Shown here one piece after another: positions 1 to 64,000 of a DNA stretch of 64,000 bases (positions within the stretch are counted from its first letter, which is position 1; each line of letters opens with the position of its first letter). Source of the DNA: Paenibacillus albus (GTDB lineage Bacteria; Bacillota; Bacilli; Paenibacillales; Paenibacillaceae). Both the position numbers and the translations under genes were made by a program. The DNA lies in contig NZ_CP034437.1 in assembly GCF_003952225.1 (NCBI RefSeq), positions 5,594,501 through 5,658,500 of the forward strand, written 5' to 3'. The notes under the pieces were generated by a model. That model ran no database searches. It had not been told where the DNA came from and saw only the letters and a list, made by a program, of their open reading frames with translations.

Positions 1-95
1 TTTCGTCTTTGAAAAAAGAAAAGCGCCTCGGTACGATGGGAGTACGCAACGGGTCATAGCCCTTAAAATCCCATCATCCAGGAGGACGCTCTACT

Positions 96-1367
96 ATGAA
101 GTTTAAAGCGCAGGACAAACAAAATCAACTCATTGAAAAAATTACCGCTCAGCATATCGTCGTCGGGATCGACATCGCTCAACAGATACATGTCGCACGG
201 GCGGTTAACTTTCGTGGAATCGCACTTGGCAATCCCCTGCCCTTCTCGAACGATGAAGAAGGCTTTCAAAGCCTGCTTCAGTGGATCCACTCGATACAAG
301 TTGCTCATAGCCTAACTGCTACCATTGTTGGTATGGAACCAACTGGCCATTATTGGCTGAACGTCTCCAACTGGCTCTCTGAGCGTCAATTTGAAGTGGT
401 ACTAGTCAATCCACATTTGGTAAAAAAGAATAAAGAAAACCGCGACAATACGCCATCTAAGAGCGACAAAAAAGATGCATTAGTCATTGCCGACATGGTT
501 AAGAACGGCTATTACTCATTCATTCGCAACACGCCAGAAGCCTTTGAAGAACTTCGGGTCTTCCTCTCAAATCGCGACTCAGTCGTAACGAGACTCGTGA
601 GTGCCAAGAACCAAATCCATCGCTGGGTGGACGTTGTTTTCCCAGAACTGCGGCAAGTTTTCAAGAGCTTAATGTGCACCGGTTCGTTAGCTACTCTACG
701 TCTTTTCCCAATGCCTGAAGAACTGAGTATGCTGCAACCTCATGACGTCATTACTGGCTGGAAAACACTTATGAAACGGCATTCTGGTGAGCGCAAGGCA
801 CGAGTACTTATCTCACTTGCGTGTCGTTCTGTTGGATCTAAACAAGCTACGCATGCTTACAAGCTTCACTTAAAGCAACTGCTCGATGAGTACGACCTTG
901 CTTGCCAGCAACTAAAAACAGTTGAGGCAGAGATCCTTACCGTTCTAGATCGCATTCCATTTGCTAAATCCATGCTTGCTGTCAAAGGGATTAGTGCCAT
1001 ATCGCTCGCGGGTATTCTAGGCGAGGCCGGGGATTTAAGCGGTTTTGTTCACGGCAATGCTCTGCTGCGCCATGCTGGTCTCAACCTCGCTGAAGCAAGC
1101 TCAGGCAAATGGACCGGGCAAATGAAAATTAGTAAACGCGGACGCTCTCGCCTCCGACGATTTATCTTCATGATGACGATGAGTTTGGTGATGAATAATC
1201 CGGAGTTTCAAGCATTGCATGCACATAATGTCCAGGTGAAGAAGATGAAGAAAATGAGGTCTATTATGAAACTGTGTGGCAAGTTAGCTCGCATACTTGT
1301 TGGAATGGCTCGCAGTCGTGAAGCCTACAATCCTCAAAAAACGATGCCATTTCAATTAGCAGCATAA
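96..1367 (+). CDS. IS110-family transposase (intact)
   Basis: This 423-residue protein is a DEDD recombinase of the IS110/IS1111 type. The N-terminal RuvC-like domain starts with VVGIDIAQQIH (about residues 22-32) and includes MEPTGHYW and the KSDKKDA segment near residues 122-128. The C-terminal Tnp_IS116/IS110/IS902 domain contains KGISAISLAGILGE and the RHAGLNLAEASSGKW region with the catalytic serine. The start is ATG at 96, preceded by CAGGAGG at a good distance. Length is normal for the family. These enzymes recombine DNA guided by a structured non-coding RNA from the element end. This copy is full length; the one at 18671 is frameshifted. Confidence 0.92.
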   Translation: MKFKAQDKQNQLIEKITAQHIVVGIDIAQQIHVARAVNFRGIALGNPLPFSNDEEGFQSLLQWIHSIQVAHSLTATIVGMEPTGHYWLNVSNWLSERQFEVVLVNPHLVKKNKENRDNTPSKSDKKDALVIADMVKNGYYSFIRNTPEAFEELRVFLSNRDSVVTRLVSAKNQIHRWVDVVFPELRQVFKSLMCTGSLATLRLFPMPEELSMLQPHDVITGWKTLMKRHSGERKARVLISLACRSVGSKQATHAYKLHLKQLLDEYDLACQQLKTVEAEILTVLDRIPFAKSMLAVKGISAISLAGILGEAGDLSGFVHGNALLRHAGLNLAEASSGKWTGQMKISKRGRSRLRRFIFMMTMSLVMNNPEFQALHAHNVQVKKMKKMRSIMKLCGKLARILVGMARSREAYNPQKTMPFQLAA

Positions 1368-1757
1368 ACGAGCTTCTGCCGTTTCGTCATACGAATTTTG
1401 GCTTATTCGCGGGATTTCAAAGAAAGCACGGAGTACCGGATACGATTGAACCAAAGGGCACCGACCCGTACCGTTAGCAAGACCGGCCTCCACCCCTTGG
1501 ACAGGCGTAACGAAGGAATGAGAGGGCAAAGACCCGTTGAGACATGGGAGTGAAAACCTCCAGGGGCGGCGTGGAGAATGCGTGCAGTATATGGAAGGAT
1601 ATGGGGTAGCAGCCTCCCCCTCTATTTCCTCACGCCTTCATGTTGTCCTGGTCCGCAACAATGGTCCTCTTACTATCTTTTTGTATTTCTGGCGAGGGTG
1701 AAATCCTGCGAATAAGCGAGCATTCGTGAGAAAACTAAATCGTACTGAGGGAGTTCA
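1368..1757 (+). ncRNA. Candidate bridge RNA region in the long right end of the IS110-family element
   Basis: About 390 bp follow the transposase without any good ORF, and the same sequence is kept next to copy 2. Arms at 1401-1417 and 1701-1717 are complementary over 17 positions with one position that becomes a G-U pair in RNA. The 9-mer gacccgttg at 1531-1539 is the exact complement of caacgggtc at 47-55 at the left side of the element. IS1111-group members are known to encode their bridge RNA in a long right end, so this is inferred to be the guide RNA region. Exact RNA ends cannot be seen. Confidence 0.4.
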
Positions 1758-1823
1758 ACGAAATGCAGTCAGTCATTTCTGGCTCGGTGCTTCATTTATG
1801 CGATCTCCAAGCTTTTCGTGGGA

Positions 1824-1953
1824 ATGAGATCAAGTTCTTGTCAATTTCGGTAATGGGATCAAGTTCTTGTCATTTGGTTTTGACAAGAACTTGATCCCAT
1901 AAATACAAAAAGCCGCGATTTTCGCGGCCATTAATGAGATAATGTTCTTGTCA
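1824..1953. repeat. Cluster of four 20-bp direct/inverted repeats
   Basis: Copies of atgrgatcaagttcttgtca occur at 1824-1843, 1853-1872 and, with two changes, 1934-1953. An exact reverse complement lies at 1881-1900. The copies at 1853 and 1881 form a perfect 20-bp palindrome with an 8-bp loop. Multiple internal copies of a terminal sequence ending in TGACAAGAAC are typical of IS21-like element ends, so this may be the joined remains of two ends of a lost element. No transposase fragment is present. Confidence 0.6.
1905..1928 (-). terminator. Intrinsic terminator-like hairpin, minus strand
   Basis: Read on the minus strand, a 7-bp stem (GCCGCGA / TCGCGGC) with a short A-rich loop is followed by a T run. 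It lies inside the repeat cluster, downstream of the glycosyltransferase gene's own terminator. Confidence 0.5.
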
Positions 1954-2041
1954 CCCGACAAATTTTCGGGTAATTATTCCGCTAATGATACAGCCCCGCA
2001 CCACACTCGATACAAGTTGCTCATGCTTGAAGATGGGCATT

Positions 2042-2063
2042 AAAAAAGCCTGATCTCTCAGAC
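2042..2063 (-). terminator. Terminator of the CotSA-like glycosyltransferase gene
   Basis: On the minus strand GTCTGA-GAGA-TCAGGC followed by TTTTTT sits just after the stop codon at 2070. Confidence 0.65.
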
Positions 2064-2069
2064 TTCGAA

Positions 2070-3161
2070 TCACAAGTATTCTTCGTAGATCTCAATCAGG
2101 CTTCTAGCAGTTCGCCTCCAACTGAACCGTTTCTTCGCGTCCTTCCTTGCCTGAACGGACAGTTGATTCCATAGCGCTGAATCTTTAGCAAGATTAACCA
2201 TGCATGATGCAAATGCGGTCGGCTTGCGATACATCTTCACGAGAAGACCGTTGCGTCCAACCTCAACGATCTCCGGAATACCTCCGATTTTAGAAGCAAT
2301 GACCGGAAGACCACAAGCCATTGCCTCGACATTCACAAGCCCGAAAGCTTCATGCTTTTGCGACGGACAGATGAGACAATGACCGGAACGGTAAAATGCA
2401 GGCATGCGGTCATGCGATAAATTTCCAGCGAATGTTACGGGGATATTCAGCTTACGCACTTTCCGCATTAATTCGTTCTTATAAGACTGTTTTAACGCGC
2501 CTCCTGCAATCGATAACCGCATCGATGGAACCGTTCGACGGGCGATCTTGTACGCTTTCAGCAGAATCGGTATACCCTTCCTCGGAATTAAGCGGCCGGC
2601 AAACAAGAAATGGAATGCCCGCAATCTGCCCTTTTTGTCCGGATAAAATTTCTTCGTATCAACGCCCAAATGGACGTACCGGATTTTGCTCAAATGCTCC
2701 GGAAACCGTTTCGTCAACGACATCTGCAGCGACTCACTGTTGGCAACGATCAGATCGGCATAATGAAAATTGTGATTTGCTCTTCGTTTAGTGGTCATCG
2801 GTTTGGAAACAAAGGTCATGGAATGCATGAAAACGGCGATGAGCGTGCCCGGAAACGCTTTCCTGACTGCTCTCACAAAGCTCGGCCGATTATCGATTTG
2901 AATCATGTCGTACCTGCGTCCTTTTACCTTCTGGATCACGTTATTCATATAGCGCTGAGAGGATCCATCGCCGGACACTCGATAAATCGTGGTATTGCCA
3001 TTCACCGATTTACGCGGCAGACCGTTTCGATGAACGCTTATTACCGTCACTTGATGTTCGTCCGAGATCCGCTTCGCGATTTGAGCGATACAATACTCGA
3101 CCGAGCCGCCGACCTGCGGAGGTATAGGATTCTGCTCAGGCGCGATTATTAACAGTTTCAT
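2070..3161 (-). CDS. GT4-family glycosyltransferase, CotSA-like
   Basis: The 363-residue protein is a retaining GT-B glycosyltransferase of family 4. It opens with MKLLIIAPEQNPIPPQVGGS, a start highly characteristic of spore coat protein SA (CotSA/YtxN-like) proteins, including the QIDNRP segment near residue 88. The C-terminal Rossmann domain has FAGRLIPRKG (about 188-197), the EAFGLVNVEAMACGLPVIAS donor-binding segment with the E-x7-E motif near 270-290, and GGIPEIV. The start ATG at 3161 is preceded by GAGAGGGG. It stands alone with its own terminator. A role in glycosylating the spore coat or surface is inferred from similarity; donor and acceptor are unknown. Confidence 0.85.
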   Translation of the reverse strand: MKLLIIAPEQNPIPPQVGGSVEYCIAQIAKRISDEHQVTVISVHRNGLPRKSVNGNTTIYRVSGDGSSQRYMNNVIQKVKGRRYDMIQIDNRPSFVRAVRKAFPGTLIAVFMHSMTFVSKPMTTKRRANHNFHYADLIVANSESLQMSLTKRFPEHLSKIRYVHLGVDTKKFYPDKKGRLRAFHFLFAGRLIPRKGIPILLKAYKIARRTVPSMRLSIAGGALKQSYKNELMRKVRKLNIPVTFAGNLSHDRMPAFYRSGHCLICPSQKHEAFGLVNVEAMACGLPVIASKIGGIPEIVEVGRNGLLVKMYRKPTAFASCMVNLAKDSALWNQLSVQARKDAKKRFSWRRTARSLIEIYEEYL

Positions 3162-3349
3162 GCGATGCCCCTCTCGTACTTGCTAACGCAACTATATACT
3201 CACTTTATTCAAGATATTCGTCCTTGTCGCCTGTCGAATATAGGCAGCGAGTTAATTTAATAATTGAAACGGCCACCGTCCGTAGAAAGTACGAACAAGT
3301 GGCCGTACACATATTCATTTCGAGTAGATGATCATATAAACCGAGAATA

Positions 3350-3586
3350 TCACGTTTCGTGAAATTCGCAAAGCTTGCTACATCCATTGCCGCTGTCCGA
3401 GTACTCAACCAAGCCGCTTACTAGCTCGATGCCTTGTTTCCGCATTTGCTCTTCATATCCCGGCAGATTCAATTTGCTAATCATAATGGAAACCGTGCCA
3501 TTCTCGGTTTGTTTGATCTGCGTAAATCCCGGATCGGTTGTCGGCAGCTTGTAGGCGCCGTTTACCGTCTGCTTAGCTGCGTCCAT
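3350..3586 (-). other. Doubtful 78-codon ORF, possibly a 3' gene remnant
   Basis: The frame reads 78 codons without a recognisable domain. It begins only 5 bases after a strong terminator of the upstream gene and has no Shine-Dalgarno sequence, so it is unlikely to be expressed from the indicated ATG. The composition (QTENGTVSIMISKLNLPGYE) is protein-like, so it could be the tail of a deleted gene. An overlapping 67-codon frame at 3205-3408 looks even less convincing. Confidence 0.2.
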
Positions 3587-3591
3587 CAGCT

Positions 3592-3627
3592 GAAAAAAAG
3601 AGCGCTCTCCGATAATGGAAAGCGCTT
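3592..3627 (-). terminator. Terminator of the NlpC/P60 gene
   Basis: On the minus strand AGCGCTTTCC and GGAGAGCGCT form a 10-position stem around ATTATC, followed by seven T residues. Confidence 0.85.
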
Positions 3628-3647
3628 AATGTGTTATTAATACTGGA

Positions 3648-4130
3648 TTAATAATGGCGGCCCGTAATAAACCTGCTGCTCCAGTAGCCTGAATTCAAGC
3701 TAGAGATCGCAACCCCGGAACCGGGCATGTTGCTGATGAATTGGCCATTCCCTATGTATATGCCGACGTGATTGATATGCCCCGGTGTATTCACGCTAAA
3801 CATGACGAGATCGCCGATGCTTAACCCTGCTTTCGTGTTAACGGGAATACCGAACTTCGTTTGCTCCGATGATCCCCAAGGAATGTTGATGCCGAGCGCC
3901 TGTTTGAACACAAACTGCGTAAACGAAGAGCAATCGAAGATGAGGTGCTGCGGATCTCTCGTGCCCAAATGATAGCGAACTTTCCCGATATAAGACTGGG
4001 CCACAGCGACGGGTATATCGCCATGTGTAGCATAAATCTCTTGGGCGGATGCCGGAGCCGACAAGGAGACGGAGGATGCGGAGAATAGAAGTGTCAGAGC
4101 GATCGCAGGTGCAAGTAACCGTTTTTTCAT
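3648..4130 (-). CDS. Secreted NlpC/P60 cell-wall endopeptidase, paralogue 1
   Basis: The 160-residue protein has a Sec signal peptide (residues 1-29, cleavage after APASA) and one NlpC/P60 domain without a separate binding domain. The catalytic Cys is C67 in FDCSSFTQ and the catalytic His is H121 in INHVGIYIG. The third polar residue, usually a His after GNGxFI, appears to be Ser/Asn here (FISN). Such enzymes cut gamma-D-Glu to diaminoacid bonds in peptidoglycan stem peptides. GAAAGGAAG lies upstream of ATG 4130. A close paralogue lies at 15059-15559 with the same IPWGS and HVGIYIGNGQ segments, so the two arose by duplication. Confidence 0.9.
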   Translation of the reverse strand: MKKRLLAPAIALTLLFSASSVSLSAPASAQEIYATHGDIPVAVAQSYIGKVRYHLGTRDPQHLIFDCSSFTQFVFKQALGINIPWGSSEQTKFGIPVNTKAGLSIGDLVMFSVNTPGHINHVGIYIGNGQFISNMPGSGVAISSLNSGYWSSRFITGRHY

Positions 4131-4559
4131 GAAGTATACGCACTTCCTTTCACTATGTTATGTAAATTTTCCCTCTTTTATTATAACATTAAAGGAAAAT
4201 GGAAGCCTTAGTAGAATTATGGTAATGCAGGAAAACTTGATCAGCCCTTGGCTAGTTTGATGATATCTTGATGTGCGGAAAGAAATCCATTAACATTAAC
4301 CTCCTCTTTCCTGACGGGCGAGAACGCCAATGATATGCGTTCAATAATTAGAAAGTTGCGTTTTCGGGGGAGAACGTCTTTGCCCCGCGGGCTAGACCCC
4401 GTGCGCTAAACTGTTCACCCTGGTTCACGGCAGCCTGGTGATGACTTCTTATCCATTTCTTAATTTTAGGTATTACTGAGATGTCTCTATTCGACCGCCC
4501 ACTCCTTTTACCGCGCAGAACATATTCTAACCCATATCCAAAGCTAGACTAATGAACAA
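4131..4559. other. Intergenic region without recognisable gene
   Basis: This gap separates the divergent NlpC/P60 and glycosyltransferase genes. It must hold promoters for both. An AT-rich stretch at 4160-4190 precedes the NlpC gene. A GC-rich segment around 4370-4410 (ccccgcgggctagacccc) could form a hairpin, but no known riboswitch consensus was recognised. Confidence 0.4.
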
Positions 4560-4577
4560 ATGGAGTTGAAATGGCCG

Positions 4578-5699
4578 ATGACCAGGTATCGTGTAGTTTG
4601 GAGAGGGCCAATTGGCAGATTATCCGGTCTCGGGATCGCCAGCAGAGCCTATGTACAATCATTGCGACGATTGGGTGTCGATGTGCGGGCGACTTCAGGG
4701 AAGGAAGCCGGGTCTTGGCGCAATTCAGGTAATAAGTATAATGTATTGATCTACCATCACCTGCCCTACACTTTGAATTTCAAAAAGGCTAGAAAACAAT
4801 TTCACGCCATCTTGCTCAATACCGTATGGGAGACGACCCGAATCCCAAAACGTTGGCGAAGATCGATGAATAAATTCGATGCCGTTTGCGTGCCCTCAAC
4901 ACAAAACCTAAAGGCAATGAGGAATAGCGGCGTAAAAGTGCCCCTATTCATCGTTCCCCATGGCGTTAACAGCCGATATTCCCCGATTAAGCGCCGCCCC
5001 TCGGAATCGCCATCAAGACGCGAGTTCGTTTTTCTCTCCGTATTTGGCTTCCAACACCGCAAAAATCCGGAAACACTCTTGAGGGCCTTCTGGCAAGAGT
5101 TCTCCCCCAAAGATCATGTTACCTTAGTGATTAAAACAAACGGTTATGCACCGTATGAGAATACACAATGGATTCGTCGGCGAATCCAGCGATATAAGAG
5201 CAGTTTAGGCTTCAGCAAAAAGACCGCTCGTCTCACTGTGATCGCTAGACATTTGAGCAATCGGCAGATGAGGGAGTTATACTACCGTGCTGACGTTTTT
5301 GTGCTCCCAACACGCGGAGAAGGAGTCGGGTTGCCTTTTCTCGAAGCCATGTCGAGCGGTTTACCTGTCATTGCAACCAGCTGGGGCGGACAGATGGATT
5401 TTCTAAGTAAACGCAATTCCTTCTTGATCCCTTACAAATTGAAAAATCCGGTTAGCGGCATGAACAGTCGTCATTCCATTGCGCGCAAGTTCCGTAGCCT
5501 TTTCTCCGAACGGGGGCAGCTGTGGGCTGAAGTCGATGTCCGCAATCTTCGGAGGCAAATGCGATTGGCTTACCGGAACCCTTCTCTATGCAAGAAAAAA
5601 GGGCTTCAGGGACGACGTGATTCCCTGCGGCTGACTTGGGGAAGAGCCGGCCGAGGGATGAAACAGGCGATCGAAAGAACAATTCGAGCAAAAAAATAA
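4578..5699 (+). CDS. GT4-family glycosyltransferase
   Basis: This protein of about 373 residues is a GT-B glycosyltransferase of family 4. It begins with MTRYRVVWRGPIGRLSGLG, keeps VPHGV near residue 130, HRKNPETLLRAF in the donor domain and the EGVGLPFLEAMSSGLPVIAT donor motif (about residues 250-269). The C-terminal part is rich in Arg and Lys. An in-frame ATG at 4560 is possible but lacks a well-placed ribosome site; GGAG at 4562-4565 fits ATG 4578 better. The gene stands alone, facing away from the NlpC/P60 gene. Its substrate cannot be told from sequence; a surface or spore glycan is an inference. Confidence 0.8.
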   Translation: MTRYRVVWRGPIGRLSGLGIASRAYVQSLRRLGVDVRATSGKEAGSWRNSGNKYNVLIYHHLPYTLNFKKARKQFHAILLNTVWETTRIPKRWRRSMNKFDAVCVPSTQNLKAMRNSGVKVPLFIVPHGVNSRYSPIKRRPSESPSRREFVFLSVFGFQHRKNPETLLRAFWQEFSPKDHVTLVIKTNGYAPYENTQWIRRRIQRYKSSLGFSKKTARLTVIARHLSNRQMRELYYRADVFVLPTRGEGVGLPFLEAMSSGLPVIATSWGGQMDFLSKRNSFLIPYKLKNPVSGMNSRHSIARKFRSLFSERGQLWAEVDVRNLRRQMRLAYRNPSLCKKKGLQGRRDSLRLTWGRAGRGMKQAIERTIRAKK

Positions 5700-6021
5700 A
5701 CGGGCACTCTCGTTTACAATAACGCAATTAATAGCATCGACAGCGATAAGTTCGGCAGCTGGCGCAGATCCTCAGCCGAAGACACAGCACATTCAGCATG
5801 TATATCTGGTTAGGCTAGAATTATCGAGTTGAAACCGTTGCTCTGCGCGTAAACCCGATCTTCATTTATGGCTATTGCTCCATCATTAGTGATCGAAATG
5901 TCACCGTATTTACTCCATACCGTTTCAAGATTATCCTCCATCGAAGTTGCTTGGTGCATTTAAAGTATAATCCCTCTTCTGATTAGCTGATGCGTGCATC
6001 AAGCAAATCAATCCAGAATGA
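5700..6021. other. Intergenic region without recognisable gene
   Basis: Lies between convergent genes. A short hairpin (taaacg / cgttta, 5697-5716) directly after the glycosyltransferase stop codon may aid termination. Nothing else was recognised. Confidence 0.4.
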
Positions 6022-6056
6022 AAGAAGAACGGTCATCTGTAATTAGACAACCGTTC
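6022..6056 (-). terminator. Terminator of the DUF347 membrane protein gene
   Basis: GAACGG at 6027-6032 pairs with CCGTTC at 6051-6056 with further pairing inside; on the minus strand TTCTTTC follows the stem. Confidence 0.5.
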
Positions 6057-6063
6057 CTCTATC

Positions 6064-7647
6064 TTATTTATTTGCTCCACTCATCATACTAAGTGAGTCG
6101 TTAAGCGCTGAGACACACTGGCTTACATCAGGTTTGCTTTTGCGAACGGATGCCAATACGATGTCGATCGTTCCATCAATCTTGGTCCAAGTGGTGCCAT
6201 CGATTTTTCTTAGCTTAGGCTCAGATATATCCCACTGATGCTCCAAATTGTCAGCGCTTTTCTTGGCGGCAGCAAAGTCCTTTATGTTGACTAAGTTCAA
6301 CATATCTTTTTCAAGATTAACGAAATCAGTTAGTCGTCCGGCCAATTTCGCTTGCGGCGCAGCTGTCGCAGCGTTTGGTGATTGAGTAGACTCAGGTTGT
6401 GAAGATACTGGAGCTTGTGAAGTTGAAGCTTTGTTGACATCATTCAATACCTTGAGCGAATCTTGAAGAGCGACTTTGTCTTGATTCGCATCGTCTTTTC
6501 CATTGCGAACGGCCGCTAATACCACGTCGATCGTTCCATCGATTTCAGTCCACGTGGAGCTGTCTATTTTTCTAAGCGTAGGCTCCGCTGTGTCCCATTG
6601 ATGCTCTAAGTTGTCGGCCCCTTTTTTGGCGTTAGCAAAGTCATTGTTGTTAATGGCGTTCAGCATTTCATTTTCGATATTTACGAAATCCGTTAGCTTA
6701 CCAGCCAAAGAATCAGCTTTAGCTTCCGATCCGGAACTATTGAGCTGAGATGCGATTTTATTGCTCAACTGAACATATTCGCCAATGCCAGCAGCTAAGA
6801 AAATACAAAGTAAAGCAACGGTTTGAACGAGAACATTTGGTTTGTTATGCTGTGCTTGTCCAGCGTCCGTTGTTGCGCTTTTAATTGACGTATCAATCTT
6901 TGTAATAGCTAAGAAAATAATGACTGCCAAAATTGCAGCAAGAAAAATGATACTCGTGATCGTTGTACCTAAGCCCAATCCCCCATTCAATTTGGTTTGT
7001 GACAGGTAATCTCCAAGTGATGCTCCGAGCGGGCGAGTCAGAATATACACGACCCAAAAAGCTAATACTGCATCAATTCGTAACCATTTCCAAGCGAAAT
7101 ACATAATAGCGATGATAATAATGACTGTGAGGCCTGTGTTAAAGTAACCAAGACCGAGTTGTTCAGAGTAAAGATCGCCGACGGCTGTTCCAAGAGCGAA
7201 TGTAAATAGAATGGTAAGCCAATAAAAAACTTCTCTTCTCTTCGTATAAATCGAGTGGATTGAAAGTGTTTTTTCGCTCGCATACCAAATTAGGAAAGTT
7301 AATCCCAGCAGTATGCTGAACGTTATCGTACTCTTTTCGAGCGGTATACCGATTCCATCTGTCAAATTATCGGTCACTAAGGTTCCAAATACGCTGATCA
7401 AAACAACGGTCAGCCAATAAATGCCTGGCACATATTTTGTTACTCTAAATTGAAGGATCAATGAGATGAAAAACGCAACGCCCATAATAATTGTCGTGTT
7501 TGTAAGTCCAAAACCAAGGTTGAAATTCAAAAAATCCGCGAATGTTTCCCCGACCGTTGTGCAAAGAATCTTAATAATCCAGAAGTATATCGTGACTTCG
7601 GGTACCTTGCTAAGCAAATTATTCATTTTGCTTGTCTGTGCTTGCAT
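6064..7647 (-). CDS. DUF347-repeat membrane protein with duplicated C-terminal extracytoplasmic domain
   Basis: The 527-residue protein resembles COG4705 membrane proteins built from four DUF347 repeats. Each repeat has two membrane helices and a G-x-x-x-x-D type motif: GETFADFL, GTLVTDNL, GTAVGDLY and GASLGDYL within residues 1-250. After another hydrophobic segment near 275-292 it carries an unusual tail: two copies of about 90 residues (around 310-400 and 435-525), each starting LAGxLTDFVN and holding ADNLEHQWD and TxIDGTIDxVLAxVR. Pro/Ser/Gln/Ala-rich linkers separate them. The start has GGGAGGA. It lies 53 bp downstream of the TVP38-like gene on the same strand. The function of DUF347 proteins is not established. 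Confidence 0.75.
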   Translation of the reverse strand: MQAQTSKMNNLLSKVPEVTIYFWIIKILCTTVGETFADFLNFNLGFGLTNTTIIMGVAFFISLILQFRVTKYVPGIYWLTVVLISVFGTLVTDNLTDGIGIPLEKSTITFSILLGLTFLIWYASEKTLSIHSIYTKRREVFYWLTILFTFALGTAVGDLYSEQLGLGYFNTGLTVIIIIAIMYFAWKWLRIDAVLAFWVVYILTRPLGASLGDYLSQTKLNGGLGLGTTITSIIFLAAILAVIIFLAITKIDTSIKSATTDAGQAQHNKPNVLVQTVALLCIFLAAGIGEYVQLSNKIASQLNSSGSEAKADSLAGKLTDFVNIENEMLNAINNNDFANAKKGADNLEHQWDTAEPTLRKIDSSTWTEIDGTIDVVLAAVRNGKDDANQDKVALQDSLKVLNDVNKASTSQAPVSSQPESTQSPNAATAAPQAKLAGRLTDFVNLEKDMLNLVNIKDFAAAKKSADNLEHQWDISEPKLRKIDGTTWTKIDGTIDIVLASVRKSKPDVSQCVSALNDSLSMMSGANK

Positions 7648-7700
7648 GAAGTTATTCCTCCCAATGGGTACTAATTTAGCAACGTCTTCTTTCGTCTAAC

Positions 7701-8351
7701 TCAGGAATCTTGGACATCAATGGGTCTACGCTTTTTCAACATACCCCCTAGTCCCAAAAGTAGAATAACCAACCCTATTCCCACTATTCCCCAGAGTATA
7801 GAGCCTTTCTTCATGCCAGCATACATACCGCTTACAGCAATATGATAGGGTATTAGTCCGATCATCGTGGTCCAAATAAAGCTCTTAATGTCAACTTTCA
7901 GAATTCCTGATGCATAATTGATTAAGTGGTAAGGCAGAAAGGGTACAAATCGGGCCATCAAGAGACCGAATGCTTTTTGCTCACCTACATACCGCTTTAT
8001 TTTTTTGAAATTGTTGTTCTGCTTGCTACCTTTTAATGGATTGATTAACCATCTGCTCAGGTAGTATCCTCCGATTGCACCAAGAACGCCTCCTATCCAG
8101 GAATAAGCACCGCCTAATACTGGTCCATATAGTTCCATTAACAAGTATGTCGTAAACTCACCGGGGACTGGAAAAATATTGACGATTATTTGTGCAATAA
8201 TTCCGATCAACACACCCCATACACCCAATTGTTGTACATTTTTTAAAGTATGCTGAATAACCCCGATTTTTAATAAATAAATGTAAACCACAATAGCAAT
8301 GACGACCAAGATCAAACCGACCAAACTAATCAAACGAGATTTATTTTTCAA
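7701..8351 (-). CDS. TVP38/TMEM64-family (DedA-related) membrane protein
   Basis: The protein of about 216 residues has an N-terminal membrane helix and the VTT-domain signature FPVPGEFTTYLLMELYGPVL followed by GAIGGYYLSRW and later ARFVPFLPYHLINYASG, typical of TVP38/TMEM64/DedA relatives. Members are linked to lipid scrambling or envelope homeostasis, but substrates are uncertain. TTG at 8351 with GTGGAGG five bases upstream is a likely start; a GTG at 8363 overlaps that ribosome site and is less likely. The DUF347 gene follows on the same strand, so the two probably form an operon. Confidence 0.8.
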   Translation of the reverse strand: MKNKSRLISLVGLILVVIAIVVYIYLLKIGVIQHTLKNVQQLGVWGVLIGIIAQIIVNIFPVPGEFTTYLLMELYGPVLGGAYSWIGGVLGAIGGYYLSRWLINPLKGSKQNNNFKKIKRYVGEQKAFGLLMARFVPFLPYHLINYASGILKVDIKSFIWTTMIGLIPYHIAVSGMYAGMKKGSILWGIVGIGLVILLLGLGGMLKKRRPIDVQDS

Positions 8352-8573
8352 TATATCCTCCACTTAAGATCTTCTTCATATCATTTATTCACTTCAAAAA
8401 GGTTAGAATACTTACTCCCTTAGATTAGACTTTAGGAATTAAAAAGTCATAAAATAACTATTAATAATTTCATAACTCTTCAATACATACCCCTCGCATG
8501 ATTAATTGTTCACTGTTAGATTATCCTAATTTTACTTTTTAATTTGTTCCATTATTGGCGTCATAATTCAGCA
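8352..8573. other. Divergent intergenic region
   Basis: Very AT-rich DNA between the minus-strand TVP38 gene and the plus-strand PAP2 gene. It presumably contains the TVP38 promoter. No known element was recognised. Confidence 0.35.
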
Positions 8574-8625
8574 TTAGAGGCACCCCTAGATCTCATTTGA
8601 GATCCCAGGAGGTGCCTCTAATTTT
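8574..8625 (+). terminator. Strong hairpin, terminator-like
   Basis: ttagaggcacc at 8574-8584 pairs perfectly with ggtgcctctaa at 8611-8621; an inner gatctca/tgagatc pair extends it, and attttct follows. No plus-strand gene lies upstream, so it may be the leftover of a deleted gene. Confidence 0.55.
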
Positions 8626-8717
8626 CTCTGAGGTACAACATTTCAAGTCCTTGTTTTAAGAAATTGTTAAGATACATGGACTATAGTTACAGAGTATAAG
8701 CAAAGGAGCTGAAATCT

Positions 8718-9314
8718 GTGAATTATAACTTGTTTCAATTGATCAATCAATTAGCCGGCTATTGGGACGGCATAGATGATGTCATGGAAATATTCGCTCA
8801 GGATATTGTGTGGATTATGCTAACAATACTTGCTGTGCTCTGGTTTTCTGGTAAAGAGCAAAACCAAAAAGCAACCTTTTACGCCTGTCTGTCGGCAGGA
8901 ACAGCACTTATGATAGGTGCATTCATCATTTCCCCGGCGGTAAATCATCCAAGGCCATTCGTTGGACATATGGTACATCAACTGATACCGCACGTAGCGG
9001 ATCCATCGTTCCCTAGCGACCATTCAACACTAGCATTCGCATTGGCATTCAACGTGATGCTCTATAATCGAAAGCTAGGAAAATTAATGTTTCTACTTGC
9101 TGTTTTGACTGGTTTTGCCCGGGTCTATGTCGGAGTACATTACCCAGCTGATATACTTGGTGGATGTGTATTGTCTTCCATTGTCAGCATAGTGATTTTC
9201 TTAGTACGACAGCACATAGAGCCTTTGCGTCGGTTTTGTACCAGACTGTCTGGAACTATTACTGTGACCATCCAAAAATTGGTAAGCAACCTTTTGAGTA
9301 CGTTTAGAGCGTAA
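8718..9314 (+). CDS. PAP2-family phosphatase, undecaprenyl-diphosphatase type (BcrC-like)
   Basis: The 198-residue integral membrane protein carries the three PAP2 motifs: HPRPF (about 75-79) as the end of motif 1, PSFPSDHS (about 94-101) as motif 2, and ARVYVGVHYPADILGG (about 131-146) as motif 3 with the catalytic histidines. This pattern matches BcrC/YwoA proteins, which dephosphorylate undecaprenyl pyrophosphate at the outer membrane face to recycle the wall lipid carrier and lower bacitracin sensitivity. The start is GTG at 8718 with AAAGGAG upstream. It is monocistronic. The exact substrate is inferred from the family. Confidence 0.85.
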   Translation: MNYNLFQLINQLAGYWDGIDDVMEIFAQDIVWIMLTILAVLWFSGKEQNQKATFYACLSAGTALMIGAFIISPAVNHPRPFVGHMVHQLIPHVADPSFPSDHSTLAFALAFNVMLYNRKLGKLMFLLAVLTGFARVYVGVHYPADILGGCVLSSIVSIVIFLVRQHIEPLRRFCTRLSGTITVTIQKLVSNLLSTFRA

Positions 9315-9857
9315 TTTAAACGTTCATTGAAGTTTCTTGATCCATTTGCCTTATATATTTACATGACCTGGTGCTTCACCTTGAAAAAGCTAGATGTCAC
9401 TTCGAGATGAATTTTCATGGTAGTTGAATCAAGCTGCCGATTTAAAACGGCAGCTTCTGTCGCAGTGAAATTATTAATCATTAGCTCAACCACTTGTTCA
9501 ATTTTGGATCAATTGCAAACTTTTTGTCACCGACATCTGACGAAGACGCAGCAGTCACGCTTGGTATTGATCTTGTCCTCTTACAAAAATCCCGCCAACT
9601 GTTTGGCGGGATTTTTGTATAATGCAGATAGCGCTGCGTACGCTCCGATCATTCGACGATGACATTCCCTCTAATGTTCGCATGCCAGGTAACTTGGTCT
9701 TCTCTGATTCAAATCGTGATGGCGTCATTAACCACGTCAGTCAGTCTCTATACTGCAGACTAATCGTGTTGGAAATGATGTAACGATTTCTAATTGCGCA
9801 GGTAGCACATGGGATTAGGGCTTGTTCGTACATTAATTTGTAAGACAAGCCCTAACA
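9315..9857. other. Gene-free 540-bp region
   Basis: No convincing gene is seen. A perfect hairpin at 9585-9616 (aaaaatcccgccaa / ttggcgggattttt) with T/A tails works as a terminator in both directions. A second inverted repeat, ttagggcttgt at 9816-9826 with acaagccctaa at 9844-9854, lies just beyond the DUF2642-like gene and may end its transcript. Confidence 0.45.
9585..9616. terminator. Bidirectional intrinsic terminator hairpin
   Basis: aaaaatcccgccaa pairs exactly with ttggcgggattttt around a 4-nt loop, giving a GC-rich stem with U tracts on either strand. The gene it served is not evident. Confidence 0.7.
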
Positions 9858-10523
9858 TTATTTCGTTGGTACATAAATGGTTTTAATGTGTCGTGAAAGA
9901 ATTAAAGTATTGCTCCCTTCAACATCAACAAAATTAATTATTCCGTTATTTACATCACTGATAACACCTATGCGTTCACTAGGGCTTCCAAAATCAATGC
10001 AAACAAGATTTCCTACCTCTGTGTTTAATAACTCGTCAAATGTCGTGGCCGTTGTAATCGCTGTAGGCATAAGCTTTGAATCCGACTTCGCGAATGGAAC
10101 ATGATTTACTGGATAAGGAATCAACCATTTCAAGTGATCGAGAGCAATATATATTGTATTGTAGATCGGTGAGTGTAAGATCAAATAATCTTTCTTTACC
10201 GACCGCAGATAACCGTGATCAGGTTTATTTCCGCTCACAAAGATTTCTACAAATAGGCCTGTCGCTTCTTTAAGCACCTTAGCGACAGTTATTTTCTCAA
10301 CTTGTACAACTTGCGGTATAGCATTTACGTCATATTGATCGTCTTCAGACTTCTGGGTCTTCTTTACACTGTGGACGTGTGACAATGGAAGGTATACGTA
10401 TCTTTGGCCGTCAAACATTACGAGTAGATCGATGCCTGCATCAATCAGTTTTCCTACAACAGTGCGATTCCCAGTTACCTCAATACATGCTTTATCATTG
10501 ATATAGCTACGAAGTTCGTTCAA
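9858..10523 (-). CDS. Protein with three DUF2642/YuzF-like beta repeats
   Basis: I do not recognise a named gene. The 221-residue soluble protein seems to consist of three similar beta-rich units: about residues 8-55 (GKLIDAGIDLLVM ... YLPLSHVHSVK), 85-135 (GYLRSVKKDYLIL ... IYIALDHLKWL) and 165-219 (GVISDVNNGIINF ... LILSRHIKTIYV). The pattern of a short strand, a buried hydrophobic strand and a closing h-x-h-x-H-h-K segment resembles DUF2642 proteins such as YuzF, found in spore-formers and linked to the spore coat. The start is TTG at 10523 with GGAGGG eight bases upstream. A spore-surface role is inferred. Confidence 0.6.
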   Translation of the reverse strand: MNELRSYINDKACIEVTGNRTVVGKLIDAGIDLLVMFDGQRYVYLPLSHVHSVKKTQKSEDDQYDVNAIPQVVQVEKITVAKVLKEATGLFVEIFVSGNKPDHGYLRSVKKDYLILHSPIYNTIYIALDHLKWLIPYPVNHVPFAKSDSKLMPTAITTATTFDELLNTEVGNLVCIDFGSPSERIGVISDVNNGIINFVDVEGSNTLILSRHIKTIYVPTK

Positions 10524-10731
10524 AGAAGGCCCTCCTCTCGTTATAGTAATCTATAGTATGTATATGTCCATGATGTATTGCTCGTATAGACAAGGTCCCA
10601 ACTTCTTGAGAGCAGCTAAAAATTTAATAATTAGGAGAAAATTTTTTCGGGCAGTCAAGAACTACTTTGTGTAATTATCACAGAGCACTTGCGAAGAAGT
10701 TAGGAAAAGAGTACGTTAGATCATTTACGAA

Positions 10732-10990
10732 GTGAAAATAGAAGCAATTGACATTGCGAAGGGTTTATCCCAAAAGCTCCGAGTCTGCTTCTATGCTTCA
10801 ATTTTCACTTGTTTGCAGTATGGTACTTATTTCTCCGTTCCTTACTGTATTTATCGGAGCTTTGGGCTTCACTCGGCCGAGCTATGGTCCCTAATCTGTG
10901 CCCAGATTTTCTTATCCAATTGTCTGGCGTCTCTTCTCTTATTACGCCGTAATTGCTTTTAGTTGTATATTTGCATTGTCTTGGACGAAA
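10732..10990 (+). pseudogene. Relic of a UPF0104/MprF-type flippase domain
   Basis: The frame 10732-10962 contains a segment (LQYGTYFSVPYCIYRSFGL, then a helix ending near AQIF) resembling the late helices of UPF0104/LPG-synthase transmembrane domains. The expected downstream PGG-x-G region is lost by frameshift. No ribosome site or full-length protein is present. Together with the MprF C-terminal relic at 17385-17847 it suggests decay of lipid-modifying genes here. Confidence 0.35.
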
Positions 10991-11043
10991 ACGAAAGAAT
11001 CGGCAACTAAACTTCAACATTAGGAGAAGGATTGCTTTTCATG

Positions 11044-11090
11044 TAGACGATGCAAAGAGCCCGGTCTAATCGCCGGGCTTTCCTATGAGA
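11044..11090 (-). terminator. Terminator-like hairpin, minus strand
   Basis: AGCCCGGCGATTAGACCGGGCT followed by CTTTG on the minus strand. It is diverged from the hairpin at 12075-12110, reflecting a local duplication. Confidence 0.45.
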
Positions 11091-11095
11091 TATTG

Positions 11096-11332
11096 TTACT
11101 GCAGGGTATCATCTCTACTTGGTGATATATCGAAGGATCCTTTCGAACGGTGCTCTTTTAACCCGAGTTGCACTCGGAGCAAGTTTATATATACGTCCTC
11201 AATTTGATTGGTTAGTTCTGCTGTCTCTAGAGATTTTGATTCCAATAAGTACCCAATTTTTTTGAGTTTAAAGGACAAATCAAGAAGTTCACTGGATGTC
11301 ATTGATAAAAAATCTTTTTCATCGCTAAACAA
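11096..11332 (-). pseudogene. Duplicated 3' fragment of the neighbouring glycosyltransferase gene in a 78-codon ORF
   Basis: The end of this ORF and its downstream hairpin align with the end of the truncated glycosyltransferase at 12135. Compare NQIEDVYINLLRV here with TQIENVYTNLLRV there; the DNA remains recognisably similar from about 11041 to 11215 and 12070 to 12245. The first 40 codons (SSELLDLSFKLKKIGYLLES) show no match and may come from another small gene. A coding function is doubtful. No clear ribosome site precedes ATG 11332. Confidence 0.4.
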
Positions 11333-11547
11333 AAGCCTTCACTCCCTTTTGCTTCGGTACTCTAGACTATGGTATTTCCTAAATATTGTGATGGATTAAC
11401 TTAAAATCAGTTCAGACAACGAGGAAAGCCCCTCTGTTCGTATTAGTTGCGACGAGGGGCCTTATGCATTTTCTCTTAAATGGCTTCGAATAATGATTAT
11501 GTCATACGGTCTGCCAAAACAGATTTCGGGGAGCAAATCGGAGCCCC

Positions 11548-11853
11548 TTATCTTTTATCAAGCTGCTTTTGTAATTGATATATTTGTTGTCGCATTTCAT
11601 CTATTTGCAACTGCATTTCTTGTTGCTGACGCTGTTGTGCTTGTTTCTCCAATTGCGACTGAATTTGTTCTTGTTTAGTCTGTTCGAGTTCAAGAGTTTG
11701 CCCGACAGTCGTAATTACATCTCCGGTTGTTACAAGAAGCTGTCCAATGAATTGTAGGATATCGGGCAAGTTATTTCCGTTATCAAGTAAATTACTAACT
11801 GGATCACTTTGACTTTTTACATTATTTGCATTCTTAACAATCTTATTAGCCAT
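11548..11853 (-). CDS. Small Gln-rich coiled-coil protein of unknown function
   Basis: I do not recognise this gene. The 101-residue product begins MANKIVKNANNVKSQSDPV. Residues 20-50 are amphipathic, and residues 55-101 are very rich in Gln, Glu and Lys (LEKQAQQRQQQEMQLQIDEM), strongly suggesting a long coiled coil. There is no signal peptide or Cys. ATG 11853 has AGGGGAT upstream, better than the ATG at 11877. Its position among spore and envelope genes hints at a spore-associated protein, but that is inference. Confidence 0.6.
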   Translation of the reverse strand: MANKIVKNANNVKSQSDPVSNLLDNGNNLPDILQFIGQLLVTTGDVITTVGQTLELEQTKQEQIQSQLEKQAQQRQQQEMQLQIDEMRQQIYQLQKQLDKR

Positions 11854-12134
11854 AGATAGGTATCCCCTCGACTTCACCCTAAACTGATTTGGCCAATTCT
11901 TTGAGATAACTAGCTTGAAGCGAAAGGACTCCTTCCAGTCGCGCTTAGTTTTATTTTATGAGATAGGGTAACCTTAGGGAACAGTCCACAGGATGTTTTT
12001 TCAATTTTATACGGCAAATGTACTTTGAGGATACAAGAACGCGGAATCATATTTAGCTCCGTAAAGAATGAGAACGATGCAAAAAAAGCCCGAGCTGTTT
12101 GCCAGGCTTTCCTATAAGCTATTGCTGAAGGCTA

Positions 12135-12644
12135 CTATCTCTTCTTGGTGATATAGCGAATGAACCGCTCGAATGGTGCTTTATTAACTCGAGTCACACG
12201 GAGCAGGTTCGTATATACATTCTCAATTTGGGTGGCAAATACGCTTCCAGAGTACTTTTTCGACGCCGATGTAGCATTCCTGCTCATCTGAACTATGACA
12301 TCTTCATTTTGCAATAACTTGTCTATATAGCTGGAGAATTGATTTCGTGATGTGTACGTACACCCATTGATTCCTTCCTCTATTACCCCATCGATGCTCG
12401 GATCATAACTGCAAACAACAGGACAGCCGCTGCTCAACGCTTCAATGTAAGTTAACCCTTGCGACTCGCTAGTGGACGCATTTACAAACACATCTGCCAT
12501 GCGATAGTACTTATACACTTCGCCCGGTTCTACCATTCCAGTTAGAACAATGTAAGGCTCAAATCCTCGATTCGTAATTTGTGCTTTTAACTCATCCCAA
12601 TATGGACCTCCTCCGACGAATGCTAAGCATCTAAAGGAATCGTG
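12135..12644 (-). pseudogene. GT4 glycosyltransferase lacking its N-terminal half
   Basis: The frame encodes the C-terminal donor-binding half of a GT4 enzyme of the diacylglycerol glucosyltransferase kind: AFVGGGPYWDELK, then GMVEPGEVYKYYRMADVFVN and ESQGLTYIEALSSGCPVV with the conserved E-x7-E. Homologous reading continues upstream of the first Met (12536) to about 12644, where an in-frame TAA ends it. The whole N-terminal acceptor domain, roughly 200 residues, is missing and no ribosome site is present. It is therefore a 5'-truncated pseudogene. Its 3' end is duplicated at 11096. Confidence 0.75.
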
Positions 12645-12726
12645 AACTAGTTATTAAAATTATCTTAACTTCATGCAACGACTCACTTGATGCATATAAT
12701 GATTAATCATATTAATTAGGAAAGGT

Positions 12727-12936
12727 GTGGGGAATTTGATCCCAAAGCCTACCCTTATTTTCTGCGCTTGCTGTAAAGAAGTTCGATGGGTCACAACCTA
12801 TTCCCTAGAGAAGTTTGGAAGTATTCGTCTCCCTATGGAATCCGAAGATCTCCTTGTATCGCTATGCATGGATTGCGAAGAAGAACTGCTGGTTAGATTA
12901 GTCGATTACCTTCAGAATCGTCAAAATGAGAATTGA
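12727..12936 (+). CDS. Small CxxC/CxxC protein, putative zinc-binding
   Basis: The 69-residue product has CACC (residues 13-16) and CMDC (about 47-50), arranged like a four-Cys zinc ribbon, and no membrane segment. I do not recognise the family. A GTG at 12727 follows GGAAAGG very closely; the TTG at 12736 is an alternative start. A terminator hairpin follows at once, supporting a real transcription unit. It lies among relics, so functional status is uncertain. Confidence 0.5.
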   Translation: MGNLIPKPTLIFCACCKEVRWVTTYSLEKFGSIRLPMESEDLLVSLCMDCEEELLVRLVDYLQNRQNEN

Positions 12937-12950
12937 GTTATTAAAACAAA

Positions 12951-12976
12951 AAGGCAGCCTTGTAATGGCTACCTTC
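12951..12976 (+). terminator. Terminator of the small CxxC protein gene
   Basis: aaggcagcc pairs with ggctacctt (one bulge or mismatch) and is followed by catttc. Confidence 0.5.
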
Positions 12977-12980
12977 ATTT

Positions 12981-13715
12981 CTATACAAGATATAAAAGAT
13001 TCGAAGCGAAACATGTCTTTACGATGGAACCATTCTCCATAAATGCGATCTGGTCGGACAAATAATGAACGGCCATTTCATCATGCGAAATAAACAAGTA
13101 AGAAAGACCGTTCCGCTCCTTCAACTCTTTCAAATGAATTAGGATTTGCTTCTGAATGATGACATCTAAGCTGCTTACAGGTTCATCTGACACGATCAGT
13201 TTAGGATGAAGGGCAATTGCTCGAGCAATATTGACTCTCTGAAGCTGCCCTCCACTCATCTGCTTCGGCCGTTTCAACATATCCTCGGTTGATAGCCCCA
13301 TTACTTCTAACAATTCTCCAACTTGATGCCGCTCTTCCCGATCGGAGAGTCGCTCATAATTTCGCAAAGGTTCAGCAATGATATCACGGATTGTCATACG
13401 CGGGTTCATTGCAGAGTAGCTTTCTTGGAAAACAACTTGAATGTCTCGTCGCCATTTCTTTCGCAACGAACGATTCGATTGATAGAGTTCAACACCATTA
13501 AAAGTAATTGATCCGCTGTCAGGTGGCAGCAGACCGAGCACGATTTTACCTAATGTACTCTTGCCTGCTCCGCTCTCGCCAAGTACGCCAAGACAAGCCC
13601 CTTCCTCTATAGCAAAAGATAAATTATAAACTCCTTTGCCATTTGCAAGTTGTCTTCGGAACCAGCCACTTGAAGTATAGGTTTTCGTGAGGTTGTTAGC
13701 TACTAGAAGAGCCAT
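12981..13715 (-). CDS. ABC transporter ATPase, OppF/NikE/CntF type
   Basis: The 244-residue protein has all ATPase motifs: Walker A GESGAGKST (about 47-55), Q-loop VVFQES, signature MSGGQLQRV (about 151-159), Walker B LIVSDEP and the H-loop SHD. The sequence belongs to the second ATPase of oligopeptide, nickel or opine-metallophore importers. The usual C-terminal P-x-HPYT-type region is missing, so the tail (TCFASNLLYLV) may be truncated. No permease or binding protein gene is present. Its ATG overlaps the end of an MFS fragment, an arrangement reminiscent of staphylopine-type operons where an ATPase gene adjoins the MFS exporter. It is probably an orphan remnant. Confidence 0.7.
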   Translation of the reverse strand: MALLVANNLTKTYTSSGWFRRQLANGKGVYNLSFAIEEGACLGVLGESGAGKSTLGKIVLGLLPPDSGSITFNGVELYQSNRSLRKKWRRDIQVVFQESYSAMNPRMTIRDIIAEPLRNYERLSDREERHQVGELLEVMGLSTEDMLKRPKQMSGGQLQRVNIARAIALHPKLIVSDEPVSSLDVIIQKQILIHLKELKERNGLSYLFISHDEMAVHYLSDQIAFMENGSIVKTCFASNLLYLV

Positions 13716-13978
13716 AGGCGATTATCCTTCTCCCACGATAAACAATCGTAAATAGTAGTGCTGCCATACCAATAAAAGCAGCAGACAATAACATCGTATG
13801 GTATGAGAATGTACCAGCCAACCAGCCAATCAGATAGGCGCCAAACGAACTGCCGAAATCAGCAGCAGCGATGAACCAGCCGATCGAATAGCCCCTTGAC
13901 TTTTCGGGTACAATGAATGTGATATAGGTCAATAATGTCGGGTATAATAGCGATAATGCAAGCCCATTAGGGAAAAAT
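13696..13978 (-). pseudogene. C-terminal fragment of an MFS transporter
   Basis: The readable part covers only about the last 95 residues of a major facilitator protein: NGLALSLLYPTLLTYITFIV, then GYSIGWFIAAADFGSSFGAY and a final helix. An in-frame TAG upstream of about 13978 removes the first ten or so helices. The stop codon overlaps the start of the ABC ATPase by 20 bp, so an original operon is likely. A link to a metallophore exporter such as CntE is possible but unproven. Confidence 0.65.
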
Positions 13979-14015
13979 TTCTATGTCAAATTGTTGAACG
14001 AAATACCTAGAACAT

Positions 14016-14040
14016 AAAAAAATCCGCGGATTAGGCGGAT
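14016..14040 (-). terminator. Terminator of the GerPF-like gene
   Basis: On the minus strand ATCCGC-ctaatcc-GCGGAT is followed by seven T residues. Confidence 0.7.
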
Positions 14041-14122
14041 CTTCGTAAATCAGTATGATTCTGTTATCGAGCTTTAGCTTCCCCGTCATTGCAATAACTC
14101 TCTACCGAGTAATCACTTGTAA

Positions 14123-14359
14123 CTATATATTTACCCCACTGCCAATCTCATTTTCCGTATTATCTTGAACATCGGGATCGTTGGTGTTGGTCGAACTAAC
14201 AGCGTTATTTGAATTAACTAAGCTGCCCGTAAGGAATGAACCAGATCCCGCATAAGTCTTAGATGCACTCGAAGGCTTGATTTGAATAGAATCTCCAACT
14301 TGTACAACCGCTCCCGATCCAACACTGACGATCTCAGTCATTCCAACTATTGTAGGCAC
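14123..14359 (-). CDS. Spore germination protein, GerPA/GerPF family
   Basis: The 78-residue product starts at GTG 14359 (MPTIVGMTEIVSVGSGAVV) with AGAGGAG nine bases upstream. It carries the family hallmark SASKTYAGSGSF near residues 33-44 and NTNDPDVQDN at about 61-70. GerP proteins act in the inner spore coat and aid access of germinants to their receptors. In Bacillus they are encoded by a six-gene operon; here the gene is alone. It supports assignment of the host to spore-forming Bacillales. Confidence 0.85.
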   Translation of the reverse strand: MPTIVGMTEIVSVGSGAVVQVGDSIQIKPSSASKTYAGSGSFLTGSLVNSNNAVSSTNTNDPDVQDNTENEIGSGVNI

Positions 14360-14441
14360 TATGACTCGCTCCTCTTTTAGCCTGATACACATATGATATG
14401 AGTGAAAGATCGTTTTGTGCCCAAATAACGAATTTAGATGA

Positions 14442-14474
14442 ACAAAGGCAACCGATCGCTTCTGACCGGCTGCC
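14442..14474 (-). terminator. Terminator-like hairpin for the small membrane protein gene
   Basis: On the minus strand GGCAGCCG and CGGTTGCC pair (one G-U) and TTTG follows. Confidence 0.45.
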
Positions 14475-14524
14475 TCCTTGTCTTTGTGGAGATAAGCTGC
14501 GCATACCTTAACTATCGTGTCCCG

Positions 14525-14757
14525 TTATTTGATCGTCATTGATAAATTAATGGCTCCGATAATAATCATAACAACTCCAATTAGTCCAATAAATAATGCC
14601 CATATTCGAGAATTCGTAAATACCATTTCATAAAACAAATCATGGATGGCTTCAAAAATGGTTACCCAAAATGTTTCAGGCTTACTTTTCTTCCAAAGGT
14701 AACGAGCAAACAAAAAAATAAAACTCCGATGATCAGTATTACAATTCCCTTCAACAA
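14525..14757 (-). pseudogene. Two-helix small membrane protein with a frameshift at a T7 run
   Basis: A TTG at 14757/14754 with AGGTGGGG upstream opens a hydrophobic frame (KGIVILIIGVLF). It stops after about 30 codons, whereas a second frame continues with ARYLWKKSKPETFWVTIFEA and a second helix (WALFIGLIGVVMIIIGAI) to 14525. Adding one T to the T7 run near 14715-14725 would join both into a coherent protein of about 77 residues with two membrane helices. It is either a true frameshift, a sequencing slip or a phase-variable tract. The family is not recognised. Confidence 0.45.
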
Positions 14758-14898
14758 ATGAGCCCCACCTAAACGTACAATACATTACCTTTGTGATTAC
14801 TCAGTTAAACTGCCCTTGTCATTGCAGATATGATCAAAAACGGGTATTCCCCTGTTCGTTTTCTTTCGGAAGCATACAAGAATTGGGAGCGAAATTTT

Positions 14899-15024
14899 AT
14901 GAATATAGCAGTTCAGCACGAGGCTTTACTTAAAATACAGCTGGTAGAGCGTCTAAGTTTGATTGCGAAACCTTTAATGGCATTAACAGCAGAAGAACTC
15001 AATATTATGGCTCATGCACCATAA
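14899..15024 (+). CDS. Short hypothetical ORF (41 aa)
   Basis: ATG 14899 has GGGAG nine bases upstream and encodes MNIAVQHEALLKIQLVERLS followed by an amphipathic helical stretch. An in-frame upstream ATG at 14830 lacks a ribosome site. No family is recognised, and it may not be expressed. Confidence 0.3.
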   Translation: MNIAVQHEALLKIQLVERLSLIAKPLMALTAEELNIMAHAP

Positions 15025-15058
15025 TTCAAAACTGAAATCGCCAGGTTAGGCTTGTCCG

Positions 15059-15559
15059 TTATATAATGTGTCGCCCCATGATGAAGCGATTTTTGAAATA
15101 CCCGTTATCCAAGCTCTTTATATTCACACCGACGCCTGGTTGGTTGTTAATGATCTGTCCATTACCGATATAGATGCCGACGTGTGAAATTTTTCCCGCA
15201 GTCCCGATACTGAGCATGACCAGGTCGCCGACACGCAGATCGGACTTCGATTTTACGAGCGTTCCTATTTGGGCTTGTGCTCTAGATCCCCAAGGAATCG
15301 AGATGCCGTTTTGCTGGAATACCAATTGTGTGAACGACGAGCAATCCAAGATCAATCTTCTTGTGTCACGTACGCCGAATTTGTAATGCACTTTTCCGAT
15401 ATAAGATTTCGCCGTGTTCACGATGTTTTGTTCAACCGGAGAAGTGGAGCTGCTTTGTATCGAGTTCGTCGTAGCGGCGAATGCCTTAGTACCAGTGACG
15501 TTGGCAGCGAGAATAGACAATGTGGCTACAGAGGCGAGAAACCATTTATTCATTTTCAT
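15059..15559 (-). CDS. Secreted NlpC/P60 cell-wall endopeptidase, paralogue 2
   Basis: The 166-residue protein starts at ATG 15559 (MKMNKWFLAS) with AAGGGGAG upstream; the frame extends further 5' without a better start. A signal peptide covers residues 1-29 (KAFAA). The NlpC/P60 domain has C73 in LDCSSFTQ and H126 in ISHVGIYIG. As in the paralogue at 3648, the usual third His after GNGxI is replaced by Asn. The product probably hydrolyses peptidoglycan stem peptides outside the cell. The gene stands alone between small spore and envelope genes. Confidence 0.88.
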   Translation of the reverse strand: MKMNKWFLASVATLSILAANVTGTKAFAATTNSIQSSSTSPVEQNIVNTAKSYIGKVHYKFGVRDTRRLILDCSSFTQLVFQQNGISIPWGSRAQAQIGTLVKSKSDLRVGDLVMLSIGTAGKISHVGIYIGNGQIINNQPGVGVNIKSLDNGYFKNRFIMGRHII

Positions 15560-15874
15560 CTCATGCACTCCCCTTAACGAAGTAGTTGGACACGAATACA
15601 AGACCGATTGTATCACGTTTAAAAATCCCAACCTGTTCCAATGAGAAGGAAATGCCTGCGCTTACAGCGTTTCTGCATCGATTATGAAAAAAAGATGATA
15701 AATTTATCACTTTTTGAAAATAAAAATCCCCTAAAACCATTATGCACATCAATTGATCTGCGGCGTTCATATCTCTGCTACCTGCAAAAGTTTATCTTCA
15801 TAAAATTTTAATGATTCACTGTTATACTTCTCATTTGAGAAATGTATAAAACTGTGCAATGAGGTGTGACAGAA

Positions 15875-16867
15875 GTGATAGGTATCAAAAAAACAATGTT
15901 TCTTTTTATTGCTCTGGCATCAACAATGATTCCCTCGGTCAATGCAACCAGTTCAAAAACGATTTATCAAAATGAAGTGGCGGTTCTGATGTACCACCAT
16001 CTTGCGAATAACCTTCATAATTTGAAAATAAACGCGGACACGATTCCTACATCTCTATTTAACTCTCAGCTTTCCTATTTACAACAGAATGGTTTTGATT
16101 TTATCACGTTAAGACAATTTATTAACTACTTAAATGGCGGCAGCGTACCCCCGAATGCTGTTCTGGTGACGTTTGATGATGGTTATGAGAGCTTCGATAA
16201 GTTGGCTTATCCGATTCTTAAATCAAAAAGAATACCATCTGTCGATTTTGTCGTTACCAGCGCCACCGACAATAAGCATTTTGGTTATATTCCTCATATG
16301 ACTCATCAAGAGCTTGAGCAGGTGACGGCTGACAGTATGACTGAGGTGCAGTGCCATACTAATAACCTGCACTATTTAGTAGACAAACGACATGATGCTT
16401 TAACGGCGTTTCTTAAAATAAATGGTAAACGTGAAACGATGGAGCAGTATCAAAAGAGAATATTAAACGATATCCATTTATGCAAACAACAATTAGAACC
16501 AATCAATCACAGCCCTATTGATACATTTGCATATCCCTATGGCATTCATGATCAGAAATCAGAAAACTTGTTGCATCAATCTGATATTCATTATGCCTTT
16601 ACAGTCAAGGATGGTATGGCAACAAGAAATACGAATTTGATGGAAATTCCACGAATTAATGGAGGAAACCCCTTCATTACTGCTGCCGATTTGAAAGAGA
16701 ATATTTTGATGGCTGCAAATCCTTACGGTAAATCTGCATTAATTAGAAAAGCTAAACTCTTTGCAAAGCAATTGCCTCATCATAAAAGCTTTTGGGTTCT
16801 TTGTTTCTTAGTATTGATGCTAATTGGATTTAAGGGTTATAAGAAATTTCAAAATCAGAGAAGTTGA
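15875..16867 (+). CDS. Membrane-anchored polysaccharide deacetylase (NodB domain)
   Basis: The protein of about 330 residues has an N-terminal hydrophobic signal (IGIKKTMFLFIALASTMIPS), an extracytoplasmic NodB domain and a C-terminal membrane helix (FWVLCFLVLMLIGFKGY). NodB motifs are seen as LMYHHL, VTFDDGYES (motif 1, metal-binding Asp), QCHTNNLH (motif 2) and FAYPYG (motif 3). The family removes N- or O-acetyl groups from peptidoglycan or other polysaccharides. GTG 15875 lies about ten bases after GAGG and is favoured over GTG 15866, which nearly abuts it. A strong terminator follows, so it is monocistronic. Confidence 0.85.
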   Translation: MIGIKKTMFLFIALASTMIPSVNATSSKTIYQNEVAVLMYHHLANNLHNLKINADTIPTSLFNSQLSYLQQNGFDFITLRQFINYLNGGSVPPNAVLVTFDDGYESFDKLAYPILKSKRIPSVDFVVTSATDNKHFGYIPHMTHQELEQVTADSMTEVQCHTNNLHYLVDKRHDALTAFLKINGKRETMEQYQKRILNDIHLCKQQLEPINHSPIDTFAYPYGIHDQKSENLLHQSDIHYAFTVKDGMATRNTNLMEIPRINGGNPFITAADLKENILMAANPYGKSALIRKAKLFAKQLPHHKSFWVLCFLVLMLIGFKGYKKFQNQRS

Positions 16868-16975
16868 TTCAATTTTAAAACACACAGAATGGCTGAGCAT
16901 GACTCTTATGCCCGTTCGATCGAACATGGTCCCTTCATTTATTTTCTATTTGGGCATCAAGACATAGCAGCGTAA

Positions 16976-17020
16976 CAAACAGCCTTTTACTATCTGCTAT
17001 GGATAGTAAGGGCTGTTTTA
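16976..17020 (+). terminator. Terminator of the polysaccharide deacetylase gene
   Basis: aacagccttttactatc pairs with gatagtaagggctgtt across a 7-nt loop and is followed by ttatt. One mismatch interrupts a long stem. Confidence 0.85.
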
Positions 17021-17266
17021 TTCGATTCAAGATTAGGTTTATATTCAAGAAGCACTCAGATATATACGGCTTATCTTCGATACTCAGCGAGTAATCCCCG
17101 CGGGCAAGCTTGCCAATAGCGAATAATCCTCAAGCAAGGAACGATGCTTTTGCATGTTCGCTTACCTCAAGATCGAACAAGGTACCTCTCACATCCATAT
17201 TTTCTTGAATCAGATTCTGTTAATTCACCATCATATTTCCATAGATATTCTCCATTATCCTGCCCT
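17021..17266. other. Gene-free stretch before the 79-bp repeat
   Basis: No ORF with a ribosome site or recognisable protein similarity was seen. It probably represents eroded DNA. Confidence 0.3.
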
Positions 17267-17345
17267 GTTAGCATTCCTGTAGATGGATTAATTTCGTCTT
17301 TGTAAAAAGAAAAGCGCCTCGGTACGATGGGAGTACGCAACGGGT
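17267..17345 (+). repeat. Solo copy of the 79-bp sequence found left of the IS110 copies
   Basis: The 79 bp match 18551-18629 with one substitution and, in their last 51 bp, also 1-51 of the window. Homology stops after caacgggt, inside a 9-mer complementary to the right end of the element. It is either a truncated IS left end or an unoccupied target site of the element. Confidence 0.8.
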
Positions 17346-17384
17346 TATATCTTGGGGAGTCGCCAAACGTAATTCAACATTATT

Positions 17385-17847
17385 GTAGTCAATGACTAAT
17401 GGTTCATGACTCGTTAGGGTATTCGGGATACCTAGTTATTTTTAATGCCGGTTCTGTATGCGTCATCTTCCGAAAACGCCAAACGGTACGATGGATCAAT
17501 TATTCATCTGCCTGTTGGAGTGGGCTAAAACTGAGGGGTATGAAATCTTCAATTTGGGAATGGCTCCACTCTCAAGCGTGGGTCAAGCTCAGTCGGCAAT
17601 CCGAGAAGAAAAGCTTGCTCATGTTGTCTTCAAGCATGGTGGTTATTGGTATGGATTTAAGGGGCTTCGAAAATACAAAGAAAAATTCTACCCGGTCTGG
17701 GAGCCGCGTTATCTTGCTTATCATGTTTCAAGCGCTAAATGTCCGCTACCCTCTTCGCTACTTATATCAATGGCAATAGATGTTTTAGGTGTAAAAGAGT
17801 GTGCTTCTTTTAATCTGGATAGTTCGTTTGAATCCAGACTCCAGTGA
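17385..17847 (+). pseudogene. C-terminal relic of an MprF-type phosphatidylglycerol lysyltransferase
   Basis: The frame from 17458 encodes MRHLPKTPNGTMDQLFICLL, followed by FNLGMAPLSSVGQ, HGGYWYGFKGLRKYKEKF and PVWEPRYLAY, the hallmark end of the MprF/DUF2156 aminoacyl-transfer domain. Just upstream, another frame gives YLVIFNAGSV; a small deletion of about eight bases explains the shift. Only about 130 of more than 500 expected residues remain, directly beside the solo 79-bp repeat. An intact enzyme would add lysine or alanine to phosphatidylglycerol; this copy cannot be functional. Confidence 0.75.
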
Positions 17848-17895
17848 TATATTCAATATTTTTATTGCGCTAACCTGCCCGATAGCCTAATGAAA

Positions 17896-17925
17896 ACGGG
17901 AGCCGATTGTCTGGTCGGCTCCCGT
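17896..17925. terminator. Hairpin between the MprF relic and the GyrI-like gene
   Basis: acgggagccga pairs exactly with tcggctcccgt around an 8-nt loop between convergent genes. T tracts are weak. Confidence 0.5.
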
Positions 17926-17957
17926 GGTTGCATTATTCAACTATCGTTTCCCCAGCC

Positions 17958-18488
17958 TCATCCATCGTTCTTGAACATTACCCTATCTTGATCATCCGCG
18001 ATCTTAATCGCCAGATCGACATCCCACTTTTTCTTTCGGTGCTCAATTTTGGGATTGGTGAGATAGGCTTCGTAGCGGCAGCGAAACGCGTCGCCTTTCG
18101 CATCATCCCAGCGATCCCATTGAATGCCTTTTTCTCTTGCCCATCCGATGAGTGCTTTGTTGCCTCTCATACCGGAACCTCGATAGATCAAATTCGCATA
18201 ATAACCTGCCTGAAGCACTCCAGGAGTGACATGCGAATCACCTGGTAGGGGCTGGCTCATCTGAATACCAAATTCAACATCCATTTCCCCGGCCATATCG
18301 ATGACATGATAACGTAGGAATGCGGGGCCTTCGGGATCGATACCTCGTGCCTTTAACCAGGTATACAACTCCTTGCGGAGTTTGTCCACCACGCCAAACA
18401 TACCTTGAAATGGCGTCTGTATGCGTATGCCCATGTAATGCTTTTCGTCGCGATACTCAATATTGACTTCACCGACTTCGAATGTCAT
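17958..18488 (-). CDS. GyrI-like/effector-binding domain protein
   Basis: The 176-residue protein starts at ATG 18488 (MTFEVGEVNIEYRDEKHYMG) with AAGAGGAGA seven bases upstream. The fold resembles GyrI/SbmC or AraC effector-binding domains: an N-terminal strand followed by IRIQTPFQGMFGVVDKLRKE, a helix with LYTWLKARGI, a strand with GPAFLRYHVID, then EFGIQMSQPL. It has no DNA-binding part. Such proteins bind small amphipathic molecules or act in toxin protection; the ligand is unknown. It lies just upstream (left) of IS copy 2 and points away from it. Confidence 0.7.
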   Translation of the reverse strand: MTFEVGEVNIEYRDEKHYMGIRIQTPFQGMFGVVDKLRKELYTWLKARGIDPEGPAFLRYHVIDMAGEMDVEFGIQMSQPLPGDSHVTPGVLQAGYYANLIYRGSGMRGNKALIGWAREKGIQWDRWDDAKGDAFRCRYEAYLTNPKIEHRKKKWDVDLAIKIADDQDRVMFKNDG

Positions 18489-18550
18489 GGTATCTCCTCT
18501 TTTCTTACAGAAGTTACTGAGTGGAATGAAGTTCAACACTATCGTTCTCC

Positions 18551-20310
18551 GTTAGCATTCCTGTAGATGGATTAATTTCGTCTTTGAAAAAAGAAAAGCG
18601 CCTCGGTACGATGGGAGTACGCAACGGGTCATAGCCCTTAAAATCCCATCATCCAGGAGGACGCTCTACTATGAAGTTTAAAGCGCAGGACAAACAAAAT
18701 CAACTCATTGAAAAAATTACCGCTCAGCATATCGTCGTCGGGATCGACATCGCTCAACAGATACATGTCGCACGGGCGGTTAACTTTCGTGGAATCGCAC
18801 TTGGCAATCCCCTGCCCTTCTCGAACGATGAAGAAGGCTTTCAAAGCCTGCTTCAGTGGATCCACTCGATACAAGTTGCTCATAGCCTAACTGCTACCAT
18901 TGTTGGTATGGAACCAACTGGCCATTATTGGCTGAACGTCTCCAACTGGCTCTCTGAGCGTCAATTTGAAGTGGTACTAGTCAATCCACATTTGGTAAAA
19001 AAGAATAAAGAAAACCGCGACAATACGCCATCTAAGAGCGACAAAAAAGATGCATTAGTCATTGCCGACATGGTTAAGAACGGCTATTACTCATTCATTC
19101 GCAACACGCCAGAAGCCTTTGAAGAACTTCGGGTCTTCCTCTCAAATCGCGACTCAGTCGTAACGAGACTCGTGAGTGCCAAGAACCAAATCCATCGCTG
19201 GGTGGACGTTGTTTTCCCAGAACTGCGGCAAGTTTTCAAGAGCTTAATGTGCACCGGTTCCCAATGCCTGAAGAACTGAGTATGCTGCAACCTCATGACG
19301 TCATTACTGGCTGGAAAACACTTATGAAACGGCATTCTGGTGAGCGCAAGGCACGAGCACTTATCTCACTTGCGTGTCGTTCTGTTGGATCTAAACAAGC
19401 TACGCATGCTTACAAGCTTCACTTAAAGCAACTGCTCGATGAGTACGACCTTGCTTGCCAGCAACTAAAAACAGTTGAGGCAGAGATCCTTACCGTTCTA
19501 GATCGCATTCCATTTGCTAAATCCATGCTTGCTGTCAAAGGGATTAGTGCCATATCGCTCGCGGGTATTCTAGGCGAGGCCGGGGATTTAAGCGGTTTTG
19601 TTCACGGCAATGCTCTGCTGCGCCATGCTGGTCTCAACCTCGCTGAAGCAAGCTCAGGCAAATGGACCGGGCAAATGAAAATTAGTAAACGCGGACGCTC
19701 TCGCCTCCGACGATTTATCTTCATGATGACGATGAGTTTGGTGATGAATAATCCGGAGTTTCAAGCATTGCATGCACATAATGTCCAGGTGAAGAAGATG
19801 AAGAAAATGAGGTCTATTATGAAACTGTGTGGCAAGTTAGCTCGCATACTTGTTGGAATGGCTCGCAGTCGTGAAGCCTACAATCCTCAAAAAACGATGC
19901 CATTTCAATTAGCAGCATAAACGAGCTTCTGCCGTTTCGTCATACGAATTTTGGCTTATTCGCGGGATTTCAAAGAAAGCACGGAGTACCGGATACGATT
20001 GAACCAAAGGGCACCGACCCGTACCGTTAGCAAGACCGGCCTCCACCCCTTGGACAGGCGTAACGAAGGAATGAGAGGGCAAAGACCCGTTGAGACATGG
20101 GAGTGAAAACCTCCAGGGGCGGCGTGGAGAATGCGTGCAGTATATGGAAGGATATGGGGTAGCAGCCTCCCCCTCTATTTCCTCACGCCTTCATGTTGTC
20201 CTGGTCCGCAACAATGGTCCTCTTACTATCTTTTTGTATTTCTGGCGAGGGTGAAATCCTGCGAATAAGCGAGCATTCGTGAGAAAACTAAATCGTACTG
20301 AGGGAGTTCA
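18551..20310 (+). mobile_element. IS110-family insertion sequence, copy 2 (defective)
   Basis: This copy matches 1-1757 apart from a 22-bp deletion at about 19260 and at least one substitution. It includes the long right end with the same inverted-repeat arms. Bases 18551-18629 equal the 79-bp repeat at 17267, so the element proper may start only near 18630. It lies in the same orientation as copy 1, 18.5 kb away. Confidence 0.85.
18671..19920 (+). pseudogene. IS110-family transposase, frameshifted by a 22-bp deletion
   Basis: The reading frame equals the intact copy at 96 up to residue 197 (CTGS). There 22 bp are lost between two ttc triplets, so the frame shifts and stops at 19279. The rest continues in another frame from about 19249 to 19920, still ending in the complete C-terminal domain. 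A Val-to-Ala change (ARVLISL to ARALISL) is the only other protein difference noticed. No functional transposase is expected. It could move only with help from copy 1. Confidence 0.92.
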
Positions 20311-20372
20311 GTAAACAGCCAATTGATTATGACTGATGATTTCACATTGACTGGATGATGGGCGGACCCTGC

Positions 20373-20819
20373 TTATTTAGATTCTGTTATCTTAAATATT
20401 CCAGTTCCTTTACTTAAGTAATTTCCATCAAGCCAATCCACCTCTACAGAGATGGGCGTATTTATAGGCAAATTCAAATCGGATAAAGTTATCTTTTCAT
20501 TTGGATCCAATTTTGATATCACGGTATAGAATCTGCTTTTACAGTTTTACCCGATAGTTTTGCTTTTCGTGTCCACCCAATAGTACACAACTACACTTTT
20601 AACCGTAACATCTCCTGAGTTTTGAAATTCAATGTCGTATCCCTGTTGACCTAAAGAATTGGTTTTAGGTATCATCGATATATTCCAATGTTCTAACCCG
20701 TTCATCTTCGTTAACTCTGAATTAACAGCCCGAACCTTTAGATTTGAATCGTCGGTATTTTGGGAGCACCCTGAAAGTATAAAAATCGCACATCCCAATA
20801 AGACGAACATTTTTATCAT
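20373..20819 (-). pseudogene. Lipoprotein gene interrupted by an in-frame stop codon
   Basis: ATG 20819 starts MIKMFVLLGCAIFILSGCSQ with a lipobox LSGC, so the product would be a lipid-anchored protein. The frame stops at TAA 20547-20549 after 90 residues (DTKSKTIG). It then continues in the same frame for 57 more codons with sensible protein sequence (SRFYTVISKLDPNEKITLSDL, then VEVDWLDG) to TAA at 20373. This looks like a single nonsense change in a protein of about 148 residues with a beta-sandwich-like domain (FQNSGDVTVKSVVVYYW). Function unknown. Confidence 0.7.
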
Positions 20820-21006
20820 TTTATCATCTCCCCATGATTACCTAACGAATCTCCATTCATCAATTTTGAGGGTCCCAACATGGAATATCATTACACCAAT
20901 TTTACGTTCCAAAGCCTTGGATAGTTGCGCAAGCCTATCCCTTTTTATTCCACTCCTCTTCTAGTAAGACGCATGAAGTTGAGGAGAAGTTCCACTAAAC
21001 TGCCCG

Positions 21007-21288
21007 TTAACTTAACAAAAATTGGAGCAGCGGGAGCTGCTCCATAGGTGCGTCTAATGGTTTAGAATATGAAAGTAAGAACACAATTGCGAATACAACG
21101 ATTGCGGTATAAAAGAAATACCCAAAATATCTAATTGGTCTGGGCATAGTTTTCAAGTCCGCTTTTTTATTGGGAACTCCCATAATGTTTTGGTAGTGTT
21201 CGGTGTCATTATTAAATACGGGGACGTCTGAATCGTTTGTGAGATTATTTTTCTCTTTCACAGCATCGGTTTCATGAAAGTCTTTAAT
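21007..21288 (-). CDS. Small single-helix membrane protein, start possibly AUU
   Basis: The product has a hydrophilic N-terminal half rich in Asn and Asp and one membrane helix (YFGYFFYTAIVVFAIVFLLS) near the end. A GTG at 21261 has no ribosome site. Nine codons upstream lies an ATT at 21288, in frame, exactly eight bases after GGGGGAGG (21304-21297). This argues for a rare AUU start or an unannotated variant, giving 93 residues. No family is recognised. It lies among relics, so activity is uncertain. Confidence 0.45.
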   Translation of the reverse strand: MKDFHETDAVKEKNNLTNDSDVPVFNNDTEHYQNIMGVPNKKADLKTMPRPIRYFGYFFYTAIVVFAIVFLLSYSKPLDAPMEQLPLLQFLLS

Positions 21289-21589
21289 GGCTTTCGCCTC
21301 CCCCTAAAAGCAATGATTAACATCATTTGCTTACCTGTCTCACAAAATCATTCTCACCTTGTAAATTTATCCCACTTCGTCTTATTTAGACGCATTATGC
21401 CGTCAAGAAGTTGCGTCAAACTGCCCCGTTAGCGCAACATGCCACCGATTAATCTCGGCAGCTTGTTTTCTGCTATGCTTAATGTGCTCCCGGTTCTTTA
21501 CATACTCTCTGGCTCTTTCCAACATCCGAAGAGTTGAGTAAGCTGAAGCCTCAAGCAACCTCTAAGAATCGAGGGATATTCTGGATCAT

Positions 21590-21753
21590 GTTTTCTTCGC
21601 TGATGAACTGACACGGTCTTGTTGGCGAACCAAGCCAACCGCATAGAAATTATAGTAATACAAAAGTGCGAGCAGCGGGCCAGCAATTAATAATGCTCCT
21701 AGTGATAGTTTAATCCGAATGGAATTTCTACCGGGATACAGCAGCGACTTCAA
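21590..21753 (-). pseudogene. 5' relic of a YesM-type sensor histidine kinase
   Basis: From TTG 21753, preceded by AAGGGGGAA, the minus strand reads KSLLYPGRNSIRIKLSLGAL, then a membrane helix (LLIAGPLLALLYYYNFYAV) and VRQQD. This is the typical N-terminus of Paenibacillus YesM-like two-component kinases. Frameshifts and stops follow after about 55 codons and the sensor and kinase domains are absent. Confidence 0.55.
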
Positions 21754-21949
21754 TGGTCGATTCCCCCTTCTTCACGATCAAAAAGCCGACTTTACTATTT
21801 AGATTGCATGGAAAAGCCAGCTAACACCACCTCATATTCGACCTTTGAACAAGATATTATCGACATAATTACTGTCCTAGTTTGAATAGTTAAAAGATGG
21901 GAATACCGGGAAGTAATCTCCCGTTACTCTAGATTGGTGGTTAAAAACG

Positions 21950-23470
21950 ATGAGCTTTTTGGGGCAAGTATATCCTGATGAGGATTTTCGGAGCATTGTG
22001 TATCGCTATTTTCATCTATCCGGTCGCAGAGATATTTCCGTAATAAATAAAAAGCTTTTCGAAACCACTAACCGATCTATTCCAGTTATGACAAAAAACA
22101 CGGGATTTATGTTTAATCTTATCCTTGGAAATTCTGGAATATCATTTCTGGACTTTTTGTTCAATCATACGTTCTTCCCAATATATCGCATCTTTAATGA
22201 TGAGATTGAATTGGAGAGATTAATTAATTACCTTCAATGTGGGGATGGGAATCTCGAAAAAAATAATAGAGAAAATAAGTATATATCAACTAACATTCGA
22301 TATTGTTTTGGGTGCCTACAATCGGATTATAGTAAATACGGGCAATGCTACATTCATCGTCTTCATCAAATAAAAGGCTTAGATGTATGCAAAGAGCATA
22401 AGATGTTACTTAAGGAAACATGTCCACATTGTAATCAATCCTTAGCTAATAACTCGAATAGACAGCTTATTAAGAACACGTGTCCCTCTTGTGGTAAGGA
22501 CCTCTTAGTTTCTAAAGATATTCTTTATTCCGAGGATGATAATTCTCTATATGAAATAATTGAAGATGTATCATTTTTATTTTCAACAAAGCAAGCAATA
22601 AGCCGTTCATTGCTTAAAGAGCGTTATTACCTGTACTCTATTGATAAAGGCTATTTGAGATACAGTGGGTCCTATAAAAATAAGAAATTCATAAGTGATT
22701 ATAATGAAAGAAATGAAACCATTCTTTTTAGTTGTCAAATAATGAAATTTGAACGTGACAGCAAAGTATCCAGTGTTCTTGCATTGAAAAGTCGGTACAA
22801 TAACTTTTTTATGAATATTGCAATAATGAGACTTTTTGCAGGAAGTATTCGGGAGTTTATTACTAGCCCTCCTCCACTAATTATCAGTACGATTCCATTT
22901 GGTAATGGCCCGTGGGAATGTATTAATCCGTTTTGTTTAGAAAAAGGGAATAAAGCCATCAAAAAGGTACACAGGATTTATGATAGTAAAAGAACACAAA
23001 TGAAAGCTTCTTTTGAGTGTCATCACTGCAAAATGATATATGCTCGCTACTTTGACCCTACTAAAGACAATCATTTGTCAGAAAATGAAGTTATACATGT
23101 GGGCGATGTATGGAAAGAAAATATAATCGAGTTGTACCAATACGATAAAAACAAAACAGAATCAGATTTCGGGGTCAGTTATGCCCAGTATCAATATTAT
23201 AGAAAAACCGCTAGTACAAAACTGCTCCATTCTCAATTACCATTTGAATGGTTCGAGAAATTAATACGGTTGTACTTAGAAACAAATGACTGTAAAAAAA
23301 CGGCAAACCAATTAAAAATTACAACTGAGCAAGCAAAACAATATATTTACTATTATTTGTCTAATAACTGTGATCTGACGGCTTTCAAAAAACATATTTC
23401 ATGCGATGAATATGTCGCCTTTAGGATCAAACCATTGATTTCGAATTGCATAGCCACCGGTGTAAAATAA
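21950..23470 (+). CDS. TnsD/TniQ-family transposon target-selection protein, orphan
   Basis: The 506-residue protein has the TniQ zinc-binding core near residues 117-160: YCFGCLQSDYSKYGQCYIHR, HQIKGLDVCKEH and ETCPHC. A second CPSC follows, and WECINPFC with CHHCKM form another Cys cluster near 320-365. The remaining C-terminal part is helical and basic. In Tn7-like transposons TnsD/TniQ chooses the integration site together with TnsABC. No tnsA, tnsB or tnsC gene, and no CRISPR array, is found nearby. The gene is very AT-rich compared with its right-hand neighbours, indicating transfer. GGTGG precedes ATG 21950. The length fits TnsD better than short TniQ proteins. Confidence 0.75.
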   Translation: MSFLGQVYPDEDFRSIVYRYFHLSGRRDISVINKKLFETTNRSIPVMTKNTGFMFNLILGNSGISFLDFLFNHTFFPIYRIFNDEIELERLINYLQCGDGNLEKNNRENKYISTNIRYCFGCLQSDYSKYGQCYIHRLHQIKGLDVCKEHKMLLKETCPHCNQSLANNSNRQLIKNTCPSCGKDLLVSKDILYSEDDNSLYEIIEDVSFLFSTKQAISRSLLKERYYLYSIDKGYLRYSGSYKNKKFISDYNERNETILFSCQIMKFERDSKVSSVLALKSRYNNFFMNIAIMRLFAGSIREFITSPPPLIISTIPFGNGPWECINPFCLEKGNKAIKKVHRIYDSKRTQMKASFECHHCKMIYARYFDPTKDNHLSENEVIHVGDVWKENIIELYQYDKNKTESDFGVSYAQYQYYRKTASTKLLHSQLPFEWFEKLIRLYLETNDCKKTANQLKITTEQAKQYIYYYLSNNCDLTAFKKHISCDEYVAFRIKPLISNCIATGVK

Positions 23471-23684
23471 TGAATTAAATAAAAGACCTTTGGATATTAC
23501 TAGTGCTTTACCGAATTGCACTTCCAACGCATCTGCCTCCTTTGGCTTTCATATGAATCTATAAAACTATCATTTCCGATATCGCTAGAATTATACTTAT
23601 AACTATTATTATTAAAAATTAGATTTATAATAATGTGTCCTGTTCAGCATCGCTTGTCTAGAATTATTTATGAGGTGTATTCTC

Positions 23685-24038
23685 ATGACAGGCGATATTC
23701 TTAAGTTAGTGGGATTTCGGGTACGTGATTTAAGAAAAGAGCGCGGTCTTTCCCAGGAGAAATTTGGAGAGATTTCTGGTTTCCACAATACTTATGTGGG
23801 CGCTATCGAACGTGGGAAACAAAATATTACGCTTTTGAATCTCGAGAAGTTGGCTGAATCGCTTGAGGTTGAGGTTCTTGAATTGTTTAGATACACAGAC
23901 ATTGATTTAGGAAAAACCAACAAACAAAGAGACCTGCAAGAAATTGTAGATCTTCTTACCGGCCTTTCAGACAGTGATATCATTAAAGCTAAAGTTATTT
24001 TGCGTGAAATTTTCGATAAACAGCACCCTGATTTATAA
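23685..24038 (+). CDS. XRE-family transcriptional regulator
   Basis: The 117-residue protein starts at ATG 23685 (MTGDILKLVGFRVRDLRKER) with GAGGTG nine bases upstream; the earlier ATG 23670 overlaps that site. Residues 10-65 form a helix-turn-helix of the Cro/CI type (GLSQEKFGEISGFHNTYVGA, then IERGKQNITLLNLEKLAESL). The C-terminal half is helical and may dimerise. It resembles regulators of mobile elements and restriction systems. It lies 214 bp behind the TnsD-like gene in the same direction and is closed by a terminator, so both may be cargo of one element. Confidence 0.8.
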   Translation: MTGDILKLVGFRVRDLRKERGLSQEKFGEISGFHNTYVGAIERGKQNITLLNLEKLAESLEVEVLELFRYTDIDLGKTNKQRDLQEIVDLLTGLSDSDIIKAKVILREIFDKQHPDL

Positions 24039-24054
24039 GATTACATTATAAATT

Positions 24055-24086
24055 AAAAAGGTGACTTCATCAGAAGTCACCTTTTG
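24055..24086. terminator. Terminator of the XRE regulator gene
   Basis: aaaaaggtgacttc pairs with gaagtcacctttt around an atca loop, with T/A tracts on both sides. Confidence 0.85.
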
Positions 24087-24279
24087 GTTTATATTTGAAC
24101 CAAGTTCCATTGTTCAACTTGATCCATATGCTTAATATCATCCCTGAATATGGATCGATGCGCGAGAAAATTGTGTAATCCTTTTGTGCGAAATTATCAG
24201 CTGTCATATCCTTGAAAACCCGCTCCTATCAATAAAATTGAGCTTTATCTACAGCAATTACACTTCCCTTTCCTCTTCA

Positions 24280-24393
24280 CTAACAAACCTTATTTTCCTT
24301 TGATATGTTGATTTCGACTTGATCTCCAGTTCGACTAACACACTTTATTTTCCACTAACACACTCTATTTTCCACTAACAAACTTTAATTTCC
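24280..24393. repeat. Short tandem repeat upstream of the cyd region
   Basis: Three copies of a 20-bp unit, ctaacamacttwatttycca-like, start at 24335, 24355 and 24375, exactly 20 bp apart. A fourth copy starts at 24280. The spacing of about two helical turns would suit cooperative protein binding, but AT-rich junk is possible. The repeat ends 62 bp before the Rex-like operator. Confidence 0.6.
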
Positions 24394-24454
24394 CTCATCA
24401 TTAGATTCCCTGTCACAACTCAGAAATAAACTATTCAAACCTTCGTCACAACTA

Positions 24455-24472
24455 TTGTGAAAATAATCACAA
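24455..24472. promoter_or_regulatory. Rex-type operator before the cyd operon
   Basis: TTGTGAAAATAATCACAA is a near-perfect dyad matching the Rex consensus TTGTGAA-N4-TTCACAA with one mismatch. A TATAAT hexamer follows at 24481-24486, so the operator overlaps the promoter. Rex represses cyd genes when NADH is low; control of the cyd genes 3' of it is inferred. Confidence 0.75.
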
Positions 24473-24525
24473 GCATTGATTATAATGAAAGCATAACCAT
24501 ATGAAGCAAAGGAAGGGATGCGCGA

Positions 24526-24675
24526 ATGAGCAGCATTGACCGAGACTTGCACGATCCGATTGACCGCAATCAGAGCCGCAAACGCATTGCCAAACAAGAG
24601 AAAAGACTTATCCTGCTTTGCATCGTCGTAGCAGTCATTATGCTGCTCTCGCTGTCCCGTTACGTATTCGAATAG
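24526..24675 (+). CDS. Small membrane protein (49 aa) upstream of cydA
   Basis: ATG 24526, with GGAAGGG upstream, encodes 49 residues: a charged N-terminal half (SSIDRDLHDPIDRNQSRKR) and one membrane helix (LILLCIVVAVIMLLSL) ending in SRYVFE. It lies between the Rex-like operator and cydA, 50 bp before cydA on the same strand, so it is probably the first gene of the operon. I do not recognise the family. A role in oxidase assembly is only suggested by location. Confidence 0.6.
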   Translation: MSSIDRDLHDPIDRNQSRKRIAKQEKRLILLCIVVAVIMLLSLSRYVFE

Positions 24676-24725
24676 AGCATCACATCACATGATCTCAAGT
24701 ACCAGTATCCTGGGAGGGATAACAC

Positions 24726-26087
24726 ATGCACACGCTGTTAAGCAGTTATGATCCGGTTATGTACAGCCGCGTATTGACGGGGCTTACGCTCGCTTTTCAT
24801 ATTATCTTTGCAACAATTGGCGTTGGGGTGCCGCTTATGATCGCACTTGCAGAGTGGATCGGCATTCGCCGCAATGACGAGCATTACTTGCTGATGGCTA
24901 GGCGCTGGGCGCGCGGCTTCGTCATTACGGTCGCAGTCGGCGTCGTGACAGGAACGGCGATTGGGCTGCAGCTCAGTCTGCTCTGGCCAAGCTTCATGCG
25001 GGTCGCGGGTCAGTCGATCGCGCTGCCGCTGTTTATGGAAACCTTCGCGTTCTTCTTTGAAGCGATTTTCCTCGGGATCTACCTGTATACGTGGGATCGG
25101 TTCAAAAACAAGCTCACTCACTTCTGGCTGCTCATCCCCGTCGTCATCGGCTCCTCCGCATCGGCTTTCTTCATTACAGTCGTGAATGCGTTCATGAATG
25201 CGCCGGCCGGGGTTACGGTCAAGGATGGCAAAATCACCGATATTTCGCCATTCGGAGCCATGCTAAGTCCAGCAATGCCGACGAAAGTATCGCATGTTCT
25301 CGTCACTGCCTACTTAACTTGTGCGTTCGTTCTTGCTGCTATCGCCGCTTGGTCGCTCTTAATGGGACGCAATCATATCTACTACAAGAAAGCACTAAAG
25401 CTGACAATGGTTGCAGCATTCGTCTTCCTGATCTCGAGCGCCGTTATCGGCGACTTATCGGGTAAATATCTGGCCAAATACCAGCCGGAGAAGCTCGCTG
25501 CGATGGAGTGGCATTTTGATACCACGAAGCAAGCTCCGCTTGTCCTCGGGGGCATCCTGACCGACAACAATGAAGTCAAATACGGGCTTAAGATCCCTTA
25601 CGCACTCAGCATCCTGGCCCACGGCTTGCCGAATGCCGAAGTAACTGGACTAAACGATATTCCGGCTGACGAACAGCCGCCGCTCTATATCCATTATCTT
25701 TTTGATCTGAAAATGGGCTTCGTCGCGCTCATGGTCCTCATCGCAGGTGCATTCATGGTGCTGCTATGGCGCAAGCGCGAACGGGTCTTCGAGAACAAAT
25801 GGCTGCTGCGCGGCATTATCCTTGCTGCTCCGCTCGCGATGATGACAATCGAGCATGGCTGGATCTTCTCAGAGGTCGGCCGCCAGCCTTGGCTTCTCCG
25901 CGGCATTATGCGCACCGAAGAAGGAGCAACGGTCTCGGAACATGTGGATACGATGCTCTACGTATTCGCAGCGCTCTACGTCGTGCTCGCCTTCTCTTCC
26001 GTAACGGTGCTGATTCGGATGTTCCGCAGCAACCGTGCCGAGGATGAAATTGCCGCCAAAGGCATCGAAGGAGGCAGCGAGCTATGA
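24726..26087 (+). CDS. cydA: Cytochrome bd-type quinol oxidase subunit I
   Basis: The 453-residue membrane protein carries the heme-ligand region LTLAFHIIFATIGVGVPLM (H25), LPLFMETFAFFFEAIFLG with the conserved glutamates, and GWIFSEVGRQPW with the diagnostic GRQPW. It has no long Q-loop insertion and is close in length to YthA-like short bd oxidases of Bacillales. With CydB and CydS it oxidises menaquinol and reduces oxygen at the cytoplasmic membrane, with high oxygen affinity. CTGGGAGGGAT precedes the ATG. The stop overlaps cydB by four bases (ATGA). A Rex-like operator upstream suggests induction when NADH is high. Confidence 0.95.
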   Translation: MHTLLSSYDPVMYSRVLTGLTLAFHIIFATIGVGVPLMIALAEWIGIRRNDEHYLLMARRWARGFVITVAVGVVTGTAIGLQLSLLWPSFMRVAGQSIALPLFMETFAFFFEAIFLGIYLYTWDRFKNKLTHFWLLIPVVIGSSASAFFITVVNAFMNAPAGVTVKDGKITDISPFGAMLSPAMPTKVSHVLVTAYLTCAFVLAAIAAWSLLMGRNHIYYKKALKLTMVAAFVFLISSAVIGDLSGKYLAKYQPEKLAAMEWHFDTTKQAPLVLGGILTDNNEVKYGLKIPYALSILAHGLPNAEVTGLNDIPADEQPPLYIHYLFDLKMGFVALMVLIAGAFMVLLWRKRERVFENKWLLRGIILAAPLAMMTIEHGWIFSEVGRQPWLLRGIMRTEEGATVSEHVDTMLYVFAALYVVLAFSSVTVLIRMFRSNRAEDEIAAKGIEGGSEL

Positions 26088-27109
26088 GCTATGAAGTGCT
26101 TGGGATCACTGTATTATGGATCTTCCTGTTCGGCTATTTGATTATCGCTTCGATTGATTTTGGCGCCGGATTCTTCAGCTATTACAGCACGATTACGGGC
26201 AAACGCCATCTGATCAACAACATCATTGAACGCTATTTATCCCCGGTATGGGAAGTAACGAACGTGTTCCTTGTGTTCTTCTTCGTCGGCATAGTCGGCT
26301 TCTTCCCGGACACCGCTTATTATTACGGCACCGCCCTGCTCGTGCCGGGCAGCATCGCCGTCATTCTGCTGGCTATCCGGGGCTCCTACTATGCATTCAA
26401 CACTTATGGCGTGAACAAGAATAACCGCTTCTACATGCTGCTCTACGGTGCGAGCGGACTGTTAATTCCCGCTTCCCTATCGACGGTGATGACGATTTCC
26501 GAGGGCGGCTACATTGAGGTTGATGATTCAGGCAAATTGACGTTCCTCGTGCGAAAATTGTTCACAAGCACTTACTCATGGTCCGTCGTTCTGCTCGCGC
26601 TCGTCAGCGTGCTGTACATCTCGGCAATGTTTCTCAGCTACTATGCGGATCGGGCAAAGGATCGCGGCGCCTTCGAGGTTGTACGCAAATATGCGCTCGC
26701 TTGGAGCGGTCCAACGATACTCAGCAGCTTGCTCGTCTTCTTCGCAATTCGCGGTCATAACGCGGAGCACTTTGATCGAATGATCGCGCATGCACCGATG
26801 TTTGTTATTTCGTTCGCTTGCTTCTTGGTCGCCGTCTACCATGTTTGGACGCGCAAACGGCTTGGCATGTCGTTCATATTCGTCATCCTGCAATTCGGCT
26901 TCGCGTTCTTTGGCTATGGCGCGGCGCATTTACCGTATATTCTTTACCCATATTTAACGATTCATGACAATTTCACCAGCCAGCCGATGGCGATCGCACT
27001 TGTATCTGTCTTCATCCTCGGTTTGCTGCTGCTCATTCCGTCACTTTATCTGCTGCTCCGCCTCTTCCTCTTCGACACGAAATACGTGCAGGGTAAACGG
27101 GGCAAATAA
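26084..27109 (+). CDS. cydB: Cytochrome bd-type quinol oxidase subunit II
   Basis: The 341-residue protein has eight or so membrane helices and starts MSYEVLGITVLWIFLFGYLI with the family segment ASIDFGAGFFSYY near residues 23-35 and SPVWEVTNVFLVFFFVG. These are typical of CydB/YthB. It packs against CydA and is needed for a stable oxidase. Its start overlaps the cydA stop by four bases, showing translational coupling, and cydS follows after 21 bp. Confidence 0.94.
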   Translation: MSYEVLGITVLWIFLFGYLIIASIDFGAGFFSYYSTITGKRHLINNIIERYLSPVWEVTNVFLVFFFVGIVGFFPDTAYYYGTALLVPGSIAVILLAIRGSYYAFNTYGVNKNNRFYMLLYGASGLLIPASLSTVMTISEGGYIEVDDSGKLTFLVRKLFTSTYSWSVVLLALVSVLYISAMFLSYYADRAKDRGAFEVVRKYALAWSGPTILSSLLVFFAIRGHNAEHFDRMIAHAPMFVISFACFLVAVYHVWTRKRLGMSFIFVILQFGFAFFGYGAAHLPYILYPYLTIHDNFTSQPMAIALVSVFILGLLLLIPSLYLLLRLFLFDTKYVQGKRGK

Positions 27110-27130
27110 TCCGCCAGGGAGGCATGCTTT

Positions 27131-27232
27131 GTGGAAAATTTTCTAATCTTCGCCGCGCCGCTGCTCGTGGTCGCATTATCTGTTGGCTTCCTGTTCTGGT
27201 GGGGAGCGAAGACACCTCGGAAGAAGTTATAA
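27131..27232 (+). CDS. cydS: CydS, 33-aa third subunit of the bd oxidase
   Basis: A GTG at 27131, eight bases after AGGGAGG, opens exactly 33 codons: MENFLIFAAPLLVVALSVG then FLFWWGAKTPRKKL. It is a single membrane helix with a short basic tail. Length, position directly after cydB and the pattern FLI-x-x-AP-hh-VVALS match the CydS subunit known from the Geobacillus bd oxidase, which covers part of CydA in place of E. coli CydX. The gene is too short for common ORF cut-offs. Confidence rests on strong Shine-Dalgarno and conserved context. Confidence 0.85.
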   Translation: MENFLIFAAPLLVVALSVGFLFWWGAKTPRKKL

Positions 27233-27312
27233 CAATCGGCATAATCGCACACGCTAACCAGGCAGTTGTGAAGCAATACGATGACGACTTGTTAGCAAAG
27301 GAGCAATTACCA

Positions 27313-27459
27313 ATGACATCCTCGAAGAATCGTCGCGAGAACGCCTGGAAAAGCCGCAAGCAGAACCAGAAGCCTCACGGCGAAGTGAAGTCGCTCGCCG
27401 AGCTCGATCAAGAAGGCGGCCAGAGCACGACCGGCTACAGTAAGCCGGAACAGTGGTAG
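27313..27459 (+). CDS. Small hydrophilic protein (48 aa), possibly YfhD-like
   Basis: ATG 27313 with AAAGGAG upstream encodes 48 residues (MTSSKNRRENAWKSRKQNQK, then SLAELDQEGGQSTTGYSKPE). It is basic at the N-terminus, acidic in the centre and without hydrophobic segments. The style resembles small YfhD/SASP-like proteins of spore-formers, but I cannot assign it firmly. The gene follows cydS by 80 bp and ends at a strong terminator. A longer in-frame ORF starting at 27124 overlaps cydS out of frame and is unlikely. Confidence 0.6.
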   Translation: MTSSKNRRENAWKSRKQNQKPHGEVKSLAELDQEGGQSTTGYSKPEQW

Positions 27460-27489
27460 CGTAAAACGACAGTCGCCAGTAGGCAAAAG

Positions 27490-27523
27490 AACGACCTTGC
27501 ACATAAGCGCAAGGTCGTTTTCT
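27490..27523 (+). terminator. Terminator after the cyd region
   Basis: aacgaccttgc pairs exactly with gcaaggtcgtt around an 8-nt loop, followed by ttct. Confidence 0.85.
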
Positions 27524-27574
27524 GCATTTCTTTTGAACCGAATCTGTCTGGTTTTGGCTTTAACCGAAGGGCTA

Positions 27575-27760
27575 AAGCGGAGAGGTAGGTATCGATTGTG
27601 GAGAAGCGTTAGCGTTCGCCTAGGCGAAATGATATTCGTTGTCTAAACTACGCATATCATTTGCGCCTTTGTCCCCGTGATACTACCATTTCTGCTTTTA
27701 CACAATTAGAGTATCACGGGGACAACAGCGATCGAAACAACGATACCGAACTCGCAGCGG
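27575..27760. repeat. Intergenic palindromic repeat, copy A
   Basis: Shares agcggagag, the block gaagcgt-agcgttcgcc, ccttTGTCC-CGG, CCG-GGACAACAGCGATCG and cgcagcg with the inverted copy at 39384-39510. Its centre is a perfect 15-bp inverted repeat (tgtccccgtgatact at 27669 with agtatcacggggaca ending near 27724). Relative to copy B it contains an extra segment of about 45 bp that is itself palindromic (aaatgatat / atatcattt). It lies between genes and encodes no protein. Confidence 0.65.
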
Positions 27761-27783
27761 GAACGCCCTCTTTAAACTAAATC

Positions 27784-30567
27784 TCAGCCGATTCGGTTCA
27801 TCTCTCCTATATAAACGGACTCAATCTGCTCCACCGTCATCGGATGCGACAGCCAGTAGCCCTGCATGTCCGTACAGCCCTTCTGCGATAGAATCTGCAG
27901 CTGCTGCTCCGTCTCGACGCCTTCGGCAAGCACATGCAGCTTCAGGCTTTGCGCCAGAGCAATGATCGCTTCCACAATTGCCGTATCGCCGCTGGATACG
28001 GACAGGTCCTGCACGAACGACTTGTCGATCTTCAGCGTATCGACCGGGAAGCGCCGCAAGTAACTGAGCGACGAATAACCCGTGCCGAAATCATCAATGG
28101 ATATTCCGATCCCGAGCGCTTTCAGCCGCTGCAGCTTGTCGATAATGGAATCATTGTTGTTCATCGCCATACCCTCAGTGATTTCAATGACCAGGTACTC
28201 CGGCGCGAGATTCGTCTCCTCCAGCGTCTGTTTGATCATCTCGACAATGCTCTCTTGATTGAATTGTACCGGAGATAAGTTGACTGCAACGGGGACATGG
28301 AGCATGCCCTCCAGATGCCATCGGCGAAGCTGGCTGCACGCTTTCTCCAAGATCCATTTGCCAAGTGGAATAATATGGCCCGTGCACTCCGCAATCGGAA
28401 TAAACTCATCCGGTCCAATTAACCCCATTGTCGGATGCATCCAGCGCGCCAGCGCCTCCAAACCGATCATATGCTTATTCTTCGCCTCAAATATCGGCTG
28501 GTACACAAGATAGAACTGCCGCTCCTCAATTGCCACGGGCAGCGCCTGTTCAATGGCCAGCCGGCGGCTCTTCGCATGCGTCATTTTCCACTCGAAGAAC
28601 TGGAACTGATTCTTCCCGTTCTCCTTCGCCGCATACATAGCCGAGTCCGCATGCTGCAGCAGCACCTCCGGCGTCTCTCCGTCGTTTGGATACTGCGCGA
28701 TACCGATGCTTGTCGTAATAAAGATCGTTTGACCACCCAGATCTATCGGAGCCGCCGCCTGGTCGATGATATTCTCCGCAACCTTCATCACTTCAATGCG
28801 GCTGCTGTTTGGCATAATAATAACGAACTCATCGCCGCTTAACCGCGACACCAACCGGTTCTCCCCGCCACCGCATGCGAAGAGCAGCTTAGAGAAATGC
28901 TGCAGCAGCCGATCACCCATTAGATGCCCCATCGTATCATTAATAAGCTTGAAACGATCAAGATCAAGGAACATGACCGCAACCGAATGCCCATCCTGCT
29001 TAGCTTGATGTAGAATCTCCGGGAAAAACATGTTGAACCAGTTCCGGTTCGGCAGCCCCGTCAGCATATCGTAATAAGCGAGCTTCTTAATCGTATTCTC
29101 GCTGCGTTTCTTATCCGTAACGTCACGGGCAATTGTCTGAATCAACGTTTGCCCGCCATACTGCACCAGAATGGATTTTGCTTCAACATCGATCAGATTC
29201 CCATCCGCTTGCAGCATTTTGAACTCCATAGAATCGACTCGTGCTGCTCCAGTCTCTATCTCTTCCATCCACTGACGAGCCGCATGCTTGTAATCGGCTT
29301 GAATCAAGTCCATTATTGGTTTGTCGATCATCGACTGTTGATCCGCACCTCCTAATGTCAGCAGCCCTGCATCATTAATGAACGTGATAAGCCCGTCCTT
29401 ATGGACGATAATCGGCTCCGGTGAGAAGTCGATTAGCTTACGGTAGCGTTCCTCGCTCTCGCGCAGCGCTTCCTCCACCATCTTTCGTGCTGTCAGATCG
29501 CGCAGATACATCGTGTACACCGGAAGCTTGTCCTTCTTAATCCTGGTCACTGTTATTTCCACCGGGAATTCGCTTCGGTCACAACGCGAGAGCATCGTTT
29601 CGATCCGCGCGCCAAGCACCGACTTATCGCCCTTCGCCAGCATTCGATTCACAGGCTCATGCTCTTCGATATGCGCCGGCAGCAGGAACATACGGATAGG
29701 CTTGTCGATGACCGCACTCCGCTCTACGTCGAACATCCGTTCAGCCGCAGGATTGAACTCGAAGATCAGCCCCTTATGATCGAACATAATGAGGCAGTCG
29801 ATCGCCGACTCCAATATCGAGCCCTTCAACATCATTTGCTCGGACAGCTTCTTATCCGCATTCATCGAACCGATCAAGCTGACCGCGAAGATGACGATCG
29901 TCCCAAACGCTACATAGATCGCGATTTCAAGAAAATTGACCGCTTGGAGCTCGGAGTCCGTGCCCATCATATCCATTGGCATCGACATATGCGCCGCAGA
30001 CATGCCGGTGTAATGCATGCCGGTAATGGCAATACCCATGATGAAGCCGCTCATCCAATAACGGGTATTCTTGCGGAATGCGAACAGAAGCGCTGTAATC
30101 GACGTGAGCACCGCGATGATAATCGAAAGCGAGAACAGAAACGGATTGTAGGTAATCGTAACTCCTGTGAGCGCATACATGCCGATGTAATGCATCCCGC
30201 TAATCGCCAGCCCCATGAAGATGCCGCCTGCGATGAGCTTCGCCGGTTTCTGTCTCCCCTGACTGGCAAAGCCGAAACCAACTAACGACCCGATAAAAGA
30301 GACGCCGATCGAGACGAGCACGGTAATCAGCTCATAGGTTACGCCGACAGGCAGCTTGAATGCCAGCATCGCAATGAAATGCATCGACCAGATGCCAATC
30401 CCCATAATGAATGCGCCGCTTGCGAGCCATCCTCTGCGCTTCCAGCCTTCGGATAGCGCAACGCGTCTTGCCAGATTGAGTGCTGAATACGAAGCGAACA
30501 ATGCAATAATGAAAGACAAACAGACCAAGAACCAGTTATAGCTGCCATGAATGTCATTATGTCCCAA
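27784..30567 (-). CDS. MHYT-PAS-GGDEF-EAL membrane c-di-GMP enzyme
   Basis: The 927-residue protein begins with a seven-helix MHYT sensor (three motifs, MHFIAM, MHYIGM and MHYTGM), thought to bind a metal and sense gases such as oxygen, CO or NO. Two PAS domains follow (about 260-500). A GGDEF domain has RLSGDEF near residue 577, and an EAL domain starts with EALARW near 707 and keeps DDFGTGYSS and KIDKSF. Both catalytic motifs look intact, so it may make and degrade c-di-GMP. The best start is TTG 30567, seven bases after GGGAGG and overlapping the upstream kinase stop by 11 bp. The operon is headed by a c-di-GMP riboswitch. Confidence 0.92.
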   Translation of the reverse strand: MGHNDIHGSYNWFLVCLSFIIALFASYSALNLARRVALSEGWKRRGWLASGAFIMGIGIWSMHFIAMLAFKLPVGVTYELITVLVSIGVSFIGSLVGFGFASQGRQKPAKLIAGGIFMGLAISGMHYIGMYALTGVTITYNPFLFSLSIIIAVLTSITALLFAFRKNTRYWMSGFIMGIAITGMHYTGMSAAHMSMPMDMMGTDSELQAVNFLEIAIYVAFGTIVIFAVSLIGSMNADKKLSEQMMLKGSILESAIDCLIMFDHKGLIFEFNPAAERMFDVERSAVIDKPIRMFLLPAHIEEHEPVNRMLAKGDKSVLGARIETMLSRCDRSEFPVEITVTRIKKDKLPVYTMYLRDLTARKMVEEALRESEERYRKLIDFSPEPIIVHKDGLITFINDAGLLTLGGADQQSMIDKPIMDLIQADYKHAARQWMEEIETGAARVDSMEFKMLQADGNLIDVEAKSILVQYGGQTLIQTIARDVTDKKRSENTIKKLAYYDMLTGLPNRNWFNMFFPEILHQAKQDGHSVAVMFLDLDRFKLINDTMGHLMGDRLLQHFSKLLFACGGGENRLVSRLSGDEFVIIMPNSSRIEVMKVAENIIDQAAAPIDLGGQTIFITTSIGIAQYPNDGETPEVLLQHADSAMYAAKENGKNQFQFFEWKMTHAKSRRLAIEQALPVAIEERQFYLVYQPIFEAKNKHMIGLEALARWMHPTMGLIGPDEFIPIAECTGHIIPLGKWILEKACSQLRRWHLEGMLHVPVAVNLSPVQFNQESIVEMIKQTLEETNLAPEYLVIEITEGMAMNNNDSIIDKLQRLKALGIGISIDDFGTGYSSLSYLRRFPVDTLKIDKSFVQDLSVSSGDTAIVEAIIALAQSLKLHVLAEGVETEQQLQILSQKGCTDMQGYWLSHPMTVEQIESVYIGEMNRIG

Positions 30568-32323
30568 TAGGCTTCCCTCCCGGAAGAACAACCTGGAATG
30601 TTGTACCCTCGCCTTCACTGCTATCTATGTGGATGGAACCGCCGTGGCTCGCAATAATTTTGTTGCTTATCATCAGGCCAAGGCCGGTACCTCGTACTTT
30701 CGTCGAAAAGAAAGGCCTGCCAATCTGATCAAGCAATTCCTTCGGTATGCCGCTGCCATTATCAATAATGGTCGTTACAATGTGATGATCTCTTCGCTTG
30801 GATGAAATGACAATCTCCCCACCTTTATTACTCGCTTCGATCGCATTTTTAATCAGGTTGATGAATACTTGTTTGATTTCGCCGCCATCGCACTCTATGT
30901 ATAAGGGCTCGTCCCCAAATTGAAGCTCCATGCGGACGCTGCTCAGTATGGCTTGCGATTCGAGCAATGTATGCACATCGTTCAGAAGCTGACATAAATC
31001 AACGCTCTGCCTGCGGTTCACTTGCGGCTTCGCCAGCAGCAGCAGCTCATTAATGATCGACTCCATGCGGCTAATTTCGGATGAAATGATAGCAATGTAT
31101 TCTGCCTTGTTGACTCCGTTCTGAAACAGCTTCATAAATCCTTTAATCGCCGTGAGCGGATTTCGAATCTCATGCGCAATACCGGCAGCAAGCTGGCCGG
31201 CGAGTGAAAGCTTCTCGGATTCCAGAATGAACAGCTCGTTCTTCTTGCGCTGCGAAATATCTGTGAAGTTAATAACGGCTCCCGCCGTGCGTCCCTTCTC
31301 GTACATTGGCGTTATATGATACTCCACCGGAAACGCTGCTCCATCCTTCTTCAGAAACAGCTCCTCCGCTACGTAAGTATCCTCCCCTTTTCGAATCGCT
31401 TCCTCTATGGGGCTGACCGTATTGGCTTCTTGAGCGAATCGTTTGCGGATCGGCGTGCCTAGTACTTCAGTCGCCTTATAGCCGGTTAGCTGCTCAGCGG
31501 CAACGTTCCAGAATACGATACGGCTCTGATCATCAAGTCGGAAGATCCCTTCCGCAACGGAATCGAGAATGAGCGAGTACGTGATATTCATCCGGCGCAG
31601 CTGATCTTCACTCTGCTTGAGCCTATTATCAATAAGTATGACAACAATCGAATAGAGAAAAATAATCGCTACAACCGCACTAATGCTAATCGCGAGAAAG
31701 AATTGATTTTGCGTAGGTTCAAGCCTTGCGCTGTGATGAGTGAGTGACAAGCTGTGCATGATGGGCATATTGCCGTAGTGTAGAAATTCGATAGACGAGG
31801 AGATCAGAAGGGCACATAGAAGCTGACGATGCCAATATTCACGAAAATAGCGCATTTGGTAGAAAACAAACACAAACATCGCAGCAGTTACGAGTATGGA
31901 GAGCAAGGAGAAGGATGATTGGTAATGCTGGCTCGCTTCAGCTCTTATCGCTCGCATTCCGATGAAATGCATGACTAGAATAGCGGCCGTTTGAACGAAG
32001 CCTGCGATTACATACCAGAACAGTCTTCTACTATACGCCGCAAAGCGGAAGAGACATAAAGCCACGAAAGTAATCAGAATCATAGCAGCCATTGATAGGA
32101 ACACATAGCCAATATGATACATGACTTTTACCGGGAAACGATGCGCCAGCAGCGCAACAAAATGCATCGACCACACGCCAATGCCGAACACGAACGCTGC
32201 ACTGGTTAGCCAGAACAACTGACCTCGACTTTCCGTATGCATCCGCTGATAGAGATGCGTCACAATTAGTGTAGAGGCAAATACGAGCAAGAACGCGATA
32301 ATGATGAGTACGAGAGCGGCCAT
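30557..32323 (-). CDS. MHYT-PAS sensor histidine kinase
   Basis: The 588-residue protein has an N-terminal MHYT membrane sensor (MHFVALLAHRFPV, MHFIGM, and a third, degenerate LHYGNM), a PAS domain with NFTDISQRKK near residue 360, a HisKA domain with AGIAHEIRNPLTAIKGF (phospho-His near 386) and an HATPase domain ending GTGLGLMISNKIIASHGG. The kinase half resembles sporulation kinases of the KinA/KinE kind, which feed Spo0F, but no partner regulator is encoded beside it. GGAGG precedes ATG 32323. It is the first gene behind a c-di-GMP-I riboswitch and is coupled to the GGDEF-EAL gene by overlap. Confidence 0.92.
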   Translation of the reverse strand: MAALVLIIIAFLLVFASTLIVTHLYQRMHTESRGQLFWLTSAAFVFGIGVWSMHFVALLAHRFPVKVMYHIGYVFLSMAAMILITFVALCLFRFAAYSRRLFWYVIAGFVQTAAILVMHFIGMRAIRAEASQHYQSSFSLLSILVTAAMFVFVFYQMRYFREYWHRQLLCALLISSSIEFLHYGNMPIMHSLSLTHHSARLEPTQNQFFLAISISAVVAIIFLYSIVVILIDNRLKQSEDQLRRMNITYSLILDSVAEGIFRLDDQSRIVFWNVAAEQLTGYKATEVLGTPIRKRFAQEANTVSPIEEAIRKGEDTYVAEELFLKKDGAAFPVEYHITPMYEKGRTAGAVINFTDISQRKKNELFILESEKLSLAGQLAAGIAHEIRNPLTAIKGFMKLFQNGVNKAEYIAIISSEISRMESIINELLLLAKPQVNRRQSVDLCQLLNDVHTLLESQAILSSVRMELQFGDEPLYIECDGGEIKQVFINLIKNAIEASNKGGEIVISSKRRDHHIVTTIIDNGSGIPKELLDQIGRPFFSTKVRGTGLGLMISNKIIASHGGSIHIDSSEGEGTTFQVVLPGGKPIGT

Positions 32324-32365
32324 AGTTCCTCCAGTGCAGTGACATATGAATAAGGAAAAAAAGCA

Positions 32366-32398
32366 ATAAAAAAATCCACCTCGAATAATGGATGGATT
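32366..32398 (-). terminator. Terminator in the expression platform of the c-di-GMP riboswitch
   Basis: On the minus strand AATCCATCC (one bulged T) pairs with GGTGGATT and is followed by a T tract. It lies between the aptamer and the kinase ribosome site, so ligand binding could control read-through. Confidence 0.7.
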
Positions 32399-32500
32399 CC
32401 ATTACCCTGGCAGCCTTGTCTACCTTAGCATCGAATGATGCCTTAGGCCACGGCTTTGCGTCCTACTGTTTCCAGCAGTTTGCCTTTGTCAAGAGCACTA
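32399..32500 (-). promoter_or_regulatory. c-di-GMP-I (GEMM) riboswitch aptamer
   Basis: The minus strand reads GGCAAACTGCTGGAAACAGT, then AGGACGCAAAGCC, GTGGCCTAAGG, an ATCATTCGAT hairpin and AAGGTAGACAAGGCTGCC. These match the GEMM-I consensus: GGCAAACC, a GAAA tetraloop stem, GACGCAAAGCC, CCUAA and GGUAG followed by a GCC receptor segment. It sits about 75 nt upstream of the MHYT kinase gene and is followed by a terminator. A feedback link with the downstream GGDEF-EAL enzyme is inferred. Confidence 0.88.
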
Positions 32501-32613
32501 AGTTTGAATTGAACTATTTAATCAACTTCCAATATCTTCAACCTCATTATATTCTCTTTTAAAATTTGTTGTATATAGCGAAAGAAGTATCATTTTGTCG
32601 AATGGAAATGACA

Positions 32614-32652
32614 TAAAAAAAAGCCGAGGATGGCGAACCATCCTCGGCTTCT
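32614..32652 (-). terminator. Terminator of the Gfo/Idh/MocA gene
   Basis: aagccgaggatgg pairs exactly with ccatcctcggctt; on the minus strand a long T run follows. Confidence 0.9.
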
Positions 32653-32662
32653 TAAGTGAATA

Positions 32663-33742
32663 CTATTCGAAGTATACAGCCTTGCCCGTGCGGGAAGACT
32701 CGTAGATTGCTTCAAGAATTTCGGAAACGACAAGCGCTTGCTCTGGTTTCACGAAAGTTTCTTTATCGTTCAGAACTGCGTCGATCCACATCGATGCTTC
32801 AAGCACCTCTGGAGCTTCGGATGCGCCTTCGTAGAAAGCTACACCGCCGCTGTTCAGTTCGATATTGTTTACATAAAGGCGGCTGTTTTTCTCGCCGTTG
32901 ATGCGAAGACCGTCTTTCATGTCTGCGCCAGCTTTAGTACCGCTGAGGGATACTTTAGCTTCGTCAACTTCAAGCGTGTTAAGCGCCCAGCTGGATTCGA
33001 GGATAACAGTTGCACCGTTCTCCATTGTGATCATCGCGAAAGCGGAATCTTCAACAGTGAACTTCGCTGGATCCCATGGGCCCCAAGCGTTAGCAGCGTT
33101 CTCAGTTTGGGACAGCTTGTGGTATGCACGGCCAAGAACGACTTTCGGCTTGTAGTTGTCCATCATCCACAATACGAGGTCAAGCGCGTGAGTACCGATA
33201 TCGATAAGCGGTCCGCCGCCTTGTTTCTCTTCGTCGAGGAATACGCCCCAAGTTGGAACTGCACGGCGACGAATCGCGTGTGCTTTCGCGAAGTAGATTT
33301 CACCAAGCTCACCGTCAGCGCAAAGCTGTCTCAGGTAACGGCTGTCAGCACGGTAACGGTTGTTGTAACCGATGCTAAGCTTCTTGCCAGTTTTCTTCGC
33401 AACTTCAAGCATGCGACGAGCGTCAGCAGCTGTTTTAGCCATTGGCTTCTCGCAAAGCACGTGCTTGCCAGCTTCCAAAGCGTCGATGGAAATGACCGCA
33501 TGGGAATCGTTTGGCGTACAAACGTGGATTACGTCGATCGAGCCGTCTTTCAAGAGCTCTTTATAGTCTGTGTATACTTTTGCTTCTTCAGTTCCGTATT
33601 TCGCTTTCGCTTGCTCAGCTTTCTCTACGATAATATCGCAGAAAGCAACGATTTCCGCTTCTTTAACTTGAGCCAAGCTTGGGAGATGTTTGCCGTTAGC
33701 GATACCGCCGCAGCCAATAATACCAATACGTGCCTTAGCCAT
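32663..33742 (-). CDS. Gfo/Idh/MocA-family oxidoreductase
   Basis: The 359-residue protein starts at ATG 33742 (MAKARIGIIGCGGIANGKHL) with GGAGGT upstream. The N-terminal Rossmann fold has GIIGCGGIANGKH for NAD(P), and HVCTPNDSHAVI and CEKPMAKT (the catalytic Lys motif EKP) follow near residues 76-105. The C-terminal beta-sheet domain includes GGGPLIDIGTHALDL with the conserved D-x3-H. The family oxidises or epimerises sugars and inositols. A divergent AraC regulator and a nearby sugar isomerase-like gene suggest a carbohydrate or inositol pathway; the substrate is not visible. Confidence 0.88.
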   Translation of the reverse strand: MAKARIGIIGCGGIANGKHLPSLAQVKEAEIVAFCDIIVEKAEQAKAKYGTEEAKVYTDYKELLKDGSIDVIHVCTPNDSHAVISIDALEAGKHVLCEKPMAKTAADARRMLEVAKKTGKKLSIGYNNRYRADSRYLRQLCADGELGEIYFAKAHAIRRRAVPTWGVFLDEEKQGGGPLIDIGTHALDLVLWMMDNYKPKVVLGRAYHKLSQTENAANAWGPWDPAKFTVEDSAFAMITMENGATVILESSWALNTLEVDEAKVSLSGTKAGADMKDGLRINGEKNSRLYVNNIELNSGGVAFYEGASEAPEVLEASMWIDAVLNDKETFVKPEQALVVSEILEAIYESSRTGKAVYFE

Positions 33743-33906
33743 TAATTTTCTACCTCCATGAGCCGTGAAATGATATAATTTGTGTATGCATGTCCACACA
33801 GTGAGAGTGGCACACATTAGGAATAGTATAGTTCAACTTTCGACCAAAAGTATAGTTACCGAATAGGTATGCTTTTATGTGATTTTGTTATTGGAAGGTG
33901 GTAACC

Positions 33907-34776
33907 ATGGAATTCTATAATGAGAAGGTTGTTTATGAAAACCCTCTATTGTCTATAAAAGTGTATCAGTCTAGCCGCGACAACGATTTATTCATAGATT
34001 GGCACTATCATCGCGAGATTGAATTACTGCTCATCTTGAATGGGGAGCTGGATGTCAACATCGAGGATGAGTGCGTAAAACTTCAAAGTGGCGACATCGC
34101 ACTCATCGGAGCCAGACAGCTTCACCGCGATCGGAGCTTAGGCGGCCCGCTCAACTATATTGTGCTCCAATTCGACCTGGAGCAATTCATTGACCAGAGC
34201 TCGATGCCGTATATGCGATTCTTCTCCGAAACGAAGAATCCGCTCAGCCGCGCAAATTACATTTTCCAAGAAAACGACGCGGCCAGAGCGAATGCTGCCG
34301 AATGCATTCGCGACGTGCTGCATGAAGTGACGTCGAAGGAGAATGGCTATGAGCTTGCCGTCAGCATGCTGATCAAGAAGCTTCTGCTGCTCCTTATTCG
34401 AGGCGATTCACGCAAAGTGCTTGCCGATCATGTCGACTTCGACCGGGCCCGGCTGCGCGGCGTTATTGATTATGTAGAGGAGCATCTGGAAGGCCGCATC
34501 CAAGTCGATGAAGTGTCTAAGCTCGCCAATATGAGCTACTATTACTTCGTGAAGTTCTTCAAGAAGGCAATTGGCCTATCCTTCACTGAATATGTGAACT
34601 ACCGCAAGATCAAGTGGGCGGAGCGCATACTGCTGACGAAGGATCTCAGCGTCTCAGAAGTTGGCGACTGTATCGGGATGCCGAACATGGCGCACTTCTA
34701 CAAGATGTTCAAGAAGTATAATGATTGCTCGCCGAAGCAGTTCCAGAAGCGCATGCTGGAGTGGAACCGGGCATAA
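33907..34776 (+). CDS. AraC-family transcriptional regulator with cupin domain
   Basis: The protein of about 289 residues starts at ATG 33907 (MEFYNEKVVYENPLLSIKVY) six bases after GGAAGGTGG. An N-terminal AraC-type cupin (WHYHREIELLLILNGELDV, then SGDIALIG and RQLH) binds a small ligand. The C-terminal double helix-turn-helix includes VDEVSKLANMSYYYFVKFFK and VSEVGDCIGMPNMAHFYKMF with the KxFKKYNDCSPKQF hallmark. It is transcribed away from the Gfo/Idh/MocA gene across a 164-bp gap and probably controls it. The effector is presumably a sugar. Confidence 0.88.
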   Translation: MEFYNEKVVYENPLLSIKVYQSSRDNDLFIDWHYHREIELLLILNGELDVNIEDECVKLQSGDIALIGARQLHRDRSLGGPLNYIVLQFDLEQFIDQSSMPYMRFFSETKNPLSRANYIFQENDAARANAAECIRDVLHEVTSKENGYELAVSMLIKKLLLLLIRGDSRKVLADHVDFDRARLRGVIDYVEEHLEGRIQVDEVSKLANMSYYYFVKFFKKAIGLSFTEYVNYRKIKWAERILLTKDLSVSEVGDCIGMPNMAHFYKMFKKYNDCSPKQFQKRMLEWNRA

Positions 34777-34813
34777 CTGTCCGGCTACCCAGATGGCTGT
34801 CTCGCTTGGCTTA

Positions 34814-35578
34814 TTACAAGAACGTCCGCTTCATGAAAGCAAGGCTCGCCGGCAGCTCTTCCTCTGGCTTATGAACCGTACATTCCGCGGAGATCATGCC
34901 GTTGTAGCCGGCTTCCTTAAGCTGCTGTGCGAACGCTGCATGCGGATATTGCCCTGTTCCCGGGGACAATCGGCCCGTATCCGCGATATGGATGTGCGCG
35001 AGCCAGTCTTTGTTCTGCGTTATCGTATCCAGCGGCTCGCTTTCCTCATCCATGTGATACAAATCAGCCAGCACCCGTATCGACGGCTGGTTGATCTGCT
35101 TAGCGAAGCTGACGGCTTCAGCGACACTGTTGATCAGATTCGTCTCTTTCTTGTTAAGCGGCTCAATTGCCAGCGTCACGCCGGTGCCAGTGAATTCCTC
35201 GGCGATCCAGCTCAGCACATGCAGCATCTGATCCTCCGCTCTTGCCTGCTCGTACCCCTCTGGAATATGGCGGGACCTGCCGCTGCCAAGCACCGCAATG
35301 CTCGCACCGATTCGACTCATCGCCTCAGCCCCCCGGTGGATATACCGGCGAACGCGATCCGGGTCCAGCTCCGCACCTACGATGCGCATATCTCCTGGAA
35401 AGAACAGATTGAACGCCCGAACAGGCAGCGGACTGTTCAAATAAGCAGGCAGCGTCTCACGAAATAACGCCTCGTTCTCTAGCTGCAGCTGCTGCAGCCC
35501 GCACTCGATATACTCAAACCCATATTCTCCAAGCAGCTCTGCATCCTCAATTCCTCTGCACCAACCGAAAGCGACCAC
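34814..35578 (-). CDS. Sugar phosphate isomerase/epimerase-like TIM-barrel protein
   Basis: The 254-residue protein belongs to the AP-endonuclease-2/xylose isomerase-like TIM-barrel group. Metal-ligand candidates are seen in YIECGLQ, LAIEPLNKKE (Glu near residue 148), VLADLYHMDEE (Asp and His) and IHIADTGR (His), ending with MISAECT (Glu). Members epimerise or isomerise keto-sugars or act in inositol catabolism. The start is GTG 35578 after GGAGGTG. It converges on the AraC gene and is close to a Gfo/Idh/MocA oxidoreductase, a common pairing in sugar pathways. Confidence 0.82.
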   Translation of the reverse strand: MVAFGWCRGIEDAELLGEYGFEYIECGLQQLQLENEALFRETLPAYLNSPLPVRAFNLFFPGDMRIVGAELDPDRVRRYIHRGAEAMSRIGASIAVLGSGRSRHIPEGYEQARAEDQMLHVLSWIAEEFTGTGVTLAIEPLNKKETNLINSVAEAVSFAKQINQPSIRVLADLYHMDEESEPLDTITQNKDWLAHIHIADTGRLSPGTGQYPHAAFAQQLKEAGYNGMISAECTVHKPEEELPASLAFMKRTFL

Positions 35579-35642
35579 TCACTTGCACCTCCATACCGTA
35601 TTTAAAGTCATATTACCATCATTTGCATGCATGCGGGTGTAC

Positions 35643-35682
35643 AAAAAAAAGCCCGGTCACCTTATTTCGGTGATCCGAGCTT
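35643..35682 (-). terminator. Terminator of phoP overlapping its last codons
   Basis: On the minus strand AAGCTCGGATCACC pairs with GGTGACCGGGCTT (one G-U/mismatch) and is followed by eight T residues. The stem starts within the final codons of phoP. Confidence 0.8.
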
Positions 35683-36381
35683 TCTTGGCATGACCAGCTT
35701 GTAGCCGACGCCGCGGATGGATTCGATTTCAACGGATTGCTGTCCGAGCTCCAGCTTCTTACGCAGCGAGCTGACATGCACGTCAACGGTTCGTTGTCCA
35801 CCGATGTAATCAAACCCCCAGACGACATTCATGAGATCGTCGCGAGTGACAACTACTCCGGGACGCTGCACCAGGTAGAGCAGCACCTCGAATTCCTTCG
35901 GACGAAGCGGTACCGTCTCGCCATTCAGAATGACTTCGTACCGCTCCGGATAGATGGACAAGTCGCCAGCAGTGATGACTTTATCATTCGATTCCGTCAG
36001 CTGTGCGTCATCCTGTCCCGTTCTGCGAAGTACAGCCGATACACGCGCCAGCAGCTCAGCAACGCCGAACGGCTTCGTCATGTAATCATCTGCACCGCGC
36101 TTCAGACCTTGTACAACTTCCTCTTCCGCGTTACGTGCAGTCAGCACGATAACAGGCGTCCGGTTGCCGCTTTGGCGCAGCCGTGACAAAATTTCAAATC
36201 CATTCATTCCAGGCAGCATAATATCGAGAATAATAAGATCAAAAGACCGCTGCATCGCAACCTGCAAGCCCTCAGCCCCATGATCAATAACCGTCGTATC
36301 ATAACCTTCCTGCGACAGGTTGTAAGACAACAACCTCGCCAATGTCGGCTCGTCTTCGATGACCAACACTTTCTGTGACAT
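35662..36381 (-). CDS. phoP: Phosphate-responsive OmpR-type response regulator PhoP
   Basis: The 239-residue protein starts at ATG 36381 (MSQKVLVIEDEPTLARLLSY). The receiver domain holds the acidic pair ED, the phospho-Asp in LIILDIMLPGMNG (near residue 53) and the Lys in YMTKPFG. The winged-helix output domain includes RPKEFEVLLYLVQRPGVVVT and the end TVDVHVSSLRKKLE, RGVGYKL. This matches PhoP/WalR-type regulators; the neighbouring PhoR-like kinase supports PhoP. In the Pho response it activates phosphatases and phosphate uptake. The regulator gene lies downstream of the kinase, with a 127-bp gap, the reverse of the phoP-phoR order in Bacillus subtilis. Confidence 0.85.
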   Translation of the reverse strand: MSQKVLVIEDEPTLARLLSYNLSQEGYDTTVIDHGAEGLQVAMQRSFDLIILDIMLPGMNGFEILSRLRQSGNRTPVIVLTARNAEEEVVQGLKRGADDYMTKPFGVAELLARVSAVLRRTGQDDAQLTESNDKVITAGDLSIYPERYEVILNGETVPLRPKEFEVLLYLVQRPGVVVTRDDLMNVVWGFDYIGGQRTVDVHVSSLRKKLELGQQSVEIESIRGVGYKLVMPRKLGSPK

Positions 36382-36508
36382 GTTGACCCCCAAACTACCA
36401 TACCCGCAACATGACCTTGGCATGGCTTCACGTTCTACAATTCCTTTTTATCATAGCACTGTTTCTATTGAAGGGTAAACCCCTCCGGTAGAACTACCGG
36501 CCATTCCA

Positions 36509-38317
36509 TTATTGAATGACTGGCAGTTCAATCGTAAAGGTTGAGCCGATCCCGACTTGACTATCGACGGTAATCGTTCCTTTATGGAGCTCTACGAGAT
36601 GTTTGACGATGGATAAGCCAAGTCCTGTACCGCCTGAGCTGCGCGACCTTGCTTTATCAACCCGATAGAACCGCTCGAAAATACGCGGCAAATCTTTCTT
36701 CGGAATGCCCATGCCCGTGTCCGAAATGTGAATGCGAATATGCTCATAATTGTCTTCCAGCGTCTGCCCTGGTCCGAGCACCGGTTCCACGGTAATGGAG
36801 ACGGAGCCGCCATCTGACGTATAGTTTATGCCATTGGCTAATAAATTCATCATGATCTGCCGCAAACGATCCTCATCGACCTCAACGTAGACGCCTGGGT
36901 CTGCCTTCGTTGACAGACGGATATGCTTGCGCATCGCTTCAGCGCTCATAAGCTCCATCGTTTTCTCCATGAAGGAAGATAGCTCGACTGGCGAGTACTG
37001 CAGCGGAACACGGCGCGACTCGATCTTCGACAGCTCTAGAATGTCGCCGATCAGCCGGTTTAACCGGTCGCTCTCATCATAGATGATTTGCAGGAAGGAA
37101 CGCGCCGTCTCCGGATCGTTCACCGCGCCGCCCATCAGCGTCTCGGCGAACCCTTTGACCGCCGTCACCGGCGTCTTCAGCTCATGGGAAACATTCGCAA
37201 CGAACTCGCTGCGCATCCGCTCCAGCCTGCGAATGGCCGTCACGTCCTGCAGAACAAGCAGCACGCCTTCGAACTTATTGTCCTCGTCTTCATCGAAGAT
37301 TGGCACAAGGTTCAAGTCAAGCAGCCGCTCCTCTGGGAAATAAAACGTGATCTCATCCCGCAAATGCTCTCTGCGCTCAAGCGCTTCTTGAATAATCTGC
37401 GACAGCTCATACTGCTGCTTCGCCGAAGCGAAGTGATGTCCGACCAGCTCTTTGGCGGAGAAGCCAAGGAATTCTTCCGCCCGGCGATTGAGCAGCAGGA
37501 TCTTGCCGCTGCTGTTAATGCTCACAACGCCGTTGATCATATTATCAAGCACGCTGGCAAGCTGGCTCTCGTTCGTATGAATGCGCGACATCTGCTCCTG
37601 CAAGCTGTCCGCCATCGCATTAATCGCTTGTCCCAGCTCGCCAATCTCATCGTGCCGCGTCACTTCGACGCGCGCGCGGTAATCTAAGTTCTTGATCCGC
37701 TTGGAAACGCGCGTAATCTGCTCCAGCGGACGAGTCAAGCCCTGCGCGACACGGAAGCTGATGAGCGCTGCGGCAACGAATAGAATAAGAAGGCCAACAA
37801 TTAGCGCCGCCCATACGCGCTGAATACTCTCATCAACCTTCTGCAAACTTAGCGCCATTCGAATAATATCGGAATGCTCCGGATTGTTCGGATTCACCAG
37901 CATCGCCACATAGAGCAAATTCTCATTTACTGTCTCGCTGTGCCGAGTTGTCCATCCAACCCCGCTCTTCTTCGCTTCCACCACTTCACCGCGCGTGAGA
38001 TGGTTCTCCATCGTCTTCGGATCGTGATCAGAATCGCCGAGCACGACTCCGTCGCTGCGGATGAAGGTGATACGTGTATCTGTGATGGTTTTCAGGCGCT
38101 GCGCTTTGCCTGTGTAATACATGTACAGCGAATCAGGATCGCCTGTACGCCATTCCATCTGGTCCAGAATAATCTTCATCTCACGCGTCATGTTATCTCG
38201 CAAAGCATCAAGATGGTTATCCCGGTATGTCTTGCCCATAAATAGTCCGGCCGCCAATACTGCAAGTCCGATCATAGCGATCAGAATGAGCGTGAGCCGC
38301 ATGCGAAAGCTGTTCAT
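36509..38317 (-). CDS. phoR: Phosphate sensor histidine kinase PhoR
   Basis: The 602-residue protein has two membrane helices (about 6-28 and 170-192) flanking an extracytoplasmic sensor, a HAMP domain, a PAS domain (INSSGKILLLNRRAEEFLGF), a HisKA domain with VSHELKTPVTAVKGFAETL (phospho-His near 378) and an HATPase domain ending GGTGLGLSIVKHLVELHKG. The order is that of PhoR/WalK-like kinases. It should phosphorylate the adjacent regulator when phosphate is scarce. TTGGAGGTAGG precedes ATG 38317. The weak hairpin in the gap to phoP (36484-36502) may reduce read-through. Confidence 0.85.
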   Translation of the reverse strand: MNSFRMRLTLILIAMIGLAVLAAGLFMGKTYRDNHLDALRDNMTREMKIILDQMEWRTGDPDSLYMYYTGKAQRLKTITDTRITFIRSDGVVLGDSDHDPKTMENHLTRGEVVEAKKSGVGWTTRHSETVNENLLYVAMLVNPNNPEHSDIIRMALSLQKVDESIQRVWAALIVGLLILFVAAALISFRVAQGLTRPLEQITRVSKRIKNLDYRARVEVTRHDEIGELGQAINAMADSLQEQMSRIHTNESQLASVLDNMINGVVSINSSGKILLLNRRAEEFLGFSAKELVGHHFASAKQQYELSQIIQEALERREHLRDEITFYFPEERLLDLNLVPIFDEDEDNKFEGVLLVLQDVTAIRRLERMRSEFVANVSHELKTPVTAVKGFAETLMGGAVNDPETARSFLQIIYDESDRLNRLIGDILELSKIESRRVPLQYSPVELSSFMEKTMELMSAEAMRKHIRLSTKADPGVYVEVDEDRLRQIMMNLLANGINYTSDGGSVSITVEPVLGPGQTLEDNYEHIRIHISDTGMGIPKKDLPRIFERFYRVDKARSRSSGGTGLGLSIVKHLVELHKGTITVDSQVGIGSTFTIELPVIQ

Positions 38318-38363
38318 CTTCCTACCTCCAAGCCGAATCGTTCAATCTCCATCCTACCTGTCC

Positions 38364-39284
38364 TTAGCTGCCTGCGCCAGTCGCCCTATTGTTAAGTTTT
38401 TGTAAAATATAGTGATGTAATGTAGCGAGCGGCTGTTGAATTAAGATCGACAGAACAACCGGAACGGCGGCAAGCGGACTGAAATAGCTCATCGCCAGCA
38501 CGACGCCAAGCGAAATATTGCGCATGCCTGTCGCATAGGAGACTGTTACCTGCACCTCCCGATTGCGATAATGCGATGTGCCGAAATACCCAACCGCATA
38601 ACAGATTCCAACGAGCACGAGTGCCGACGGTACAACACGGAACAGATCGCCGCGAAGCGCCTCCGTCGACGGTGCGATTGCCGACGCGTTCAGCATAACC
38701 ACCGCAGTGAAGCACAGCTTCGACATCGGCGCGGCATAAGGCTGCACGGCTTTCTGAATACGCCCCTTCGACCACTCATGAAGCAGCACGCCAACGATTG
38801 TTGGTACAACGATGATCAGAAGGAGATCTCTTACCATTGCCGTTGTATCTGCTTCCACGGCTGTATGGAACAACAGATGGATTGCCGACGGCACGACGAT
38901 TGGACTCAGCGCCGAATCAAACACAACCATCGCCAGCATAAGCGGCACACTGCCCTCGGACATGCCGACCCACAGCACCGTCGAGACGCCAAGCGGTATG
39001 ATCGTGAACAGCACCAGCCCGACGACGTAAGGTGAATCGAAACCAAAGAGCAGCCCGCCAAGCCCATAGGCAAGCAAAGGAGAAATGACATGCGCGAGCG
39101 CGAACGTCCACAGCATAACACCAGGCCGCTTGATGACCGTTCGCAAATGGTTCAAGCCGCAGCCGATCGCCATCGTGAGCGTCACGAATGCGAAGAAGTA
39201 AGGCACTGCCGGGACAAAGCGTTGAAGCGGCGCAGAAAAAAGAATCCCAGGATGAGGCATCCAGGGATAATAAGAAACATCCAT
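38364..39284 (-). CDS. BASS-family (bile acid:Na+ symporter-like) transporter
   Basis: The 306-residue membrane protein has nine or ten helices and BASS-family features: MAIGCGLNHLRTVIKRP after the first helices, LFTIIPLGVSTVLWVGMSEG, DSALSPIVVPS and a late YATGMRNISLGVVLAMSYF segment resembling the crossover region of ASBT-like carriers. Such carriers move organic anions such as pantoate, sulfonates or keto-acids with sodium; the substrate is unknown here. The ribosome site before ATG 39284 is weak (GAAGG). It lies 46 bp upstream of phoR on the same strand, so co-transcription is possible. Confidence 0.8.
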   Translation of the reverse strand: MDVSYYPWMPHPGILFSAPLQRFVPAVPYFFAFVTLTMAIGCGLNHLRTVIKRPGVMLWTFALAHVISPLLAYGLGGLLFGFDSPYVVGLVLFTIIPLGVSTVLWVGMSEGSVPLMLAMVVFDSALSPIVVPSAIHLLFHTAVEADTTAMVRDLLLIIVVPTIVGVLLHEWSKGRIQKAVQPYAAPMSKLCFTAVVMLNASAIAPSTEALRGDLFRVVPSALVLVGICYAVGYFGTSHYRNREVQVTVSYATGMRNISLGVVLAMSYFSPLAAVPVVLSILIQQPLATLHHYILQKLNNRATGAGS

Positions 39285-39383
39285 TGTTCAAACCTTCGGT
39301 TGAAGGCGAGTCCGAAGCTGCGTATACCGCATCCCTCTTTTGTTGTGTGTAGATGCTAAAACCTGAATAGCGAGGTGAACAAC

Positions 39384-39510
39384 GCTGCGCGTGCTGACCA
39401 TTGTTACGATCGCTGTTGTCCTCGGAACTTCGGAATTAAAATTTACAGGTAAATTTCCGAGGACAAAGGCGAACGCTGACGCTTCTACACAATGGTCGCA
39501 CTCTCCGCTT
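39384..39510. repeat. Intergenic palindromic repeat, copy B
   Basis: The inverted counterpart of 27575-27760. Its core is tgtcctcggaa paired with ttccgaggaca. Flanks ggcgaacgctgacgcttct and gatcgctgttgtc match copy A when reverse-complemented. The 45-bp inner insert of copy A is absent. Confidence 0.65.
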
Positions 39511-39555
39511 ATGTTCATGCGCTAATCACTGTTTAAGACACTTACACACATTTTT

Positions 39556-41100
39556 TTATTTAAATACAGGCTCCTTAAACTGGGCAAGCTTAGCGAAGGA
39601 GTCTTTATCCACGTCCGCGTGCAAGCTATTGCCATGCGAATCCATCGTTACGACAGCCGCGAAGCCTTCTGTTTGCAGATGCCACATCGCTTCCGGAATG
39701 CCGAATTCCATGAAGTCAACGCTATTAACGTTCTTGAAGCATTCTGCATAGTACTGCGCTGCGCCGCCGATTGCATTCAAATACACGCCGCCATGCTCTT
39801 GCAGAGCAGCGAGCGTCTTCGGTCCCATACCGCCTTTGCCGATAACCGCGCGGATGCCGAACTTCTTCATGATGTCGCCTTGGTAAGGCTCCTCGCGTGC
39901 GCTTGTCGTCGGGCCGGCTGCTTTGACTTTCCAGCCGTTCTCGTCTTTCAGCATAACGGGACCACAGTGATAAATAACAGCGCCGTTCAAATCGACCGGA
40001 GCGTCATGATCCATCAGGTGATGGTGAATCGCATCGCGTCCTGTATGAATTTCGCCATTGATGATAACAATGTCGCCCACTTTCAAGCTGCGTACTTGCT
40101 CTTCTGTCAGTGGCGTGTTCAGCACAACTTCACGGCGTTCAGCGTTATCCGTTACCGCTTGAGCCGCTTCGTCAGCAGCTTGCGATTTCATCGGAGTGTC
40201 CGTTCCGCTTGGGTAAATCCATGATTTAATCTCGCCGGTATCTGCGGAGAGCAGAACGCCTTGACGGCGGTACGCCCAGCAGTTGTAAGCAACGGATACG
40301 AAGAAGCTTGCAGGCAGACGGTTCATGACGCCGACTTTGCAGCCTAGCAGCGTGACTTGGCCGCCGAAGCCCATTGTACCGATACCGAGCTTATTCGCAT
40401 TCTCCATCACATACTCTTCAAGCTTGGCAAGCTCAACAATGTCATTCGTATCGTCCGTGTGGCGGAACAGCTGCTGCTTCGCGAGCTCATAACCAGTCGT
40501 GCGGTCGCCGCCGATGCCAACGCCAATAAAGCCTGCGCTGCAGCCTTGGCCTTGAGCTTGATAAACGGCGTGCATAATACATTTGCGGATGCCGTCGAGA
40601 TCGCGGCCAGCTTTGCCAAGACCAGGAACTTCCATCGGCAGGCTGTATTGAATGTTCTTGTTCTCGCAGCCGCCGCCTTTTAGAATGAGACGAACGTCAA
40701 CGTCGTCCTTCTCCCATTGCTCGAAGTGAATAACTGGCGTGCCTGGGCCGAGATTATCGCCTGTATTCGCGCCTGTCAGCGAGTCAACGGAGTTCGTGCG
40801 CAGCTTGCCATCCTTCGTCGCACGTGCAATCGCGCTGCGAATCTGCTGCTTCATTATAATTTGGTTTGCGCCAACCGGCGTGTGAACGACGAATGTAGGC
40901 ATCCCTGTATCTTGGCAGATTGGCGAAACATTGGTTTCCGCCATCTCAATGTTGGTAGCAATCGTCGACAGCGATAGGCCTGCGCGTGTTGCGCGGTCCT
41001 CTGCTTCCTGTGCCGCTTGGATAATCCTGCGGACGTCACCTGGTAGATTCGTAGATGTCTCAACGATGAGGTTATAAACGCTTTGTTCAAAATGCTGCAT
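39556..41100 (-). CDS. fumA: Class I (iron-sulfur) fumarate hydratase
   Basis: The 514-residue protein contains both halves of class I fumarase. The N-terminal part carries SPICQDTGMPTF with C62, KGGGCENKN and QGQGCSAGF with C187, and CW near residue 274; several of these should bind the 4Fe-4S cluster. The C-terminal part has GRDAIHHHLMDHDAPVDL, YHCGPVM, GPTTSAREEPYQ and GKGGMGPKT, typical of the beta half. The enzyme interconverts fumarate and malate in the citric acid cycle in the cytoplasm and is oxygen-sensitive. The gene stands alone with its own promoter region. Length is as expected for the fused single-chain form. Confidence 0.92.
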   Translation of the reverse strand: MQHFEQSVYNLIVETSTNLPGDVRRIIQAAQEAEDRATRAGLSLSTIATNIEMAETNVSPICQDTGMPTFVVHTPVGANQIIMKQQIRSAIARATKDGKLRTNSVDSLTGANTGDNLGPGTPVIHFEQWEKDDVDVRLILKGGGCENKNIQYSLPMEVPGLGKAGRDLDGIRKCIMHAVYQAQGQGCSAGFIGVGIGGDRTTGYELAKQQLFRHTDDTNDIVELAKLEEYVMENANKLGIGTMGFGGQVTLLGCKVGVMNRLPASFFVSVAYNCWAYRRQGVLLSADTGEIKSWIYPSGTDTPMKSQAADEAAQAVTDNAERREVVLNTPLTEEQVRSLKVGDIVIINGEIHTGRDAIHHHLMDHDAPVDLNGAVIYHCGPVMLKDENGWKVKAAGPTTSAREEPYQGDIMKKFGIRAVIGKGGMGPKTLAALQEHGGVYLNAIGGAAQYYAECFKNVNSVDFMEFGIPEAMWHLQTEGFAAVVTMDSHGNSLHADVDKDSFAKLAQFKEPVFK

Positions 41101-41264
41101 AACGCCTTATTGGCTCCTCTCTCTAGTCGCTTCTCGTCTTTCGATTTATAATAATTACAATCATATAGTTTCTATCATACCATATCCTTTCACGGCGGGC
41201 ATCCCGCTTTCAGAAGGCATCGCATCCTACTATTGCTAGAAGTGCAAAGGAGCAGAAGCAGATT

Positions 41265-41870
41265 ATGGATAGTCCTTTTATCGCTTATATGTACCGGCTT
41301 CGCTATATCGAACGTTGGAGCCTCATGCGCAATACCACACGCGAAAATGTAGCTGAGCACTCTTACCATGTCGGCCTGCTCGCCCATATGCTGTGTGAGA
41401 TCGGCAATGCGGTGTTCGGACGCTCGTTGAACGCCGACCGCGCCGTAACGATGGCGTTGTTCCACGACGCCACCGAAGTGTTCACCGGCGACATTCCGAC
41501 GCCGGTCAAGCATCACAACCCGAAGATGCTCGCGAATTTCCGCGAGATCGAGGCACTGGCGGCCGAGCGCCTGCTCAGCATGGTGCCGGAGCCGCTGCAG
41601 TCAGCATATGCGCCGCTAGTGATGGGTTCGCCTGCCGCAGGCAGTGAGCAAGCGGACCTGCTTGCGATGGTCAAAGCGGCAGACCTGCTCGACGCGTATA
41701 TGAAATGCTTGTCCGAGTTGTCCTCGGGCAACCGTGAATTCGCCGTCGCCAAAGGGCAGATCGAGCTGAAGCTGACAGGCCTTCAAATGCCGGAGGTCGA
41801 TTGGTTTCTGACCCATATGGCAGACAGCTTCAGCAAGACGCTGGATGAGCTGTCGGAGAACGAAGCCTAA
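41265..41870 (+). CDS. HD-domain 5'-deoxynucleotidase, YfbR-like
   Basis: The 201-residue protein matches YfbR 5'-deoxynucleotidases. RWSLMRNTTRENVAEHSYHV has the conserved Arg, Trp and first His; LFHDATEVFTGDIPTPVKH carries the HD pair plus catalytic Glu and Asp, and AADLLDAYMKC the final Asp. The enzyme removes phosphate from deoxynucleoside 5'-monophosphates using a divalent metal. AAAGGAG lies upstream of ATG 41265. It is divergent from fumA and appears monocistronic. Confidence 0.88.
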   Translation: MDSPFIAYMYRLRYIERWSLMRNTTRENVAEHSYHVGLLAHMLCEIGNAVFGRSLNADRAVTMALFHDATEVFTGDIPTPVKHHNPKMLANFREIEALAAERLLSMVPEPLQSAYAPLVMGSPAAGSEQADLLAMVKAADLLDAYMKCLSELSSGNREFAVAKGQIELKLTGLQMPEVDWFLTHMADSFSKTLDELSENEA

Positions 41871-41883
41871 CTGAAACGCATAA

Positions 41884-41952
41884 AAAAGCCCTTTGGGGCA
41901 AGAGTAATGTCATCTAGCTGAAATGACGTTTCCCTTGCACCCAAAGAGCACT
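41884..41952 (-). terminator. Long hairpin terminator of the WGxxGxxG protein gene
   Basis: On the minus strand ctttgggtgcaag and cttgccccaaag form the outer stem with inner gtcatt/atgac pairing; ggcttttttat follows. It separates two convergent genes. Confidence 0.7.
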
Positions 41953-41966
41953 TCACAACGAATTAA

Positions 41967-42551
41967 TTAAGCTCGCTCGCGGTCGTTGTCGCTACTCCGG
42001 CTGCGCATGCCTGCCAAACCAATCAGGCCAAGCAAGCCAAGCCAGCCCCAGTTCGTGCTTTTTTTAGTCGTGGTATCTACAGCTGTCGCACGAAGATTGT
42101 TGGCCCTGTTATAACTCGCTGTCGTGTAACGGTTGCTCGTCCCGTTATAAGAGTAAGGGGTCAAATTCCCATGTGTTGCCGTACCGTATGAGTAGGAGTT
42201 CATGTTCCCATACCCTGGTGCATTATAGGAATTCGTATTCACATTTCCGTTATTCCCGTATCGATAATAGGCATTTGAACCATTAAAGCCCATTCTTCCG
42301 TTCGTATCGCTGTACAGCTTAGTCGTCCCTGGAACGCCGTAGACGTCTGGTGTGCCAGTTGAACCCGGTGTGCCAAACGCATTCGGTTTGTTGAAGGTAG
42401 TCGTGCTGCCATAGGCGCCGTTATTCGTTATCGTTGGCTGTCCATTGATGCTGCTGCCGGTTCCGTTCATTGCGGTATTCGCCATTGCTGGAACTACGAG
42501 CAGCGTCGACAAGGATAACCCCACAACAGCACTTGCGATTGTTTTTTTCAA
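41967..42551 (-). CDS. Secreted Asn/Tyr-rich protein with C-terminal WGxxGxxG tail
   Basis: The 194-residue protein starts at TTG 42551 (MKKTIASAVVGLSLSTLLVV) after GGAGG. A signal peptide ends near PAMA. The middle, about residues 30-150, is low-complexity and rich in Asn, Gly, Ser, Thr and Tyr. The end is WGWLGLLGLIGLAGMRSR followed by charged residues, the WGxxGxxG signature of a recently recognised Bacillales tail class thought to resemble a sorting or anchoring signal. The protein is probably exported and held in the membrane by this tail. Function is unknown. Confidence 0.7.
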   Translation of the reverse strand: MKKTIASAVVGLSLSTLLVVPAMANTAMNGTGSSINGQPTITNNGAYGSTTTFNKPNAFGTPGSTGTPDVYGVPGTTKLYSDTNGRMGFNGSNAYYRYGNNGNVNTNSYNAPGYGNMNSYSYGTATHGNLTPYSYNGTSNRYTTASYNRANNLRATAVDTTTKKSTNWGWLGLLGLIGLAGMRSRSSDNDRERA

Positions 42552-42679
42552 ATCGTCAGCCTCCATAGGATGTGATGATTGCCGGAAGTACTCCTATGGT
42601 TTCTCCGATAAGGCGCCGCTTCATCCTAGCTTTCAAGTGGTAAACGGTGCAACTGCTTCTAGAAGCGGACAGAATTTGT

Positions 42680-45004
42680 TTATCTCTGTAGCAGCCGTTT
42701 CAGCATGCTAAACAGCTCAATGGGATCGAATGGCTTCGTAATATAATCATCCATCCCCGCCGCCAGCACCGTTTCCTTCGTATCCTGCATGGCATCAGCC
42801 GTCATGGCGATGATCGGTGTATTTCTATCCCTGTACCGCTCCCGTATCGCCTTTGTCGCTTCTATACCATCCATGACCGGCATTTGCAGATCCATAATGA
42901 CCGCGTCAAAATACATCTCCCCGAATCGCTCAATCGCCTCGGCACCGTTATTTGCTACAATGATCCTCGCGCCAATCTCCTCCAATATCGTCTTCGCCAC
43001 GATTTGGTTGATCTCATTATCCTCGACTAACAGGATATCGGCATTGCGAAGCGAAGTGAAGCTCTGGCCCGTCTTCTCTTCCTGCACAGTTTCCTGCTGC
43101 GCGCGGGGCAGCTTAATGAGATCAACGATCTCGTTATAGAGCTGCGATTGACTGACAGGGTGATAGATCAACTTATCAATACCGGTGACAGGGCCCTTCT
43201 CTTGCGATCTCGTTTCGTGATACTCGCTGACCAGAAACAGAATGGGGACCATGCTCTGCTGCTTGATCCGGATTAAATCCGTCAACTCATGCGGATCTGC
43301 CGTATACAAATGCCGATCTACGATGACCAAGTCATAATTGTACTGCTCAATGGGACGATTTCCCTTCATCAGCTCCTCGCCTCTGACATGCTCAACGATG
43401 AATCGGAATTGTTCAAGCTGATTTTGCAGCACTTGATGCATCTCGGCATTATCACAAACCAGCAGCACGCGAAGAAACATGGAATCAAGCCGACTGCGGT
43501 TAACATTCAATAGGATTTCGGTGCTTTTGTCTAAACGAGCCGTAAAGAAGAACGTGCTGCCCACTCCAAGCTCGCTCTCGCAACCAATCGTACCGCCCAT
43601 CAGCTCCGCCAAGTTTTTGCAAATGACAAGCCCAAGCCCTGTGCCTCCGTATCTACGCGTCGTTGACATATCGGCTTGGCTAAACTCGCGGAACAGCTGC
43701 ATTTGATGTTCCTTGCTTATTCCGACACCTGTATCATGTACTTCGAAACGAAGGAGCCCTCCTGCCTCGGTCGCTGCTTGCAAGCTGACGTTGATCGATA
43801 CTTCACCATGCTCGGTAAACTTAATGGCATTATTCGTTAAGTTAAGCAAAATTTGGCTCAGACGGAACGGATCGCCCTTCAACGTTTGAGATACGCTGTG
43901 ATGCACGGAGAATCTCAGCTTAAGGCCTTTCTCATAAGCCTTGAAGCTGACAATATTGGAGATATTGCTGAGCACCTCATATAGATCAAAGTCGATTTCT
44001 TCGAGCTGCATCTTGCCGACTTCGATCTTGGAGAAATCCAAAATATCGTTGACGATCGTTAGCAATACTTTGGCCGAGATGACCGCTTTATCTACATACA
44101 CCTTCTGCTGATTCGATAGATTGCTCTGCTGCAGCAAGTAGTTGAACCCGATAATCGCATTGATTGGCGTACGAATTTCGTGGCTCATGTTCGCAATAAA
44201 CTGGCTTTTGGACCGGTTCGCCGCGTCGGCTACTTCCTTCGCTTCAACAAGCTGCACATTTTTACGCTCGAGCTCCCCTGTGCGCTGCTCCACCAATTCC
44301 TCTAGATGATCCTTGTATTTCTTGACACTTTGCAAATTCACGATTAAATCATTCATCATAATATCAACTTTGCCAAGCTTAAACTTCTTCAGGAACAGCA
44401 GGAAGATGCCGAGCAGGATTGCAAAGGCTGCTGCCGAGAAGACAATCGTCAGCTTTAGCATATTAGCGGCATGGCTATGCGCGGATTTGGCTTCACCTTG
44501 CGCGCGTTCATTCATGACGCTCTGGAAATTCGCGATCGAGTTCATAATGGACTGCTTATCACGAGCGTAGTTCTTATCGAACATGAGCTTGCGCGCCAAC
44601 TCAAAATCACCTTGCGTCGCAGCGTCCATCGCAGCTGCTTCCGTCTTGACCAGCGCATCCGAATACTGTTTGGCCTGTTCAATAAGCTTAAGCTCATTCG
44701 CCTGCGCGCCAAGCACGGCAAGCTGTGTGACAATTTTATCGCGTGTCTTGGTTTCATTCACTTCTCGCCAATAGTTATCGGCGTGGACCCGCTCGCCGAA
44801 CTGGACGTAGGCTCTTGCTTCATTCGTCAAATAATCGGAAGCTGCGGCTAATTCGATGCCGAGCTGCTTGAATGCAATCTGCCGCTGAACGGAATCGGCT
44901 TCATTCTTGAAACTGGCATTCAGTAGAAACAGACAGCTGAACATACAAGAGAATAGAACGACGAAAACAGCAAGAATTATTTTTAACCAATTAGAGATTC
45001 GCAT
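42680..45004 (-). CDS. Hybrid sensor histidine kinase with C-terminal receiver domain
   Basis: The protein of about 774 residues begins at ATG 45004 (MRISNWLKIILAVFVVLFSC); a longer upstream frame lacks a good start. Two membrane helices (about 8-28 and 182-204) bracket a helical extracytoplasmic sensor. A coiled coil leads to HisKA with FIANMSHEIRTPINAIIGF (phospho-His near 273) and an HATPase domain ending GTGLGLVICKNLAELMGG. A degenerate receiver-like segment (LRVLLVCDNAEM) precedes a complete receiver with VEDNEINQ, AVIMDLQMPVMDG (Asp near 703) and ITKPF. No output domain or partner is nearby, so the signal and target are unknown. Confidence 0.9.
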   Translation of the reverse strand: MRISNWLKIILAVFVVLFSCMFSCLFLLNASFKNEADSVQRQIAFKQLGIELAAASDYLTNEARAYVQFGERVHADNYWREVNETKTRDKIVTQLAVLGAQANELKLIEQAKQYSDALVKTEAAAMDAATQGDFELARKLMFDKNYARDKQSIMNSIANFQSVMNERAQGEAKSAHSHAANMLKLTIVFSAAAFAILLGIFLLFLKKFKLGKVDIMMNDLIVNLQSVKKYKDHLEELVEQRTGELERKNVQLVEAKEVADAANRSKSQFIANMSHEIRTPINAIIGFNYLLQQSNLSNQQKVYVDKAVISAKVLLTIVNDILDFSKIEVGKMQLEEIDFDLYEVLSNISNIVSFKAYEKGLKLRFSVHHSVSQTLKGDPFRLSQILLNLTNNAIKFTEHGEVSINVSLQAATEAGGLLRFEVHDTGVGISKEHQMQLFREFSQADMSTTRRYGGTGLGLVICKNLAELMGGTIGCESELGVGSTFFFTARLDKSTEILLNVNRSRLDSMFLRVLLVCDNAEMHQVLQNQLEQFRFIVEHVRGEELMKGNRPIEQYNYDLVIVDRHLYTADPHELTDLIRIKQQSMVPILFLVSEYHETRSQEKGPVTGIDKLIYHPVSQSQLYNEIVDLIKLPRAQQETVQEEKTGQSFTSLRNADILLVEDNEINQIVAKTILEEIGARIIVANNGAEAIERFGEMYFDAVIMDLQMPVMDGIEATKAIRERYRDRNTPIIAMTADAMQDTKETVLAAGMDDYITKPFDPIELFSMLKRLLQR

Positions 45005-45137
45005 AATTATGAAACCTAGTACCTCCCGACCAATTAGATAAGCGTATCTGCAGCATAGCGTCTGGAAGTAGACATACATTTAAGCGCTGCGAATACATTT
45101 AAGATGATTCTTTTTAAGAGAGGAAGAGGATCATCTG

Positions 45138-46331
45138 ATGGTATACGATCCGCAACACCTGCAATACTTACGCAATCAGCAACCGGGGCAGACGCACATT
45201 CCGCAGCCGATTCGCAATGATGGCACCGGCTGGTGGGATCTTGGTCCGCGCGATGTCATGCGGGACTTGGAGAATCCCGATATGTTCGTCCCGCCACCTA
45301 CCGACTCCGGTACGATGCCGAATATGAAATTCTCGTTCTCCGATGCGCATATGCAGCTCAATCGCGGCGGATGGTCTCGTGAGGTAACGGTGCGGGAGCT
45401 GCCGATCGCGACTACATTAGCCGGGGTCAACATGGCCCTTACACCGGGCGGCGTCCGAGAGCTGCACTGGCATCAGCAAGCAGAATGGGCAATCATGCTG
45501 GTCGGCAAAGCTCGCGTGACCGCGGTAGACCAGAACGGCAAGAACTACATAGCTGATATCGGCGTTGGCGATTTGTGGTTCTTCCCGCCAGGCATTCCGC
45601 ATTCCATTCAAGGACTTGAAGGCGGCTGCGAGTTTCTGCTTGTATTCGACGATGGAAACTTCTCGGACCTAAACACGCTGTCCATCTCGGACTGGTTCGC
45701 GCATACGCCGGTAGACGTGTTGTCTTGTAACTTCGGCGTGCCCATGAACGCCTTCTCCAACATTCCGAATGACCAAGTGTACATTTTCCAAGGCAGCATG
45801 CCAGGTTCCATCGAGAGTCAGCAAGTGCCGGATCCTAATGGCACAGTGCCGAATCCGCTCACTTATCGGCTGCTAGCGCAGAAGCCGATCGTTACTCCTG
45901 GCGGCACCGTACGCATCGTTGATTCCACGAACTTCCCGGCGGCGACCAGCATTGCTGCAGCGCTCGTTGAGATCAAGCCTGGCGGCATGCGGGAGATGCA
46001 CTGGCATCCGAACAACGACGAGTGGCAATATTACATCTCAGGCACCGGCCGGATGACTGTATTCGGCGGCGAAGGTACCGCTCGCACATTCGATTACCGC
46101 GCTGGCGACGTCGGCTATGTTCCTTTTGCATTCGGACACTATATTCAGAACACAGGCAATACGAGTCTCTGGTTTCTTGAAATGTTCAAGAGCAGCCGCT
46201 TCGAGGATGTGTCCCTCAATCAATGGATGGCACTGACACCGAAGCAGCTCGTACAAGAGAACTTGCGTGTCGGGCCAGAGCTTATGAATGCGCTTCGTAA
46301 GGAGAAATGGCCTGTTGTTAAGTATCGCTAG
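45138..46331 (+). CDS. Bicupin oxalate decarboxylase-like protein with altered lid
   Basis: The 397-residue protein is a manganese bicupin of the OxdC/OxdD type. Site 1 ligands are H110, H112, E116 and H155 with R107; site 2 ligands are H288, H290, E295 and H334. The offset from Bacillus subtilis OxdC is 15 residues at site 1. At the mobile lid, where OxdC has SENST with the proton-donor Glu, this protein has SDLNT (residues 176-180), so Glu is replaced by Asp. OxdC converts oxalate to formate and CO2; lid changes are known to shift activity toward oxidation. GAGGAAGAGG precedes ATG 45138; a strong terminator follows. There is no signal peptide. Confidence 0.85.
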
Positions 46332-46336
46332 ACATA

Positions 46337-46376
46337 CAACAAAGAAGGCACCTCCGCGGGTGCCTTCTTTGTTGTT
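46337..46376. terminator. Terminator of the bicupin gene
   Basis: caaagaaggcacc pairs exactly with ggtgccttctttg, followed by ttgttc; it lies between convergent genes. Confidence 0.85.
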
Positions 46377-46425
46377 CGCCGCGGAATCTGACGGACCAGA
46401 GGCCTTAACGGAACGGGGACAGCTA

Positions 46426-47655
46426 TTACGCCGCCCGGACCCGCTCATCCTTAGGCAGCAAGATGGCCAGTATCCCTAGCAGCGGCAAGTATGCGGTTAG
46501 TTTCATCATATGCTCGATGCTCGTCGAATCCGCAATCCAGCCGAGAACGGCTGAGCCGAGGCCGCCGATACCGAACGCAAGGCCGAAGAACAAGCCGGAT
46601 ACGAGGCCGACTTTGCCAGGCAGCAGCTCTTGCGCGAAGACGACGATAATCGAGAACGCCGACGACAGAACGAAGCCTGCACAGATAACCATGACGGCGG
46701 ACCAAGCCAAGCTGCAGTATGGCAGCATAATGGAGAACGGCGCCGTTCCAAGGATCGAGAACCAGATAATGTTCCGGCGTCCATAGCGGTCAGCCATCGG
46801 TCCGCCGAAGAACGTGCCTGCCGCCGATGCAGCAAGAAACGCGAACAGGAACAGCTGTGCATTCTGAACGCTCACTCCGAAATGATCAATTAAGTAAAAA
46901 CTATAATAGCTCGAGATACTCGACATATAAATATGTTTCGTGAACACGAGAAACACGAGCACAGTAATCGCGGCCATCACTTGGTTGCGAGACAAGCCCA
47001 AGGTCTTCTTCGCGCCTGCGGCAGCTTTGGACTTCGCCGAAGCAGGACGAGGCTGCAGTTTATTCTCACTGTACCAACGGGCGACATAGAACTGAATAAT
47101 CATCGCGGCGATGGCAGCAATCGTGAACCAGAGCACGCTGATCTGCCCGAGCGGTACGAAGATCGCAGCACTCATAATCGGTCCTAGCGCACCGCCGATA
47201 TTGCCGCCGACCTGGAAGATCGACTGCGCCAGACCCCTTTTGCCCCCGGCAGCCATATACGCAACACGAGAAGACTCCGGATGAAAAATCGCGGAACCGA
47301 TCCCGATCAACATAACCGCCAAAACAAGGTACACATACTCAGGAGCAAGCGCAAGCGCAATTACACCAACCAGAGTAAAAGCAACCCCGACCGGTAAGAT
47401 GTACGGCCTTGGACGACGATCCGCAAGCGAGCCGACGAGCGGCTGAATAACGGCTGCGGTAACGTTCATTGCAAAAGCAATGAACCCGATCTGCTTGTAG
47501 CTGAGATGCATCGAATCCCTTAAGATCGGGAAGAGCGCCGACACCGTCGACTGCATCGTGTCATTGAGCAAATGAACGATGCTAATTGCGAATAAAATTG
47601 GAAATACGGTCGCAGCTCCAATGGGAACTGCTGCTTTCGCTAATGCTTTTGCCAT
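46426..47655 (-). CDS. MFS exporter, fosmidomycin-resistance (Fsr) type
   Basis: The 409-residue protein begins at ATG 47655 (MAKALAKAAVPIGAATVFPI) after GGAGGG and has twelve membrane helices. HLLNDTMQSTVSALFPILRD in helix 1 is the hallmark of Fsr-like major facilitator exporters, followed by GSLADRRPRP and GPMADRYGRR loop motifs. Fsr proteins export fosmidomycin and related drugs. It lies 35 bp after the TetM/OtrA-like gene on the same strand, so the two probably form a resistance operon. The true substrate is unknown. Confidence 0.85.
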   Translation of the reverse strand: MAKALAKAAVPIGAATVFPILFAISIVHLLNDTMQSTVSALFPILRDSMHLSYKQIGFIAFAMNVTAAVIQPLVGSLADRRPRPYILPVGVAFTLVGVIALALAPEYVYLVLAVMLIGIGSAIFHPESSRVAYMAAGGKRGLAQSIFQVGGNIGGALGPIMSAAIFVPLGQISVLWFTIAAIAAMIIQFYVARWYSENKLQPRPASAKSKAAAGAKKTLGLSRNQVMAAITVLVFLVFTKHIYMSSISSYYSFYLIDHFGVSVQNAQLFLFAFLAASAAGTFFGGPMADRYGRRNIIWFSILGTAPFSIMLPYCSLAWSAVMVICAGFVLSSAFSIIVVFAQELLPGKVGLVSGLFFGLAFGIGGLGSAVLGWIADSTSIEHMMKLTAYLPLLGILAILLPKDERVRAA

Positions 47656-47690
47656 ATGAATTTCCCTCCAGACTGACATACTGACAATAT

Positions 47691-49661
47691 TTATAATAAA
47701 TGCATCTTCGCTTCCGCTTCCTCCCATGAAACCGAATAACCGGCTCCCTTCGCGCAAAAGATCGAAGACGATGTATAGAGCGGATCTGCGTCCTTCCGAT
47801 ACGCCTTGCGTGCGATGACTTCCTGCTCGTTGTGGCACCGGTCGTAGCCCGCGAAGGCGAGATGAAGAATGCCTCTGCCATGCGTATACGAAGCAAGCTC
47901 CGTACTGTAGTCCATGAATGTTGCTACCGGCACCCGTCCCGTAATGACTGCATGGGTCGTCGTCGTGTGAGGCGGTTCGAAATGCCCGGAGGCCCGCTGG
48001 ATATCCGACAGCACTTTGCCGAGGTAATCCATTTCCACTTTGATTTTGTACTCGTAAAAGGGTTCCAGCAGTACGTTCTCCGCCTTCTCCAGCCCCTGCC
48101 TCAGTGCCCGGAAGGTTGCCTCACGGAAGTCGCCGCCATGCGTATGCTCATTGTGTCCCGCTCCTACCAGCAGCGTTATCCGAACATCGGTCAGAGCCAT
48201 TCCGGTCAGCAAGCCATGATGCTCACGCTCGAAGAGATGCGTCTTAATCAGGTTCTGGCTGCCGACGCTCAGCACATTCGGGTGGCACACCGACTCGAAT
48301 GCAATGCCGCTCCCCCGTTCTGCCGGCTCCAGTAGCAGATGAACCTCCGCATAATGCCGCAGCGGCTCGAAATGCCCGTAACCTCGAATAGCCGCGACAA
48401 TCGTTTCTTTGTAGAGAATCTCCGGACTGCCGAACGTCACTTCGAACTGGAACCGCTCTTTCACGAGCTGCTGCAGCACTTCAAGCTGGATGAGGCCCAT
48501 CACATGAATATGAATCTCCTGCAGGCTCTCTTCCCAGATGACGTTCAGCGACGGGTCCTCCGCACCAAGCATCTGGAACGCCTTAAGCACATCCTTCACA
48601 TTCAGCTTATCAGCCGCAAAATTCACCTTCGAAGTCAGCGTCGGCACCATATCATACAAGAGCTGATCGCAGATGCTGCCCAAGCCTTGGCCCGCATCAG
48701 CGGCCGATAGCCCCACAGCTGCGAACAGATCGCCAGCGCGGACCTGGTCCACTGCCTGCGTCTTGGTGCCGTTCACAAGGAAGAGACGCGTGATTTTCTC
48801 ACAGATCTGTTCTTCCCCGCTCCCATAACATAGCTCATCCCGCACCTTCAGCGTGCCGCTTAACGCTTTCATATAAGTCAGCCGCATACCGCTCTGATCG
48901 TGGCGAATCTTATAGACTCGCCCGCCGAACGGGGATTCCGTGTCGGTGTAAGCCGAGCTCGTTAATTCATGCAGCTGCTCTAGAAAAGGCAAAATGCCGA
49001 CGTCCTGCAGGGCAGATCCGCTCGCGCACGGAAACAACCGATGCTCGCGGAACATCTCACGGAGCTCGCGCAGCCAGAAGGCTTGATCCCTTGCGTCCGC
49101 TGTGCTGGCAAGAAACGTCTCCAGCAGCTCGTCATCCCGCTCCGCAATCATCTCGATTAACGACTCGTCAAGGCAGCCATCTGCCAAGCGATCCGTAATG
49201 AGGCACGCATCCGGGGTCAGGTGCATGTGAATTTCCTCGAGCACCCGGTTCACGTCTGCGCCGGTCCGGTCGATTTTGTTCACGAAGAAGAACGTTGGAA
49301 TACGGTGCTTATGAAGCAGCTGCCATACCGTCTCTGTATGTCCCTGGACGCCTTCGACTGCGCTTACGACAAGAATGGCGTAATCCATGATTTGCAGCGC
49401 CCGCTCCATCTCCGGCGAGAAATCGACGTGACCCGGCGTATCGATCAGATAATAAGTCGTTCCTTTATAAGTCATCACCGCTTGATCGGCGAACACCGTA
49501 ATGCCTCGCGCCCGCTCGATCTCATGGCTGTCGAGGTAAGCGTCCTTGTGATCGACTCTGCCCCGCTCGCGAATGCTGTTCGTATGGTAGAGCAGCTGCT
49601 CGGCGAACGTCGTTTTGCCCGCGTCCACATGTGCGAACAAGCCAATCGTAATCGAATTCAT
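47691..49661 (-). CDS. TetM/OtrA-like ribosomal-protection GTPase
   Basis: The 656-residue protein is a translation-factor GTPase related to EF-G. G1 is AHVDAGKTT (about 10-18), G3 DTPGHVDF (about 74-81) and G4 NKID (about 128-131). EF-G-like domains II-V follow; HGGDFREATFRALRQGLEKA belongs to the domain IV region and ends with the RVPVATFMDYSTELASYTHG segment seen in Tet(M)-type proteins. These factors free ribosomes from tetracycline by GTP-driven action. Chromosomal copies in Bacillales are often poorly characterised. AAGGGAG precedes ATG 49661. The next gene encodes an Fsr-like drug exporter. Confidence 0.85.
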   Translation of the reverse strand: MNSITIGLFAHVDAGKTTFAEQLLYHTNSIRERGRVDHKDAYLDSHEIERARGITVFADQAVMTYKGTTYYLIDTPGHVDFSPEMERALQIMDYAILVVSAVEGVQGHTETVWQLLHKHRIPTFFFVNKIDRTGADVNRVLEEIHMHLTPDACLITDRLADGCLDESLIEMIAERDDELLETFLASTADARDQAFWLRELREMFREHRLFPCASGSALQDVGILPFLEQLHELTSSAYTDTESPFGGRVYKIRHDQSGMRLTYMKALSGTLKVRDELCYGSGEEQICEKITRLFLVNGTKTQAVDQVRAGDLFAAVGLSAADAGQGLGSICDQLLYDMVPTLTSKVNFAADKLNVKDVLKAFQMLGAEDPSLNVIWEESLQEIHIHVMGLIQLEVLQQLVKERFQFEVTFGSPEILYKETIVAAIRGYGHFEPLRHYAEVHLLLEPAERGSGIAFESVCHPNVLSVGSQNLIKTHLFEREHHGLLTGMALTDVRITLLVGAGHNEHTHGGDFREATFRALRQGLEKAENVLLEPFYEYKIKVEMDYLGKVLSDIQRASGHFEPPHTTTTHAVITGRVPVATFMDYSTELASYTHGRGILHLAFAGYDRCHNEQEVIARKAYRKDADPLYTSSSIFCAKGAGYSVSWEEAEAKMHLL

Positions 49662-49744
49662 CGTATCTCCCTTGCTTCCTGTGCGATATTCCGTACTTGC
49701 TCGATTTCAAACCATCATAACACACGATGAAGGCCTGTGAACGA

Positions 49745-49803
49745 CAAAATCAAATAAGACCCGCGAGAGGAACACTCTGTTAAAAGTGCTCTCCTGCGGG
49801 TCT
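49745..49803 (-). terminator. Terminator of ddh
   Basis: On the minus strand GACCCGCAGGAGAGCAC pairs imperfectly with GTGTTCCTCTCGCGGGTC, followed by TTATTTGATTTTG. Confidence 0.7.
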
Positions 49804-49815
49804 TCAAGTTTGCTA

Positions 49816-50796
49816 TTAGAGGAGATCGCGTCTCAGTTCTTCAGCTGATTTCGGCGACAAGTAGGAGAATGGTACATCGAATACCGTTTTCGCACCCTTT
49901 TGTCCTTCGCTGCTCATGCGAACGACTGCTCTTGCATAAGCGACAAGCACGCTCGCCGTAAATTCTGGATTGCTGTCGAGCTTCAAGCCGAATTCGATGA
50001 TTTGGCGTTTGCCTTGTCCCGTAATTCCGCTGCGGATAACGAAGCCGCCATGCGGCATTTCGCCATGCTCTTCGCGCAATTGCTCTTCCGTAATGAAGTT
50101 TACCGTTGTGTCGTAATCGGAGAAGTAGTTCGGCATCGATACGATGGCTTGGCGAATCTCTTCTTGATTCGCATTCTCTTCAGCAACAACGTAGCATTCG
50201 CGCAGATGCTTCTCGCGAGTTGCCAGCTCCGGCGTTTCGCCTGAGCGGATACGCTCGATCACTTCTTGAACCGGAATCGTATATTGCACGCCGCCCTTCA
50301 CGCCAGGTACGCGGCGGATCGCATCGGAATGTCCTTGGCTAACGCCTTTGCCCCAGAACGTGTAGTCCGTTCCTTCAGGAAGAATCGACTGTGCAAGCAG
50401 ACGGTTCAAGGAGAATAAGCCCGGGTCCCAGCCTGTCGAGATTACGCTTACTTTGCCGTTCTCTTTTGCAGCAGCATCTACCACATCGAAGAACGCAGGA
50501 ATATTCGCATGCGTATCGAAGCTGTCCACCGTGTTGAACATACGCGCCATAACAGGCGTTTGTTCTGGAAGATCAGTAGCCGAGCCGCCGCACATAATCA
50601 TGACGTCAATAACGCCGATATAAGCGTCTGCTGCGGAAATATGCTCAAACTTCGCTTCACCGAGAAGGGAAGCCATTTGCTGTGGTTCTCTGCGTGTGAA
50701 GATCGCAACGAGTTCAAAATCCGGATTTTGCGCGATTGCTTGCTGTACGCCTTTGCCAAGGTTGCCGTATCCTACAATACCAACTTTAATTGCCAT
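49816..50796 (-). CDS. ddh: meso-Diaminopimelate D-dehydrogenase
   Basis: The 326-residue protein starts MAIKVGIVGYGNLGKGVQQA, an NADP-binding Rossmann fold, and continues with MCGGSATDLPEQTP, DSFDTHANIP, STGWDPGLFSLNRL, GKGVSQGHSDAIRRV and GGFVIRSGITG, which match the substrate-binding segments of Ddh. The enzyme makes meso-diaminopimelate from tetrahydrodipicolinate, NADPH and ammonia in one step, for lysine and peptidoglycan. AAGGAGAT precedes ATG 50796. It is divergent from gdhA, also an ammonia-assimilating NADPH enzyme, and shares its intergenic region. Confidence 0.92.
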   Translation of the reverse strand: MAIKVGIVGYGNLGKGVQQAIAQNPDFELVAIFTRREPQQMASLLGEAKFEHISAADAYIGVIDVMIMCGGSATDLPEQTPVMARMFNTVDSFDTHANIPAFFDVVDAAAKENGKVSVISTGWDPGLFSLNRLLAQSILPEGTDYTFWGKGVSQGHSDAIRRVPGVKGGVQYTIPVQEVIERIRSGETPELATREKHLRECYVVAEENANQEEIRQAIVSMPNYFSDYDTTVNFITEEQLREEHGEMPHGGFVIRSGITGQGKRQIIEFGLKLDSNPEFTASVLVAYARAVVRMSSEGQKGAKTVFDVPFSYLSPKSAEELRRDLL

Positions 50797-50908
50797 GATT
50801 GTGTCTGATCTCCTTAGGAATCATATTTGAATGAATAAAAATACTTCTCGTAGTATAACACATCATGTTAGCTCTCGGGTATCCTCACAATTCTATAATA
50901 AGCTGCCG

Positions 50909-50947
50909 CTTTAAAACAATAAAGTTTGTCGCTTTAAAACGATAAAG
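50909..50947. promoter_or_regulatory. Paired 16-bp dyads between ddh and gdhA
   Basis: CTTTAAAACAATAAAG at 50909-50924 and CTTTAAAACGATAAAG at 50932-50947 are two near-identical inverted repeats (CTTTA-N6-TAAAG) with starts 23 bp apart. They lie upstream of the predicted gdhA promoter and may bind a dimeric regulator serving one or both divergent genes. Confidence 0.5.
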
Positions 50948-50973
50948 TTTTTTTATCGATCCGAAAAATTATA

Positions 50974-52445
<1,472 letters not shown>

Positions 52446-52469
52446 AAAAATTTGCAGCAAATATACAAG

Positions 52470-52521
52470 AAGGGGCTGTCCCATAAGTTATCCATTGATA
52501 ACTTTGGGAAGCCCCTCTTTG
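52470..52521. terminator. Terminator of gdhA
   Basis: aggggctgtcccataagttat pairs with ataactttgggaagcccct (two mismatches) and is followed by cttt; it separates two convergent transcription units. Confidence 0.8.
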
Positions 52522-52556
52522 GCGTTTAAACACCCGGCCTTGCATCGCCGTCATTT

Positions 52557-53303
52557 CTAAGGCTCGATTAGCCCGTACTTGCGCTTCACTCGCTCCAGCT
52601 TCTCGATCATCGGACGCGACAGCACGAAGAGAAAGAACATCGTCGCTGCTGCGTGAACGAGATCGAACCAGAACCCCGATGCATACGAAGCGAGAACCGC
52701 TTCTTTCGTAAGCAGCGGCATAAACATCATGACGGATGCGATATTCATAATACCGCCGTAGATAACGAGGGTAACGAGCCCGCCGAACACGCAGAGCGAC
52801 AGCCTGCTTCGCCGCAGCCAACCTTTCTGGAACATGATGCCCGCCAGGAAACCGATAATGCCGAAGCAGAACATTTGCCAAGGCGTCCACGGCCCTTGTC
52901 CGAACATGAAGTTCGAGACGAACCCTGCTGTCGCCCCAACAAGGAAGCCCGCTTCCGCACCAAAAGTGACTCCCGCGATAATGACAATTGCAACGACCGG
53001 CTTGAACTGCGGCAGCATGAAGAATGCCGAGCGGCCTGCAACCGCAATAGCTGCCAACACAGCGATAACGATCAGTTCTCTTGCCTGCGGCTTGCGGCGC
53101 TCGAATACCATTGCGAACGGAATTAGCGTGTAGAGAATGATTAACAGGCTTATAAAATAATATTTGCGGTCATCAAAGACAAGGATGCCAAGGAGCATCG
53201 TAGCTGGAATGACGGCGAGAATGAGAAATGCAGACAGCCACGTCCGCCGACTTAGACGACGTTCATTTTGCCGGCTTCGTTCGATTACTTGATGCTCCGA
53301 CAT
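52557..53303 (-). CDS. ECF transporter S component, probably for cobalamin
   Basis: The 248-residue membrane protein has about six or seven helices. ELIVIAVLAAIAVAGRSAFF with the small-residue helix 1 motif, then VIIAGVTFGAEAGFLVGATA and FGQGPWTPWQMFCFGIIGFL are typical of ECF S components, which bind the vitamin with nanomolar affinity and toppled by the energising module. Last gene of the five-gene operon behind a cobalamin riboswitch; its start overlaps the ATPase gene by 19 bp without its own ribosome site, so it is translationally coupled. Substrate cobalamin or another corrinoid is inferred from riboswitch and neighbours. Confidence 0.8.
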   Translation of the reverse strand: MSEHQVIERSRQNERRLSRRTWLSAFLILAVIPATMLLGILVFDDRKYYFISLLIILYTLIPFAMVFERRKPQARELIVIAVLAAIAVAGRSAFFMLPQFKPVVAIVIIAGVTFGAEAGFLVGATAGFVSNFMFGQGPWTPWQMFCFGIIGFLAGIMFQKGWLRRSRLSLCVFGGLVTLVIYGGIMNIASVMMFMPLLTKEAVLASYASGFWFDLVHAAATMFFLFVLSRPMIEKLERVKRKYGLIEP

Positions 53304-54976
53304 CGCCGCACCACACTTTCAATCGTAATGGCATCCTGCCAATGCTGCCTCGCGATCCGGTTCGCCGCGGTCGTATAGAAGCTGTTGCCCGAGAAGAAAG
53401 CATTCGTCTTGCTTGATGCGATGACTGTGCCATCGAAGAACATCGCACATACTTCCCCGAACCGAGCACAGAACTCGATATCATGCGAGACCATGATAAT
53501 GGTGACGCCTCTCGCCTGCAGCTCCCTCAAGAACTTACCAAGCTTAGCTTTAAAAAAACCATCCAGCCCCTTCGTCGGCTCATCCAAAATAAGAATTGTC
53601 GGTTCAAGCAGCAGCACCTTCGCAAGCGCCGCACGCTGCTGCTCCCCTCCACTTAGATCATACGGATGCTTGGACAGAAGCTCCGTAAGCTCGGCCCACC
53701 GGGCAACAGCATCGACCGCCGCCTTCTTCTCTTCCTTCGGCAGCTTTGAATCAGACAGCATCTCATAGAGATCAAGCTCAACCGTCTTCTTCACGAACAA
53801 CGCCTGCGGGTTCTGCGGGAGTACGCCCAGCCGTTTCGTGAACAACTCACGCGCATTCATTGATCCTGGAGAGCGCCCATCTATAAGCACCTTGCCCCGA
53901 AAAGGCTTGTAGATACCGCTAATCATAGACATTGTCGTTGACTTGCCGGTGCCGTTACCGCCAACCAAGCAATAGAACTGGCCTTTCCGTACAGAGAAGG
54001 ACAAATCCTTGATGATATCCGGTCCGTTCTTCTCGTATTTGAACCAGACATCCTTGAATTGGACGGCGAAAGGCTCTTCGTACTGCTGTGATAATAACGA
54101 GTCTGCCTCGTTAACGGCAGAGTCCACAGCTGCATGTCCGATATAATTATCCAACCATTGCCGTCCTTCTTTCACAGTTAGCGGCGGTATTGATTCTATA
54201 TCGGAATAGCAAGATGCAGCTGCATAGATTTGCATTGCCGCAGGCATTGCGGCAAACATTGGATGCTCCATCGTATGCAGCAGCTTGCCGATCGCACGCG
54301 GTGTATCGTCCGCGATTACCTGCCCTGCATCCATAACAATGAGGCGATCTGCAGCAGGCAGTACTTCCTCCAGCCGATGCTCCGTCATGATGATCGTTGT
54401 GCCCAGCTCTTGATTGATGCGCCGAATCGTGTCCAGCAATTCAATCGCTGCAATCGGGTCGAGCTGCGAGGTCGGTTCATCGAGAATGAGGACCGAAGGG
54501 TGCATCGCCATTACAGAGGCAAGGCTCAGCAGCTGCTTCTGCCCGCCTGACAGCTCCGTCACCGGACGATGAAACCAAGTCTGGATGCCGAAGAAGCTCG
54601 CCATCTCGGCGACGCGCTGCCGAATCGTTTGCTGATTGAGACCAAGACTCTCCAAGCCGAACGCCAGCTCATGCCACACTTTATCGGTTACGATTTGGTG
54701 TTCTGGGTCTTGCTGTACGAAGCCGATCTCCGATGCTTGCTCTCGTTCGCCAGCTTCTGCAATTGCCCTGCCCTTATAGCTGATATTCCCGCTTCTTGTG
54801 CCATGCGGTGTAAGCACCGGCTTCAGCTGGCGGAGCAGCGTGCTCTTCCCGCAGCCCGACTTCCCGGCGATAACGATAAACTCTCCGCTGCTTATGGACA
54901 GGCTAATCTGCGACAGCGCGGCTTGACTCTGCTCCGGGAAAACAAAGCTTACATCCTCGATGCGATAGATTTCCAT
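53285..54976 (-). CDS. ECF transporter fused double ATPase
   Basis: The 563-residue protein starts at ATG 54976 (MEIYRIEDVSFVFPEQSQAA) after GGAGGAA. It fuses two ECF ATPases. Domain 1 has Walker A AGKSGCGKST (about 37-46), LSGGQKQLLSLA and VLILDEPTSQLDP. Domain 2 has GGNGTGKST (near 343), LSGGEQQRAALA, ILILDEPTKGLDG and VSHD. All motifs are intact. It powers vitamin import with the T component EcfT and a substrate-specific S component. It overlaps the T gene by 28 bp and the S gene by 19 bp. A dedicated rather than shared energising module is implied by the operon. Confidence 0.92.
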   Translation of the reverse strand: MEIYRIEDVSFVFPEQSQAALSQISLSISSGEFIVIAGKSGCGKSTLLRQLKPVLTPHGTRSGNISYKGRAIAEAGEREQASEIGFVQQDPEHQIVTDKVWHELAFGLESLGLNQQTIRQRVAEMASFFGIQTWFHRPVTELSGGQKQLLSLASVMAMHPSVLILDEPTSQLDPIAAIELLDTIRRINQELGTTIIMTEHRLEEVLPAADRLIVMDAGQVIADDTPRAIGKLLHTMEHPMFAAMPAAMQIYAAASCYSDIESIPPLTVKEGRQWLDNYIGHAAVDSAVNEADSLLSQQYEEPFAVQFKDVWFKYEKNGPDIIKDLSFSVRKGQFYCLVGGNGTGKSTTMSMISGIYKPFRGKVLIDGRSPGSMNARELFTKRLGVLPQNPQALFVKKTVELDLYEMLSDSKLPKEEKKAAVDAVARWAELTELLSKHPYDLSGGEQQRAALAKVLLLEPTILILDEPTKGLDGFFKAKLGKFLRELQARGVTIIMVSHDIEFCARFGEVCAMFFDGTVIASSKTNAFFSGNSFYTTAANRIARQHWQDAITIESVVRRCRSIK

Positions 54977-55842
54977 CTGACTTCCTCCACAATCGCTAGA
55001 ATAATAGGCAGCATATACAGCAGGAAGCATGCGATGTAACCCATGATACCAACCGTTGACACTGCACCTGCATGAATCGAGGGGAAGTAGCGAACCGAAT
55101 TCGCTCCCGTCGCAGCCCCTGCGAGCACAAGCCCAATTAACAGCAGCATAGCCATAAGCAGCAATCGGTCTCTACGGTCAATACGAACGAGCGTGAAGCT
55201 TGTCCGGTTCGGCAGCCCGTAGCCGCGCGACTTCATCGAATCGCTTGTGTCGATTGCAGACTCCATCGCCCACGATGTAATCATAGATAAGATACGAAGG
55301 CCGCTGCGCGCGCGCTGGATTAAACTGCCTTGCGTGACATCTCTGCCAATGCAGCGCTGCGCCTGTGAAATCACTTTAATCTGGTGCATGTACCTCGGCA
55401 CGAAGCGAAGCGTCATCGCTAGCACTAGCGACAGCGACGGGACAGCTCTTCCGAGCAGAAACATCAGCTTGTCCGAGGTCATAACCGAATTAAAGCAGGA
55501 GAACCAAATGATAACCGTGATGTACATGAAAGCAGACGCGACGCCGTATAGCACCGATTCGAGTGTAATCGGATTACCGTTCTTCAAGTAAAACAGGATG
55601 GTTACACCAGCGTGATTAAAGACAGGATTGGCAGCTGCCATTACAAGAAGCAATGGCAGCATGTATAGCAGATTGAACTTCGCGCCTCGCGCGCCTCTTA
55701 ACAGCAGCGAGTATGTCACAGCAGCGACAAGCGCAAACAACTGCAGCAAGGGATGCAGGAAGAACATGGTGAAGCCGACCACTGCCGTAAAATACACCGC
55801 ATTCACAACCGGATGGCAAGAGGCAAAAGCATCCCTTCTCAT
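54949..55842 (-). CDS. ECF transporter T component (CbiQ/EcfT family)
   Basis: The 297-residue membrane protein starts MRRDAFASCHPVVNAVYFTA, the CbiQ/EcfT family opening with HP-x-x, has five or six helices and the cytoplasmic coupling helices with A-R-G-like signatures: AQRCIGRDVTQGSLIQRARS and DTSDSMKSRGYGLPNRTSF. The latter holds the conserved SRGYG motif that docks on the ATPases. It connects the double ATPase with the S component. GGGAGGG precedes the ATG, which overlaps the upstream DUF4430 gene by four bases. Confidence 0.9.
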   Translation of the reverse strand: MRRDAFASCHPVVNAVYFTAVVGFTMFFLHPLLQLFALVAAVTYSLLLRGARGAKFNLLYMLPLLLVMAAANPVFNHAGVTILFYLKNGNPITLESVLYGVASAFMYITVIIWFSCFNSVMTSDKLMFLLGRAVPSLSLVLAMTLRFVPRYMHQIKVISQAQRCIGRDVTQGSLIQRARSGLRILSMITSWAMESAIDTSDSMKSRGYGLPNRTSFTLVRIDRRDRLLLMAMLLLIGLVLAGAATGANSVRYFPSIHAGAVSTVGIMGYIACFLLYMLPIILAIVEEVRWKSIASRM

Positions 55843-56897
55843 CGCTTCCCTCCCGCCGCGGTTTGTCCACCGCCGATGTCTCTTCCAAGGTCACAGGTAT
55901 ACAGCCACTCGATGACGTCGCCATCCTTAAGCTTATACCTGCTCGCGCCGTAATTCGGGAACCATCCGTTCACGCGATACATCCAGCCGCTGAGCTCGCC
56001 GCAGTCAAATTCATAAATATTATGAATGCCTTCTATATAATTGCTGTTATAGAGCGGCGTCATCTCGAACTCCATGTGGATCTTATGCTTCTTCATCTCT
56101 CGCAGCAGCACATCGAACACCGTTTCCCCCTCATAGAAGGTTACCTTCTGCTCTGCGAAAATAATGCCGTCCTCTGGCAGCACTTCCAGCTTGTCCGGAT
56201 CGAAATCGTCCAAATGATCAAGAATCGTTTTGCAGCTGACGGACAATGTCACTGTGAGCGGCTGCTTCTTGTCCACCTTGGCGTCCTGCCACTCAACGGG
56301 AGCAGGCTTGCCAGCAGGCACTTTATCTGTAAGGTAGGGATCTTTCTTACCGGTGTTCGTGCCGCTTGCGGCAGATTGGGTAGGCGGCTTAGTGGTGACT
56401 GCTGGCTTTGAATTCATTGCTTCGTCTTTCGATGATTCGTCTGTCGCTGGTTTGGTCGACGACGGCTTAGACGACGATGGTTTGGTCGTCTCTGGCTTGT
56501 CAGACGCTGGCTTACCGGTCGAAGAAGAGCCTGTATTCGCCGCCCCCTTCGTCTGCGAATCGACGACTTCGGCTGGCTTCGTTGGCTGCTTCGTCTCCGA
56601 TGGCTCAGCCGATTGTTGCGGCTTTGCTTCTGCCGCTTTATTCGGCGGATCATACTTCAGCGTCTCTCCAGCTGCCGCTTGACCAGCAGCGGGAGCTTGC
56701 GCAGCTAGTTGCTGCTCGGACGCGGTTGAATCTGCCTCAGCATCGGAAGTGGCATCTCCCACCTCTGCTACGGCAGGCGCGGACACAGCTGCATCGCTGC
56801 CCTTCGCTGGCTGATCGCTTCCGCCCCAATAGAACGCGGCGGCAAGGACTGCGATTATACCAATCGCAGCCAGCCATTTGCGCCGTTTCATATTCAT
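55839..56897 (-). CDS. Membrane-tethered DUF4430 (transcobalamin C-terminal-like) protein
   Basis: The 352-residue protein has an uncleaved-type N-terminal membrane helix (WLAAIGIIAVLAAAFYWGG; no lipobox Cys), a long flexible Ala/Ser/Lys/Pro/Thr linker (about 28-205) that could span the cell wall, and a C-terminal DUF4430 domain (about 213-345). The latter has TFYEGETVFDVLLREMKKHK, FDCGELSGWMYRVNGWFPNY and YKLKDGDVIEWLYTCDLG. DUF4430 is the Pfam family that also covers the C-terminal beta domain of transcobalamin and intrinsic factor. Its start overlaps the big surface gene by four bases. It probably receives corrinoid near the membrane for the ECF transporter; this role is inferred. Confidence 0.85.
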   Translation of the reverse strand: MNMKRRKWLAAIGIIAVLAAAFYWGGSDQPAKGSDAAVSAPAVAEVGDATSDAEADSTASEQQLAAQAPAAGQAAAGETLKYDPPNKAAEAKPQQSAEPSETKQPTKPAEVVDSQTKGAANTGSSSTGKPASDKPETTKPSSSKPSSTKPATDESSKDEAMNSKPAVTTKPPTQSAASGTNTGKKDPYLTDKVPAGKPAPVEWQDAKVDKKQPLTVTLSVSCKTILDHLDDFDPDKLEVLPEDGIIFAEQKVTFYEGETVFDVLLREMKKHKIHMEFEMTPLYNSNYIEGIHNIYEFDCGELSGWMYRVNGWFPNYGASRYKLKDGDVIEWLYTCDLGRDIGGGQTAAGGKR

Positions 56898-59800
56898 GAG
56901 GCGCTTCTCGCGTCCGTCATATCGTAAAGCCTTGTTTGACCATGCGCGTAACGATCATATGCAGCGAGCGCGTACAGCGCTTGATCGGTCGCCATCGGGT
57001 CGACCTCGCCCGGCGTTGCACCGCCATTGCTTATTCCGCCTGATTTGACATGATAAAATCCTCCGCTTGGCGCTGCATAGCCGAGCAATGCATCAAGCGC
57101 GGAATGCCCATTCTTGATGAATCTTGCATCTTGGTCCGGATTGATTGCTAGACTTGTCAGCGCTACAACCACTTGCGCGCTGCTCTCCAAGTTCGCCGCG
57201 CCATTGCTGACGAAGCCGCCGTCCGATTGCTGATGACTGGACAGCCAAGCAATCGCTTGATCCACTGCCGTCCGCACAGCTGGATTCGACTGCACATACG
57301 GAGCCAAGCTTTGCAATGCCATCGCGGTCACATCGGTATCCGCTTCCGCAGCCTTTTCCCCAAGCGCCCAGCCGCCATCTGCGAGCTGACGCTTCAGAAT
57401 GTATGCGATGAGCAGCTCTCTCGTCGTCTGCGTCTTCCCGCTTGCTGCTGCGGGAATGCTGTATGCCTTGCTGTCCAGTGCGATAAGAGCAAATATCGGT
57501 CCGTTAATGCCCTGCTTCACAACCGAATCGAAGTCAGCAAGCCGCTCGAGCAAGTTATAGCCGGCGACGTTAGCAACGCTTCGTCCGATTGCCGTCAGCG
57601 CCAGAATGGCACGGTCATACTCCGTATATTTCACATTGTGCAGAACGCCTGACTTTTCTTTGAGCGTCTTCTCCAGATTGTTATAGTACTTTGCATAATA
57701 GGCCTCCGGCACTTGAATGCCTGAACGAGCAAGTCCGATGACCGACCATTCACCGCCAAGCGTCGAAACGATCGGGTCTGTGACCGTCTGCTGAACATAA
57801 GTCGCTGTTAAAGCAAGTTGGCGATCGACCTTGCTGCCGGCTCCTGTCTCTTCCGCGTGCTTACTCTTGTAATCAAAAGCACGCATCGCAACGACGAACG
57901 ACATTTCGCGCGTAACCGGCTGTACAGGATTGAATAAACCGCCGCTGCCTGTCATCAGCTGCAAATCGGCAATTGTCTTCACGTCCGCTTGCGCCCATGC
58001 CGACACCTTGGCGATGTCCTTCAGCGCAGTTGTCTTTGCAGTAGGTGCAATGTCGAGCGCGCGGGCAACCATAACCGCCATTTGTTCGCGAGTAATCGTC
58101 TCATTGGGCTTGAATTGATCGTTAAACCCATTGATGATGTTCGCTTCATATGCAGCACTCACATAAGGCGCGAACCATGCTTGCTTTGGAACATCCTTGA
58201 AGCTGCTCGCTTTCACTTCCGTCGTTTTCAAACCGAGCGCATTCACCATCAGCTTCGTAAACTCCGCTCTCGTAACGGAGGCTTTCGGCATGAGCTTATC
58301 TCTGCTGCCCTGTACGAAGCCTTTCTTCACAGCCGCTTGAATCGCTTCATAAGCCCATGCTGCGATCTGATTCGCATCTTTGAATTGCGTGCTCAGCCCT
58401 TCATCGGTACGGGTCGTATACATTACATAAGCTGTAAAATGATTCGTCTTAATGATCAGATCATCCCCGGCAACGTACGCATACGTGACCTTGGCATTGC
58501 CTTTCGTAGCACCCTGCTCTGCGGAGTCATAAACATGAATCGGCGTGAACACTTCTCCTTCGATGTAGCCGGCGAGCTGCCCTTTGCCACCTTTTATAGT
58601 CAGTGTCAGCGGTGAATCGAACAGATACGACTGATCTGCATCCCCCATGACAAAAGCTTGCTCTATCGAACCAAGCGACTCGCCTGCTGCAAGCTGCTGC
58701 TGAATTTGACTGTTCAGCTTCGTATCCTGCACATCGAGGCTTGTGAACAGTTCGATCGAGTCGCCGCCTTCGAGCAGCTTCGTTCCTTTCTCAATCGCGA
58801 GCGACAGCTTGCCCTTGTTAGCCGTAACCTGCGGAAGACCTTCTCTCGCAGCTGCGATATCGAGAATGACTTTCTGCTGAGTCGCGGGGATGTTGAGGGT
58901 GAACTGATCTGTGTCTTGCTGCTCATGCGTGATTTTAACGATATAGCTCTGCTGCCCATTACTTGGAACTTCGATGACGTTGTCTTTGACAGCCGGACTA
59001 TCGCCAGATCCGCCAGCACCTCCTGTACCTCCTGTACCACCGGACTCTCCGGACCCTCCACTCGGTGGCAAGTTGCACGGGTCTTGGCCTAAATCACAGC
59101 CGAGGTCAAGCGTATAACGCCAAGCAACAACGTCATTCTGCTTCAGCTTGTACAGCCCGGCGCTGTAGTTTGGAAATACGCCGTTAACCGAGTACATCCA
59201 TCCGCTGCCCGAGCCGCGATCGAATTCACTCAATCCGTCGATCCCTTGCACGTAGAGCGTCGCTCCCGAACCTATCTTGCGGACCTTGTCAGGCAATTCA
59301 CGCGCGAGCACCGTGTATGCCGTATCGCCTGTTTGCAGCGCAACTTGCTTCGATGCGAGTATCGTCCCTTTCTGGTCATCGCCTGTTACCGACAGCGTGA
59401 CGTACTTGGTTGTCGGCGGTTGTACGACCGGCTTCTCCGCAATGGTGAGCGACTGAACCGTACGAACGACGCTTGGCGCTTTATTCGCCTGATACCCCGT
59501 AATTCCCATCGAATACGTGCCTGCCGAAGCAATGCCGCTGTTGAATGCAGCTACGCCGCTAGCATCCGTTGTTGCCTGCGCGCTGCCGATCTTCACCTGA
59601 ACGCCAGCCGCCGCCGAAGTAACAACCTCGCTGCCGCTGTCGCTCCAATTAAGCTTGGTTTTCTTTACGGTTACTCGGAACGCTTCGCCTGCTTTTGGTT
59701 CAGCAGGTGTGACCTGTACGGAATCGACGAGCTGCGTGTCATCGCCGCCATAGTAGACGACGAGTTTATCGGACTTCTGCAGATCAAAAGCATCCATCCC

Positions 59801-61981
59801 CACTACAGGGAAGCTCCATTGTCCATCACGAAGCACGTCAAACAGCCATCCGTCGTAGCCGCCATACTTACCGGCTTCAATTCCATTTATTGAGGAGACA
59901 TACTTCCCATATTGAGAGTCCGTCACATTAATCGGGATTTGATTTTGCTGTAAAAGCTCCTCTAGCGAAGCAAGAGCCTTCGTGCCGCTCAGCCTGCCTG
60001 AAGCAATAGAACCTTCCGGTCCTTCCACTTGAACTTGCACGTACGGCTGCGGCTTGCCGAACTGGTACAGCTTACCCGTGCCGTGGACGAACATTTCATA
60101 TGCGCTGAGCGCTTGTGATGCTTGCTCGGTTGCCATAAAATCTGCAGCTGCCTGCGGATCAGTAACATGCGAGAAACCACCGTCAGCTTGCAGATACGTG
60201 AACAGCTTGTCCAGCAGTGTAATGCCATTCTTCGTAAAAGGCGTGCTCGTTGGGTCGATACCGTTCGAAGTTAGAGCGATAATTGCCTGTGCTACCCCTT
60301 CGCTAGAATCAACATCGGAAGACAAATAGCCGCCGTTTGACTGCTGGTTTGCCGAAAGCCAGTTAACGGCCTTCTGCCCCGCTGTCTGAACAGCCGATTG
60401 AGTTCGATATGGGGCTAGCGCCGTCAGAGCCATCGCCGTTATGTCCGGATCACTGACATCGCCGAATAAGGCGAAACCGCCATCGTTTTTTTGCTTAGCG
60501 AGAATAGACTCAAGCAGCTTGTCCCGATTCCAAACCGCATTAGCAGGCGTACTGAAATCACCGCTATCGAGGGCAAGGAGCGCGAATATCGGTCCATTTA
60601 GACCCTGCGCCTCCATGACGCTGCTGTTGTAAATTTTTTCGACGAGGTCCAAACCGCCATAATCCGTTGCATCCAGATGCATAGCAGACAATGCCATCAC
60701 AATCCGCTCATAATCCGTAACAAGGGCATACTCTGGATACTGCTTCATGAAATCTAGGAAACTATCAACTGCGGTTAAGTAGCTAGACGGCACCTCATGT
60801 CCGGCACGGATAACGGCAATCGCCTGCCATTCCCGGTCCTGCCAGTTACCCCCGCCAAGGATCCACTCCGTCGGCCAGCCATACGCCTGACGAGCACCGA
60901 AGTCATAGAGACGGCCTTCAGCTTTGACAAAAGAATCATATGCAATAAGTGCCTGCAGTGCTTGCTCTGTCGCCAATCCGTTCGACGTGCCAGTGGGTGT
61001 ATGCGAGAAGCTGCCATCAGATTTGCGGAAGGCGAGCAGCTTCTGAACGAGATTGACATCGTTCTTCGTAAATCGGCTGTCGGTCGGATCAATACCGTTT
61101 GACGTAAGTCCAATGATCGCTTGCGCGACGCTTTCGCTTGCATCCGATCCATAGGATAAGTAACCGCCATTCGCTTGCTGATGCCCGCTTAGCCAATTGA
61201 CCGCCCCGTCAACAGCTGGTTTTACCGTATCCTGCGTCGCGTAAGGCGCCAGCGCAATGAGCGTCATCGCTGTTATATCCGGATCGCTGGCGCCGCTGCC
61301 AAGCGCGAAGCCGCCATCTTCCTTCTGTTTCGCAATGATTGCCGCGACGAGCTGATCGCGTGACCATAGTGCATCAGCCGGCACTTCATAGCTGCCGCTG
61401 TCGAGCGCAATCAGCGCATAGAGCGGTCCGTTCAGCCCCTGATTCACCATTCGTTCGCTATTGTAGATACGCTCGATGAGATTGTAGCCTGCGAACTTCG
61501 TCGCGTCTTGATGCGCGGCCGTAAGCCCGATTACCGTTCGCTCGTAATCGGTTACGAGGGTGAACGTTCCTTTCGCTGCAACCAGCTTCTTGTAGAGTGC
61601 CGGAATATAGCTGCTCGGGAGCGGCTTGTTTATTTTCGATAGTCCAACTGCTTGCCAATCGTCAATTGTTGTCTTGCTTTGAACCGTCAGTGCCGCCGCT
61701 TCAATCGCTGCTTCAACGTCCTGCAGCAGCGGATCTGCTAGTGTCGTCAGCTCCTGCGGCTGGGACTCCGGCTGAGAGGCCGAATCTGCATCCGAATCCG
61801 ATTGCGGCTGCGATTGTGATTCTGAATCCGACTGCTGCGTTGGCGAATTCTCCTCCTCTGCCCGTGCCGCCAGCGGCTGCACGAAGCAACCAACAAGCAT
61901 TGCTAACGTCAACAACAGCGTGAACAGCCGCTTCTTGCTTCCCTTCCTGCGAATTGCCTGCTCGGATAATGATACCTGCAT
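56894..61981 (-). CDS. Giant SLH-anchored surface protein with transcobalamin-like modules
   Basis: The 1695-residue protein starts at ATG 61981 (MQVSLSEQAIRRKGSKKRLF) after AGGGAGAG and has a signal peptide (to about 42) and an acidic Ser/Gln linker. Two alpha/alpha-barrel modules (about 84-363 and 368-640) share DPDITAM, a GLNGP-x-x-AL-x-ALDS block and QQ-x-NGGYLS repeats, like the intrinsic factor/transcobalamin alpha domain and terpene-cyclase folds. Then come a DUF4430 domain (646-750), an Ig-like domain (752-850), a second DUF4430 (860-967: GSGSGWMYSVNGVFPNYSAG), a Gly/Ser linker, a beta-rich region (1000-1190), three SLH repeats (1197-1371) and a third alpha/alpha module (1384-1690). 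It is first in a riboswitch-controlled operon with an ECF transporter. Corrinoid capture at the S-layer is inferred. Confidence 0.85.
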   Translation of the reverse strand: MQVSLSEQAIRRKGSKKRLFTLLLTLAMLVGCFVQPLAARAEEENSPTQQSDSESQSQPQSDSDADSASQPESQPQELTTLADPLLQDVEAAIEAAALTVQSKTTIDDWQAVGLSKINKPLPSSYIPALYKKLVAAKGTFTLVTDYERTVIGLTAAHQDATKFAGYNLIERIYNSERMVNQGLNGPLYALIALDSGSYEVPADALWSRDQLVAAIIAKQKEDGGFALGSGASDPDITAMTLIALAPYATQDTVKPAVDGAVNWLSGHQQANGGYLSYGSDASESVAQAIIGLTSNGIDPTDSRFTKNDVNLVQKLLAFRKSDGSFSHTPTGTSNGLATEQALQALIAYDSFVKAEGRLYDFGARQAYGWPTEWILGGGNWQDREWQAIAVIRAGHEVPSSYLTAVDSFLDFMKQYPEYALVTDYERIVMALSAMHLDATDYGGLDLVEKIYNSSVMEAQGLNGPIFALLALDSGDFSTPANAVWNRDKLLESILAKQKNDGGFALFGDVSDPDITAMALTALAPYRTQSAVQTAGQKAVNWLSANQQSNGGYLSSDVDSSEGVAQAIIALTSNGIDPTSTPFTKNGITLLDKLFTYLQADGGFSHVTDPQAAADFMATEQASQALSAYEMFVHGTGKLYQFGKPQPYVQVQVEGPEGSIASGRLSGTKALASLEELLQQNQIPINVTDSQYGKYVSSINGIEAGKYGGYDGWLFDVLRDGQWSFPVVGMDAFDLQKSDKLVVYYGGDDTQLVDSVQVTPAEPKAGEAFRVTVKKTKLNWSDSGSEVVTSAAAGVQVKIGSAQATTDASGVAAFNSGIASAGTYSMGITGYQANKAPSVVRTVQSLTIAEKPVVQPPTTKYVTLSVTGDDQKGTILASKQVALQTGDTAYTVLARELPDKVRKIGSGATLYVQGIDGLSEFDRGSGSGWMYSVNGVFPNYSAGLYKLKQNDVVAWRYTLDLGCDLGQDPCNLPPSGGSGESGGTGGTGGAGGSGDSPAVKDNVIEVPSNGQQSYIVKITHEQQDTDQFTLNIPATQQKVILDIAAAREGLPQVTANKGKLSLAIEKGTKLLEGGDSIELFTSLDVQDTKLNSQIQQQLAAGESLGSIEQAFVMGDADQSYLFDSPLTLTIKGGKGQLAGYIEGEVFTPIHVYDSAEQGATKGNAKVTYAYVAGDDLIIKTNHFTAYVMYTTRTDEGLSTQFKDANQIAAWAYEAIQAAVKKGFVQGSRDKLMPKASVTRAEFTKLMVNALGLKTTEVKASSFKDVPKQAWFAPYVSAAYEANIINGFNDQFKPNETITREQMAVMVARALDIAPTAKTTALKDIAKVSAWAQADVKTIADLQLMTGSGGLFNPVQPVTREMSFVVAMRAFDYKSKHAEETGAGSKVDRQLALTATYVQQTVTDPIVSTLGGEWSVIGLARSGIQVPEAYYAKYYNNLEKTLKEKSGVLHNVKYTEYDRAILALTAIGRSVANVAGYNLLERLADFDSVVKQGINGPIFALIALDSKAYSIPAAASGKTQTTRELLIAYILKRQLADGGWALGEKAAEADTDVTAMALQSLAPYVQSNPAVRTAVDQAIAWLSSHQQSDGGFVSNGAANLESSAQVVVALTSLAINPDQDARFIKNGHSALDALLGYAAPSGGFYHVKSGGISNGGATPGEVDPMATDQALYALAAYDRYAHGQTRLYDMTDARSAS

Positions 61982-62057
61982 ACCTTCACTCTCCCTGAAC
62001 AAATAATAGTCGAATTGATATCATGCGGATCCCGCTTCATCAGAAACGGTCAGCGAA

Positions 62058-62087
62058 CAAAAAAAAGCCGCCCTTGTGGGCGGCTTA
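62058..62087 (-). terminator. Terminator in the cobalamin riboswitch expression platform
   Basis: On the minus strand AAGCCGCCCACAAGGGCGGCTT forms a GC-rich hairpin followed by a long T run, about 75 nt before the ATG and downstream of the aptamer. Confidence 0.9.
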
Positions 62088-62199
62088 ACATGCAGGCGGC
62101 GAAGAAGCGCTGCTCGAATGCAGCGCAAACAAAATAAAGCTGACAGCTTTCTGTCAAGCTTCCGCTTCCAATTCTCACCTCCCGAAGAATTGGGAAACA

Positions 62200-62390
62200 C
62201 TCACGCAAAGGCAGGTCTCCTGGCTCATGAATCATCGCTTCTCTAACCTTCCCAGTTCAATTAACGAACCAGTGGCGTTCTAATAGAGTCGCTCCTCAAT
62301 TACAGTGGCGGGACCGCGTCGGATTAGTACCGAACTTCCCTTTTAAGCAATCCTTGCAACTTGCAGGACTGCACCTTTACGGATCCGATA
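62200..62390 (-). promoter_or_regulatory. Cobalamin (AdoCbl) riboswitch
   Basis: The minus strand contains the ordered landmarks of the cobalamin aptamer: AAAAGGGAAG, CCGACGCGGTCCCGCCACTG followed by TAA, AACGCCACTGG, ACTGGGAAGG and, as the B12 box, GAGCCAGGAGACCTGCC. A terminator follows at 62058-62087. High cobalamin should stop transcription of the five-gene operon. This gives direct, sequence-level evidence that the surface proteins and ECF transporter serve corrinoids. Confidence 0.95.
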
Positions 62391-62436
62391 TTCAATTCAT
62401 CGTTTCATCATACTGGCTTTTGCTAGAGTTGTCTAT

Positions 62437-62847
62437 CTAGGATTTGGCGATTTGTGCATGCGGCGTCACCTGAATGATATTAATTCGGTTGCCATCCGGA
62501 TCGAACACATCGAACAGCACATGATGATTCCATTCCGAATCCCATAACTCGAGTTCGGTCACTCGGCCGTTGGTTGCTTGTAATTCAGCATGAAGCGTCT
62601 CTGCATCGTCACACTGGAAATTGAATCTTGGAAAATCTTCCGTCTGAATCGGTTCCATCCGTTCAGCTAAGCTTAGAAGCGCTGCATGCTCCGGATGCGG
62701 CTGGAAGAATAACGTCGCCCCTCGGCTGCCTCCGCCCCAATCCTCGATGCCGCGGCATACAAGCCCTAGCCGTTCCGTGTACCACGCAATCGACTGCTCC
62801 AAGCTGCTCACAGGGATGAAGATACTGCCAACGTGTTTCAATGTCAT
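62437..62847 (-). CDS. VOC-superfamily (glyoxalase-like) protein
   Basis: The 136-residue protein has the paired beta-alpha-beta-beta-beta units of the vicinal oxygen chelate fold: MTLKHVGSIFIPVSSLEQSI with WYTERLGL and, in the second half, FQCDDAETLHAELQATNG ending VFDVFDPDGNRINIIQ. The conserved metal positions (H5, a Glu/His in the middle and the final region) are only partly present. VOC proteins include glyoxalases, dioxygenases and drug-binding proteins; no specific substrate can be given. It overlaps the upstream P-loop gene by four bases, so they are an operon. Confidence 0.8.
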   Translation of the reverse strand: MTLKHVGSIFIPVSSLEQSIAWYTERLGLVCRGIEDWGGGSRGATLFFQPHPEHAALLSLAERMEPIQTEDFPRFNFQCDDAETLHAELQATNGRVTELELWDSEWNHHVLFDVFDPDGNRINIIQVTPHAQIAKS

Positions 62848-63419
62848 TTTCGCTCCAGCTCCTTCTCTATCGCAATGTGGTTGATCTGCTCAATCGTTGG
62901 TTGTACATCGTTTGTGGATCGTATGGTGTACATAAAGTCGGCCTCTTCAGCTGCAGGTTTATTCATAGCGTCTCTAAGCGGGTCTGACTTCTGCCTGCGG
63001 AGTACCTCCTCGAAGGATGAGGCAGAGCGAAATATCTTCATGCTGCGTTCGCTGCTTGCCACTCGCTGCTGGAGAATATGATCAGGCAGATCGAATTCAA
63101 CGAGCAAAGTGATGAAGCCTTCTCTCTGAAGATTCTTCAGCAGCTGCAGCCGCCCCTCCCGGTCTCGATTAGAGTTGCAGAGGATGAGATGGGCATCGGT
63201 CTGATGGATGGCGTAATTGACGATCGTTTGGGTAACGGCATATTTGAGCTGGTTCGGCCCTTCCTTCGGTCTAAGCTTCGTGTAGTAAGAGTTGATGAAT
63301 TCAGCATGGTTGTCCTGATCGATCACGATGGAGTGATGCAACTGCTGCTCTAACGCGCGGGCGAAAGTAGATTTGCCGCTATGGGTTACGCCTACGGTGA
63401 CGACTGCTAGTCTGGTCAT
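62844..63419 (-). CDS. Small P-loop kinase-like ATPase
   Basis: The protein of about 191 residues starts at ATG 63419 (MTRLAVVTVGVTHSGKSTFA) with GGAG upstream. Walker A is GVTHSGKST (about 10-18). DQDNHAEF follows, then LILCNSNRDREGRLQLLKNL as the second strand and a lid-like basic region LQQRVASSERS. The layout is that of small zeta-toxin/gluconate-kinase-like nucleotide kinases acting on unknown small molecules. Its stop overlaps the VOC gene by four bases. Confidence 0.75.
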   Translation of the reverse strand: MTRLAVVTVGVTHSGKSTFARALEQQLHHSIVIDQDNHAEFINSYYTKLRPKEGPNQLKYAVTQTIVNYAIHQTDAHLILCNSNRDREGRLQLLKNLQREGFITLLVEFDLPDHILQQRVASSERSMKIFRSASSFEEVLRRQKSDPLRDAMNKPAAEEADFMYTIRSTNDVQPTIEQINHIAIEKELERK

Positions 63420-63600
63420 GGAAACAGCTCCATTCACATTTTTAGGAGAGCTGCTATTGATATTCTCTTCTGACGGGTGATAATCCTGTGCTCGCTGCGG
63501 GATTTTAGGAAATTTTTGGTGGATGGGTTGAAGGTCGAGTTCTCTGAAATATGGAATATGCTAGGAGAAGCATTGTTATTATACGGGGAGGTCGAGCTGT

Positions 63601-64000
63601 ATGAGCAGCGCCCAAAAGCCGGAATGCAAAGTGATTCATACGACAAGTGAGAGTCAGGGAAAGCAAGGGTTTGATTATATGGAGGCCATCTCAGCAGAGA
63701 GCGCCGGTTCGAGAGGAATCTGTATGCATCTTCTGACCATACCGCCAGGAGGACGCAGCAAAGCGCATCTGCATCAAGATCACGAGACGGCGATCTACGT
63801 CCTCAGCGGAAAAGCGGCGATGTGGCACGGGGAGCAGCTCGAGCAATATGTCGAGGTGGAGGCAGGCCAATTTCTGTACATCCCGGCAGGCGTCCCGCAT
63901 CTGACGTATAACGTCTCCGATACGGAACCGTGCTCGGCCGTTATTGCCCGTACCGACCCGAACCAGCAGGAGAGCGTAACGCTGCTTCCGGAGCTGGAGG
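63601..64000 (+). CDS. Cupin-domain protein (cut by window end)
   Basis: ATG 63601, after GGGGAGG, opens a frame that runs to the window edge (at least 133 codons). It reads MSSAQKPECKVIHTTSESQG and then a cupin barrel: PPGGRSKAHLHQDHETAIYV with the H-x-H-x(3,4)-E metal ligands and AGQFLYIPAGVPHLTYN with the second His. Such small cupins act as oxygenases, isomerases or sugar-binding proteins. The 3' end lies outside the window. It is divergent from the P-loop/VOC operon. Confidence 0.8.
   Translation, partial: MSSAQKPECKVIHTTSESQGKQGFDYMEAISAESAGSRGICMHLLTIPPGGRSKAHLHQDHETAIYVLSGKAAMWHGEQLEQYVEVEAGQFLYIPAGVPHLTYNVSDTEPCSAVIARTDPNQQESVTLLPELE

Follow-up and report, generated by a model that had tools for sequence, protein, structure and literature searches.

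The importer closest to the one described here is ECF-CbrT of Lactobacillus delbrueckii (PDB 6fnp), with which it has in common the S component family, EcfT and two ECF ATPases (PMC5997447). According to the part of that report available to us, eight S components are predicted to share the ECF module of L. delbrueckii, the genes around cbrT are ordered nrdJ-cbrS-cbrT-pduO, and the prediction of CbrT is credited to Rodionov et al. 2009. The transporter carries both cobalamin and cobinamide, and it works in proteoliposomes without a capture protein (PMC5997447), which counts against the corrinoid-capture reading proposed below. On the capture side, the vertebrate carriers transcobalamin, intrinsic factor and haptocorrin consist of an alpha/alpha barrel and a beta domain that join on cobalamin; separately made human TC-alpha and TC-beta join only with CNCbl, and TC-beta alone binds CNCbl (PMC5599065, in the available part). 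The C-terminus of TCN proteins is a DUF4430 domain (PMC4350170, in the available part). The BtuG-type lipoproteins of Bacteroides also capture B12 at the cell surface and supply it to an importer, although these sit in a Gram-negative outer membrane (PMC6143338, in the available part). In the Shr-Shp-HtsABC system of Streptococcus pyogenes a surface protein likewise passes its ligand on to an ABC importer by way of the importer's lipoprotein, but the ligand is heme and the domains are others, so that the likeness is one of analogy only (PMC2266757, in the available part). Finally, the entry K8Q211 bears the database name 'Additional lipoprotein component of putative cobalamin ECF transporter' (PMC9963975, in the available part), which shows that annotation had already suspected a further lipoprotein in transporters of this kind.

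We analysed a window of 64,000 nucleotides from the soil-type bacterium Paenibacillus albus, in which five consecutive genes on the minus strand overlap by 4, 4, 28 and 19 bp and follow a cobalamin riboswitch (Table 1). The aptamer scores 115.7 bits with RF00174, whose gathering threshold is 31.5 (cmscan, E 2.7e-28), and a terminator-like hairpin lies between it and gene A. The leader 3' of the aptamer folds more stably than its own shuffles (z -3.38), and terminator-like sites number 4 in 700 bases against a mean of 0.7 in shuffles. The riboswitch, terminator and overlaps given in the preliminary description were thus recovered with the gene starts as read here, and domain or structure matches agree with the five products that it named. 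Gene A is open from a TTG at 62002 (1702 aa), from which we number its residues; an AGGGAG precedes the ATG at 61981, which is therefore the preferred start, and the protein is probably 1695 aa long. Its domain limits were set from Pfam stretches together with a comparison of loci. The cassette differs from ECF-CbrT, as described in the available part of its report, in that the operon itself includes the ECF module, both ATPases form one protein and a putative capture protein of the S-layer is added (PMC5997447).

Table 1. Features of the cassette, with positions counted from the first nucleotide of the window
Feature	Size or residues	Position	Strand	Basis
Cobalamin riboswitch aptamer RF00174		62393-62193	-	cmscan, full model 1-189
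Terminator-like hairpin, expression platform		62086-62065	-	9-bp stem, 4-nt loop, then a run of T
Gene A, secreted SLH protein	~1695 aa	61981-56894	-	ORF, Pfam, start from sequence
A barrel 1, alpha/alpha	84-385	61753-60848	-	53% identical to barrel 2
A barrel 2, alpha/alpha	386-655	60847-60038	-	AF2 model, Foldseek, VIA
A DUF4430 domain a	656-765	60037-59708	-	directly 3' of barrel 2; AF2 model, PF14478
A DUF4430 domain b	870-968	59395-59099	-	best PF14478 stretch 892-964
A three SLH motifs	1206-1385	58387-57848	-	PF00395 E 4.2e-32
A barrel 3	1386-1702	57847-56897	-	alignment A2 and locus comparison
Gene B, DUF4430 protein with N-terminal anchor	352 aa	56897-55839	-	ORF, Pfam
B DUF4430 domain	216-352	56252-55842	-	PF14478 E 2.8e-19; AF2 pLDDT 91.8
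EcfT (CbiQ-type) membrane subunit	297 aa	55842-54949	-	PDB match
Fused double ECF ATPase		54976-53285	-	TIGR04520 and TIGR04521, two stretches each
CbrT-type S component		53303-52557	-	Pfam ECF S component; PDB 6fnp_A

The importer half of the cassette is of a known kind. A search of the PDB with the single S component sequence returned 6fnp_A of ECF-CbrT at E 1.7e-8, followed by 4hzu_S (0.016) and RibU 3p5n (0.04), and the family profile gave 6fnp_A at E 8.8e-23 followed by 4hzu_S at 0.0093; CbrT is the sole significant relative among solved structures. Around 70 additional residues precede the part that aligns with CbrT. By this kinship, the S component appears to group with a cobalamin S component and not with one for a different vitamin. 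EcfT matches the solved EcfT chain 5d3m_D (E 2.3e-11) and gave no match in Pfam or NCBIfam, while the double ATPase, whose start was taken at 54976 in a frame open from 55030, carries two ABC ATPase domains in Pfam, so that a CbrT homologue, EcfT and two ECF ATPases are all present. Clusters named cbrTUV were reportedly predicted in 2009. In another locus (L168), a DUF4430 lipoprotein, a CbrT-like S component and a cobalamin adenosyltransferase follow one another, and comparison of this row with nrdJ-cbrS-cbrT-pduO suggests, by analogy, that cbrS of L. delbrueckii may encode a DUF4430 protein. Since the ECF half is known and DUF4430 lipoproteins lie beside CbrT-like S components in other Bacilli, the novelty resides in the S-layer capture half. 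The preliminary description named no characterised system of this exact layout; the S-layer capture half was not described in the literature library that we searched. Queries for transcobalamin-like bacterial proteins, SLH with cobalamin riboswitch, ECF with transcobalamin and cobamide with ECF found nothing there, and beyond the membrane step (PMC5997447, in the available part) no capture step for such a transporter was described in that library.

All 19 Foldseek matches to the model of the DUF4430 domain of the tethered protein B at E <=0.001 are either vertebrate carriers (17, transcobalamin, intrinsic factor or haptocorrin) or the DUF4430 protein 3u7z of R. gnavus (2), and the first match outside these appears at E 0.05. 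In VIA comparisons the same proteins score Z 11.0-13.1, the next best 7.0. The domain is accordingly predicted to adopt the transcobalamin beta-domain fold; DUF4430 is presumably the domain that InterPro calls 'transcobalamin-like C-terminal'. A hydrophobic N-terminal stretch is present in 99 of the 101 B-type ORFs of loci L033-L152, and no part of the cassette is better conserved than the tethered DUF4430, whose mean identity is 0.71 against 0.51-0.64 for the others (55 loci).

Protein A combines SLH motifs with two PF14478 (DUF4430) stretches and stretches of squalene-cyclase/prenyltransferase type in Pfam. Its three SLH stretches, a region that matches the S-layer protein Sap (E 7.5e-14), and a hydrophobic N-terminal stretch recognised by eye mark it as an S-layer-anchored surface protein. 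Barrel 2 and DUF4430 domain a lie on one chain, and their joint AF2 model (residues 386-765, pLDDT 90) has transcobalamin, haptocorrin and intrinsic factor as its top 15 of 929 Foldseek matches (E 1.8e-9 to 2.9e-7); cyclases follow from E 7.6e-5. Taken alone, the barrel model is closer to squalene-hopene cyclase (VIA Z 20.1) than to haptocorrin or transcobalamin (at most 17.7, a gap of about 2.4 Z), which counts against corrinoid capture, and the fused model, predicted without ligand, deviates from transcobalamin by an rmsd of about 22 A over both domains and so does not reproduce its domain packing.

Sequence comparison gave a different picture. Searches of the PDB with proteins A and B and with profiles of the barrel (A2), of DUF4430 (A3) and of the fused pair (A5), run without a transcobalamin positive control, never matched transcobalamin and returned cyclases, S-layer proteins or chance matches, and Pfam listed no transcobalamin alpha-domain model for the 40 barrels of A2. 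An earlier alignment (A4), in which barrel-only and DUF4430-only rows were mixed and the latter misaligned, was dropped in favour of A5, which holds fused and barrel rows. The link to transcobalamin therefore rests on predicted structures and on the naming of DUF4430 in TCN proteins (PMC4350170, in the available part). The bacterial proteins further differ from the vertebrate carriers in having several modules per protein. The comparison with the transcobalamin pair proposed in the preliminary description did yield a match, for the fused-pair model and for the B domain; as for the pair itself, both its occurrence and the beta fold hold up in the models, but the barrel sequence is cyclase-like and the packing was not reproduced. 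The folds of A and B are unlike those of BtuG-type lipoproteins.

The cyclase matches raise two other readings of the barrels. That they are surface enzymes of terpene-cyclase type, as their profile match to squalene-hopene cyclase (E 3e-13) might suggest, is hardly credible to us. The catalytic motif of the squalene-hopene cyclase family is DxDD; 39 of 40 barrel-3-type sequences read DxD[I/V/M/L], one reads DxE plus a hydrophobic residue and the fourth position is never D, and the barrels belong to secreted proteins. In the second reading only the importer handles corrinoids, and protein A would serve in the S-layer as a scaffold or adhesin under B12 control, its barrels binding to glycans or to other material of the wall. 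The barrels do match cyclase models by sequence, and the isolated barrel model, closest to squalene-hopene cyclase, also lies near sugar epimerases and glycoside hydrolases. We nonetheless regard a scaffold as quite improbable, given that transcobalamin ranks first in Foldseek for the barrel-DUF4430 pair and that the barrel protein is the first gene in most complete loci (exceptions L053, L058 and L059). A system for the capture and import of corrinoids remains the reading that we consider probable.

How capture would work is suggested by the distribution of the two domains. All 53 of the 53 complete named loci encode the tethered DUF4430 and the barrel that is conserved best in different ORFs. 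The core thus resembles a transcobalamin split in two whose halves would act in trans, and in protein A it occurs alongside the fused pair. Barrel 3 of protein A is 44-67% identical to the other members of alignment A2 (40 sequences in total) and is the counterpart of a separate barrel and SLH protein in Clostridia. Whereas in the vertebrate carriers both domains belong to one protein, the halves of the bacterial core would reside on separate surface-anchored proteins. In the scheme that we favour, the leader would be read through when B12 is absent and terminated when it is present; the SLH motifs would place protein A in the S-layer and display its barrel and DUF4430 modules extracellularly; and the membrane-anchored DUF4430 of B would close over barrel-held cobalamin as the transcobalamin beta domain does over the alpha domain. 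From B the corrinoid would move on to the S component of CbrT type, with EcfT and the double ATPase powering import. A clamp formed in trans by barrel and B on cobalamin seems to us nearly as probable as its absence; the full proposal, that Firmicutes possess a split, surface-anchored transcobalamin in which a barrel in the S-layer and a beta domain tethered to the membrane clamp cobalamin from separate proteins, for delivery to a CbrT-type ECF transporter, is put forward tentatively, on the doubtful side of even.

Alternatively, the fused barrel-DUF4430 modules of A could be complete binders of corrinoids that load B by simple transfer, with no clamp; B would then be an independent protein that docks on the S component and has a beta domain only. 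This would agree on corrinoid capture and differ on the clamp. Barrel 2 is directly followed by DUF4430 domain a in protein A, close fused pairs also occur in two other loci (L081, L125), and in three loci (L154, L163, L168) a CbrT-like S component neighbours a DUF4430 lipoprotein, with no barrel within the 3.2 kb covered. Many clostridial barrel and SLH proteins beside B, however, carry no DUF4430 of their own and so require a partner, either B or another DUF4430 protein upstream; we thus judge independent binding possible but rather unlikely. Barrel and DUF4430 distances correlate at 0.58, against 0.62 for barrel and EcfT, 0.61 for barrel and ATPase and 0.64 for barrel and S component, and no special co-evolution is therefore seen. 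As a whole, the interpretation in the preliminary description is supported, refined by the split core, the cyclase-like barrel sequence and an ECF half that was already known.

If the split-transcobalamin reading is true, one B12-binding domain pair would be common to vertebrate carriers and the bacterial cassette, and the fused bacterial modules may stand near the origin of that pair, making the origin of animal B12 carriers a testable question. DUF4430 and the secreted barrel family would gain a testable function, and B12 capture by thick-walled, S-layered bacteria a concrete proposal.

The window genome encodes three TP-methylases and three B12-binding domains, and a BtuF-like protein in it is also headed by a cobalamin riboswitch; the cassette is thus not its only likely route. 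Such double control would fit a division of labour in which BtuFCD imports B12 and the cassette imports a corrinoid precursor or special cobamide such as cobinamide, which ECF-CbrT also carries (PMC5997447, in the available part). We consider this unlikely in view of two other genomes, G050 and G062, in which the single detected cobalamin riboswitch is located at the cassette (48 of 48 first-look candidates scored in G050; a lower bound in G062, with 55 of 350 scored). Neither has a close BtuF orthologue: the best matches reach 30% and 28% identity, as expected of paralogues, compared with 62-89% in three genomes of the same genus. Both encode B12-binding proteins and four TP-methylases each.

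The DUF4430 domains of the family are linked to the riboswitch. Among the family matches listed, 144 of 150 DUF4430 matches lie less than 12 kb downstream of an RF00174 match on the same strand, where about 0.3% would be expected, and six have no riboswitch upstream within 12 kb on their contig. These six count against corrinoid capture, as do the exceptions among genomes and loci given below. So does the finding that, of 173 riboswitches listed, 101 are not followed by any listed DUF4430, and that 8 of 15 genomes of the same genus (its own included) lack DUF4430 among the matches listed. When 398 genomes were sampled across the phylum, at least 121 contained the domain. For 50 of the 80 named loci, a riboswitch was found at fitting coordinates and strand in at least 37, an approximate count as contig names were unmatched. 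Among the matches listed, two of 50 cassette genomes have no riboswitch (G176, G192), and the single match in each of G162 and G183 is not at the cassette. A strong barrel upstream of the S component is missing from 10 of 63 named loci, four of which also lack the tethered protein. The repetition of the gene order across many genomes argues that the arrangement is not due to chance. The cassette is also present in bacteria of the animal gut, and it may therefore bear on gut competition for B12. Partial cassette matches were additionally observed in two plasmid records, of 592 kb and 861 kb.

The five genes that follow the cobalamin riboswitch and its terminator-like hairpin (see table) overlap successively by 4, 4, 28 and 19 bp, which bears out the preliminary description of this locus. 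The first gene (A; start ATG 61981, with AGGGAG in front) encodes a product of ~1695 aa in which two barrels are followed by a pair of DUF4430 domains, three SLH motifs and a third barrel at the end. The product of the second (B) has a DUF4430 domain and a hydrophobic N-terminus, and genes 3-5 encode EcfT, a fused double ECF ATPase and an S component. Residues 1550-1648 of A (window 56894-62002) match NCBIfam SCO2321 far under its cut-off (66.9 of 300 bits); judged from this sequence match, A may have a counterpart in actinobacteria.

Riboswitches and associated features in the window
Feature	Window position	Strand	Detail
Cobalamin riboswitch	62393-62193	-	115.7 bits
Terminator-like hairpin	62086-62065	-	between riboswitch and first gene
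c-di-GMP-I riboswitch	32494-32406	-	68.4 bits
ORFs after c-di-GMP-I riboswitch	32323-27784	-	MHYT-like sensor kinase (588 aa), then overlapping 944-aa ORF

The substrate was the weak point in the case for a dedicated corrinoid ECF transporter, as Pfam and NCBIfam gave weak pointers to riboflavin or folate types. Compared with solved structures, the S component matched CbrT of ECF-CbrT best (E 1.7e-8), followed by 4hzu_S (0.016) and RibU (0.04). A profile built from 20 of its relatives matched CbrT at 8.8e-23 and only one further chain up to E 10 (0.0093), and the shorter S components of loci L065 and L168 also matched CbrT (2.2e-17 and 4.4e-20). This kinship supports corrinoids as the substrate; ECF-CbrT is reported to transport both cobalamin and cobinamide (PMC5997447). 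The importer is of the already known ECF-CbrT kind; no description of the transcobalamin-like part that would capture corrinoids at the S-layer was found in the literature searched. Annotation already names an additional lipoprotein of cobalamin ECF transporters (PMC9963975).

DUF4430 is present in 64 of 147 genomes of the family, and 144 of the 150 listed matches lie within 12 kb downstream of a cobalamin riboswitch (RF00174) on the same strand, against an expectation of ~0.3%. Conversely, a listed DUF4430 follows downstream of 72 of 173 listed riboswitches, all taken from genomes possessing DUF4430. Barrel, tethered DUF4430, EcfT, ATPase and S component occur together in 33 of 40 loci (exceptions L048, L054, L056, L065, L066, L071 and L072), a count that speaks for gene order rather than frequency because the loci were picked by DUF4430. 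A riboswitch lies at a fitting place for approximately 37 of 50 loci examined, comparing coordinates and strand, and at least one match was found in 48 of the 50 genomes. Where a genome has one listed riboswitch match, it is at the cassette in six (G154, G166, G171, G174, G175, G179) and elsewhere in two (G162, G183).

The profile scan gave at least 581 confirmed relatives of the S component, the best 80 of which were kept for locus analysis and come from Paenibacillus, Cohnella, Lutispora, Acetobacterium, Blautia, Pelotomaculum and many uncultured Clostridia. Among the 63 loci with at least 5.5 kb upstream of S, EcfT and ATPase occur in all 63, the tethered DUF4430 in 59 and a strong barrel in 53. 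Clostridia frequently have a set made up of a ~550-aa protein with barrel and SLH, the tethered DUF4430, EcfT and the ATPase fused to S; an additional DUF4430-SLH protein often lies upstream. Double ATPase and S form a single chain of ~775-1151 aa in L055, L064 and many clostridial loci. Downstream of the S gene, L034 (2232-3542), L049 (11284-12591) and L083 (10774) carry one more SLH protein (~435 aa), in which a short stretch resembles DUF4430; L085 (5046) and L130 (4932) have a second S-like ORF (303-318 aa, two partial S matches) upstream of the tethered DUF4430. The clostridial-type cassette of L109 lies on a contig assigned by binning to a Nitrososphaerota archaeon, probably in error.

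Across the phylum sample, DUF4430 was found in 121 of 398 genomes; matches also occur in the control genomes Methanosarcina acetivorans and Lactococcus lactis. In three same-class genomes outside the family (L154, L163, L168), a DUF4430 lipoprotein, its lipobox read by eye, adjoins an S component found by the CbrT-family profile (43-100 bits), and in L168 a cobalamin adenosyltransferase gene adjoins the pair. L065 (7804-10797, minus strand) has a short form, barrel, two DUF4430 and SLH followed by a CbrT-like S; as no EcfT was found within the 14 kb examined, it would need a shared ECF module.

The B domain was modelled from an alignment of 40 sequences (pLDDT 91.8, pTM 0.86). Its 19 Foldseek matches at E ≤0.001 are 17 transcobalamin, intrinsic factor and haptocorrin chains and two of the bacterial DUF4430 structure 3u7z, the next match following at E 0.05. 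VIA gave Z 11.0-13.1 for this group and 7.0 for the next. The 3u7z structure (R. gnavus RUMGNA_00854), deposited as a 'putative metal binding protein', groups with transcobalamin beta domains against both this model and that of barrel 2 with its DUF4430. For the latter (33 sequences; pLDDT 90, pTM 0.75), the top 15 of 929 Foldseek matches all belong to transcobalamin, haptocorrin or intrinsic factor (E 1.8e-9 to 2.9e-7), with cyclases next, from E 7.6e-5. The predicted transcobalamin likeness shows in the fold of the B domain and the ranking of the modelled pair; the domain packing of this pair, as predicted with no ligand present, differs from that of the carriers (rmsd ~22 Å across both domains). 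For the barrel by itself, VIA placed squalene-hopene cyclase (Z 20.1) above the three carriers (16.6-17.7), and in sequence profiles cyclases were the sole type of match. A cyclase-type enzyme would fit these last results; however, the cyclase motif ends in an acidic residue, and this last acid is missing in 40 of 40 barrel-3-type sequences, which argues against an enzyme role.

Barrel and tethered DUF4430 are separate ORFs in all 53 complete loci, so that the proposed capture and import system is supported in a refined form, as a pair split between two proteins, and the underlying observation stands as a whole. A hydrophobic N-terminal stretch is present in 99 of 101 tethered-type ORFs, with an adjoining lipobox in 18. 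Over 55 loci, mean pairwise identity is highest for the tethered DUF4430 (0.71), followed by S (0.64), ATPase (0.58), EcfT (0.54) and barrel (0.51). As this outer domain is more conserved than the ATPase, we infer that it should touch several partners, namely ligand, barrel and S component. The human transcobalamin domains TC-alpha and TC-beta, made separately, assemble only upon addition of cyanocobalamin, and TC-beta can bind this ligand by itself (PMC5599065). On the basis of this assembly and of the conservation of the tethered domain, we propose a model in which the barrel in the S-layer and the membrane-held DUF4430 of B would form a putative binding site by closing in trans on cobalamin, which B would then pass to the S component. 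A distance test over the 55 loci did not set the barrel-DUF4430 pair apart from other pairs.

Three B12-binding domains and three tetrapyrrole methylases are encoded in the window genome, the latter a number too low for making the corrin ring. A BtuF-like binding protein (L002 1501-3032; named by eye) stands behind the second cobalamin riboswitch of this genome and has orthologues of 62-89% identity in three same-genus genomes. In G050 and G062, where no close BtuF orthologue was found, the cassette sits at the single detected cobalamin riboswitch (48 of 48 candidates scored in G050; 55 of 350 in G062, hence at least one). Each has four tetrapyrrole methylases and B12-binding proteins, one of which, in G062, reads by eye as MetH.

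Elsewhere in the window, a c-di-GMP-I riboswitch precedes two ORFs (see table), the second with GGDEF/EAL-like sequence; the domains of both were read by eye.
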